Shown here: piece by piece, positions 1 to 39,372 of the stretch
Numbering within the stretch: the stretch's first letter is position 1
How the letters are laid out: each line of letters opens with the position of its first letter
From: Acidobacteriota bacterium
Lineage (GTDB): Bacteria; Acidobacteriota; Terriglobia; Terriglobales; Acidobacteriaceae
NCBI GenBank assembly: GCA_021810625.1
Contig: JAJZIJ010000024.1
Coordinates: forward strand, 1-39,372
Length of the DNA stretch: 39,372 nucleotides
Direction of reading: 5' to 3'
The notes under the pieces: generated by a model
What the model was told of the DNA's origin: nothing
What the model saw: only the letters and a program-made list of their open reading frames with translations
Database searches by the model: none
Program-made: the position numbers and the translations under genes

Positions 1-26
1 GAAAGCTAAGTCGGGCATTCTTATGA

Positions 27-908
27 ATGTCCATTCGATCTTCTCCTTTGAAACAGATTGCTCGTCACAATCAGCTTCTCCGGTTCAGTTCGAATGGACA
101 ACCTCTTGAAAGATCACAGGTGCCCCAAGACTATGTTGAGGCTGTAAAGTGGTATCGCAAAGCGGCTGAACATGGCGATTTTTTTGCACAAAACAATCTT
201 GGCCGGGCATACGCCGCTGGACATGGCATACAGCAGGACTATGCGCAGGCGGCAGCGTGGTATCGCAAGGCAGCGGAGCAGGGGTATGCCCAAGCACAAA
301 TCAATATTGGGATGGCTTATGACACAGGCCAAGGCGTGAAACAGGATCATACTCAGGCTTCGATATGGTATCGACATGCTGCCGAGAAAGGGTGGGCCGA
401 GGGACAATACCACCTCGCTCTCGCACTGATGGTCGGGAGCGGAGTGCCCCAGAACATCAAAGAAGCAATGCTTCAATTCCAAAAGGCAGCGGAACAGGGC
501 GATGTTGAATCGGAGTACATGCTTGGATCAATCTATGAAGAAGGCGGCTTGGGCAGAATCGTCAATGAACCTGACGGAAGCTCAAGGGTACTACTCCCAT
601 CTGAAAACGCTCCGGTTCCCAAAGATTACGGGTTGGCCGCGAAATGGTATCGCAAGGCAGCCGAACAAGGTAAAGCCTTAGCTCAAAATGGGCTTGGACG
701 GTTGTATGCAGACGGGAAAGGTGTTCCGCAAGACTACGTAGAAGCCTACTTTTGGCTGAGTTTGGCAACAGCAAGCGGAAGTCATTCGAGTACAAACGGC
801 GTGGACGACCGCGATCTTGTGGCATCACATCTGACAAAGACGGTTCTACTGGAAACGCAGGGACGGGCGCGAAATTGGTTTGAGGATCATCCGGCCAAGC
901 CACAATAA
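27..908 (+). CDS. Sel1-repeat (TPR-like) protein, N-terminus probably missing
   Basis: The 293-residue product consists almost wholly of Sel1-like repeats of about 36 residues, recognisable by 'DYxxAxxWYRKAAEQGxAxAQ' spacing followed by 'LGxxYxxGxGVxQD'. I count five to six repeats between about residues 33 and 255, with an insert of about 30 residues before the last one. Sel1 repeats form alpha-solenoids that serve as protein-binding scaffolds, so no enzymatic role is implied. The start is odd. The frame is closed by a TGA directly before the ATG, there is no Shine-Dalgarno sequence and no signal peptide, and the first repeat begins in its middle. The ATG at 23 opens a different frame that ends after 28 codons. 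The gene may therefore be the 3' remnant of a longer gene broken by a frameshift or rearrangement. The family call is firm; the start and integrity are not. Confidence 0.8.
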   Translation: MSIRSSPLKQIARHNQLLRFSSNGQPLERSQVPQDYVEAVKWYRKAAEHGDFFAQNNLGRAYAAGHGIQQDYAQAAAWYRKAAEQGYAQAQINIGMAYDTGQGVKQDHTQASIWYRHAAEKGWAEGQYHLALALMVGSGVPQNIKEAMLQFQKAAEQGDVESEYMLGSIYEEGGLGRIVNEPDGSSRVLLPSENAPVPKDYGLAAKWYRKAAEQGKALAQNGLGRLYADGKGVPQDYVEAYFWLSLATASGSHSSTNGVDDRDLVASHLTKTVLLETQGRARNWFEDHPAKPQ

Positions 909-915
909 TTAGACA

Positions 916-935
916 CGGGAGGGGAAACTCTCCCG
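916..935 (+). terminator. possible hairpin after the Sel1 gene
   Basis: A 6-bp stem CGGGAG/CTCCCG (916-921 with 930-935) encloses an 8-base loop, 7 bases after the Sel1 stop codon. No run of T follows, so this is at best a weak terminator or an RNA-stabilising hairpin. Confidence 0.25.
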
Positions 936-978
936 CCAGTCGTTTAAGCCTTCCGGTTTGGGCGTAGCCCCACTACTT

Positions 979-1140
979 TCATTTGGATGGTACTCGTTTG
1001 GTTGGCCCTTGTTTCCGACGGAACTGCGGTTCATCATGTGGGTCTTCAATGATCGGCTTCCGAGGCCGCTGCTTCGCACCCAAAAAACGATTGGCAAGTT
1101 TTTTCCACGACTCGGTCTTTTTCCAACTTCCCACCGGCAT
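979..1140 (-). CDS. possible small basic hypothetical protein (53 aa)
   Basis: A minus-strand ATG at 1140 is preceded by AAAGGA with 6 bases of spacing, a good ribosome binding site, and opens 53 codons that end in TGA at 979. The product is rich in Lys and Arg, with a Trp-Lys-Lys motif near the N-terminus and a proline-rich middle (KQRPRKPIIEDPHDEP), and is probably soluble. I do not recognise a family. An in-frame ATG at 1182 would give 67 residues but has no such ribosome binding site. Other frames across 909-1257 look worse. The support is the ribosome binding site and the amino-acid composition only. Confidence 0.35.
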   Translation of the reverse strand: MPVGSWKKTESWKKLANRFLGAKQRPRKPIIEDPHDEPQFRRKQGPTKRVPSK

Positions 1141-1257
1141 TGTTTTTCCTTTCTTATCATCAGAAGGAGAGGCTATTTGCAACGCACCGCAAGGATGCCA
1201 ACATGATTAAGTCGACAATTATGGCGCTGATGCACAAACGGGCAAGATACCCCGAAG

Positions 1258-1536
1258 TCAACCCTCACCGCGCTGTGGGCGGTCGTTCACATAGTGGAGA
1301 GCCGCATCCAGTGCGGAATCTGCGCTGTCTCTTGTGATAGAGGGAAAATGCAGATATTTGACCCAGACATCCGCATCGTTGCACACGTAGTATCTAACTC
1401 CGTAGTACATCTTTTCGGTACCATCCAAACAGCGAACGGCTTCCAAACGGTACTTTTTGTCTGTTTCAGCGTGAACCACGATTAATGTCTTTTCGACTTC
1501 CTCGATTGTCAAGGATGAAAATTGGCTGTCGTCCAT
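1258..1536 (-). CDS. small hypothetical protein (92 aa)
   Basis: I chose the ATG at 1536 because GAGGTGA stands 8 bases before it; the frame is open further upstream, to 1605, but without such a site. The product is acidic, begins MDDSQFSSLTIEEVEKT, and contains the stretch YGVRYYVCNDADVWVKYLHF near its centre, which reads like a compact alpha/beta domain. It has no signal peptide or membrane segment. I do not recognise the family and see no functional neighbour, since the genes on both sides face the other way. The ribosome binding site and composition make it likely to be real. Confidence 0.55.
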   Translation of the reverse strand: MDDSQFSSLTIEEVEKTLIVVHAETDKKYRLEAVRCLDGTEKMYYGVRYYVCNDADVWVKYLHFPSITRDSADSALDAALHYVNDRPQRGEG

Positions 1537-1596
1537 TGTTGATGTCACCTCACGTATTAGTCTATTCCGTAGGTGCAGCAATCGAAAGCCGGGTGC

Positions 1597-1626
1597 CCCA
1601 TTCAAGCGGTTTTTAGCTTGAGTGGG
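1597..1626. repeat. extragenic palindrome, copy 1
   Basis: An 11-base arm, cccattcaagc (1597-1607), pairs with gcttgagtggg (1616-1626) with one G-U pair around an 8-base loop. The unit at 1779-1809 is nearly its reverse complement, so the two bracket about 150 bases in inverted orientation. This suggests a repetitive extragenic palindrome family. Confidence 0.6.
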
Positions 1627-1709
1627 ATAGAAACCGTAGGGTCGCGCTTTTGAGACGTGGGATTATGATCCCCCGCGCATCTGCGCTGCCGAATATACCC
1701 AAAAAGCGT

Positions 1710-1733
1710 CATTCTGAGCGAAGCGAAGAATCC
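1710..1733. repeat. dispersed extragenic motif (attctgagcgaagcgaagaa)
   Basis: The motif 'attctgagcgaagcgaagaa' is one I associate with high-copy intergenic elements in Acidobacteriota genomes. It occurs once in this window, so repetitiveness cannot be shown from this sequence and is recalled knowledge. Confidence 0.4.
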
Positions 1734-1778
1734 AGAGAATGCTGGCGCGTAGAAGAAGCAGTACTTCCATGACTGCCT

Positions 1779-1809
1779 CCCACTCAAGCCAAAAACAGGC
1801 TTGAATGGG
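1779..1809. repeat. extragenic palindrome, copy 2 (inverted relative to copy 1)
   Basis: The arms cccactcaagcc (1779-1790) and ggcttgaatggg (1798-1809) pair with one G-U pair around a 7-base loop. The arms match those of the unit at 1597-1626 read from the other strand. Confidence 0.6.
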
Positions 1810-1822
1810 CCACCCGGCGGAT

Positions 1823-1850
1823 AAATCCGCGCTCCTTCAAAGCCGGATTT
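1823..1850. repeat. hairpin AAATCCG/CGGATTT
   Basis: A perfect 7-bp inverted repeat (1823-1829 with 1844-1850) lies 53 bases before the start codon of the outer-membrane protein gene. It is the last of several hairpins between 1597 and 1850. Confidence 0.4.
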
Positions 1851-1902
1851 TCTGGCCTGGCTTGGCCCATTCCTCGATTGGTATGCGAAGATAAAAGCAG
1901 CA

Positions 1903-2565
1903 ATGAAAATGTCTCGGAATCGTCTCTTTGCGTCACGCTGTCTTTGCGGCATTTTTATGCTTGCATGCGTATTATTTGCTATTGCTCCCGCCCAGGCCCA
2001 GACCGATGTCAACGTTGACATGTATGAGACGTTCCCAACCTCGGCCAGCAAGCCTCCGGGGCTGTCCGGCGGAGTTGTGGTTGATCCCGGCGTGAATCAG
2101 ACGGCGGATCCATCCCTGGGCTTCCTTGCAGGAATGCGCCACATGTTCCATCCGCACTTTGGGCTGGAAGTCAATTTCGGCTACAACCGCGCTACGCAGC
2201 ATTTCTCTGGCGCTCCCGATGCCACTGGCCCGGTCTACTCCCATGCCAAGTCCCTCATGTTTGATTACGTGGCCTCGCTGAAAACGTACAAAGGGTTCAA
2301 TATTTTTGTGTTGGGAGGGGCTGGGTTCGTCTCGTACAACATTTCCAGCTTCACCTCCCTGCCGGCCATCCCGGAATACATGCCGACAGGCAGTTATGGA
2401 GTGGGCGCGGATTACAGACCGCGCGCATTTCCATCCTTCATGGGGCTGCGCTTGCAGTATCGCGCTCTGGTGGAGCACGCCCCGGATTATCGGCTAACAT
2501 ATCTCTCGACCAACAACCTCATTAACATCTCGGAGCCGACGGTCGGAATCTATTTCAAGTTTTAA
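1903..2565 (+). CDS. outer-membrane beta-barrel protein, secreted by Sec
   Basis: The 220-residue product has a clear Sec signal peptide: basic start (MKMSRNRLFASR), a hydrophobic core of about 15 residues and a cut site around AQA-QTD near residue 33. The mature part alternates polar and hydrophobic residues with many Gly, Tyr and Phe (for example LGFLAGMRHMFHPHFGLEVN) and ends in a terminal Phe (VGIYFKF), as recognised by the BAM machinery. The size fits an eight-stranded OmpA- or OmpW-like barrel with no periplasmic domain. A second ATG at 1909 is an equally possible start; neither has a strong ribosome binding site. Ligand and role cannot be deduced. It stands alone behind the repeat tract. 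Confidence 0.75.
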   Translation: MKMSRNRLFASRCLCGIFMLACVLFAIAPAQAQTDVNVDMYETFPTSASKPPGLSGGVVVDPGVNQTADPSLGFLAGMRHMFHPHFGLEVNFGYNRATQHFSGAPDATGPVYSHAKSLMFDYVASLKTYKGFNIFVLGGAGFVSYNISSFTSLPAIPEYMPTGSYGVGADYRPRAFPSFMGLRLQYRALVEHAPDYRLTYLSTNNLINISEPTVGIYFKF

Positions 2566-2625
2566 CGAAAGAGGAGCCGGGGGTTGGGCGCTCCACGGGC
2601 AAGTTTATATTTCTACTGACTTCGG

Positions 2626-3168
2626 GTGGTTTGCGTGACAGGGAAGGCCGCCAGTTCGGCGCGGAAGACAGGCTCCCAGACGGCACCCCCGATCTGGCAT
2701 CGTTCGCGCATCCTCGTTTTGATTGGAATGCTCAAACTGTTGAAGGGGGCGCTCTTTGTCGCTCTCGGCTTTGGCCTGCTCCGGCTGCTGCATCGCAACC
2801 TCTACCACCTGGCGATGCGCTTGGTGGAGATACTTCGCTTCGATCCCGGCAACGCCTTCATAAATACACTGCTGGGCGAGTTGCCGCTGGTCGATGACCA
2901 TCTCCTGCGTCAGTTGAGCGTCTTCACCTTTGCCTATGCCGCCCTTGATTTTCTGGAGGGATCGGGACTGGTTCTGGAAAAAGCCTGGGCGGAGTACGTG
3001 ACACTGGTGCTGACCGCCGCATTTCTCCCCATTGAAGTGCTCAAGAGCCTGCACCATCCCACCTGGTGGAAGCTGCTGCTGATTCTGGCCAATGCGCTTA
3101 TCGTGCTGTATCTGGGGCGGCTGCTGTTCCAGAAAAATCACGCCCCGGCCAAGCGGGCGAAGCGATAG
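2626..3168 (+). CDS. DUF2127-family membrane protein
   Basis: The product has about four hydrophobic segments. After a short basic N-terminus comes RILVLIGMLKLLKGALFVALG (about residues 28-48), then a polar loop with LLGELPLVDDHLLRQLS, a segment FAYAALDFLEGSGLVLEKAWAEY, and a last pair ending in LIVLYLGRLLFQ. This pattern matches the DUF2127 family of inner-membrane proteins of unknown function. The conserved part starts before the internal ATG at 2728, so an upstream start is needed. The GTG at 2626 is used here, with GTG 2635 as an alternative, but neither has a good ribosome binding site. The gene stands alone. Confidence 0.65.
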   Translation: MVCVTGKAASSARKTGSQTAPPIWHRSRILVLIGMLKLLKGALFVALGFGLLRLLHRNLYHLAMRLVEILRFDPGNAFINTLLGELPLVDDHLLRQLSVFTFAYAALDFLEGSGLVLEKAWAEYVTLVLTAAFLPIEVLKSLHHPTWWKLLLILANALIVLYLGRLLFQKNHAPAKRAKR

Positions 3169-3322
3169 AGCCGTCGATTTCTTCTCCAGAACCAGCGCGG
3201 AAAGCTCGGAATGGTTCCACCTAATAAACACAACCTGTAGTGCCTAGATGTAGAAAATACACATTCCTGCGCGTTTTTCTGGGTTGAACTGATAAAAATG
3301 TTGCAATACTTCATTTTTCTGC
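3169..3322. other. intergenic region before the mraZ promoter
   Basis: No gene or convincing terminator is visible between the DUF2127 stop codon and the putative mraZ promoter. The stretch is AT-richer than its surroundings. Confidence 0.4.
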
Positions 3323-3350
3323 TGGACAAGCCAGAGTTTTGCGGTAAAGT
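3323..3350 (+). promoter_or_regulatory. putative mraZ (dcw cluster) promoter
   Basis: TGGACA at 3323-3328 and TAAAGT at 3345-3350 are separated by 16 bases and resemble -35 and -10 boxes. Transcription would start near 3357, inside the AGTGG repeats that follow, which is the arrangement expected for MraZ autorepression. Confidence 0.45.
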
Positions 3351-3380
3351 AGTGGATGAAAGTGGTCGAAAGTGGTGGAG
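3351..3380 (+). promoter_or_regulatory. MraZ operator: three direct repeats at 10-bp spacing
   Basis: AGTGGATGAA, AGTGGTCGAA and AGTGGTGGAG follow one another without a gap (starts at 3351, 3361 and 3371), giving AGTGG once per helical turn. A fourth copy, AAAGTGGAG, lies at 3411-3419. Known MraZ boxes are short GTGG-containing direct repeats of 10-bp period in mraZ leaders; in mycoplasmas the unit is AAAGTGG. The position just ahead of mraZ makes MraZ the evident ligand. Confidence 0.75.
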
Positions 3381-3459
3381 AGATGATGATCCATCCAGAA
3401 TTCGACCAGCAAAGTGGAGTTTCCGGTTACGATCCGGCTCCTCGATAAGAAAGGCAACC

Positions 3460-3900
3460 ATGTTCCGCGGCAATCACCCAACCCGGGTTGACGAAAAAGG
3501 CAGGCTGAAGCTGCCCGTGGAATTTAAGCGCCAGATTGAGGAGAAGTACGGCACGCAGTTTTACATCACCAGCAAGGATGGTCGCGTGGCGGAGATTTAT
3601 CCGCTCAAGGAGTGGGAAAAGATCGAGGAGAAACTGGCCGCGATTCCCAACTTCAACCCGGCCAAGAAAAAGTATCTGGATCGCGTGAACTATTACGGCC
3701 AAATGAGCGAGATGGATGTGCAGGGACGGGTGTTGATGCCGCAGATTTTGCGTGAGGCGGCAAAGATTTCCGGCGACGTGGTGATCTTTGGCATGATGAC
3801 GTACCTGGAAGTCACCAACCACGAAGCCTTCAGGCAGAACATGGATGCCAGCCCGTTGAATGACGCGGATGCTGAATCGCTGGCATCGTTTGGATTATGA
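3460..3900 (+). CDS. mraZ: transcriptional regulator MraZ
   Basis: MraZ is the DNA-binding regulator encoded first in most division and cell-wall (dcw) clusters; it forms ring oligomers and usually represses its own promoter. The 146-residue length is typical. The two half-domains of the SpoVT/AbrB-like fold are visible through the paired signatures DEKGRLKLP (about residues 9-17) and DVQGRVLMP (about 86-94), and the protein begins MFRGNHPTRVD as family members do. I chose the ATG at 3460, with AAAGG six bases upstream, over the open frame from 3298, which would add 54 unrelated residues and include the operator. rsmH follows after about 50 bases. Confidence 0.95.
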   Translation: MFRGNHPTRVDEKGRLKLPVEFKRQIEEKYGTQFYITSKDGRVAEIYPLKEWEKIEEKLAAIPNFNPAKKKYLDRVNYYGQMSEMDVQGRVLMPQILREAAKISGDVVIFGMMTYLEVTNHEAFRQNMDASPLNDADAESLASFGL

Positions 3901-3931
3901 GGGCGAGAGTCAGATTCGCCAGAGTTTGCAA

Positions 3932-3943
3932 TCCCCCTAGGGG
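3932..3943 (+). promoter_or_regulatory. perfect palindrome CCCCCTAGGGGG over the rsmH ribosome binding site
   Basis: The purine half (AGGGGG) of this 12-base perfect palindrome is the best Shine-Dalgarno sequence for the rsmH ATG at 3950. Pairing with the CCCC half would hide it, or the site could bind a protein. A smaller stem, GGCGA/TCGCC, lies just upstream, near 3902-3920. Confidence 0.4.
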
Positions 3944-3949
3944 GTGTAC

Positions 3950-4909
3950 ATGCGGCAGCAACGCCATGTACCGGTTCTTTTAGAAGAAGCAATCCGATTC
4001 CTCGGAGTTTTGCAGGGCAGCACGATTGTGGATGCGACGCTCGGTTTGGGTGGGCACAGCGCAGCCATCGCCCGGTTGTTGGGGCCGGCAGGCCACCTGA
4101 TCGCATTTGACCGCGACCCGGCGGCGATGGAGCAGGCAACCGCCCGGCTGGAGCAACTTCGCGCTGAACTGGCCGATGCCATGCCGCAGGTCACATTGCA
4201 CGCGGCGGATTTTGGCAGCATCGCCCAGTATGTGTCGCCTGCCAGTGTAGACGGCATTTTGGCCGATGTTGGCGTCAGTTCGATGCAACTGGACACGGCG
4301 GAACGAGGATTTAGTTTTCAGGCAGATGGGCCGCTCGACATGCGGATGGATACGCGCAGCGGGCCAACTGCCGAACAAGTGGTAAATCAGGCGGGCGAAG
4401 AAGAACTCGCCAATCTGATTTACGAATTCGGAGAGGAAAGGAGGTCGCGGAGAATCGCCAGAGCCATTGTCCGGGCGCGGCCGCTATCGACGACGGCACA
4501 ACTAGCCAGGGTCGTAGCAGCCGCAGCCCAGACGATGAAACACGAGAGGATTCATCCGGCGACACGGGTTTTTCAAGCCCTCCGAATTTATGTGAATCGG
4601 GAATTGGAGCAGATTCAGTTACTGCTCAATGCAGCGCCCACGCTGTTGAAGCCGGGAGGAAGGCTGGTCGTCATCAGCTTCCACTCTTTGGAAGATCGGC
4701 TGGTGAAGGATGCCATGCGCGGCGGGATAAAGGATGGAATCTGGCAGGTGTTGACGAAAAAGCCAGTCCAGGCCAGCGCGGCGGAGACAGAGCAAAATCC
4801 GCGAGCGCGCAGTGCCAAGCTACGGGCCGCAACGCGAGAGCCAGCAGGCAGCGCGGAAGGTCAGGACGCAGCGGGTGGCGCTGAAAGGAAGAAGCAAAAG
4901 AGATTTTAA
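3950..4909 (+). CDS. rsmH: 16S rRNA (cytosine1402-N4)-methyltransferase RsmH
   Basis: RsmH (MraW) uses S-adenosylmethionine to methylate N4 of C1402 in the ribosomal P site. The 319-residue product starts with the family's HVPVLLEEAI, then the SAM-binding glycine loop VDATLGLGGHS, the acidic residues of AFDRDP, the ADVGVSSMQLD region, FSFQADGPLDMRMD, the substrate-side HPATRVFQALRIYVN and the C-terminal VISFHSLEDRLVK. The C-terminal tail is rich in Ala, Lys and Arg. I prefer the ATG at 3950, 6 bases after AGGGGG, to the GTG at 3944. Position directly after mraZ is the standard dcw order, so co-transcription from the mraZ promoter is likely. Confidence 0.95.
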   Translation: MRQQRHVPVLLEEAIRFLGVLQGSTIVDATLGLGGHSAAIARLLGPAGHLIAFDRDPAAMEQATARLEQLRAELADAMPQVTLHAADFGSIAQYVSPASVDGILADVGVSSMQLDTAERGFSFQADGPLDMRMDTRSGPTAEQVVNQAGEEELANLIYEFGEERRSRRIARAIVRARPLSTTAQLARVVAAAAQTMKHERIHPATRVFQALRIYVNRELEQIQLLLNAAPTLLKPGGRLVVISFHSLEDRLVKDAMRGGIKDGIWQVLTKKPVQASAAETEQNPRARSAKLRAATREPAGSAEGQDAAGGAERKKQKRF

Positions 4910-5146
4910 GTTCGGGCTGGGTTCGTCCCACCCCTTCAACGGCGAAAGAAAATGTAGGTCAACGATCCCACCAGCGCAGCGAGCCTGGCCCGATCCTGGA
5001 GGGATGCCGGAAGAGGGAAGACGAAGAAGATTGCTTCAAAAATTGGTTTTATGTAATGGCACGCGACCTGTTTTTCGCGGCAGCCGACGGCAGATCATTC
5101 TGCCAGTCAAACGTTCACAGCAGTCAACCAGTAAGGAGAAAACACC
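4910..5146. other. gap between rsmH and the 39-aa membrane protein gene
   Basis: No convincing gene is seen. An ATG near 5004 opens about 50 Arg/Lys-rich codons, but the purine run before it is too close and the frame overlaps the following small gene. Confidence 0.4.
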
Positions 5147-5266
5147 ATGCACTACATCATGAATCACATCGATAATCACGCGGAAATTTGGGGCGCCGTT
5201 ATATTTGGCGTTCTGGCCATCGCATCTTGCACCGCTCTGGCTGCGGCCTTCAACGGAATTCTGTAA
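5147..5266 (+). CDS. 39-residue single-span membrane protein in the dcw cluster
   Basis: A strong Shine-Dalgarno sequence, AAGGAG, stands 8 bases before the ATG. The 39-codon frame encodes a polar N-terminus with three histidines (positions 2, 7 and 11) and one Asp and one Glu, then a hydrophobic stretch from about residue 14 to 35 that starts with Ile-Trp and contains one Cys (28). It ends Asn-Gly-Ile-Leu. This is the pattern of a one-helix inner-membrane peptide. It sits in the same direction between rsmH and the ftsL-like gene, so it is probably co-transcribed with the division genes. The stop codon lies inside a 16-bp hairpin. I know no family for it. The ribosome binding site, composition and location support a real gene; a role in division or wall synthesis is inference from position. 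Confidence 0.6.
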   Translation: MHYIMNHIDNHAEIWGAVIFGVLAIASCTALAAAFNGIL

Positions 5267-5291
5267 TCGGTTATGCCGATTGCAGAATTCC
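5255..5291 (+). promoter_or_regulatory. 16-bp hairpin across the stop codon of the 39-aa gene
   Basis: Bases 5255-5270 pair with 5276-5291 around the 5-base loop TTATG, with one G-U pair. No T run follows, so it is not a standard intrinsic terminator. Bases at the end of the second arm can instead join a shorter stem, TCCGCTG/CAGCGGA (5289-5295 with 5300-5306), so the two structures compete. Possible roles are control of read-through into ftsL, mRNA end protection or an RNase processing site. Confidence 0.55.
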
Positions 5292-5361
5292 GCTGGCAGC
5301 AGCGGATTCTTCATCCGGCGTGATTGCAAGGCAACGCAGCACAAATTCGAGGCATGTATTT

Positions 5362-5907
5362 ATGGCAGCAGCAAGCGTCGCAATGGGAACGTTTCAACTG
5401 GGGCACACAATGTGCGCGGAAGCGGCAATGACGCGCAACCACACGCAGTGGGACGCGGAGGCGCGTGTGCGGCGTGGGCCGACTCCAGAGGTTTTTTTCG
5501 AGAAGCATCTGGACAACTCCCGGCTGGTGAAGGCAGAGGATCCGCAGCGCAAGCTGGATATGCGCAACTTTGCTATCGCGGCTGTGGTTTTCTTTGCCTT
5601 GTTGATGACCTATACCTTGCAGCATTTTCGATCCATTGAATTTGGTTATCAGGTGGAGGCGCAGAAGCAGCAACTGATGCAGATGCGAGAACAAAACCGG
5701 CAACTCAGCCTGACCGAGGCGCGGCTGACGCAGCCGGAGCGCATGGATAAGCTGGCGCGCCAAATGGGCATGGATACGCCCCAGCCCGGGCAATTTGTTA
5801 CGCCCAGCGTGACGGAAGAAATGCCGAGCAGTCCAATATTGGCGCAGGTGGCCGAACCAACCGTATCATCCAGAGCGGCATCCACAACCATCCCCGACAT
5901 TCCGTAA
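5362..5907 (+). CDS. ftsL: FtsL-like cell-division protein
   Basis: The product has the FtsL architecture: a cytoplasmic N-terminus of about 68 residues, one transmembrane helix (about 69-89, from MRNFAIAAVVFFALL), then a periplasmic coiled coil (about 95-130, QKQQLMQMREQNRQLSLTEARL) and a PERMDKLARQMGM segment typical of FtsL/DivIC proteins, before a Pro/Ser-rich tail. FtsL joins FtsB and FtsQ at the septum and activates FtsWI. At 181 residues it is longer than E. coli FtsL (121), mainly through both tails. Sequence identity in this family is always low, so the call rests on topology and the position just before ftsI. The start is uncertain: ATG 5362 has GAGG upstream, while ATG 5428 is preceded by GGAAG. 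Confidence 0.8.
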   Translation: MAAASVAMGTFQLGHTMCAEAAMTRNHTQWDAEARVRRGPTPEVFFEKHLDNSRLVKAEDPQRKLDMRNFAIAAVVFFALLMTYTLQHFRSIEFGYQVEAQKQQLMQMREQNRQLSLTEARLTQPERMDKLARQMGMDTPQPGQFVTPSVTEEMPSSPILAQVAEPTVSSRAASTTIPDIP

Positions 5908-5914
5908 TGGGAGA

Positions 5915-8224
5915 TTGAACTCGTTGGCGCTGCGCGGCCAGCAGAGTGTCACAGGCATGAACAAGAAGGCTCGGCAACCGTTGACAGCACCCATCCCGCG
6001 CCTGCGGTTTGTGTTGTTGGCGGGAGGTTTTTTGCTTTGGGTCGGCGTGATTGTGGCGCGTCTGGTCTGGCTACAGGTTTTCTGCAATGCGATATACGTC
6101 GAGCGCGCCGCGCACCAGCAGGAGCGCACATTTCAAGTTGCGCCGCGCCGTGGCGTTCTCTATGACCGCAATCTGCAAGAACTGGCGATGACCGTACTCG
6201 TCGATTCCATCTACGCTGTTCCCAGCGAAATCGAAGACAAAGAAGAGGCTGCCCGGCAACTGGCGAAGATCGTTCATACTGATGCCAGCGATTCCTTTAC
6301 CAGCGCAAAGGCCATCGATGCTCGATTGGAGGATTCCCGCAACTTTGCCTGGATTGCGCGGAAGGTTGATTCCAGTGTGGCTGCGCGTGTCAGCAATCTT
6401 GGAATCAAGGGAATATACACGCAGCAGGAATTCAAGCGCTTCTACCCCAACAACCGACTGGCATCGCAGGTGTTGGGCTACGTAAGCCTGGATGACGATG
6501 GGCTGGGTGGCATTGAGCATCGCTTTGACACGGATTTGCACGGGGCGCCGGGACGCATGTTGACGGCTGTGGATGCGCGGCAACATAGCTTCAGCAGCGT
6601 GGAGCGCAATCCGCAGCCCGGTGAAAATCTTGTACTCACGCTGGATGAGCATATTCAGTTTATTGCGGAAAAGGCTCTGGATGCGGCTATGCAGCGCACG
6701 CAATCGGTTGGCGGCACGGTGGTGGTGCAAGACCCAAACACGGGACAGATTCTCGCCCTCGCCATCCGCCCGGCATTCGACCCAAATGACATTCGCCATG
6801 TGCGTCCTTCCATGCTGCGCGATGATGCTGTCAGCGACATTTACGAGCCAGGTTCCGTGTTCAAGCTGGTGACGTACTCGGCGGCCATCAACGAACATTT
6901 GACCAACCCCGATGAAGTCATCGACGGCCAGAATGGAAAAATTATCGTTGCTGGACGCTTGATTCATGACTGGCATCCCTTCGGCGCGATTACGGTAACG
7001 GAGGCGCTGGAACATTCCAGCGATGTTTGCGCCATCAAAGTGGGATTGCGTCTTGGGCCGCAAAAGTTCTACGACTACATTCGCGCTTATGGATTCGGCC
7101 AGCGCAGCGGCATTGAGCTTCCGGCGGAGACGCGGGGATTGTTGCGTCCGCCCGACCGCTGGCAGCCCTCCAGCATCGGCTCCATCGCGATGGGGCAGGA
7201 GGTGGGCGTAACACCGATTCAGGCGATTACCATGATCTCCACCATCGCCAACGGCGGTGTGTATCTGCCGCCGCATATTGTGATGGAGAAAACGACCGAG
7301 GCCAAGGGAAGTCCGCAGTTGTTACCCGCAGCCTTTCACCCGGAAGACAATGTGCCGGAGGCGCTGCCGCCTGGCGCGCACCGCGTGGTTACTACGATGA
7401 CGGCAGCCGAGATGCGCAAGATGATGCAGGATGTGGTGCTCTTTGGCACGGGAAAATTTGTAGGGCTGAACGGCTACAGCGCCGGGGGCAAGAGCGGCAC
7501 GGCGCAGAAGGTCAATCCCGGCACGCACACGTATTCCAAGACAGATTACATTGCCTCGTTTGGAGGTTTTGCGCCCGTGAATCAGCCAGCCATCAGCGTG
7601 CTGGTGGTGCTTGATTCTCCACGCGGCGGGCACCACGGCGGCGAGGTTGCCGGCCCGGTCTTTGGGCAAGTGGTGCAGCAGACGTTGGAATATCTGGACG
7701 TGCCGCACGATATGCCGATTCAACCCTCCAGCCGGATCGCCAGGGAGTATGCGCCAAAAAATAGCGACACGATGGGAGATCACGATCACCCCGGAGATTT
7801 GCGCGCGCTGTTTGCCGAAGTCAACGATCTGCCTGCCGATGATCCCTTGCGGCAGAATCCGCAGTCTGCGACCGAGGACGTATACAAGCCGTCCGTCGTA
7901 TCCAGGTCATCCGCGACGAGCGAAGAAGACATTTCTGGCAATGTCGCGGCGCAGCCGATGCCGCCGAATACATCTCATGCACAATCGAGCGTGCCCACAG
8001 GTGGAGAGAAAAAGCCTGCGCCTTCTTCAGTGGCCGCGCGCGCGGGAGCAAGCGTTAAGGTGCCAAGTTTCGCGGGCCAGTCCATGCGCAAAGCTGTGGA
8101 GACTGCGACCCGTCTGGGCCTGGGCGTGCGCGTTCTAGGCAGTGGCGTAGAGCGCGAACAGGCTCCGGGAGCAGGAACACAGGTGCCGCCGGGAACGGAA
8201 GTTGTGCTGCGCTTCGCAAGATAA
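5915..8224 (+). CDS. ftsI: class B penicillin-binding protein with C-terminal PASTA domain (FtsI/PBP3 type)
   Basis: This is the septal peptidoglycan transpeptidase. The 769-residue protein has a short cytoplasmic N-terminus, one membrane helix (about residues 31-53), a PBP dimerisation domain starting at APRRGVLYDRN, and a transpeptidase domain with the active-site Ser314 in EPGSVFKL, a second motif SSD (368-370, where most enzymes have SxN) and KSGT (526-529). A linker of about 110 residues rich in Pro, Ser and Asp leads to one PASTA domain (about 715-769, VPSFAGQSMRKAVE to VVLRFAR). PASTA domains bind peptidoglycan or beta-lactam-like ligands and are common on division PBPs of Gram-positive and some other phyla. 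The TTG at 5915 gives the longest form; ATG 5957 would remove 14 residues. It follows ftsL by 7 bases. Confidence 0.93.
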   Translation: MNSLALRGQQSVTGMNKKARQPLTAPIPRLRFVLLAGGFLLWVGVIVARLVWLQVFCNAIYVERAAHQQERTFQVAPRRGVLYDRNLQELAMTVLVDSIYAVPSEIEDKEEAARQLAKIVHTDASDSFTSAKAIDARLEDSRNFAWIARKVDSSVAARVSNLGIKGIYTQQEFKRFYPNNRLASQVLGYVSLDDDGLGGIEHRFDTDLHGAPGRMLTAVDARQHSFSSVERNPQPGENLVLTLDEHIQFIAEKALDAAMQRTQSVGGTVVVQDPNTGQILALAIRPAFDPNDIRHVRPSMLRDDAVSDIYEPGSVFKLVTYSAAINEHLTNPDEVIDGQNGKIIVAGRLIHDWHPFGAITVTEALEHSSDVCAIKVGLRLGPQKFYDYIRAYGFGQRSGIELPAETRGLLRPPDRWQPSSIGSIAMGQEVGVTPIQAITMISTIANGGVYLPPHIVMEKTTEAKGSPQLLPAAFHPEDNVPEALPPGAHRVVTTMTAAEMRKMMQDVVLFGTGKFVGLNGYSAGGKSGTAQKVNPGTHTYSKTDYIASFGGFAPVNQPAISVLVVLDSPRGGHHGGEVAGPVFGQVVQQTLEYLDVPHDMPIQPSSRIAREYAPKNSDTMGDHDHPGDLRALFAEVNDLPADDPLRQNPQSATEDVYKPSVVSRSSATSEEDISGNVAAQPMPPNTSHAQSSVPTGGEKKPAPSSVAARAGASVKVPSFAGQSMRKAVETATRLGLGVRVLGSGVEREQAPGAGTQVPPGTEVVLRFAR

Positions 8225-8278
8225 TCTGCAATCCTCCGCAAAATCATTTCTCATGCGAGTAGAATCCAAGCGATATCT

Positions 8279-9838
8279 ATGGATTTCGATCAGGCGGATT
8301 TCGATCAGGCATTGCACGGCGTTGCCGTGGTGGAACGGGCAGGCGCGAATCCACGGGTCACGGGCGTGGAGTATGACTCGCGGCGCGTGCAGGCTGGCGT
8401 TGTATTTGTTGCCATGCGCGGCGAAGTGACGGATGGAAACAAATTTCTTGCCGCAGCGATTGAGCGCGGCGCGGCGGCCATTGTCACGGATTCTGCATCA
8501 TCTTTCGCGTCAATGGTTGCAGCGATGCCGCAGGTGCGCCCGCAGCTTGGACTGGCGCGTGTTGAGCATGGCAGGCGGGCGCTGTCTGGAATCAGCGCGA
8601 ATCTCTTCCATCACCCAGAGCGCAAGCTGCATCTGACCGGTGTTACCGGAACCAACGGCAAGACGACCACAGCCTTTCTTTTGGAATCCATGCTGCGCAG
8701 CGCGCAACGTTCCTGCGTGCTGATTGGAACCATCGAATACCATGTCGCGAAGGCGATATTGCCTGCGCCGCACACCACGCCGGAGTCGCGTGACCTGCTG
8801 CGCATCTTTGCCGACGGCGTGGCGCAGGGCGCGACCGAAGCGGTGATGGAGGTCTCCTCGCACGCGCTCGATCAGGGGCGCGTCTGGGGGCTGCGCTATG
8901 ACACGGCCATCTTCACCAATCTGACGCAGGATCACCTGGATTATCACGGCGACATGGAATCATATTTCAACGCAAAGAGCCTGCTGTTTTCAGGAACAGG
9001 AGCCGCGCCGCCGCGTGTGGCCGTGATCCATACCGAAGATAGTTACGGTCAACGCATTGCTGCGTTGGCAAAAAAATCTGGCTCCGTTGTTTTCGATTAC
9101 GCGCTCCATGACGGTTCCTTCCATGCCGAGGATGTCCAGATCGCCGCCAATGGAACGCGCTTTCGGATGGTTACGCCGGAGAAAACGCTGGATGCGTACA
9201 CGCGGCTGGTGGGCGCGGTGAATGTTCTGAATCTGTTGGCAGCCTCGGCGGCAGCGTATGCGCGTGGCTTGACAATGGACGAAATTCTGCAAGGCATGGC
9301 GCAACTGGAGTGCGTTCCGGGCCGCTTCCAGAGCGTCGATTGCGGGCAGCCCTTCACCGTGGTGGTGGATTACGCGCACACCGAAGACGCGCTGCGTAAT
9401 GTGACGCGGCTGGCGCGCGCGTTGGCCGCCGCCAATGGCGGGCGCGTGATTACGCTCTTCGGTTGCGGCGGAGATCGGGATCGCAGCAAGCGTCCGCGCA
9501 TGGGACAGGCCGCCGGGGAAGGCAGCGACATTGTTGTATTGACGAGCGACAATCCGCGCAACGAAGATCCAAATGGAATTCTGGAAGAAATTTTACCCGG
9601 CGTGCAGGCAACAGGGGTTTCCTATTTTGTAGAAGCAGATCGCGCCGCAGCCATTATGCAGGCGGTGGCCTTGGCGCGTGCCAACGATGTGGTGCTGCTT
9701 GCAGGCAAGGGGCATGAAAAGGTACAAATTCTGCACGACCGTTCGATTCCATTTGACGATGCGGAAATTGCGCGCGCGGCGCTGCGAGAATGGATGAAGT
9801 TGGCGCGGACGGAACCTGCGCGGCTGGCAGGGAAGTGA
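8279..9838 (+). CDS. murE: UDP-MurNAc-tripeptide synthetase, probably meso-diaminopimelate-adding (MurE)
   Basis: MurE adds the third residue to UDP-MurNAc-L-Ala-D-Glu in the cytoplasm at the cost of ATP. The 519-residue product shows the ATP loop TGTNGKTTT (Lys128), the Mur-ligase region MEVSSHALDQGRV, the substrate motif TNLTQDHLDYHGDMESY with its carbamoylated-lysine region (FNAKSLLF), and VVDYAHTEDALRNV at the start of the C-terminal domain. DNPR at 424-427, followed by NEDP, is the signature of enzymes selecting meso-diaminopimelate rather than lysine, so a DAP-type wall is expected. The first codons hold a perfect 12-base tandem duplication giving FDQADFDQA. The gene lies 54 bases after ftsI and 7 bases before murF. 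Confidence 0.96.
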   Translation: MDFDQADFDQALHGVAVVERAGANPRVTGVEYDSRRVQAGVVFVAMRGEVTDGNKFLAAAIERGAAAIVTDSASSFASMVAAMPQVRPQLGLARVEHGRRALSGISANLFHHPERKLHLTGVTGTNGKTTTAFLLESMLRSAQRSCVLIGTIEYHVAKAILPAPHTTPESRDLLRIFADGVAQGATEAVMEVSSHALDQGRVWGLRYDTAIFTNLTQDHLDYHGDMESYFNAKSLLFSGTGAAPPRVAVIHTEDSYGQRIAALAKKSGSVVFDYALHDGSFHAEDVQIAANGTRFRMVTPEKTLDAYTRLVGAVNVLNLLAASAAAYARGLTMDEILQGMAQLECVPGRFQSVDCGQPFTVVVDYAHTEDALRNVTRLARALAAANGGRVITLFGCGGDRDRSKRPRMGQAAGEGSDIVVLTSDNPRNEDPNGILEEILPGVQATGVSYFVEADRAAAIMQAVALARANDVVLLAGKGHEKVQILHDRSIPFDDAEIARAALREWMKLARTEPARLAGK

Positions 9839-9845
9839 GGTAGCG

Positions 9846-11237
9846 ATGCAACGGACGTTGGAGCAAATTCGCTTCGGGATGGACGCAGAATTTTCTGGCG
9901 ATCCAGCGCAGGCCGCTGCCGTGGCCACGGGATATTCCATCGACTCGCGGACAATTGCGGCGGGCGATCTGTTTTTTGCCATTCATGGCGAGCGCCTGAA
10001 TGGTCACGATTACGTGGATGCGGCGCTGGCTGCTGGAGCGGTCGCCGCAGTTGTAGCGCGGCAGGAGCTTCCTCGATACACCGAGCAGAGCCTGCGGAAT
10101 CGACTTCTGGTTGTAGAGGATACGCTGCGCGCATTGCAAGGTTTGGCGCATGATGTGCGGCGGCATTGGGGCAAGCGGTTGATTGCCATCACCGGCAGCG
10201 CAGGAAAAACGACGACGAAAGAGGCCATTGCGCAGGTGCTGGGCGCGCGTTACTGCGTGCGAAAGTCGCAGGGCAACCTGAACAATGGCTACGGACTTCC
10301 GCTGCAACTGCTGCGGCTGCAAGCGGAGGATGAAATCGCCGTCATGGAAATGGGCATGTCGCAGATTGGGGAGATTGCCGCGCTTGCCAAAATCGCCGCG
10401 CCTGACTGGGGGGTTGTTACCAATGTTGGCGTCGCGCACGCGGAGAATTTTTCAGATGGGCAGGCGGGCATTGCCCGCGCCAAATATGAATTGATTGCGG
10501 CTCTACCCCGGCAGGGTAGATCATTTTTGAATTGCGACGATGCCTATGTGTCGCAATTTGGACGGGATTTTCCTGGCACGGCTGTATATTTTGGCATCGG
10601 CATCTGCGCGGATATCCGCGCAGAGGAAATCCATTCGCTGGGTACAGCAGGGACGCGATTTCATGTCATCGCGGGTGAGCGGCGGGCGGAGGTTACGCTG
10701 CAACTTCTCGGCAAACATAACGTATTGAATGTGCTGCCCGCCATTGCGATCGGCATGGCCTGCGAGATTCCATTGGAGACCTGCGCTGCTGCGCTGGAGT
10801 CGTTGATGCCGCCCGACAAGCGTGGACAGATGGAGACCTATGCTGGAGCCACGTTGTTGAACGATTGCTATAACTCCAATCCTGCGGCGCTGAATGCAAT
10901 GGTTGAGACGCTATGCGACATTCCTGCAAAGCGGCACATTGTTGTTGCCGGAGAGATGCTAGAGCTTGGGCCGGAATCGGAGCGCCTGCACGAAGATTGC
11001 GGACGCGCAATGGCGCAGCGCAGCGTGCAGATTGTTGTTGGCGTGCGCGGCCATGCCGCCTCTCTTGTCGCGGGAGCGCGCGCTGCGGGCGGCGACGCGC
11101 TCTTTCTGAACACACCAGAAGAAGCAGGCGCATGGCTGCGCGAAAATTTGCGCGCAGAGGATGCTGTCCTGCTCAAAGCCTCGCGTGGCGTGCGGTTGGA
11201 GCGCGCATTCGAGGCGCTGCGTCCCACAAATAGCTAG
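9846..11237 (+). CDS. murF: UDP-N-acetylmuramoyl-tripeptide--D-Ala-D-Ala ligase (MurF)
   Basis: MurF adds D-Ala-D-Ala to the UDP-MurNAc-tripeptide, completing the cytoplasmic pentapeptide precursor. The 463-residue protein shows the N-terminal substrate domain with YSIDSRTIAAGDLFFAI, the ATP loop ITGSAGKTTTKE (Lys121), the NLNNGYGLPL and MEMGMSQIGEI segments, the VGVAHAENF motif of the central domain, and NDCYNSNPAALNAM in the C-terminal domain. Length is normal. It starts 7 bases after murE with a GAGGTAGCG ribosome binding site. In many bacteria mraY, murD and ftsW follow; here the next gene converges on murF with its stop codon 6 bases away, so the operon ends. Confidence 0.96.
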   Translation: MQRTLEQIRFGMDAEFSGDPAQAAAVATGYSIDSRTIAAGDLFFAIHGERLNGHDYVDAALAAGAVAAVVARQELPRYTEQSLRNRLLVVEDTLRALQGLAHDVRRHWGKRLIAITGSAGKTTTKEAIAQVLGARYCVRKSQGNLNNGYGLPLQLLRLQAEDEIAVMEMGMSQIGEIAALAKIAAPDWGVVTNVGVAHAENFSDGQAGIARAKYELIAALPRQGRSFLNCDDAYVSQFGRDFPGTAVYFGIGICADIRAEEIHSLGTAGTRFHVIAGERRAEVTLQLLGKHNVLNVLPAIAIGMACEIPLETCAAALESLMPPDKRGQMETYAGATLLNDCYNSNPAALNAMVETLCDIPAKRHIVVAGEMLELGPESERLHEDCGRAMAQRSVQIVVGVRGHAASLVAGARAAGGDALFLNTPEEAGAWLRENLRAEDAVLLKASRGVRLERAFEALRPTNS

Positions 11238-11243
11238 AGTCGG

Positions 11244-12158
11244 CTATTCCGCTCCTGCAGCCATCCAGTTGTTCTTGTGCATCCAGTTTTGCAGCAGCAC
11301 AGGCCACATGCGTAGCTCAGGGTTATCCTGTGCGAGCCCAGCGCCATGATGACCCTGCTCAAAGATATGTATCTCCGCGGGAACGCCAGAGCGCAGAAGC
11401 GCTTCATAAAACAGAACGCTGTTCATCACGGGAACAATCTCATCGTTGGTGGTGCTGAAAAGAAACGTTGGCGGCGTTTGCGGTGTCACCTGGGTTTCGT
11501 TGGAGAGTTCATTGACGAGCGCTGGGTTGGGCTGCTCTCCAAGCAATGCATGTATCGACCCCGTGTGTGCGAGTCCGGGCTGCATGCTGATGAGCGGATA
11601 GGCGAGAACCATAAAATCCGGGCGGCTGCTGGCGTGTTCGATGGCATCGGTTGCATCGGGATTGCCCGCGTCAAAATGTGTGCCCGCGGTCGATGCCAGA
11701 TGGCCCCCCGCTGAAAATCCCCAGATGCCAATTTTGTTGGGATCGATACCATACTGCGCAGCGTTGGCGCGAATGTAACGAATGGCCCGTTGTGCATCCA
11801 TCAACTGCGTCGGATGATGATAGCGCGAACCAAGTCTGTAGATCAGAACAAAGGCGGCGACACCACGCGTATTCAGCCAATGGGCAACCTGTGTTCCTTC
11901 CTTGTTGACAGCCAACATCTCATAGCCACCGCCCGGGCACACGATGACCGCCGTGCGCGTTGGATTGTTGGTTGGCAGATAGGGTGTGATGGTTGGCTTG
12001 TCGAGATTGGTGGTGCCCACATCTCCGGGCGCGCCATTCGGCCACAATGGGATTGGCTGTGGCGAGGGATTGTTGCCTTGTGCCGTCACAGCATGTGTCG
12101 TCGAACAGAAAACAAGAAGGCATAGTGATGCAAAGGTTGGAAGAAAAATACGCCGCAC
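11244..12158 (-). CDS. secreted alpha/beta hydrolase, carbohydrate-esterase-like
   Basis: The 304-residue product begins with a Sec signal peptide (VRRIFLPTFASLCLLVFCST, cut near AVTAQG). The mature part is an alpha/beta-hydrolase fold with an oxyanion region VCPGGGYEMLA, a nucleophile elbow GFSAGGHLAS, an acid in NDEIVPV and a catalytic His in GHHGAGL. The PGGGY and SAGGH pattern is typical of the acetyl-xylan and feruloyl esterase-like family near CE-type enzymes. It probably removes ester groups from plant or microbial polysaccharides in the periplasm, but the substrate is not shown. I chose the GTG at 12158, six bases after AAAGGAG, rather than the open frame to 12254, which would overlap the upstream gene. 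It is probably co-transcribed with the beta-galactosidase gene 61 bases upstream. Confidence 0.82.
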   Translation of the reverse strand: MRRIFLPTFASLCLLVFCSTTHAVTAQGNNPSPQPIPLWPNGAPGDVGTTNLDKPTITPYLPTNNPTRTAVIVCPGGGYEMLAVNKEGTQVAHWLNTRGVAAFVLIYRLGSRYHHPTQLMDAQRAIRYIRANAAQYGIDPNKIGIWGFSAGGHLASTAGTHFDAGNPDATDAIEHASSRPDFMVLAYPLISMQPGLAHTGSIHALLGEQPNPALVNELSNETQVTPQTPPTFLFSTTNDEIVPVMNSVLFYEALLRSGVPAEIHIFEQGHHGAGLAQDNPELRMWPVLLQNWMHKNNWMAAGAE

Positions 12159-12219
12159 AGTAGTCTCCTTTTGTAAGCGCGGGTGGCTGCCTCTCCACGG
12201 CATCCACTCGCATGATGGC

Positions 12220-14331
12220 TTATTTCTTAGACTCCGAAAGCACAGCCACGCCATAGTTCGGCAGGGTTACGGATTGCGTTGTGCCTCCGTTCAGCACGTC
12301 TTGCATTTTGGCGGGCAGCGCGATGGTCTGGGATGCCTTGGATACGTTGACCAGAATAAAGATGGTGTGATCCTTGCCGTAGCGTGAATCGACTTCAACT
12401 CCGTTTGGCACGGGGCCAAAGGCGGGCTTCACATGGCTGATGGAGGTCATCCAAGCCGCAGCTTTTTCCATTCCCGCATCATCCATCCATGCGCCAATGT
12501 AGGTGATGCGGCCCTTGCCGACCTTGCGCGTGATGGCCGCTGGTTGGCCGTCGAGCCAGCCATTGCTCTTGCCGAAGCGCTCCAGAACGGTAACGTCGGG
12601 CTTATCCACGCTCAGCATCTCCGCCCAAAGCTGGCTGGTGTTGTTGCCCCATTGACCCTCGACAGGAACAGGATTTTCAAGCGCGTAATATGCCGCCACG
12701 CGACCACCCAACAGGTCGGTCAACGGCCCTGGTTGGAGCTGCGTTTGTAATCCATTGTCGCTATTTTTCATGCCACTCCGCTGGCCCAGTACAAGGTGGC
12801 CGCCGTTGCGCACGTAGGCTATCAGATTCTTTGCCGCAGCATCGGAGAGTACATTCAGCCCCGGAGCCACGACCAGCTTGTACTGGTCAAGAGGCGCGGT
12901 CGGCTGCACAATGTCGATGGATTGCGCGATATTTCGCAAGGGCGCATAGTAACTGAGTAACTCGACAATGGGATCGTAGTTTTTATTATGTTTTTGCCAG
13001 TCGATGGCCCAGAAGCTGGGGTAGGTGTGCAGAATGGCGACCTGCGACTTTGGCGTTGTGCCTGCCAGCGCGGGGCCAGCTTTCTCCAACTCTCTGCCAA
13101 CTTGCGCCACTTCCGTGTAGAGCGGAACGGGCTTGCCGTCGGCTCCGACGAGCGTGCCGTGGTACTCTTCCTGTCCATTCAGTGCGCTGCGCCACTGCCA
13201 GTAGCTGATGGTCTCCGCTCCGTGGCCGATGTTGAGCCATGCCATTGCGCGTACCTCGCCCTTGTTCAGATCGTTGTTGACCTCCGACCAGTTGACATGC
13301 CCCGGCTGCGTCTCCATGACCCAGAAATTCTTACGTTTGAAGCCGCGTGTCAGATCATCCTCAGAGTCATTCCAGTAGATTTTCAGATAGCCTTTGTGCG
13401 CGGCATCCAGATGGCCCTGTCCAATGTAATCGTCCCACGAGGCAATATCCAGGTCTTTGGCGACAACATAGTGGTCATAGCCGCCGAACCAGCCCATCAT
13501 GTTGGTGGTGATGAATTGGCGCGGATCGGCATACTGGCGAATTGCGTCCATCTGATTTTTTTGGTAGCTGCGCCAGGTGTCGCTGACGAAGCGCTTCCAA
13601 CTCAGCAACAGACCGGGGTTGCCATAGCCGGTCTCAATGGGAACCTGGTTCCAGTTGGAGTACGTCTGGCTCCAATAGGCTGTCGTCCAGCGTGTATTCA
13701 GGTTGTCCAGCGTGCCGTAGCGGTTTTTAAGCCACTGCTGGAAGTCCGCCTGCGTCGCGGCATCATAGGAGACCTTGGCGTATTCGTTGTCAATCTGCCA
13801 GCCGATCACGTAAGGATTATGGCCGAAGCGCTGCGCCATGCGGCTGGCGATATCGTGGGCCAGTGCGCGGTACTTTGGATTGTCCCAATTAAATTGCTGA
13901 CGATTGCCATGCCTGGCTTTGCGTCCGTCTTTATGCGTGCGCAGCGTCTCTGGATATTTCTGCGTCAGCCATGCCGGAGGCCCAGCCGTTGGCGTGCCCA
14001 GCACGGTGTAAATGCCGCGCGCGCCCGCCTCGTCGATGGCCTTTTCCAGCCAGTCAAAATCGTAATGTCCCTCCGATGGCTCCATGCTGCTCCACGCAAA
14101 CTCGCCCATGCGAACCATGTGAATGTGCGCCTTCTGCATCAGGTCGAGATCAATCGGCCAGCGCGACTCCGGCCACCATTCTGGATACCATGAGGTGCCC
14201 AGCAGGATCGGTGGCGGCGCGGGAACATTCTTTGGCGCAGGAGCTTGCGCGAAGGCGGCAGGAATGTAGATGGCCGCCGCGAACGGCAGCGTAGTTGAGA
14301 GTAGTGGGGCGAGAACACGAACGATCTTCAA
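12220..14331 (-). CDS. secreted GH42-family beta-galactosidase
   Basis: The 703-residue protein carries a signal peptide (cut near AFAQA, residue 30) and then a glycoside hydrolase family 42 TIM barrel starting LLGTSWYPEWWPESRW. The acid/base residue is Glu183 in WQIDNEY and the nucleophile is Glu340 in WVMETQPG. A glutamine-amidotransferase-like trimerisation domain follows (VVAPGLNVLSDAAAKNL, NGGHLVLGQRSG), then a small C-terminal beta domain ending GVAVLSE. GH42 enzymes release terminal beta-galactosyl, and sometimes alpha-L-arabinosyl, residues; export is unusual for this often cytoplasmic family and points to polysaccharide side chains as substrate. Translation starts at TTG 14331 behind GAGGAG. 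Its partner downstream is the esterase-like gene. Confidence 0.9.
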   Translation of the reverse strand: MKIVRVLAPLLSTTLPFAAAIYIPAAFAQAPAPKNVPAPPPILLGTSWYPEWWPESRWPIDLDLMQKAHIHMVRMGEFAWSSMEPSEGHYDFDWLEKAIDEAGARGIYTVLGTPTAGPPAWLTQKYPETLRTHKDGRKARHGNRQQFNWDNPKYRALAHDIASRMAQRFGHNPYVIGWQIDNEYAKVSYDAATQADFQQWLKNRYGTLDNLNTRWTTAYWSQTYSNWNQVPIETGYGNPGLLLSWKRFVSDTWRSYQKNQMDAIRQYADPRQFITTNMMGWFGGYDHYVVAKDLDIASWDDYIGQGHLDAAHKGYLKIYWNDSEDDLTRGFKRKNFWVMETQPGHVNWSEVNNDLNKGEVRAMAWLNIGHGAETISYWQWRSALNGQEEYHGTLVGADGKPVPLYTEVAQVGRELEKAGPALAGTTPKSQVAILHTYPSFWAIDWQKHNKNYDPIVELLSYYAPLRNIAQSIDIVQPTAPLDQYKLVVAPGLNVLSDAAAKNLIAYVRNGGHLVLGQRSGMKNSDNGLQTQLQPGPLTDLLGGRVAAYYALENPVPVEGQWGNNTSQLWAEMLSVDKPDVTVLERFGKSNGWLDGQPAAITRKVGKGRITYIGAWMDDAGMEKAAAWMTSISHVKPAFGPVPNGVEVDSRYGKDHTIFILVNVSKASQTIALPAKMQDVLNGGTTQSVTLPNYGVAVLSESKK

Positions 14332-14392
14332 AGCAATTTTCTCCTCTGGGAAATCAGCGCACCTATCTTACATGGCGCGGGCATGGCGCAGG

Positions 14393-15523
14393 CTATTCCG
14401 TGACCACGGCCTTGGTTAGGTTGCGTGGACGATCCACGTCATAGCCGCGTTGGGTCGCAATCATGTAGGAAAACATCTGCAACGGAACCGCCTCGCAGAT
14501 GGACAACAGATATTCGCTTACGGCAGGAACGAAGACGCAATGGCTGCATACCTTGCCAATCTCCTGGTCGCCCTCCGTGGCGATTGCAAGCATGTTGCCG
14601 CCCTGCTGCTGGATGTCATGCAGCAATTGCAGCGTTCGGGAGTAGCGCAGCACGGAGTCAGGATCGTTCCGGTCGCAGGTTGCCAGCACCACCAGCGGCG
14701 TTCCGTGGCTGACCAGAGCATTTGGGCCGTGCTTCAACTCTCCTGTGGGATAGCCCTCGGCGTGGACATAGGAGACTTCCTTCAATTTGAGCGCGCCCTC
14801 TCGCGCAATGGCGTAGTGGATGCCCCGGCCCAGAAACAAAAATGCCTCCGCGCTGGCATAGCTGGCGGCGATGGCGCGCAGTTGCTCCTCCCACAACGGA
14901 ATCCATGTTTCCAGCAGCGCGGGGATGCGGCCAAGTTGCTCGATGTGTTCTTCGGCAACGGTGGCGGTCATCCTTCCGGTCATTCTGCCCATGTAGATGG
15001 CCAGCAGGTAGAGCATGGTCAACTGCGTGGTGAAGCTCTTGGTCGCGGGGATGGCGGCTTCCGTTCCGGCGCGGGTGATGAGCGCAGCGCTGGCCTCGCG
15101 GGGCATCTTGGATTCGGAGACATTGGCGATGGAGATCGTGTCCAGCCCGCGAGAGATCGCTTCGCGCAGGGCCGCCAGCGTGTCGGCGGTCTCGCCCGAT
15201 TGCGAAATGACCAGGACGGCAGGATTATGTAGCGCATGGGTCGAGCGATAGCAATACTCGCTGGCGTATTCAACATCGACGGCAATGCCGGAGATATCTT
15301 CAATGAGAATCTCTCCCGCCAGTCCAGCGTGCCGACTGGAGCCGCTGGCGGCAATCACGATTCGGTCATGCCCTTGCAGTGCGCGGTGTACGGCTAGCCA
15401 AGGCTCGGTATCAAACTTTCCGTTTGAGGCGTGGGCGCGAATGGTGGCTGAGATTGCCTCCGGCTGCTCGTAAATCTCGCGCAGCATGGCGTGAGGAAAG
15501 GAACGACGATGTGCGCTGGGCAC
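14393..15523 (-). CDS. GlmS-like sugar isomerase (two SIS domains) without the glutaminase domain
   Basis: The 376 residues match the C-terminal isomerase half of glucosamine-6-phosphate synthase from end to end: HAMLREIYEQPEAI at the N-terminus, SIS domain 1 with AASGSSRHAG and ISQSGETADT, SIS domain 2 with FLGRGIHYAIAREGALKLKE, and the C-terminal tail DVDRPRNLTKAVVTE. Residues equivalent to the E. coli catalytic Glu488, His504 and Lys603 are present (Glu249, His265, Lys371). The N-terminal Ntn glutaminase with its Cys1 is absent and no such gene is adjacent. The enzyme may use free ammonia, work as a glucosamine-6-phosphate deaminase/isomerase, or act on another amino sugar. The start at GTG 15523 has GGAGG six bases upstream. 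It lies 61 bases before the beta-galactosidase gene in the same direction. Confidence 0.85.
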   Translation of the reverse strand: MPSAHRRSFPHAMLREIYEQPEAISATIRAHASNGKFDTEPWLAVHRALQGHDRIVIAASGSSRHAGLAGEILIEDISGIAVDVEYASEYCYRSTHALHNPAVLVISQSGETADTLAALREAISRGLDTISIANVSESKMPREASAALITRAGTEAAIPATKSFTTQLTMLYLLAIYMGRMTGRMTATVAEEHIEQLGRIPALLETWIPLWEEQLRAIAASYASAEAFLFLGRGIHYAIAREGALKLKEVSYVHAEGYPTGELKHGPNALVSHGTPLVVLATCDRNDPDSVLRYSRTLQLLHDIQQQGGNMLAIATEGDQEIGKVCSHCVFVPAVSEYLLSICEAVPLQMFSYMIATQRGYDVDRPRNLTKAVVTE

Positions 15524-15659
15524 GCAGAGCCTCCGAAATAAAGCGGAAATGGATTGCCGGGATCGTTGTCCTGATCGCTGTCTGCATAATTATTTCACGA
15601 GAGATCAAATGTCCGCGTCCGCGCCATTCGGCCCGGTAGAATGTCTCCACCGGGATCGG

Positions 15660-17012
15660 ATGCCGGATTGCATGTTGCCAACGTTTTCTACGCGCACACA
15701 GTGGGATCTACGCGAGACCGCCTATGCTGCCGCCCTGCGCCATGCGCGGAGCCAGCCGCAGCCCATCTTTGACCTTACGGCTTCCAATCCCACGACCTGC
15801 GGCTTTGTTTACGAGGACAGCCCCTGGCGCGATCTTCTCCATGCGCCGGAGTGCCGAATCTATGAGCCGAACCCGCAAGGTCTGCGCTCCGCGCGCGAGG
15901 CCGTTGTCGCGTATTACCAGGAGGCGACGGGGGCCAGGCCTGACCCGGATTCCATCGTTTTGACCACCAGCACCAGCGAGGCGTACAGCTTCCTCTTTCG
16001 CCTGCTCTGCGACCACGGGGATGAGGTACTCATCGCGCAGCCAAGCTATCCGCTCTTCGAGTTTCTTGCGGATTTGGATCATGTGCGGCTGGTGAGCTAC
16101 CCGCTCTTTTATGACCACGGATGGCATCTCGATCTTGCCGCGCTGCGGGAGCGCATTACGCCACGGACGCGGGCGATTGTCGTCGTGCAGCCCAATAATC
16201 CGACCGGACATTTCACCAAAAAGGCAGAGAGAAGGGAACTGGAGACCATCTGCGAGCAGTATGGACTGGCATTGATTGTAGATGAGGTTTTTCTTGATTA
16301 TGCAGGCAATTCATCGAGGAATGGTTTAAGAAAATCCTGCTTGAATTCCACGGTTGTCCCTCAGTGGCTAAAGCCAGATTTTATTGCAGATGCCTACGGC
16401 GGGACTAAAGTCCCGCCCCTTCAAAATGCAGATTCATTCAGAGATTCCTTGGACGGGAATAACAGCTTTGCCACCGATGAACATCCCGCGCTCACCTTCA
16501 TTTTGAGCGGCCTCAGTAAGGTGTCGGCGCTGCCGCAGATGAAGGTCGCATGGATGCTCTGCCTGGGGCCGCAGGATGCGTTGCAGCAGGCAAGGTCGCG
16601 GCTGGAGATTATCGCTGACACCTTTCTTTCGATGAATGCGCCCATCCAGCACGCGCTGCCCGGAATGCTGGCTTCGCGTCATGCAATGCAGCGCCAGATT
16701 CTCGAACGGACGCAGGCCAATCTGTCGGAGTTGGATCGTCAGTTACAAACGCAGACGATGATCTCGCGTCTGACTGTCGAGGCGGGTTGGTATGCCGTGC
16801 TGCGAGTTCCGGCGCTTGGCTCGGTGGACGCGGCTGCGATTCGATTGCTGGAGACGGAGCGGGTGCTGGTACATCCCGGACACTTCTATGGATTCGCTGG
16901 TGATGGCTGGCTGGTGGTGAGCCTGTTGCCGCCACTGGCGGAGTTTCAGGAGGGAATGGCGCGGATGGCGCGGTTCTTTCAATCGCCGGGCGCGTCGGAA
17001 TTGCTCCGCTGA
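15660..17012 (+). CDS. PLP-dependent class I/II aminotransferase with in-frame repeat insertion
   Basis: The 450-residue product has the aspartate-aminotransferase fold: an N-terminal FDLTASNPTTCGF, the phosphate-site region TTSTSEAYSFLFRLL, PSYPLFEFLADL, the cofactor-contacting NNPTGHF, VDEVFLDYAG and the PLP lysine (Lys287) in SGLSKVSALPQMK. Substrate cannot be assigned. Between VDEVFLDYAG and ALTFILSGLSK, where relatives have a short loop, there are about 48 extra residues (about 218-265) that are Ser/Asn-rich and unlike the rest. Their DNA contains the palindromes tggctaaagcca and ggcgggactaaagtcccgcc. The frame stays open through it. ATG 15660 and ATG 15672 are both possible starts. Its stop codon abuts that of the convergent rcnR-like gene. 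Confidence 0.88.
   Translation: MPDCMLPTFSTRTQWDLRETAYAAALRHARSQPQPIFDLTASNPTTCGFVYEDSPWRDLLHAPECRIYEPNPQGLRSAREAVVAYYQEATGARPDPDSIVLTTSTSEAYSFLFRLLCDHGDEVLIAQPSYPLFEFLADLDHVRLVSYPLFYDHGWHLDLAALRERITPRTRAIVVVQPNNPTGHFTKKAERRELETICEQYGLALIVDEVFLDYAGNSSRNGLRKSCLNSTVVPQWLKPDFIADAYGGTKVPPLQNADSFRDSLDGNNSFATDEHPALTFILSGLSKVSALPQMKVAWMLCLGPQDALQQARSRLEIIADTFLSMNAPIQHALPGMLASRHAMQRQILERTQANLSELDRQLQTQTMISRLTVEAGWYAVLRVPALGSVDAAAIRLLETERVLVHPGHFYGFAGDGWLVVSLLPPLAEFQEGMARMARFFQSPGASELLR
16338..16430. repeat. palindromic extragenic-type repeat inside the aminotransferase gene
   Basis: This stretch contains the imperfect palindrome tggctaaagcca (16365-16376) and the 20-base perfect one ggcgggactaaagtcccgcc (16398-16417). 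The second shares its core with the hairpin at 32872-32905. Such paired 'ggctaaagcc ... gggactaaagtccc' units are, as I recall, abundant between genes in Acidobacteriota. Here the unit is read through in frame. Its exact ends are estimates. Confidence 0.65.
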
Positions 17013-17285
17013 TTATTTGAGGTAGGAGCGCACCAGCTCCACTAAATCTTCGGCCAGATCGGGCGCAACGCTCTTGCCCTCTTTGTCGGAGAGGTGGAGA
17101 CGGATGTGGTCTTCCAGCACCTCGGCCATCAGGCTGTTGATGCCACCGCGCACGGCAGCCAACTGCATGAGCGCGTCGGCACATTTTTCATCCTCGCCCA
17201 AAACGCGCTCGATGGCTTCAAACTGGCCACGAATTTTTTTCAGGCGATGCTGCAACTTCAATCGTTCCCGTTCAATGTGCGTCAT
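17013..17285 (-). CDS. CsoR/RcnR/FrmR-family metal-responsive repressor, RcnR-type ligand set
   Basis: The 90-residue all-helical protein belongs to the CsoR/RcnR/FrmR family of tetrameric repressors (HRLKKIRGQFEAIERVL, CADALMQLAAVRGGINSLMAEVLEDHI, ending LVELVRSYLK). The ligand positions are His3, Cys35, His60 and His64, which is the set used by E. coli RcnR for nickel and cobalt. CsoR proteins lack His3 and the His60-x3-His64 pair, and FrmR lacks both His3 and His64. Location at the end of a [NiFe]-hydrogenase operon with a nickel permease in the same island fits a nickel sensor. Candidate targets are its own promoter and the hox/hyp divergent promoter. It starts at ATG 17285 with a weak ribosome binding site, 181 bases after the protease gene. 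Confidence 0.85.
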   Translation of the reverse strand: MTHIERERLKLQHRLKKIRGQFEAIERVLGEDEKCADALMQLAAVRGGINSLMAEVLEDHIRLHLSDKEGKSVAPDLAEDLVELVRSYLK

Positions 17286-17321
17286 ATATTTTTGTAGGAT
17301 ACGCCACGAAGATCGTCAGAG

Positions 17322-17347
17322 CCAGGGGTGAGGAGCCTCTGCCCAGG
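17322..17347. promoter_or_regulatory. GC-rich imperfect dyad upstream of the rcnR-like gene
   Basis: CCAGGGGTGAGG (17322-17333) and CCTCTGCCCAGG (17336-17347) pair at nine of twelve positions and lie 37-62 bases before the start codon. Operators of this repressor family are GC-tract dyads in such positions. I infer a possible operator; there is no match to a published consensus. Confidence 0.3.
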
Positions 17348-17466
17348 CGCTTGGTTTGACAGTGGAGGAACATGGCGATGCAGCAGAAGCGGTGCTGGTG
17401 GAGGTGGCGGATCGTCGTTGCAGGAGGCATCGCAGGCCGATGCAGAAGCCAGATTGATCGGCGCTG

Positions 17467-17931
17467 TTATGCAATCAACCGCTCCAGATGGGCGAGAGCG
17501 GCTGGAATTGCATACTTCAGCATGTCCGGCGAAAGTCGATCCGTGTGGTTCAGCGAGACGGCACCGGCGGTGAGCAAATAGGCTTGGCGTGGCCGATGGT
17601 TGTACCACGCCTCGGTACATGCAAGCAGTCGGGCGGGATTGAGATGATGCGTCTCGCGGATGGATCCCAAAGCGGGTTCCTTGCTTGCTTGCGCTGTGTC
17701 GAGGGGAATCAGAACAACCTGCCCCGGAGGTGTGGTCACTGAGGCGTCTGCGAAGACCACCACCTCCGCCAATGCAATCTCGGCAGCCATTTCTGGCGTC
17801 CATTGCTGGGCGGCGACGATCCGCAACTGCGTCGGGACGAAGCGAAGCGCAGCGGTTTCGGCAAGATGCAATCCGAAGCCATCATCGCCCCGCAGAGGAT
17901 TACCACAGGCCAGCAGCAGCACGGAAGACAT
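17467..17931 (-). CDS. hoxW: [NiFe]-hydrogenase maturation protease (HoxW/HybD type)
   Basis: The 154-residue product belongs to the peptidase family that removes the C-terminal extension of the hydrogenase large subunit after nickel insertion. It shows the N-terminal signature GNPLRGDDGFG, whose acidic residue helps bind nickel, the second ligand in VFADAS and a His in SIRETHHLNPARLL, corresponding to the Glu16/Asp62/His93 set of HybD. It lies 11 bases downstream of hoxH, whose C-terminal tail is its expected substrate, and has an ideal AAAGGAG ribosome binding site 6 bases before the ATG. The symbol hoxW rests on the pairing with hoxH. Confidence 0.9.
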   Translation of the reverse strand: MSSVLLLACGNPLRGDDGFGLHLAETAALRFVPTQLRIVAAQQWTPEMAAEIALAEVVVFADASVTTPPGQVVLIPLDTAQASKEPALGSIRETHHLNPARLLACTEAWYNHRPRQAYLLTAGAVSLNHTDRLSPDMLKYAIPAALAHLERLIA

Positions 17932-17942
17932 CGTCGGCTCCT

Positions 17943-19382
17943 TTAATCTCCCTGCGTACTATCCCGCTGCATCCTGCGGACGATGGTGCCGTCGGCGGCA
18001 CGCAGATCGACTTGCAGGGGCATCCGCCCAACGGCGTGGGTCGAGCAACTCAAGCAGGGGTCGAAGGTGCGAATCACGGCCTCCACGCGATTCAACATGC
18101 CTTCCGCCACCTGATCGCCGCGGACAAAGTGCCGCGCGGTTTGCAGAATGCCGCGATTCATGGCGGCGTTGTTATGGCCTGTGGCGATAATCAGGTTGGC
18201 GTGGGTAATCAGGCCGTCGTCATTCACCTTGTAGTGATGCAGCAGCGTGCCGCGTGGAGCCTCAGCGACGCCGACGCCTTCATTACAGTTGACGCGGGCC
18301 GTGGCGCGGACATGGTGATCGAGAATATTTGGATCCAGAAGTAGCTGCTCTATCTTCTCGGTCGCGTGCAGCATCTCCACCAGTCGCGCATAGTGATAGT
18401 GAAAGGAACTGAGTACCGGGCCTGCGCTCATGGCGCGGAATTGCTGCCATTCCAGATCGGCCAGCGGCGTGCCGCAACGTTCCGCCAGATTGAGGCGCGC
18501 CAGCGGCCCCACACGGTAGATGCCGCCCGGATATCCCAGCGGCGTGTAATAAGGAAACTTCAAATAGGTAAAGGGTTCGATGGCCTCCGAGATAAAACTG
18601 GCATAGTCGTTGGGATTCAGATTGCCCGCAACAAGATTGCCCGCTGAGTCGCAGAGGCGCAGATGCCCGTCGTAGTACTCGGCCTTGCCTTCGTCATCGA
18701 CCAGTCCAAGAAAGAGCGTGGGAAAGTTGGCGAAGACCTCGATCTCGGCGTGAAATTTCTCGATGTCCCGTTTGAACCACGCCAGTGTGCGCTGCACAAT
18801 GGCGCGCGCGGCGGGGATCATCGCCAGCATTTGATCTCGTTTGGTCTCGCTGAGCGGCTCGTTGACTCCACCGGGAACGATCCAGCCAGGATGAATACGT
18901 TGTCCACCGAGTAGCTCGATAATCTGCTGCCCAAACTGACGGAGACGCACGCCATCCAGCGCCGCTTCTGGCGATACCTGCGCCACGCCCAGGATGTGGC
19001 GTTTTCCGGGGTCGGCATCCATGCCCAGCAGCAGATCGGGCGCGGAGAGATAGAAAAAGCTGAGCGCATGAGACTGCACAAGCTGCGCCAGATTCATGAT
19101 GAGGCGCAGATGCGCGGCGACCGAAGGAATACGAACTGCCAGCAGCGCGTCGCAGGCCTTGGCCGAGGCAACCAGATGGCTGACCGGACAGATGCCGCAG
19201 ATGCGCGCCATGATGCCCGGCATCTCGTAGTACGGACGGCCCTCGCAGAATTTTTCAAAGCCGCGAATCTGCGTGATGTGGAAGTATGCCTCTTGCACCA
19301 CGCCTGCATCATCCAGTTGCAGCGTGATCTTTGCATGGCCTTCCAACCGTGTGACAGGAGCGATGGTAATGGTGCGAGACAT
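17943..19382 (-). CDS. hoxH: NAD-linked [NiFe]-hydrogenase large subunit HoxH
   Basis: HoxH carries the NiFe(CN)2CO active site. The 479-residue protein has the L1 motif [10 protein letters not shown] (Cys62, Cys65) and the L2 motif DPCLSCSTH (Cys443, Cys446), which supply the four nickel-binding cysteines. After His449 come 30 residues beginning AVGRMPLQV, the extension removed by the maturation protease, so the gene encodes an unprocessed precursor. The [11 protein letters not shown] form and the company of HoxE, F, U and Y place it in the bidirectional NAD(H)-linked group (group 3d). It starts at ATG 19382 behind AAGGAGAG, 14 bases after hoxY. No residue needed for catalysis is missing as far as I can see. 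Confidence 0.95.
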
Positions 19383-19396
19383 GGTTGACTCTCCTT

Positions 19397-19930
19397 CTAT
19401 CCAAATCGGGCCACGCCGCTCAAGTCTGGCATTCGGCCCGCCAGCAGCTCGCTCAGCACCATGTAGATGCTATCCGCCGAAGGTGGGCAGCCGGGGACGA
19501 ATAAATCGACATGCACGTAATCATGTAGAGGCCGAACCCGGTTCAACAACCTGGGCAACCCGATTTTCGGTACCTGCGCCAGGGTTCCGGCAGGTTCTCC
19601 ATAAACCCGGCGCAGTACCGCATCGGCGCCAAAAGGGTTGCGCAGCGCCGAGACGTTGCCCGTGACAGCGCAGTCTCCGAGCGAAACCAGAATCCGCGTC
19701 CGCTCCCGGATCAGGTGGATTTTCTCCAAATCCTCCTCATTGCCGATCGCGCCCTCGATCAGGGTGATATCCACATGCGGCGGAAAGATTTTTTGATCGA
19801 CCAACGGACTACAAACCAGATCGAACTGCTGACTCAACTCAATCAGTCGTTCATCCATATCCAGCAGGGACATGTGGCAGCCGGAGCAGCCATCCAGCCA
19901 GACCGTTGCCAGGGTTTTCTTTTCGCTCAT
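19397..19930 (-). CDS. hoxY: NAD-linked [NiFe]-hydrogenase small subunit HoxY
   Basis: HoxY holds the [4Fe-4S] cluster next to the NiFe site and passes electrons to the diaphorase. The 177 residues contain the four expected cysteines: Cys15 and Cys18 in DGCSGCHMS, Cys87 in LGDCAVTGN and Cys148 in VPGCPPSAD. It is a short small subunit with no Tat signal and no extra ferredoxin-like domain, as in soluble cytoplasmic group 3 enzymes. The ATG at 19930 overlaps the hoxU stop as ATGA, which decides the start over the longer open frame to 20050. Confidence 0.94.
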   Translation of the reverse strand: MSEKKTLATVWLDGCSGCHMSLLDMDERLIELSQQFDLVCSPLVDQKIFPPHVDITLIEGAIGNEEDLEKIHLIRERTRILVSLGDCAVTGNVSALRNPFGADAVLRRVYGEPAGTLAQVPKIGLPRLLNRVRPLHDYVHVDLFVPGCPPSADSIYMVLSELLAGRMPDLSGVARFG

Positions 19931-20643
19931 GGCTCCTCCCGCATGGTGCGGAGATAGGGAAGAAAACTGGGGTCTTTGCAGCCCTGTCCGCCAGTGCGGT
20001 TCTTTTGGAAAAGCGCCCCTGTAGGACAGACCTGCACACACTTGCCGCAACTGGTGCAGGTGTCGGACTCTCCCCAGGGTTGATCCAGATCGGTGATGAC
20101 TCTGGACTGAATGCCACGACCCATCAAATCCCAGGTGTGCGCGCCTTCAATCTCCGAACAGACGCGGATGCAGCGCGTACAGAGAATGCAGCGATTGTGA
20201 TCCAGCGTGAAACGCTCGTGCGAGGCATCCACCGTCAGGGAGGGAAAACGATAGGGAATCTCAACGTGCGTCATGCCCAGGGATGTCGCCAGCGCTTGTA
20301 GCTCGCAGTGACGATTGGCTACGCAGACCGAGCAGACATGGTTGCGCTCGGCAAAAAGAAGCTGGAGCGTCATCTGCCGATAGGCGGCGATGCGCGGCGA
20401 GTTGCAGGTGACCTCCATGCCTTCCTCAACTCGGGTCGTGCAGGCGGGCAGCAGACGCCGCGCTCCCTTCACTTCAACCAGGCACAGGCGGCAGGCTCCA
20501 ACATCGGAGAGTCCGTCTAAATGGCACAGTGTGGGGATAAAAATGTTGTGCTCGCGGGCGGCGGCAAGAATCGTCTGTTCTGGCCGCGCGCTGGCATCCA
20601 CGCCGTCAATGACAAATGTTTTTACCGCAGGAGTGGCGCTCAT
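19927..20643 (-). CDS. hoxU: hydrogenase diaphorase subunit HoxU (NuoG-like N-terminal part)
   Basis: HoxU is the iron-sulfur wire between HoxF and HoxY and resembles the N-terminal part of NuoG. The 238 residues carry a plant-type [2Fe-2S] set (Cys40, 51, 54 and 68), a cluster-binding motif [13 protein letters not shown] (Cys104, 107 and 113 with His102), and two four-cysteine ferredoxin motifs, [11 protein letters not shown] and [11 protein letters not shown], for two [4Fe-4S] clusters. The start overlaps the hoxF stop by four bases (ATGA), showing translational coupling. Confidence 0.94.
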
Positions 20644-22316
20644 CGTGCAACCTCCGCAATGGACGCAGCGCAGTCACAGACCCCGGCAGGGCAGTGCTTG
20701 TCCTCAATATGCGCCAGGTATTCGTGCTTGAAGTAACGCAAGGTGCTCAGCACCGGATTGGGGGCCGTCTGTCCCAGTCCACACAGGCTGGTGGCACCCA
20801 CCATCTCGCACAGGCGAATGAGCAGATCCAGTTCGCGATGTGTCGCCGTGCCCTCGGTGATGCGCGTCAGCAGGCCGTACATCTGCGCCGTTCCGGCGCG
20901 GCAGGGGATACATTTTCCGCAGGATTCCGACATACAGAACTCCATAAAAAAACGCGCAACGTTGACCATGCAGGAACTGTCGTCCATAACGATCATGCCG
21001 CCCGATCCCATGATGGAGCCTGCCTGCGTGAGCGAGTCGTAATCGACGGGAATATCGAGCAGGGATTCCGGGATGCAGCCGCCCGAAGGCCCGCCCGTCT
21101 GGACGGCTTTGAAGGTGTGGCCTTCGGCAACGCCGCCGCCGATGTCGAAGATGATTTCGCGCAGCGTCATGCCCATTGGAACTTCGATTAGCCCGGTGTG
21201 GCGCACCTTGCCGCTGAGGGCAAAGACCTTGGTGCCTTTGCTTTTGGCCGTGCCGAGCGCGGCATACCAGGCGCTGCCACGTTGCAGAATCGGCGGCACG
21301 TTGGCGTAGGTTTCCACGTTGTTGATGAGCGTTGGGCTGCCCCAGAGTCCCGACTCCGCCGGATAGGGCGGGCGTGGATGCGGGGTTCCGCGATGACCTT
21401 CAATGGAGGCGATCAGCGCCGTCTCCTCGCCGCAGACAAAGGCTCCTGCCCCCAGTCGAATCTCCAGATTCAGACTCATGCGCGTGCCGCCGATATCATT
21501 GCCCAGCAGCCCCATGCGTTTGGCTTCACGGATGGCGATGCCGAGTCGCTTCACGGCCAGAGGATACTCTGCGCGAAGGTAAATGTATCCCTGCGAAGCT
21601 CCAACAGCGTAAGCGGCGAGGATCATCCCTTCGAGGACGCGATGCGGATCGCCTTCCAGCACGCTGCGATCCATGAACGCGCCGGGGTCGCCCTCGTCGG
21701 CATTGCAGATGACATACTTGGGAGCACCAGCAACACGCGCCACCGTCGCCCACTTCAACCCCGTGGGATACCCCGCGCCTCCGCGTCCGCGCAATCCGCT
21801 GGCGGAGATTTCCTGCACCACCTCCGCCGGAGTCATCTCGTTGAGCGCGTGCATCAGGGCGCGATATCCGCCTGTCGCGATATATTCGTCGATGCTTTCC
21901 GGGTTGATGCGGCCAGAGTTCTCCAGCACCACTTTCGTCTGGCGCGTGAAAAATGGAAGCTGTCGGGAGATCGCCAGCTTTGTCACAGGTTCCCCTTGCA
22001 GGCTGGCAATCAGTTGCGGAGCATGTTCCGATTGCACGCCTCCATATAGACGCGCAGCTTGTTCGTCCGAGTTACTCGCTGCCGACTCATGGCTGACAAC
22101 AGGGCCAGCAGAGCAGAGTCCCATGCAGCCCACTCCACGCACGGCACAGCGCGCGCCAGTTTTTTTCGCTTCTTCTTCCAGCGCGCGCTGCACCGCATCA
22201 CTATGCAGAGACAGGCAACCGGCGGCGACGCAAACGTTGATTCTGTCGCCTGCGGCCTGCTGCTCTTGCTGTACCTTGGCTGTAATCTGGTCGAGTTCTT
22301 CTGTCAGCGTCGTCAT
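20640..22316 (-). CDS. hoxF: hydrogenase diaphorase subunit HoxF (NADH- and FMN-binding)
   Basis: HoxF is the NAD(H)-oxidising or -reducing flavoprotein. The 558-residue protein has an N-terminal thioredoxin-like [2Fe-2S] domain (CVAAGCLSL and CMGLCSAGP), then a NuoF-like core with the FMN/NADH loop [16 protein letters not shown], the flavin-site [13 protein letters not shown] and the [13 protein letters not shown] region, then the SLBB segment, and a C-terminal [4Fe-4S] motif [14 protein letters not shown] with the distal cysteine in SLCGLGQ. I chose ATG 22316, which overlaps the hoxE stop as ATGA; GTG 22328 would add four residues. Confidence 0.95.
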
Positions 22317-22813
22317 GGTTGCGTCCACGCTTTCAGTTGTGCATCCAGCGCTTCGACCTTGCTGTAGCTGTGAATCTGCTCGTCAAAGATCGACACAGGA
22401 GCAAAGCTGCACGAGCCGACACAGCGCACGGCAAGTAGAGAAACCTCGCCATCGGGAGTGGTCTCGCCCGCCTGAATGCCGAGTTGTTTTTCGGCATGGC
22501 CCATCAGTCGTTCCGCTCCGTTGATGTAGCAGGCGGTGCCAAGGCAGATCTGGCAGGTATGCCGACCCGGCGGGCGAAGCTGGAATAAGTGATAGAACGT
22601 GGCCACGCCATAAGCCTGACTCGGAGGAATTTGCAGCGAGGCTGCGACAAATCGAATCGCGTCCTTGTCGAGGAAGCCAAAGGACTGTTGCACCGTGTGC
22701 AGCGTTTCGATCAGCGCATTGCGCGAGTATCCATGCTTGCGCATCGTGCCCTGGACAATCATCCAGCGCTTGTCGGTAGAAGGAAGCTGCGGGCGTGTAA
22801 GCGTAGCCATCAT
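22313..22813 (-). CDS. hoxE: hydrogenase diaphorase subunit HoxE (NuoE-like)
   Basis: HoxE is a NuoE-like thioredoxin-fold [2Fe-2S] protein that joins HoxF and is found in the five-subunit HoxEFUYH enzymes. The 166 residues show [15 protein letters not shown] and [13 protein letters not shown], typical of NuoE, and four cluster cysteines in [10 protein letters not shown] (first two) and CVGSCSFAP (last two). The ATG at 22813 is preceded by GGAG with good spacing; a longer reading from 22873 or 22849 lacks this. It is the first gene of the minus-strand operon, so its promoter should lie in the 150 bases shared with hypC. Confidence 0.92.
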
Positions 22814-22963
22814 GCGATCTCCACAGATGCGATTCTCTGCGATGGTTCGCATGAGCGCAGTGCGATTCATCACGTCTCATGGGGGCATTGGCTGGCAAGC
22901 TCGTGATGCTTGTCACTGACGTTCGGATGTCTTCGGCATACGGTTCGGGGTGAGGGATTGTCC
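22814..22963. promoter_or_regulatory. divergent control region between hoxE and hypC
   Basis: These 150 bases separate the hox and hyp operons and should hold both promoters. TGCGAT occurs four times (22813, 22828, 22838 and 22861). ATGGGGGCAT at 22879-22888 is a G-tract flanked by inverted ATG/CAT, the general plan of RcnR operators (G-tract between inverted TACT/AGTA in E. coli). I see no sigma-70 or sigma-54 promoter of good consensus. Confidence 0.4.
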
Positions 22964-23260
22964 ATGTGTCTTGCGATTCCGGGCAAAGTGACAAAGATTG
23001 TGGAAGAGAACGGCATCCGCATAGGCCAAGTGCAATTTGGCGGGATCATGCAGCCTGTGTCGCTGGATTTCACGCCGGATGTCGTTGTCGGAGAGTACGT
23101 GCTGGTGCATGTTGGCTTTGCCATCAGCCGTGTCGATGCGGCTGAGGCTGAGCGCGTTTGGAGCATGTTGGAGGAGATGGAGATGCTGGCAGGAGAGTTG
23201 CCTGTGGAACTGCCTGTGGAGACAACGAGGCGCGTTCGTCCTCGTCGGGAGCGTCCATGA
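22964..23260 (+). CDS. hypC: hydrogenase maturation chaperone HypC
   Basis: HypC works with HypD to assemble the Fe(CN)2CO group and deliver it to the large subunit. The product starts MCLAIPGKV with the essential Cys2 and contains the small OB-like core ending VGEYVLVHVGFAISRVD. At 98 residues it is somewhat longer than E. coli HypC (90), with a tail rich in Glu, Pro and Arg (ELPVELPVETTRRVRPRRERP). ATG 22964 is the only start that exposes the N-terminal Met-Cys. Its stop overlaps the hypD start as ATGA. Confidence 0.94.
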   Translation: MCLAIPGKVTKIVEENGIRIGQVQFGGIMQPVSLDFTPDVVVGEYVLVHVGFAISRVDAAEAERVWSMLEEMEMLAGELPVELPVETTRRVRPRRERP

Positions 23261-24360
23261 AATATCTCGATGAATATCGCGACAGCAACCTTGTGCGCGC
23301 GCTGCTGGCGCGTATCGAACGCACCGTGACACGCCCCTGGGTGCTGATGGAAATCTGTGGCGGGCAGACGCACACCATCATGCGCTACGGGTTGCACGAG
23401 CTTTTGCCGAAACAGGTCGAGATGGTGCATGGCCCAGGCTGTCCGGTATGCGTTACTCCGGCGGGCATCTTGGATCGCGCGGTCGAGCTGGCCTTGCGTC
23501 CAGAGGTTACGCTGGTGACGTATGGGGATATGCTGCGCGTTCCCGGTTCCCAGATGGATCTGTTTTCGGCCAAGGCGCGGGGCGCGGATGTGCGCATGGT
23601 GTATTCGCCGCTGGACGCATTGCGCATTGCGCGCGCGCATCCCGAACGACATGTAATTTTTCTGGCCGTTGGATTTGAAACAACGGCTCCGGCGAATGCG
23701 ATGGCTGTCTATCAGGCCGAGCGGGAAGGTCTCCAGAATTTTTCACTGCTGGCCTCGCATGTGCTGGTGCCGCCTGCCATTCGCGCCCTGCTTGCGTCGT
23801 CGGCCTGTCGCGTGCAGGGATTTGTCGCGCCGGGCCATGTCTGTACCGTTGCTGGCTGCAAAGAGTATGAGGAGATGGCGTGCGCGTATCGCGTTCCCAT
23901 CGTGGTGGGGGGCTTTGAGCCAGTCGATCTGGTGCAGGCCATTTTGGTTCTGGTCACGATGCTGGAAGAAGGCCGCGCAGCGTTCGCCAATGCATACACG
24001 CGGTCGGTGAGCTACCGGGGCAATGTATACGCGCAAAACATTGTTTCCGAGGTTTTTGAGGTGGCAGACCAGACCTGGCGCGGGATGGGCGAGATCGCGC
24101 AGAGCGGCCTGCGCATCCGGGAAAAATATGCACAGTACGATGCCAGTCGGTTGTTTGATGCAAAATTGGTAGAACCTACGGTGCCTGCGGTCTGCATCAA
24201 CGCAGAGATTATGCAGGGACTGCGCAAGCCGACCGATTGCATGGCGTTTGGCACGACATGCACGCCAGAAAATCCCATCGGCGCGTCGATGGTCTCGGCT
24301 GAAGGAGCCTGCTCGGCCTATCACCGCTATCGTCGGCAAAATGTGGAGACCATGCCATGA
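23257..24360 (+). CDS. hypD: hydrogenase maturation protein HypD
   Basis: HypD is the [4Fe-4S] scaffold on which cyanide and CO are attached to iron. The 367-residue protein shows the family's EICGGQTHTIMRYG, HGPGCPVCVTP, VGFETTAPANA and APGHVCTVAG segments and the C-terminal cysteines of the iron-sulfur cluster (in ACSAYHRY and preceding segments). It starts at ATG 23257, overlapping hypC, and its TGA overlaps the hypE ATG in the same way. Confidence 0.95.
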   Translation: MKYLDEYRDSNLVRALLARIERTVTRPWVLMEICGGQTHTIMRYGLHELLPKQVEMVHGPGCPVCVTPAGILDRAVELALRPEVTLVTYGDMLRVPGSQMDLFSAKARGADVRMVYSPLDALRIARAHPERHVIFLAVGFETTAPANAMAVYQAEREGLQNFSLLASHVLVPPAIRALLASSACRVQGFVAPGHVCTVAGCKEYEEMACAYRVPIVVGGFEPVDLVQAILVLVTMLEEGRAAFANAYTRSVSYRGNVYAQNIVSEVFEVADQTWRGMGEIAQSGLRIREKYAQYDASRLFDAKLVEPTVPAVCINAEIMQGLRKPTDCMAFGTTCTPENPIGASMVSAEGACSAYHRYRRQNVETMP

Positions 24361-25397
24361 GCGCCATCCTTTGTCCGCTTTCCCACGTCGAAACAGAGAC
24401 TGTCCTGATGGGACACGGCAGCGGGGGCAAGCTTTCTGCGGAGTTGTTTCGCGCCGTGTTTCAGCCGGCATTTGGCAATCCCATTCTGAATCAACTGGGA
24501 GATCAGGCGCTGCTGGAGATCGGAGGCACGCGGCTGGCGTTCACCACCGACTCTTATGTAGTCAAGCCGCTATTTTTTCGCGGCGGCAATATCGGGTCGC
24601 TGGCCGTGCATGGAACCATCAACGATCTGGCCGTCGGTGGCGCGATCCCGCTGTTTCTGAGCGCCGCGTTCATCCTGGAGGAAGGCCTACCGCTTGCAGT
24701 CCTACAACGGATCGTGGACACCATGCAGCACTGCGCTGCGCAGGCGGGCGTGCAGATTGTTACGGGCGATACCAAGGTTGTCGAAAAGGGAAGCTGCGAT
24801 GGCGTGTTCATCAACACGGCGGGCATCGGCCTTGTTCCCAAAGGAGTGCAGCTTGCGCCTGACCAAGCCAGGCCAGGCGATGTCGCGGTGCTAAGCGGAT
24901 CTATTGGAGAGCATGGCATCGCGATTATGGCCGAGCGCGAAGGCATGTCTTTTGAAACGGAAATTGCCAGCGACACGGCGGCGCTGCATAGCTTGTCGGC
25001 GCAGATGCTGGCCAGTGGCGCGGCGATTCGCTGTATGCGCGACCCTACACGCGGAGGCGTGGCGAGCACCTGCAATGAAATCGCACAGGCGTCGAAGGTG
25101 GGTATCTGTATCGAAGAAGCCTCCATCCCCGTGCGGCCAGAGGTGAAAGGAGCCTGTGAGTTGCTGGGTCTGGATCCACTCTACATCGCCAACGAAGGCA
25201 GGCTAATTGCGATCGTCGCTGCCGAGGATGCGGATCAACTCGTGACATCCATGCACGCAAATTCGCTGGGCGTGGGCGCGCGCGTGATTGGCAGAGTTAC
25301 CGCAGAAAATCCAGGGCTGGTTACATTGCGCACGCCGCTGGGAACGCTTCGCATTGTGGATTTGCTCGCCAATGATCCGCTGCCGAGGATTTGTTGA
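24357..25397 (+). CDS. hypE: hydrogenase maturation protein HypE (carbamoyl dehydratase)
   Basis: HypE accepts a carbamoyl group from HypF on its C-terminal cysteine and dehydrates it with ATP to a thiocyanate that becomes cyanide. The 346 residues have the AIRS/PurM fold with MGHGSGGKLSAEL, the ATP-binding TTDSYVVKPLFF, GTINDLAVGGAIP and the DPTRGGVAST loop. The protein ends in PRIC, so the essential terminal Cys is present. The gene is coupled to hypD by an ATGA overlap, and hypA starts one base after its stop codon. Confidence 0.95.
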   Translation: MSAILCPLSHVETETVLMGHGSGGKLSAELFRAVFQPAFGNPILNQLGDQALLEIGGTRLAFTTDSYVVKPLFFRGGNIGSLAVHGTINDLAVGGAIPLFLSAAFILEEGLPLAVLQRIVDTMQHCAAQAGVQIVTGDTKVVEKGSCDGVFINTAGIGLVPKGVQLAPDQARPGDVAVLSGSIGEHGIAIMAEREGMSFETEIASDTAALHSLSAQMLASGAAIRCMRDPTRGGVASTCNEIAQASKVGICIEEASIPVRPEVKGACELLGLDPLYIANEGRLIAIVAAEDADQLVTSMHANSLGVGARVIGRVTAENPGLVTLRTPLGTLRIVDLLANDPLPRIC

Positions 25398-25398
25398 G

Positions 25399-25743
25399 AT
25401 GCACGAAGTGGGCATTGCCAGCGAGATTTTGCGCGTCGGCCAGATTGAGGCGGCCCGTCGGCCCGGAGCGCGTCTGATTGCTGTCAGTGTGCGAATTGGC
25501 GTGCTGGCGGGCGTGGACAGCGACGCGCTGCGCTTTGCGTGGGAGGTGTTGTCGCAGCCCACAGAAGGCGTAGCGCCAAGGTTGGACATCGAAGTTGTGC
25601 CGAGGCGCAATCGTTGCGAGGTTTGCAGCATGGAATTTTTCTCAGACATGCTTGGCGAAGATTGTCCAGCCTGTTCCAGTCGAAACAGTCGCTTGCTCGG
25701 CGGAGACGAACTGCAACTGGCAAGCGTGGAGGTGGAAGAATGA
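25399..25743 (+). CDS. hypA: nickel metallochaperone HypA
   Basis: HypA delivers nickel together with HypB. The product is 114 residues, begins MHEVGIA with the nickel-binding His2 and has the zinc-site pairs CEVC (Cys73, 76) and CPAC (Cys89, 92). Only the ATG at 25399 gives the needed Met-His start; the open frame from 25288 lies within hypE. The stop overlaps the hypB start as ATGA. Confidence 0.94.
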   Translation: MHEVGIASEILRVGQIEAARRPGARLIAVSVRIGVLAGVDSDALRFAWEVLSQPTEGVAPRLDIEVVPRRNRCEVCSMEFFSDMLGEDCPACSSRNSRLLGGDELQLASVEVEE

Positions 25744-26423
25744 CGACCGTTGTTCCTGTTGAGAAAAAAGTTCTGCATGAGAATCAGCGCATTGCAGGAG
25801 AGTTGCGGAAGCGCTTCGAGGAGCAGCATGTGCTCTGCCTGAATCTTATTAGCGCGCCTGGATCGGGCAAGACCACGCTGCTGGAAAAAACATTGAACTG
25901 CTTCCAGAAAAACGAAAAAGTTGCGCTGCTGACTGGCGACCTGCAAACCGAAAACGATGCGCGCAGACTGGCGGTTTACGGGTTTCCCGTGCAGCAGATT
26001 GTGACCGGAAGTGTCTGCCATCTGGATGGAAAGATGATCGAGCGCGCGCTGGAAAAATGGGAGCTTGCCGCGCTGGATCTCCTGCTGATTGAGAATGTCG
26101 GCAACCTTGTTTGTCCGTCGAGTTACGACCTGGGCGAGGCGGCCAAGATTGTTCTGCTTAGCGTTACAGAAGGCGAAGATAAGCCGCTGAAGTATCCATC
26201 CATCTTCGTAAAATCCGACGTTATGGTGATTACAAAGATCGACCTGCTTCCCTACGTTTCGCTCAATCTGGAGCGAATGAAAGCCAATGCCCGGCAGGTG
26301 CATCCGGGAATCGAGATCATTGAGCTTTCCTGCAAGACCGGAGATGGCCTGGATGTCTGGCTTGCGTGGTTGGAGCGTCGTCGGGATTCTGTTCGCGAAC
26401 GGCTGTTATGCGCGAGGTCGTAA
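25740..26423 (+). CDS. hypB: nickel-inserting GTPase HypB
   Basis: HypB is the GTPase that drives nickel insertion into the large subunit. The 227-residue product has the P-loop SAPGSGKTT (Lys44), GDLQTENDA, the metal-site Cys93-His94 in GSVCHLDG and Cys125 in NLVCPSSYDLGE, and VITKIDLLPY as the guanine-specificity loop. It lacks both the His-rich N-terminal stretch that stores nickel in many HypB proteins and the CxxCGC motif of E. coli HypB, so it probably depends on HypA and on uptake for nickel. It abuts hypF with no gap. Confidence 0.94.
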   Translation: MTTVVPVEKKVLHENQRIAGELRKRFEEQHVLCLNLISAPGSGKTTLLEKTLNCFQKNEKVALLTGDLQTENDARRLAVYGFPVQQIVTGSVCHLDGKMIERALEKWELAALDLLLIENVGNLVCPSSYDLGEAAKIVLLSVTEGEDKPLKYPSIFVKSDVMVITKIDLLPYVSLNLERMKANARQVHPGIEIIELSCKTGDGLDVWLAWLERRRDSVRERLLCARS

Positions 26424-28706
26424 ATGGAAGTGCGCGAACGCATTGACGTTAGCGGAGTGGTACAGGGTGTGGGATTCCGTCCGCATGTGTACCGACTGGC
26501 TCATCAACATGCGCTGACGGGATGGATTCAAAACACCGTTCGTGGCGTCACCATCGAGGTGCAGGGCGCGCAGGAAAACGTTGGAGAATTTCTGCGCAAT
26601 CTGGAATACAACCATCCGCCACTGGCGCAGATTACCGAAATCGCCACAGAGAAAATTTTCTGCGCGCAGGAAGAAAAATTTCTGATTATGGATAGCGATG
26701 CCGGCCAGCACGCGCATACGCTCATCGCGCCGGATATTGCGGCCTGCACAGATTGTCTGCGGGAACTGCTGGATGCTGAAGATCGTCGGTATGGGTATCC
26801 ATTCATCAACTGCACCAACTGCGGCCCACGATTCACAATCCTTCGCGCCATTCCCTATGACCGCGCAAATACGTCGATGGCATCCTTCCGCATGTGTGCA
26901 GCGTGCCAGGCGGAGTATGACGATCCGTGGAGTCGCCGCTTCCACGCGCAGCCCAATGCCTGCTGGGAGTGCGGCCCGCAACTTGCCTTGCTGGATGGAT
27001 CAGGCACAAACGTTGCAGGCGATCCCATGCGCGAAACGATTCTTCGGCTGCAACAGGGAGCGATTGTTGCAGTCAAAGGTCTGGGCGGATTTCACCTTGC
27101 CGTGGATGCAACGCAGCCAGATGCCGTACTGCGGCTACGCCAAAGGAAACGGCGGTTGGAGAAGCCACTGGCCGTCATGGTTGCGGATGCAGCGGCAGCG
27201 GAGATGTTGTGCGAAGTCGCAGCGTCGGAGCGAACATTGCTGGAGTCACCGCAACGTCCCATCGTGCTACTGCGGCGACGGCAGGGTGCGGTACTTGCGC
27301 CGGAGATTGCTCCGGGCAACGCAGAACTGGGCGTTTTTCTTCCTTACACGCCCGTCCAGCATCTCCTCTTCCAGTATGGAAATTTTGTCGCGCTGGTTAT
27401 GACCAGCGCCAATTTAAGCGAAGAGCCAATCTGCATCGACAATGCTGAAGCGGTGCAAAGGCTGCAAGGCATCGCAGATTTTTTTCTGATCCACGACCGG
27501 GAGATTCTGCTGCGTTGCGATGATTCCCTGGTTCGGCACGTTCATGGGCGCGCGTCGATGCTTCGTCGCGCGCGCGGCTTTGTTCCTGTTCCCATTGCTC
27601 TGGATCGTGAAATGCCAACGGTTCTTGCAGTGGGAGCGGAGTTGAAAAACACCATCTGTCTTACGCGGAATCAAGAGGCATTTTTGAGTCAGCACATCGG
27701 CGACCTGGAAAATCTGGCGGCTTACAGGTTTTTTCAGGAGTCGATGGCGCATTTGCAACAAGTGTTGGAGATACAGCCAGCGGCCATCGCTCACGATCTG
27801 CATCCAGATTATTTTTCGACGCGCTGGGCCTTGCAGCAAGCGGAGTTGCCGCGCTTCGGCGTGCAGCACCATCATGCGCATGTGGCCAGTTGCATGGCAG
27901 AGAATCGTCTGGCTGGCCCGGTGATGGGGATCGTGCTGGATGGAACGGGCTACGGCACAGATGGAAAAATCTGGGGCGGAGAAATTCTGGTGGCGGAGTA
28001 TGAAGATTTTCATCGCGCCGCCCACTTTGCGTATGCGCCCATGCCTGGAGGCGCACAGGCCATTCTGAATCCGTGGCGGATGGTTGTCGGATATCTGTCG
28101 CAACTCCCCGCATCGGAGTATGCCGCCGGACTGGAGAGGCTGAAACAGATTCCACGCAATCAGCTTACGGTGATTCACCGGATGATTGAGCGCGATCTGC
28201 ATACGCCGCAGACATCAAGTTGCGGGCGTTTGTTTGATGCCGTGGCGGCCTTGATCGGATTACGGAGTACCGTGGCGTATGAGGCGCAGGCTGCCGTGGA
28301 GTTGGAGGCAGCTTGCGAGCGCAGCGCGGATACGGGAGCGTATCCGCTGGAGATTCGACAGGGGACTGAACTGGAAATTTCTCCTGCGCCAATGTTTGCA
28401 GCGATTCTTGAAGACCTCCGTGATGGGCACTCCCAGGCCACGATCAGCCGCAGATTTCACAATGGCCTGATTCGCGTGCTGACCGACATTACAGAAAGAA
28501 TTTCGAGCGCGGCGGAGAGGTTGCCCATCTGCCTGACGGGCGGATGCTTCCAGAATGTCTACCTGGCAAGCCATCTGGAAGATGCGCTCACGCAGCAGGG
28601 ATTTCAGGTCTTTGTGCATACGCAGGTTCCTGCGGGCGATGGGGGAATCAGCCTGGGGCAGGCAATGGTTGCTGGGCACAGAATGCAAAAACGAATTGTG
28701 TCGTAA
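26424..28706 (+). CDS. hypF: carbamoyltransferase HypF
   Basis: HypF turns carbamoyl phosphate into a carbamoyl group on HypE. The 760-residue protein shows all its domains: an acylphosphatase domain (1-90, GVGFRPHVYRL with Arg19 and Asn37), two zinc fingers (Cys108, 111, 130, 133 and Cys158, 161, 180, 183), a YrdC-like domain (GLGGFHLAVDA, RKRRLEKPLAVM), and a C-terminal Kae1-like carbamoyltransferase with VQHHHAHVASCMAE, VLDGTGYGTDGKIWGGE and CLTGGCFQNVYL. It begins directly after the hypB stop codon. Confidence 0.96.
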   Translation: MEVRERIDVSGVVQGVGFRPHVYRLAHQHALTGWIQNTVRGVTIEVQGAQENVGEFLRNLEYNHPPLAQITEIATEKIFCAQEEKFLIMDSDAGQHAHTLIAPDIAACTDCLRELLDAEDRRYGYPFINCTNCGPRFTILRAIPYDRANTSMASFRMCAACQAEYDDPWSRRFHAQPNACWECGPQLALLDGSGTNVAGDPMRETILRLQQGAIVAVKGLGGFHLAVDATQPDAVLRLRQRKRRLEKPLAVMVADAAAAEMLCEVAASERTLLESPQRPIVLLRRRQGAVLAPEIAPGNAELGVFLPYTPVQHLLFQYGNFVALVMTSANLSEEPICIDNAEAVQRLQGIADFFLIHDREILLRCDDSLVRHVHGRASMLRRARGFVPVPIALDREMPTVLAVGAELKNTICLTRNQEAFLSQHIGDLENLAAYRFFQESMAHLQQVLEIQPAAIAHDLHPDYFSTRWALQQAELPRFGVQHHHAHVASCMAENRLAGPVMGIVLDGTGYGTDGKIWGGEILVAEYEDFHRAAHFAYAPMPGGAQAILNPWRMVVGYLSQLPASEYAAGLERLKQIPRNQLTVIHRMIERDLHTPQTSSCGRLFDAVAALIGLRSTVAYEAQAAVELEAACERSADTGAYPLEIRQGTELEISPAPMFAAILEDLRDGHSQATISRRFHNGLIRVLTDITERISSAAERLPICLTGGCFQNVYLASHLEDALTQQGFQVFVHTQVPAGDGGISLGQAMVAGHRMQKRIVS

Positions 28707-28744
28707 TCGGATCGCGATTCGCAGCGCGGGAGAGGTCGTTGACG

Positions 28745-29770
28745 ATGTTCTTGCAGTGGAATCGCAGTGTGCGTGTAGTGTACGCGCTGCTCATTCTGGC
28801 CAATCTGCTGGCATGGGGGTGGGCGTGGTGGGCGTTTTATCGCCATCCTGTACTGCTGGGAACCGCGCTGCTGGCATGGGTGTTTGGACTGCGTCACGCT
28901 TTGGATGCCGATCATCTGGCGGCCATTGACAACGTTGTGCGTAAGCTGATGCAGCAGGAAAAAGAGCCGTTGTATGTGGGACTATTTTTCTCGCTCGGAC
29001 ATTCCACCATCGTGATCCTGGCGACGGTGGGGGTTGCTCTGGCCACAATCTCCCTGCATCGACACTTGCAAACGCTTCAGTCCGTGGGCCAGGTTCTTGG
29101 AACGTCAGTGTCGGCGCTCTTCCTTTTGATTCTGGCGGCGGTGAATACCAGCATCCTGCTTGATGTCTGGCGCTGCATTCGGCAGCTTCGCCGCGATGGA
29201 ACAATAGAGGATGCCTCGCTCCAGAACGTACTCAACGGCAATGGCATAATGACGCGCCTCTTTCGTCCAATCCTGCGCGCGATCGACCATAGCTGGCAGA
29301 TGTATCCCATTGGATTTTTATTTGGCTTGGGCTTTGACACCGCATCCGAAGTTGGCTTGCTGGCGCTCTCCGCCGCGCAGGCCGCACATGGAATTTCATT
29401 GATGCAGGTGTTGGCGCTGCCCGCATTATTCACGGCAGGCATGATGCTGGTGGACACCACAGACAGCGTGCTGATGGTGGGAGCGTATGGCTGGGCTTTG
29501 ATGCACCCTTTCAGAAAACTTTGGTACAACCTGACGATCACGGCGGCCTCGGTGCTGATGGCGCTGTTCGTGGGTGGAGTAGAAATTGCTGGATTGATTG
29601 GCACCCATCTTGGCCTGCGCACGGGAGTCTGGAGTGTGGCCGCCAGGCTCAACGAAAATTTAACTACCTTTGGGATTTGTACCATAGGAATTTTTGGATT
29701 CTGCTGGTTTGTCTCCAGCATGATGTTCCGTCGCTACCAGGGTGTTCGCGAGATGTATCCGCTGGAGTAG
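28745..29770 (+). CDS. NiCoT-family nickel/cobalt permease
   Basis: The 341-residue inner-membrane protein has about eight hydrophobic helices and the NiCoT signature HALDADH (51-57) in helix II, followed by AAIDNVVRK, then GHSTIV in the next helix and LGFDTASEVGLL further on, all required for high-affinity Ni2+ (or Co2+) uptake. I chose ATG 28745, 38 bases after hypF, because the open frame from 28544 lies inside hypF. As the last gene of the hyp run, it probably feeds nickel to the hydrogenase; cobalt transport cannot be excluded from sequence alone. Confidence 0.93.
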   Translation: MFLQWNRSVRVVYALLILANLLAWGWAWWAFYRHPVLLGTALLAWVFGLRHALDADHLAAIDNVVRKLMQQEKEPLYVGLFFSLGHSTIVILATVGVALATISLHRHLQTLQSVGQVLGTSVSALFLLILAAVNTSILLDVWRCIRQLRRDGTIEDASLQNVLNGNGIMTRLFRPILRAIDHSWQMYPIGFLFGLGFDTASEVGLLALSAAQAAHGISLMQVLALPALFTAGMMLVDTTDSVLMVGAYGWALMHPFRKLWYNLTITAASVLMALFVGGVEIAGLIGTHLGLRTGVWSVAARLNENLTTFGICTIGIFGFCWFVSSMMFRRYQGVREMYPLE

Positions 29771-29808
29771 AACTTCCCGTCGATCCCTGCGCCGCAAGGA
29801 GATATTTT

Positions 29809-29919
29809 GTGTGGAACGGGCGTGCTTGGTCGGAGGAAAATTCGGGAGGGGTGTTCTTTATCACAGAGTTTTTTTCGGCTCGCTGTTACGGTCAAGGGTT
29901 CTCGCGGAAAGTTTTCTGA
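29809..29919 (+). CDS. possible 36-codon small ORF between the nickel permease and hppA
   Basis: AAGGAG stands 7 bases before a GTG that opens 36 codons (VWNGRAWSEENSGG at the start, then an aromatic stretch with two Phe and a Cys, ending RKVF). The ribosome binding site is good, but the composition is not typical and the start is GTG, so this could be chance. No family is recognised. Confidence 0.2.
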   Translation: MWNGRAWSEENSGGVFFITEFFSARCYGQGFSRKVF

Positions 29920-29973
29920 ACGCTCAGCTGCTTTGACGCGAAAAACAAAACGAACGTTGCCAGGAGAGGGAAT

Positions 29974-32103
29974 GTGACTGTCACCGACTGGGTATGGTTT
30001 TTTCTTGCCGTCAGCGTGGTATCGCTCATCGTTGCTGGATTGTTCGCAAGGCAGGTGCTTGCGGCAGGTACGGGAACGCCCGCCATGCAGCAGATCGCCG
30101 GAGCGATCAAGGAAGGCGCAGAGGCTTTTCTTCGTCGCCAGTACAAGACGATCTACAGTCTCAGCGCTGTTGCCGCGCTGTTGATCTTTGGGGTCTACTT
30201 TTACACCAAGGGATTTGACTTGGCCTGGCGCACGGTCGTCGCGTTCTTTGTGGGCGCGGTCTGCTCTGGACTGGCAGGACTTTCAGGCATGTTGGTTTCC
30301 ATTCGCGCCAATCTGCGCGCGGCTGCGGCTGGAGGCGTCAGCATGAATCGCGCCTTCCAGCTTGCTCTGCGTGGTGGGGCAGTCACGGGATTGTCTGTGG
30401 TTGCGCTGTCGTTGTTGGGCGTGGGGATTCTCTTTCTGGCGTTTGGGGGGATGCGCCATCCGCTGGATGTTCCGTATGAGATTGTCGGCTTTGCATTTGG
30501 CGCCAGCTTCGTTGCGCTGTTTGCGCAACTGGGCGGCGGCATCTACACCAAAGCCGCCGATGTGGGCGCGGACTTGGTCGGCAAGGTCGAGGCTGGCATT
30601 CCCGAAGATGATCCGCGCAATCCGGCAGTGATCGCCGATCTGGTGGGTGACAATGTGGGCGACTGCGCCGGTCGTGGCGCCGACCTTTTTGAATCCACCG
30701 CTGCGGAAAACATTGGAGCCATGATTCTTGCGGTTGCGCTCTTCGGCAAGTTTGGTATTCTCGGCATATTTTTCCCCTTCGTTGCCCGCGCTTTTGGACT
30801 CATTGGCTCGATTGTGGGCATCCTGACCGTTCGACTGAAAAACGAAGAAGAAGACCCTATGGCCGCTCTCAATCGCGGCTATCTGGTCGCCACCTTCTTC
30901 GCGTTGATTGGGTTCTACATTGCAGTCCGCTATCTATTGCACAACAATCTTTGGTTTTTTGCCGCCGGGGTCATCGGCATGATCAACTGCTTCCTGTTTG
31001 TCTGGATCACGCAGTATTACACCGAATATCGTTACCGTCCCGTGCTGTCTATTGCAAAGGCGGCGCTCACTGGCGCGGCCACAAACATCATCACAGGGCT
31101 GGCGGTTGGCATGGAGTCCACAGCCTTGCCGGCGCTGGCGATCTCCGCTTCGATCCTTAGCTCGTACTACTGCGGCCAGCACGCATTGCCAGGAGTGCGT
31201 GGAGCTGGAATCTTTGGCACAGCCATTGCCACGATGGGCATGTTGGCGACGGCGGCCTACATTCTGGCGATGGACACCTTTGGGCCAATCAGCGATAACG
31301 CAGGCGGCATTGTCGAAATGTCTGGCGCGCCGGAGGAGGTTCGCAGACGCACCGACCGACTGGATGCCATCGGCAACACCACCAAGGCGCTGACCAAGGG
31401 ATATGCCATTGGGTCGGCGGCGCTGGCCGCATTTCTGCTTTTTTCCGCCTACCTCGATACCATAACGGAGTTGATGCGGAAGAAGACCGGAAATATGTCT
31501 TTCGTCTTTCACACTGTCGATCTCAGCAAGCCGCCAGTTTTTGTCGCAGCGCTTATTGGCGCGGCGTTGGTGATTCTGTTTAGCGCGCTTGCGATTCAGG
31601 CCGTGGGCCGGGTGGCGCAAACCGTCATCCAGGAGGTTCGCCGCCAGTTTCGTGAGCGTCCGGGAATCATGGAGAACACCGATATGCCCGACTACCGCAC
31701 CTGCGTGGATATTGTTACGCAAGGCGCGCTCAAGGCGATGGTGGCTCCCGGATTGCTCGCTGTGGGCGTCCCCGTGTTGGTGGGCTTCAGCTTTCGATAC
31801 TTTGCCACGGCAGCCGATCCGACGCTGGCCGCCGAGGCCGTGGCTGGCCTGTTGATGGTGGGCACCATCTCCGGCGTACTTTTTGCGTTGTTCATGAACA
31901 ACGGCGGCGGAGCCTGGGACAACGCCAAGAAGTACATTGAGACCGGGCAGTACGGAGGCAAGGGATCCGACGCGCACAAGGCCTCCGTTGTCGGCGATAC
32001 TGTCGGCGATCCCTTCAAAGACACCGCAGGCCCGTCGATTCATGTGCTCATCAAGCTACTCTGTACGATCACCTTTGTAATGGCGCCATTGTTCCTGCGG
32101 TAG
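29974..32103 (+). CDS. hppA: membrane proton-translocating pyrophosphatase, K+-independent type
   Basis: The 709-residue integral membrane enzyme couples hydrolysis of pyrophosphate to ion pumping (usually H+) across the cytoplasmic membrane. It has about 16 helices, the pyrophosphate-site motif DVGADLVGKVE (from Asp196), DNVGDCAGRGADLFES, and the C-terminal GDTVGDPFKDTAGPS. GNTTKALTKGYAIGS has Lys471 where K+-dependent enzymes have Ala, so it is of the K+-independent class. It starts at GTG 29974 behind AGGAGAGGG, 203 bases after the nickel permease gene, and probably has its own promoter. Convergent with the next gene. Confidence 0.95.
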   Translation: MTVTDWVWFFLAVSVVSLIVAGLFARQVLAAGTGTPAMQQIAGAIKEGAEAFLRRQYKTIYSLSAVAALLIFGVYFYTKGFDLAWRTVVAFFVGAVCSGLAGLSGMLVSIRANLRAAAAGGVSMNRAFQLALRGGAVTGLSVVALSLLGVGILFLAFGGMRHPLDVPYEIVGFAFGASFVALFAQLGGGIYTKAADVGADLVGKVEAGIPEDDPRNPAVIADLVGDNVGDCAGRGADLFESTAAENIGAMILAVALFGKFGILGIFFPFVARAFGLIGSIVGILTVRLKNEEEDPMAALNRGYLVATFFALIGFYIAVRYLLHNNLWFFAAGVIGMINCFLFVWITQYYTEYRYRPVLSIAKAALTGAATNIITGLAVGMESTALPALAISASILSSYYCGQHALPGVRGAGIFGTAIATMGMLATAAYILAMDTFGPISDNAGGIVEMSGAPEEVRRRTDRLDAIGNTTKALTKGYAIGSAALAAFLLFSAYLDTITELMRKKTGNMSFVFHTVDLSKPPVFVAALIGAALVILFSALAIQAVGRVAQTVIQEVRRQFRERPGIMENTDMPDYRTCVDIVTQGALKAMVAPGLLAVGVPVLVGFSFRYFATAADPTLAAEAVAGLLMVGTISGVLFALFMNNGGGAWDNAKKYIETGQYGGKGSDAHKASVVGDTVGDPFKDTAGPSIHVLIKLLCTITFVMAPLFLR

Positions 32104-32156
32104 GAGGATTTCGCGGAGTTTTTTTCTCACGCGGCACACTTTCAGAAGGGTTGCCC

Positions 32157-32792
32157 CTAGCCCTTTTGGAGAAGGAAGGGATTGCTCTCGCGCTCCTGCC
32201 CAATCGTGGTGGCGGGGCCGTGGCCGGGAAGGACGCGGGTTGCATCCGGCAGTGTGAGTATGCTCCGGTGCAGGGAGTGGATCAGAGCGGAAAAATCTCC
32301 GCCCGGCAGGTCGGTGCGTCCAACGGAGCCAGCAAAGAGCGTGTCGCCAGCCAGCAGCAAATGTTGTTCCGGCAGATGCAGGCAGATGCTGCCCTGCGTA
32401 TGTCCGGGCGTGTGCAGAATGTGCGCCGTCTCTCCGGCGACCATCAGTTGCAGCCCGTCTTCGGCGCTGACATCGGGTGGTTGCACTTCTGGCGGCGCAA
32501 TGCCCAGCCATCCCGCCTGCACATCCATCATTTTGAGCAGCGGCAGGTCGAGCTGGTTCATATAAATGGGCGCTCCGGTTAGCTTCTTTAGCCTCGCTGC
32601 GCCGCCCACATGGTCAATGTGCGCGTGGGTGATGAGAATTTGCTCCACCTGAAGCTGATGTTTTTCAAGCAGGCGCACGATGGCGGAGATATCATCGCCG
32701 GGATCGATGACCGTGGCCTTGCGCGTGATGGGGTCGCCAAGAATGCTGCAATTACACTGCAACGCGCCGACGGGAAGAATCTCATGGATCAT
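32157..32792 (-). CDS. metallo-beta-lactamase-fold hydrolase (glyoxalase II-like)
   Basis: The 211-residue protein has the metal motif THAHIDHVGG, later His residues in HTPGHTQGS, the bridging Asp in LLAGDTLF and a last His in VLPGHGPAT, so both zinc sites are complete. The length and GDTLFAGSVGRTDLPGGD match the YcbL-like short glyoxalase II group, which hydrolyses thioesters such as S-lactoylglutathione analogues or persulfide adducts; the true substrate is not known. Relatives begin MIHEILPVG, so I use ATG 32792, although it has no clear ribosome binding site; ATG 32837 would add 15 residues. It lies downstream of secG. Confidence 0.85.
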   Translation of the reverse strand: MIHEILPVGALQCNCSILGDPITRKATVIDPGDDISAIVRLLEKHQLQVEQILITHAHIDHVGGAARLKKLTGAPIYMNQLDLPLLKMMDVQAGWLGIAPPEVQPPDVSAEDGLQLMVAGETAHILHTPGHTQGSICLHLPEQHLLLAGDTLFAGSVGRTDLPGGDFSALIHSLHRSILTLPDATRVLPGHGPATTIGQERESNPFLLQKG

Positions 32793-32871
32793 AAGAAGAT
32801 GGTCGAAATTCGGTAGTGGCGCAGGGGGGAAGGCCATCCCGTAGGGTCTGGAGCCGCGCTTCCCTCGCAGG

Positions 32872-32905
32872 CGCTTACGGCGGGACTTTAGTCCCGCCGT
32901 AAGCG
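32872..32905. repeat. 16-bp perfect hairpin of the 'cgggactttagtcccg' family
   Basis: The two 16-base arms (32872-32887 and 32890-32905) pair perfectly around TT. The core shares ggcgggact/agtcccgcc with the repeat inside the aminotransferase gene at 16398-16417. It lies between the end of secG and the MBL-fold gene on their coding strand. There is no T run, so it is an extragenic palindrome rather than a standard terminator, although it could slow transcription or shield the secG mRNA end. Confidence 0.7.
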
Positions 32906-32922
32906 GGCCAAGGGTCACGCCC

Positions 32923-33231
32923 TTATTTCTTTGGAGTTGCCGGACTGCCGGTTGTAGCCGACGGAGACGAAAGTCCGCGTAGCACGGAGTTGCCAGTGCT
33001 GCGGCGCGCATCCAGCACGGTCAGGCTTACGGAGGTGAGCATGAAGATGATGGCTGCCCAAGTGGTCACCCGCGTCAGCAGGTTGGTGGTGCCACGCGGG
33101 CCAAAGGCGGTTTGCGAACCCTGGCCGCCAAAAGCGCCCGCCAAGTCGGCCCCGGTGCCCTGTTGCAACAGGATGACACCGATCAGGACAAAACAAACGA
33201 TAACGTGCAAAACAGTAAAAATAATAATCAT
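32923..33231 (-). CDS. secG: protein-export membrane protein SecG
   Basis: SecG is the small helper subunit of the SecYEG translocon. The 102 residues show two transmembrane helices (about 2-22 and 52-72) joined by the conserved cytoplasmic loop LLQQGTGADLAGAFGGQGSQTAFG, followed by a polar Ser/Thr/Pro-rich tail. ATG 33231 starts the protein at MIIIF, as usual; the open frame continues upstream into the tRNA and is not used. It follows tRNA-Leu by 96 bases on the same strand. Confidence 0.92.
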   Translation of the reverse strand: MIIIFTVLHVIVCFVLIGVILLQQGTGADLAGAFGGQGSQTAFGPRGTTNLLTRVTTWAAIIFMLTSVSLTVLDARRSTGNSVLRGLSSPSATTGSPATPKK

Positions 33232-33327
33232 GGAACGCTGCTTTCGCGTGGCGGAGGGAACCTTCCCCGGCCTATGCGCAGGAATTTTCAGGAGATCATT
33301 TCGATATCCAGTTTGCGTGGTAACGTT

Positions 33328-33412
33328 TGGTGCGGAAGAGGGGACTTGAACCCCTATGCCTTGCGGCGCTAGCACCTCAAGCTAGTGCGTCTGCCAATTT
33401 CGCCACTTCCGC
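33328..33412 (-). tRNA. tRNA-Leu (anticodon GAG)
   Basis: On the minus strand the 7-bp acceptor stem GCGGAAG/CTTCCGC closes an 85-base tRNA ending in an encoded CCA. The anticodon stem CTAGC/GCTAG encloses the loop TTGAGGT, giving anticodon GAG for CUU/CUC leucine codons. The T arm reads AGGGGTTCAAGTCCCCT, and the variable region is long enough for a class II tRNA. It stands between the outer-membrane factor gene and secG. Confidence 0.95.
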
Positions 33413-33432
33413 ATGAGACGTACGCAATCACA

Positions 33433-33438
33433 AATATA
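33433..33438 (-). promoter_or_regulatory. possible -10 box of the tRNA-Leu promoter
   Basis: On the minus strand TATATT lies about 21 bases before the tRNA 5' end, a suitable distance for a short leader. No good -35 box is seen. Confidence 0.3.
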
Positions 33439-33471
33439 TCATCCCCCTGCGCGGAGATGCACCCGCGAATC

Positions 33472-34761
33472 CTACTTCTGACTTTTCACCCAGTCTTCCA
33501 GTCCGCCGGTGAGACGCAGCAGGCCAAGCTGCACACGCTCCACCTCGAAGTCCGCGTTGAGCATGTCGATGTAGCCTGTGCGCTCGTCGATGCGGGATTG
33601 CTCGGCCTGCTTGGGTGTAACCGCCGGAGCGGTTGAGGAGCCGGTTCCGTTCTGCATCTGCGTCAGCAGGCTGTCGAGCGTGTCTTTGGCGAGTTCCTGT
33701 TTCAAGGTTGCAACTTCCTGTTTTGCCTTGAGTTCGCGCAGTTGATGCCACAGCGCAAGATTTTTCTCCGAGACCTGAATCTTGGTTTGCAGCGCTTGAT
33801 GGCGGGCTATTATGGCATCCGCGTCGGATTCGATTCCTTTGGCTCTGTGAATGGGATCGAACAATGGCCAGACAATCTGGACTTCAAAGCCAAAGTTGTT
33901 TTGCTGGAAACTGGTGTAATAGTTCTGATAATTGTTGAAGGTGGAGAACAGGCTGTATTGCGCGATCTGCTCGAACGTGGGCAGATAATTCTGGTGATCG
34001 TCTCCATGTGCCGTGTATTGGCGCGCATCCGCCGTGGCAAAGGCCGCCTGCACCGCAGGATTTTGTTGCGTGGGCTGGCTGGGCGTGGAGATATCCAAAT
34101 CGGGGAACGCAGGAATGCTGCTGGCATCCAATGTGAGCGAGTTGGCGGGCAACCCCGTCAAGTTGGAGATGTGCTGGCGAAGCTCCTCGGCGCGGTCGCC
34201 CAACTGGATTTTTTGCAGATGCATTTGCGCGCGCGTCAGGCGGGCGCGGGTCTCTTCCACGCGACTGTCCATGCCCGCCGCGACACGATTTCCCACGATG
34301 GCGATAAGCTGATCCGCGTCGTTGATGGCCTCATTGAGCGCGGCAATCTGGCGGTTGGTCTTATCCAGTTCCAGATAGGCGGTTGCCGTGTCCAGAATGA
34401 CCTGTTGCCGCGCATCCTGCAACGAAAAGATCGCGGCCCTCAATGCCGCGCGCGCGGAGCGAATATAGTCCGGTTGAGAAAAACTGAAGACCAGGGATTG
34501 AGAGTTGGCATTAAAAAGATTTGGAGTTCCCAGAGGAAATCCCATTGAGTAGCCCAGGCCGGCACCGACATAAAGATTCGGGATGTAGGCGGCGTGTGTC
34601 TCCATCAGCACACCGCGCGCGCGAATCTGCTCGGCCTCCGCCATGCGAACTTTGCTGCTGTCGCGCAGCGCCAGATCGACGGCGGAAGAGAGCGAGACCT
34701 GGGCGCAGGCCGCCGCTCCCAATACAATCCAGATCGCCATGCCTGCCAACATCTTCTTCAA
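33472..34761 (-). CDS. TolC-like outer-membrane efflux protein
   Basis: The 429-residue product has a signal peptide (MKKMLAGMAIWIVLGAAACA) and the OEP/TolC pattern: two repeats of long coiled-coil helices, AVDLALRDSSKVRMAEAEQI to AYLELDKTNRQIAALNEAI and AIIARHQALQTKIQVSEKN to EVERVQLGLLRLTGGLEDW, separated by amphipathic beta segments (LYVGAGLGYSMGF; FGFEVQIVWPLFDP). Such proteins form trimeric channels through the outer membrane and periplasm. AAAC before the cut site may be a weak lipobox, so a lipoprotein form is possible. The start is TTG 34761 behind AAGGGAGC, with ATG 34752 as alternative. It is the last gene of the adaptor-TPR-channel set. Confidence 0.88.
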   Translation of the reverse strand: MKKMLAGMAIWIVLGAAACAQVSLSSAVDLALRDSSKVRMAEAEQIRARGVLMETHAAYIPNLYVGAGLGYSMGFPLGTPNLFNANSQSLVFSFSQPDYIRSARAALRAAIFSLQDARQQVILDTATAYLELDKTNRQIAALNEAINDADQLIAIVGNRVAAGMDSRVEETRARLTRAQMHLQKIQLGDRAEELRQHISNLTGLPANSLTLDASSIPAFPDLDISTPSQPTQQNPAVQAAFATADARQYTAHGDDHQNYLPTFEQIAQYSLFSTFNNYQNYYTSFQQNNFGFEVQIVWPLFDPIHRAKGIESDADAIIARHQALQTKIQVSEKNLALWHQLRELKAKQEVATLKQELAKDTLDSLLTQMQNGTGSSTAPAVTPKQAEQSRIDERTGYIDMLNADFEVERVQLGLLRLTGGLEDWVKSQK

Positions 34762-34867
34762 AATCTATTTGCTCCCTTTTCGTGATGCCATGCCTGTTAA
34801 GGCTGATTCTATATGGCCGCAGAGATTCGCCCAATGGCAAAGGGCGATTCAGGCGCCGCGTGTCCCA

Positions 34868-35851
34868 TCAAGTATGTCCAACAGCGTAGCCACTGGCCAG
34901 TGCCTTCGCGGCGGCAAACTCCTGTTGCGCTGCCACGGTCTTCCCCTGCCGAGCCAGCAGTTTGCCCAGCAAGGCGTGAACCTGGAAGGCTGGTGCCTCT
35001 TCCGACAAATGCGCCGATGCAAGATACTGGCGCAACAGTTGTTCTGCCAGAGGAAGGTTCTGCTTGCGTCGGATCAGGATGGAAGCGCCGTCCACCAGCG
35101 CGCTGTCGTTGTTTGTGTCCGCGGCCATGCCGTTCCGAATGGCTTGCTCCATTGCAGGGAAGTTTTTCCGTCGGGCGTAAAAGGCAGCCATGTCCATCCA
35201 CGCCAGTGCGGGGGACTTGGCTTGCGCCACTGCCAGCTTGAGTTCCCGCTCCGCTGTGGCCGGGTCATCTTCCTTGCTGGCAATTGTGGCCAGCATCCAG
35301 TGATATTTTTCTGCATTCAAGGGTTGCAGTTGCCGGGCAATGGCCTGCGCCTTGTCCAATCCGCCGCCAAGAAATCCTGGCGCATCAACAAAAAATTTTC
35401 CGAGATCGCAAAGGGACGCGACATTGCGCGGGTCGAGTTGCACCGCCGTTTGAAACTCTGTGTGAACCTTTCTGGCTAGACCAGGTGCCGTTAGCAGAGA
35501 GGCGCGTTGCGCCTGTTGGCCTATGCTGCGACCCAGCCAAAGGTGAAATTCGCTATTGCCGGGCTGCATCTGCACGGCGGTCTGGCATTCCTTTACGGCC
35601 TCTGTCCAGCGTTGCTCCTGGTCATAGACACGACAGAGCAGGTTGTGTGCAAGTGCATCCTGCGGATTCGCAGCCAGGATTTTTTGCAGAGAGAGGATGG
35701 CATCGTTGGCGTGCCCGCTGTTGAGCAGGGAGAGAACAGGGGTGTTGGCGCTGCTGATGGGATGGCTTTTCATCCGGGCGCACAGGGACGGTGGCAGACA
35801 GATAGCTGCGACCAGCAGGGCGATCCACGGTTTGAAGTAAATATCCGGCAC
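34868..35851 (-). CDS. exported TPR-repeat protein
   Basis: The 327 residues start with a signal sequence or N-terminal anchor (FKPWIALLVAAICLPPSLCA) followed by tandem TPR units: ANDAILSLQKILAANPQDALAHNLL, RWTEAVKECQTAVQMQPGNSEFHLWLG, ARKVHTEFQTAVQLDPRNVASLCDLG, and two to three degenerate ones ending AQQEFAAAKALASGYA. TPRs bind proteins, so it probably works in the periplasm beside the adaptor and channel encoded on either side. It starts at GTG 35851, 2 bases after the adaptor stop codon, so translation is coupled. No catalytic motif is seen. Confidence 0.8.
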   Translation of the reverse strand: MPDIYFKPWIALLVAAICLPPSLCARMKSHPISSANTPVLSLLNSGHANDAILSLQKILAANPQDALAHNLLCRVYDQEQRWTEAVKECQTAVQMQPGNSEFHLWLGRSIGQQAQRASLLTAPGLARKVHTEFQTAVQLDPRNVASLCDLGKFFVDAPGFLGGGLDKAQAIARQLQPLNAEKYHWMLATIASKEDDPATAERELKLAVAQAKSPALAWMDMAAFYARRKNFPAMEQAIRNGMAADTNNDSALVDGASILIRRKQNLPLAEQLLRQYLASAHLSEEAPAFQVHALLGKLLARQGKTVAAQQEFAAAKALASGYAVGHT

Positions 35852-35853
35852 GG

Positions 35854-37155
35854 TTACGGGATGCTGCGAACGGCCATTCCGTCGCGCAAAGTGGAGCCAT
35901 CCGTTGCCGACAGCGCGACGGTGGCGTGTTCGTCGAGTCCAGAGAGGACTTCAACCATTGTTAAATTCAGTGCGCCAATTTGGATGGGAATTTTTTGGAG
36001 ATGGTCATCGACAACCTGATACACGTAGCTTTGATTGCCATCCGTGTGCAGCGCTTCGCGTGGGATGGTCAGGACATTTTGTAAATCATTGGTTGTTACG
36101 GTCAAGGTGACATTGGTATTGGGCAACAGCACGCCGTCGGCATCATCAACGGTGAGGATCGCTTCGCCAACATGTCGCGTTCCATACGTGATGATGGTGG
36201 AGGGCGTATGCACAATGTGACCATGCCAAACACGTCCTGGGTGGGCATCCCAGGCGATGGTGACGGGTTGGCCTACAGCAAGACGCCCAATCTCCGGCTC
36301 GTCAAAATAAGAGCGAATCTGGATGCGCGACAGATTTGCCAGTTTAAGGAGTGTGTCGCCCGCCTGGACGTATTCGCTGGGCTGCACCGGGATGGAGTAG
36401 ACGATGCCTGCAAACGGAGCGTGTATGTTTTCTTTCTGAAGCGTATCCAGCGCGGCTTGATAGGCCGCCTGGGCATTGGCAAGCTCGGCGGCTCCACGTT
36501 GTTGGTCAATGGCCGCGTAGCGTTGCGTCTTTTGCTGCTCCAGATTTTGTAGCGTGATATTGGCAAGCTTCAGTTGGCCTTGCGCGGCGGCTACTTCGTT
36601 CCGGGAGGCCGAGCCACTCCGTTCCAGCCGGGTCAACGCAGCCAGTGTGTCGATGATCTGATCTCGATGGGCGCGCGCCTGGGAAATTTTCGCCGCCAAT
36701 TGTAGTTGCTCTTCCTGCGTGCCGCCACGCTGGATGGCCCCCATTTGTGCCTGCGCCGCGCGCAGCGTGGACAACGCAGAGGCAACTTGCGCCCTGGTCG
36801 CGAGGTCATCCATTGTCAACAACAATTTACCCGCAGGAACATGCTCTCCCTCATGGACGTAGACGGCTTTTACTGTGCCTGCCACCGGACTGTGCGCTTC
36901 AAAGTTTTGTTGCGGTTCCACGTTTCCGTTGGTACTCAGCGTACTGATTAAATCCTGGTGCCGCGCCGTTGCCGTGTGGATCAAAACCGTATTCCCGATA
37001 AAGTGACGAACCAACAGCACCAACAGCACCAGAGCGGCGATCAGAGCGAGCCACAACATACGCCGCGATTTTTGGACTGTCGCAGTTGCCTGCACAGACG
37101 GAATTGCCTGCATGGATCTGGTTGCTTGCGCGGACGTGGATATTTGTACGGACAT
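35854..37155 (-). CDS. periplasmic adaptor (membrane-fusion) subunit, HlyD/RND type
   Basis: The 433-residue protein has a cytoplasmic N-terminus with degenerate Ser-x-Gln-Ala repeats (about residues 7-27), one membrane helix (about 34-49, LALIAALVLLVLLVRHF), a lipoyl half (VEPQQNFEAHSPVAGTVKAVYVHEGEHVPAGKLLLTMD), a long alpha-helical hairpin (about 105-210), the second lipoyl half (IHAPFAGIVYSIPVQPSEYVQAGDTLLKLA), and beta-barrel and proximal domains (VGEAILTVDDADGVLLPNTNVTLTV). Adaptors link an inner-membrane pump to a TolC-type channel. No ABC, RND or MFS-type drug pump gene adjoins it. ATG 37155 is the best start, though without a Shine-Dalgarno sequence. It heads the three-gene minus-strand operon, divergent from queF. 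Confidence 0.88.
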   Translation of the reverse strand: MSVQISTSAQATRSMQAIPSVQATATVQKSRRMLWLALIAALVLLVLLVRHFIGNTVLIHTATARHQDLISTLSTNGNVEPQQNFEAHSPVAGTVKAVYVHEGEHVPAGKLLLTMDDLATRAQVASALSTLRAAQAQMGAIQRGGTQEEQLQLAAKISQARAHRDQIIDTLAALTRLERSGSASRNEVAAAQGQLKLANITLQNLEQQKTQRYAAIDQQRGAAELANAQAAYQAALDTLQKENIHAPFAGIVYSIPVQPSEYVQAGDTLLKLANLSRIQIRSYFDEPEIGRLAVGQPVTIAWDAHPGRVWHGHIVHTPSTIITYGTRHVGEAILTVDDADGVLLPNTNVTLTVTTNDLQNVLTIPREALHTDGNQSYVYQVVDDHLQKIPIQIGALNLTMVEVLSGLDEHATVALSATDGSTLRDGMAVRSIP

Positions 37156-37308
37156 GGTCTGTAAAAGGTCAGTATATAGGACGCAGCGCAGTGGAAATGG
37201 ATGCAAGTTTCAGATCTGAAAAGAGGTTCCCTGCTGGATACGTCCTTTTTCCTGCAAGCGCGGGCAACGCAAACGGAATCCCAAGGCCAATCCCGGTACA
37301 ATCATCGT

Positions 37309-37722
37309 ATGACCGCCGCAGGCCCACGCTACACCGATGACCACGCCAAGGCCGGCCTCGATTTTTCATTTCCAGCCATTGAGACCTGGCCCAATCAATT
37401 TGCCGCATACGAGATTGTTATCGACGATCCAGAGTTCACCTCTGTCTGTCCCAAGACCGGACTGCCCGATTTTGGCACGCTCACGCTGCGCTATATGCCG
37501 CGTGAACGCTGCCTGGAGTTGAAATCGTGGAAGGAATATCTCTTCAGCTATCGCAATCTGGGAATTTTTCAGGAGAATATCGTCAATCAGGTGCTGGAGG
37601 ATGTCGTAAAAGCCTGCCATCCGGTCTGGGCCGTGGTGCGCGGAGATTTTCGTCCACGCGGTGGCATCTCCACGGGGATTGAAGCTCGATGGCCGCGCCC
37701 AGAGGTCGGGAACAGAAAATAA
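37309..37722 (+). CDS. queF: NADPH-dependent 7-cyano-7-deazaguanine reductase QueF (unimodular type)
   Basis: QueF reduces preQ0 to preQ1 in queuosine biosynthesis. The 137-residue tunnelling-fold protein shows the catalytic Cys in FTSVCPKTGLPDFG, which also includes the conserved Asp, the QueF motif LELKSWKEYLFSYRN that binds NADPH, and the C-terminal FRPRGGISTGIEA. It is of the short unimodular type. ATG 37309 fits the family length; the frame is open from 37201 but the extra residues are unlike the family. No preQ1 riboswitch is evident in the 150 bases upstream. No other queuosine gene lies in the window. Confidence 0.93.
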   Translation: MTAAGPRYTDDHAKAGLDFSFPAIETWPNQFAAYEIVIDDPEFTSVCPKTGLPDFGTLTLRYMPRERCLELKSWKEYLFSYRNLGIFQENIVNQVLEDVVKACHPVWAVVRGDFRPRGGISTGIEARWPRPEVGNRK

Positions 37723-37759
37723 TCCACAAGCGCAGAGCGGCCTGCTATGCTGAGCGCGC

Positions 37760-39010
37760 ATGGAAAAATCAGTTGCCGAGAATGGCGCAGGAAAACGCGC
37801 TGCCTGGATTGCGCTGGCGCTGCTGACCGCGCTCAACCTCTTCAACTATATTGACCGCTACATTTTGCCCGGCGTGCAGCCGTTGGCGCAGCGCGAGTTT
37901 CATGTGAGCGACGAGCGCATGGGCGCGCTCACCTACGCATTTTTTCTCACCTACATGCTGGCCGCGCCACTTACCGGATGGATGGGAGATCATTTTCCGC
38001 GCAAGCCGCTCATCGTGCTGGGCGCGCTGCTGTGGAGCGTGGCGACCCTGCTGACCGCCACGGCGCATAGCTACGAAACGCTGTATCTGCGCCACGCCAT
38101 TGTCGGTATTGGCGAGGCCAGCTTTGGCATCTTCGCGCCTGCGTTGCTCTCTGATTTCTGGCCGGAGGAGCAGCGTAATCGCATCCTGACATTTTTCTAT
38201 CTTTCGCTGCCCGTTGGAGCCGCGCTCGGCTACGTCATTGGCGGCACGATGGGCGCTGCTTATGGCTGGCGCGTTCCGTTTTATGTTTCCGCAGTACCGG
38301 GAATTTTGCTGGCGGGTTTGATTTTGTTTTTCATGCAGGAGCCGCAGCGCGGCGCTTCGGAGCATCTGGCTCCCACTGCCGACCGCGCCACCTACGCGGG
38401 CCTGTTTCGCAATCGCGCCTACTGGACGGCCACGCTGGGCATGGCCATGATGGTCTTTTCTCTGGGAGGCATCTCGGTTTGGATGCCGACCTTTCTCTAT
38501 CGCAACGGGGATTACTCGCTGTCGCGGGCCAATCAACTGCTGGGCGCAATCACGGTTGTCACGGGCATTGCAGGCACCTGGCTCGGTGGATGGCTGGCGC
38601 AGCGCTGGCTGCGGCGCAATCATGCCGCGCTGTATCTGCTCTCTGCCTGGAGCGTGCTGTTGGCGATCCCCGCCGCAATACTGACATTTTTTGGCCCACG
38701 CGCAGGCATGGTAACGTGGCTGGCTGTGGCGGAGTTCTTTCTGTTCCTAAACACCGGCCCATTGAATGCCGCGATTGTGAACTCCGTGGCCGCGCCGGTG
38801 CGCTCCACCGCGATTGCCATTGAGTTGTTTACCATTCACGCGCTGGGCGATGCGCCTTCGCCGCGACTGATTGGCTGGATCTCCGACCATAGCTCGCTGC
38901 GAATGGGACTGGCCCTGACGCTGGGGTCAATGGTGCTTTCTGGCGGATTGCTTTTCTTGGGATCGAGATCTGCTCCGCCGATGGATCTGAAGTTGGCCGA
39001 GACAGCGTGA
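37760..39010 (+). CDS. MFS transporter, Spinster-like
   Basis: The 416-residue protein has about twelve hydrophobic helices with LFNYIDRYILPGVQPLAQREF in the first pair and the MFS motif GWMGDHFPRKP between helices 2 and 3, then GIGEASFGIFAPALLSDFWPEEQRNR in helices 4 and 5, a combination typical of the Spinster (Spns) lipid, sphingolipid or glycerol-phosphate-like transporter branch. Substrate cannot be told. It starts at ATG 37760, 37 bases after queF, possibly co-transcribed, and ends 45 bases before the transposase remnant. Confidence 0.88.
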   Translation: MEKSVAENGAGKRAAWIALALLTALNLFNYIDRYILPGVQPLAQREFHVSDERMGALTYAFFLTYMLAAPLTGWMGDHFPRKPLIVLGALLWSVATLLTATAHSYETLYLRHAIVGIGEASFGIFAPALLSDFWPEEQRNRILTFFYLSLPVGAALGYVIGGTMGAAYGWRVPFYVSAVPGILLAGLILFFMQEPQRGASEHLAPTADRATYAGLFRNRAYWTATLGMAMMVFSLGGISVWMPTFLYRNGDYSLSRANQLLGAITVVTGIAGTWLGGWLAQRWLRRNHAALYLLSAWSVLLAIPAAILTFFGPRAGMVTWLAVAEFFLFLNTGPLNAAIVNSVAAPVRSTAIAIELFTIHALGDAPSPRLIGWISDHSSLRMGLALTLGSMVLSGGLLFLGSRSAPPMDLKLAETA

Positions 39011-39055
39011 CAGGCAAAGATTGAATCGGAATGAGTTGCGGGTGCTTGTAGATGA

Positions 39056-39372
39056 TCAAGAGGTTGTACCGATTTCGGAGCGGCTGATGGGCGGCTTGTA
39101 AGAGAGACTACCATGAGGTCGCTGGTGGTTGTGGTAGTCGGTCCAGGGCTTGAGGCATTGGTCGCGTTGTTCGGAGTCGATCCAGTGCTTTGCGTAGGCC
39201 CATTCGCGCAGCGCGGTCTGGATAAAGCGCTCGGCCTTGCCGTTGGTTCTTGGCGTATACGGTCGTGTACGACGGTGTTTGATCTGCATCTGCTGGCAGG
39301 CGAGTCGGAAGAGTCCGGAGCGATAGCTGGAGCCGTTGTCGGTGAGCAGAGCGCGGATGCCGATGCCGTGAC
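39056..39372 (-). mobile_element. IS481-type transposase, C-terminal part, continues beyond the window
   Basis: The frame is open to the window edge and encodes about 104 residues of a DDE integrase core: LLTDNGSSYRS with the second catalytic Asp, RRTRPYTPRTNGKAERF with the catalytic Glu, then LREWAYAKHW and HNHQRPHGSLSYKPP at the C-terminus. The YTPxTNGKAERFIQT and RPHGSL forms are those of IS481-family transposases, close relatives of IS3 OrfB. The 5' part and one end of the element lie outside. I could not define the terminal inverted repeat, which should be between 39011 and 39055. Confidence 0.88.

Follow-up and report, generated by a model that had tools for sequence, protein, structure and literature searches.

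The window considered here, i.e. the whole 39,372-nucleotide stretch of acidobacterial DNA that was analysed, carries a class I/II aminotransferase gene into which a short repeated element is inserted in frame. The open frame itself spans positions 15549-17012; the start codon at 15612 is our choice, and the protein analysed is that encoded by 15612-17009. In a Pfam profile search, this protein matches PF00155 (Aminotran_1_2) with an E-value of 6.4e-32, and among proteins of solved structure E. coli AlaA (4cvq) and Pyrococcus 1xi9 score highest against it. An Rfam search of the 39,372 nt returned tRNA as the sole match. The insert falls between the conserved Asp of the DEVF.D motif and the PLP-lysine, and lies between D229 and the lysine motif. 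A preliminary description of this DNA had reported an in-frame repeat insert in an aminotransferase, ahead of the PLP-lysine motif, and both points are borne out by the open frame, the PF00155 match and a 123-nt gap relative to a sister species. The features are the following:

15612-17012, + strand: aminotransferase class I/II gene with the insert, 466 amino acids, stop codon at 17010-17012
16326-16329, no strand: left target-site copy TTAA, the sister having a single TTAA at this site
16330-16448, + strand: 119-bp MITE copy, decayed, residues 240-279, delimited by alignment with the other repeat rows and by the 123-nt gap
16330-16346, + strand: left terminal inverted repeat GAAAATCCTGCTTGAAT, differing from the family consensus at 8 of 17 positions
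16365-16376, no strand: first core palindrome, decayed, TGGCT-AA-AGCCA (family form CTCAGGGGCTAAAGCC)
16398-16417, no strand: second core palindrome GGCGGGACTAAAGTCCCGCC, perfect, 9-bp arms
16432-16448, - strand: right terminal inverted repeat, differing from the family consensus at 5 of 17 positions
16449-16452, no strand: right target-site copy TTGG, presumably decayed from TTAA, the duplicated target adding residue 280
32872-32905, no strand: stand-alone core palindrome, a perfect 34-base hairpin, without MITE ends

The limits of the insert were set by comparison with the sister, the one same-genus genome returned (G001; aminotransferase locus L012). The 123-nt gap is the sole large one between the two aminotransferase genes, and the flanking blocks are 90.5% and 92.0% identical at the DNA level. 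Counting codons from 15612, the insert and the 4-bp target duplication together occupy 16330-16452, i.e. 41 residues (240-280). The insert proposed earlier is hence real, while its limits (16310-16455, ~48 residues) have to be narrowed. The ends of the window copy depart from the consensus at 13 of 34 positions (9/17 matching on the left, 12/17 on the right) and its two target copies, TTAA and TTGG, now agree at two of four positions; because of this decay it would fail the two-end filter applied to the other copies. The closest of the copies compared, L041 and L042, are 81% identical to it. Judging from its sequence, the window copy is an old family member; it is identified as such by an alignment that covers exactly 119 bp and by the single TTAA of the sister. 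Directly 3′ of the insert, positions 16449-16463 exhibit many differences relative to the sister, though the next gene block is ~92% identical; this short segment may be a fast-changing loop or bear traces of the insertion.

The own genome is a 2.45-Mb draft, 99% complete, in 74 contigs. A genome-wide search of the kind that had been proposed, performed with 16310-16455, yielded at least 43 matches at E ≤ 0.001, the query itself included (40 of 71 candidates scored), a number that places the repeat family far from chance. Matches were fetched with their flanks and 49 repeat rows were aligned, the palindrome at 32872 being counted twice, once per strand. Copies with both ends present, with up to three mismatches each, number 23 and measure 117-120 bp, except two at 129 bp. 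The family consensus starts with GGAAGCTCTGATCAAGT and ends with ACTTGTGCAGAGCTTCC, forming terminal inverted repeats of 17 bp. A YTAR-type tetramer, e.g. TTAA, CTAA, TTAG or TCAG, is repeated on both flanks of copies: identical flanking 4-mers are found in 15 of the 23 two-ended copies, where 5000 shuffles give 3.8 on average and never more than 10. With one mismatch allowed, the end motif has 74 matches in the genome versus none for the reversed control. The 119-base consensus is interrupted by stops in each of the six frames and harbors no transposase gene.

Short (within the range of about 70-300 bp of such elements), multicopy, devoid of a transposase gene and bounded by terminal inverted repeats, the family thus possesses the attributes of an IS5-type MITE; the 4-bp YTAR-type duplication is a property of the family, whereas the two target copies of the window element itself agree at 2/4 positions. 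As far as sequence can tell, an IS5-type MITE was inserted, the core of which is a pair of REP-like palindromes. This MITE family, of which no record was found, is new. Two variants, L111 (G000:C11:104312-104502, 191 bp) and L112 (G000:C38:63485-63626, 142 bp), harbor extra palindromes between the same ends.

Only 4 of the 49 aligned rows lie in an open frame extending more than 40 codons on both sides: the window copy, L058, L063 and L069. This check used flanks of ~500 nt, in which copies breaking a gene by a stop would not show. The last three were considered as other in-gene copies and rejected, their four frames having no Pfam match at E ≤ 0.1; they look like spurious or leader frames. 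At L058 (G000:C42:17643-18735, about 501-600), the MITE copy ends shortly before a GGAGG and a GTG codon, and may be located in the leader of the next gene. The window copy is the sole row of the 49 in a frame that is both open through the element and associated with a recognised domain. The earlier idea of an extragenic element turned into protein holds in that the other tested copies are outside recognised genes while this one is now coding sequence; a protein containing the inserted loop would be expected from the open frame.

The two palindromes noticed initially in the insert, one perfect and one decayed, form the core of the MITE, and their kinship with the one at 32872 is firm: the genome contains the exact pattern GCGGGACTNNAGTCCCGC 39 times, at 16399 and 32880 among others, and its reversed control not once. 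The element at 32872 was evaluated as a second full copy of the inserted unit and discarded, as it consists of the core palindrome alone. End motifs are present on both sides of 16 of the 39 exact palindromes, on one side of nine, and beside none of 14, among which are the window copy and 32880. Since the window copy is counted as end-less because its ends are decayed, some other lone palindromes may also be worn-down MITEs; the lone palindromes may therefore be such remnants rather than the source of captured REPs. The palindromic repeat that had been taken as the inserted unit is thus its core, the unit being the 119-bp MITE with IS5-like ends and its target duplication.

Two Y1_Tnp matches were found in the own genome, and the one of them that was tested scored 104 bits, above the cut-off of 80, as a REP-associated tyrosine transposase. 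The RAYT gene at L080 (G000:C50:57100-59900) is bordered on both sides by similar palindromes, in both orientations. To note, the RAYT open frame runs into a REP-like palindrome, giving the C-terminus VPQRLKP...GGAEAPPLQ, a peptide of the same kind as that in the aminotransferase insert. The 119-base consensus was matched in 20 of the 61 genomes searched (14 candidates scored per genome). Among the matches listed, those from outside the genus start at position 21 or later and, with two exceptions, stop at position 100 or before. This sequence version of the element is therefore seen in two species only, its core resembling a wider REP-type family.

An IS5 transposase would be the agent of insertion. 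IS5 of E. coli has ends and a target similar to those of the element. Profile searches of the 99% complete own draft with PF01609 and PF05598 gave no match, and no IS partner was found at its contig ends; the element may lack a partner altogether, or the draft may fail to include the IS. DUF772 (PF05598) was searched in 20 genomes and matched in 12, from which 30 loci were fetched. Four of these (L235, L243, L245 and L251) display convincing end pairs that bound units of 1.10-1.18 kb, with TTAA- or CTAG-like tetramers beside them; two others have chance-looking end pairs and 24 have none. Among the four, only L245, the locus with the ends least like the pattern, displays an exact duplication. 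The transposases of L235 and L245, the two that were tested, belong to IS5 family NF033581 (318 and 278 bits, cut-off 140). Candidate autonomous IS5-family partners are thus L235, L243 and L251 in a Prochlorococcaceae MAG, and L245 in a Thiotrichaceae MAG.

Paired ends of this type are not confined to the own genome. The bare end pattern was detected in 42 of 100 family genomes, with 43 occurrences in the own genome (G000), 13 in the sister (G001), 11 in G079, eight in G076, seven each in G021 and G087, and 0-4 in the others, compared to 12 of 100 genomes, once or twice each, for the reversed control. Other genera of the same family also have ends of this pattern around similar cores, namely in G087 (L204, 121 bp, CTAA/CTAA) and G079 (L224, 118 bp, CTAG/CTAG); in G006, an end pair occurs with equal spacing. 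The paired-end pattern was then scanned over a collection of genomes described as covering 84,980 species (records near the window being possibly left out), which yielded 55 stretches (L144-L198) containing 56 elements with paired IS5-like ends. Their hosts are Binataceae, Dokdonella, Burkholderiales, Muproteobacteria, Methylococcaceae, Thiotrichaceae, Prochlorococcaceae MAGs, Gemmatimonadetes, Acidobacteriota and a few others. Identical tetramers flank 36 of the 56 elements (2000 shuffles: mean 9.8, maximum 19). The cores vary by host, while the ends and the YTAR-type target stay alike. Relative to 100 mononucleotide shuffles each, 38 of the 56 cores have a fold z-score of -3 or below, the consensus core of the window family being at -3.3. 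Not all cores are palindromic, however, which speaks against a general rule: the nine from Prochlorococcaceae MAGs have z-scores of -1.6 to 1.0, and seven of the eight from Acidobacteriota are above -3. Several of the scanned cores resemble REPs of Pseudomonas and others. The Dokdonella and Binataceae MAGs gave at least 87 and at least 81 matches, respectively (40 candidates scored each), i.e. tens of copies. When the cores of six other genomes were searched for, with at most 40 candidates scored per genome, much of the matches listed consisted of full-length copies. In Dokdonella (G124:C8:284126-284889), four MITE copies in the same orientation follow each other with an exact period of 218 bases, as if the MITE and a spacer had been amplified in tandem.

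The insertion into the aminotransferase gene would have taken place in the lineage of the window, after its split from the sister species. The family itself shows signs of mobility in this period. Eight further insertion sites were searched in the sister: L041 and L044 correspond to clean empty sites, which supports movement since the split, as read from these alignments. The L046 site is common to both species and contains an aged copy, so that the family was active before the split too. At L055 the sister DNA is present in rearranged form and the full element is absent; at L048 the DNA is partly different, and at L049 the sister match ends six bases past the junction. The site searches for L052 and L045 gave no match in the sister.

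The net gain keeps the reading frame because 119 + 4 = 123 is divisible by three. The sole stop of the consensus in the frame used is a TGA located in the left end; it reads TGC in the window, and the copy is hence read through. Among the 23 two-ended copies, six have an open frame and the length is frame-preserving in 11, both properties being united only in L057. Between the columns of D229 and F296, the window protein has 66 residues, the sister 25 and the other 27 homologues 18-29. The 41 new residues lengthen a loop, between the DEVF.D Asp and the PLP-lysine, that already varies in length, so that the enzyme would tolerate them and stay under purifying selection. An AlphaFold2 model built from 29 sequences has a mean pLDDT of 82, with 369 of 466 residues at 70 or more; residues 234-281 and the N-terminal 1-22 are below 50. 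Because no aligned sequence covers the insert, this low pLDDT is a weak sign of disorder. The model suggests that the inserted loop is disordered; the enzyme has probably gained 41 residues of flexible loop. Structural modelling, which had been proposed to see whether the insert is a surface loop, thus agrees with the loop position; its exposure at the protein surface would be expected, as would activity of the enzyme carrying it.

Other accounts of the locus have to be weighed. A pseudogene whose long open frame survives by chance would be in line with the one fast-changing loop and the faster C-terminal tail, and is unlikely for several reasons. None of the 71 columns invariant in the 28 homologues, which include D224, N196 and K303, deviates in the window protein. 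The comparison of window and sister over 425 codons yields dN 0.043, dS 0.257 and dN/dS 0.17, a pairwise value that averages the time before and after insertion; by part, the ratio is 0.08 in the N-terminal and 0.28 in the less constrained C-terminal region. The two proteins differ at 30 amino acids; polarisation with the other 27 sequences places 14 of these changes on the window branch and 11 on that of the sister, with five undecided, so that relaxation is not clearly apparent. Moreover, the 119-bp copy has stayed in frame and stop-free. Repeats do cause false joins and the draft is in 74 contigs, yet a repeat spliced into the gene by misassembly is very improbable: the sequences on either side are parts of one gene and align with the sister gene across the insert, and the window copy, at most 81% identical to the copies compared, was not imported from one of them. 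Presence in the ancestor followed by loss in the sister and other relatives has in its favor solely that a comparison of two sequences does not tell gain from loss; it is the least credible account, as none of the 28 aligned homologues (the sister and 27 others; 29 sequences with the window, a 29th homologue, L022, being left out) has the insert. This is also the result of the homologue alignment that had been called for.

The nature of the inserted unit might be contested as well. The core is a palindrome pair, and the own genome contains two Y1_Tnp matches, one of them a RAYT with similar palindromes on both sides; the unit could be a REPIN that the RAYT tyrosine transposase has moved, with merely incidental inverted repeats at its flanks. 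Insertion of a plain REP was rejected, since the core is only part of what was inserted, the unit also having ends and, within the family, a duplication of 4 bp. A REPIN is a distinctly unlikely reading too: the gap relative to the sister comprises the whole 119 bp plus four, beyond the core; the matches listed outside the genus in the 61-genome search start no earlier than position 21 of 119; and the ends and YTAR duplications are common to the own copies and to elements of other genomes with unrelated cores.

The account we favor with considerable confidence is that of an IS5-type MITE with a REP-like core, inserted after the split, in frame, and tolerated. A 119-bp non-autonomous transposon (MITE) with IS5-type ends would have entered a TTAA in the aminotransferase gene, moved by an IS5-family transposase acting in trans that duplicated the TTAA. 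The locus amounts to a clean natural experiment: of two related species, one has the enzyme with a loop derived from a transposon and the other has it without, the empty site being preserved. It also illustrates how the conversion of a MITE into protein depends on element length plus duplication (119 + 4) and on an open frame. Also new here are the putative MITEs of IS5 type, from several phyla, that have REP-like cores. Viewed more broadly, two separate mobile systems, DDE-type MITEs and RAYT-linked palindromes, seem to have been united in a single small element across several phyla, a combination that bears on how REPs spread. It may even be, though we hold this tentatively and at somewhat less than even chance, that chimeric transposons crossing phyla consist of IS5-type ends (GGAANCTCTGNNCAAG, YTAR target) enclosing a host-specific REP/REPIN-like palindrome pair; we found no name for such a class. 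If true, REP pairs would repeatedly have been picked up by DDE-type MITEs and spread as cargo, and REPs would have a second way to move in addition to RAYT, with REP sequence now and then ending up in proteins. No description of a MITE with a REP core was found in the accessible portions of the open-access literature.

The kind of event is known, as in-frame MITE fusion has been described for Rickettsia RPEs, ERIC and others (PMC2229807, PMC10969869); the rarity claimed for it in the preliminary description was overstated, REP insertions in frame being also on record, and it is the chimeric architecture that deserves its own study. RPEs are palindromic mobile elements of about 100-150 bp found in frame in conserved genes (PMC2229807, PMC10969869), and a guanylate kinase bearing one is reported to be active with a changed substrate affinity (PMC2229807). 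The window element is alike in its palindromic, in-frame mode, a likeness in the way it works. Unlike RPEs, it has IS5-like ends and a clear 4-bp duplication, and 1 of 49 rows of its family lies in an open frame with a recognised domain, whereas nearly half of the first-reported RPEs are in genes (PMC10969869).

MITEPsy1 of Pseudomonas syringae is an IS5-type MITE of 100 nt with ends GGAAGGTCTGAAAAAGCC that duplicates CTAG or YTAA; it transposes experimentally and has no coding gene, and two of its six copies are reported to interrupt loci rather than to add residues in frame (PMC3189936). The window family has in common with it ends of similar pattern, the 4-nt duplication and the lack of a coding gene, and fits the IS5 type. 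Intragenic REPs exist in many species, some encoding 43 to 82 amino acids (PMC3733652). REP/REPIN/RAYT systems have in common with the window family a palindrome pair and an accompanying RAYT gene, and possibly also palindromes that stand alone; in the window family, DDE-type ends with a duplication enclose the pair, while the consulted parts of the reports on REPINs do not describe them so (PMC3116915, PMC3733652). The TIRYT/TIRtron elements of Acidobacteria are tyrosine transposase genes flanked by long inverted repeats (PMC3733652). They come from the same phylum as the window, their repeats belong to a Y1 transposase, and they are set beside it by description only. Finally, QMITE2 of Coxiella burnetii is a MITE whose truncated, end-less copies look like REPs (review PMC10969869). 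It belongs to another host, has another sequence and is likened to the window family by description only; a truncation of the QMITE2 type is a possible origin of the lone palindromes observed here.
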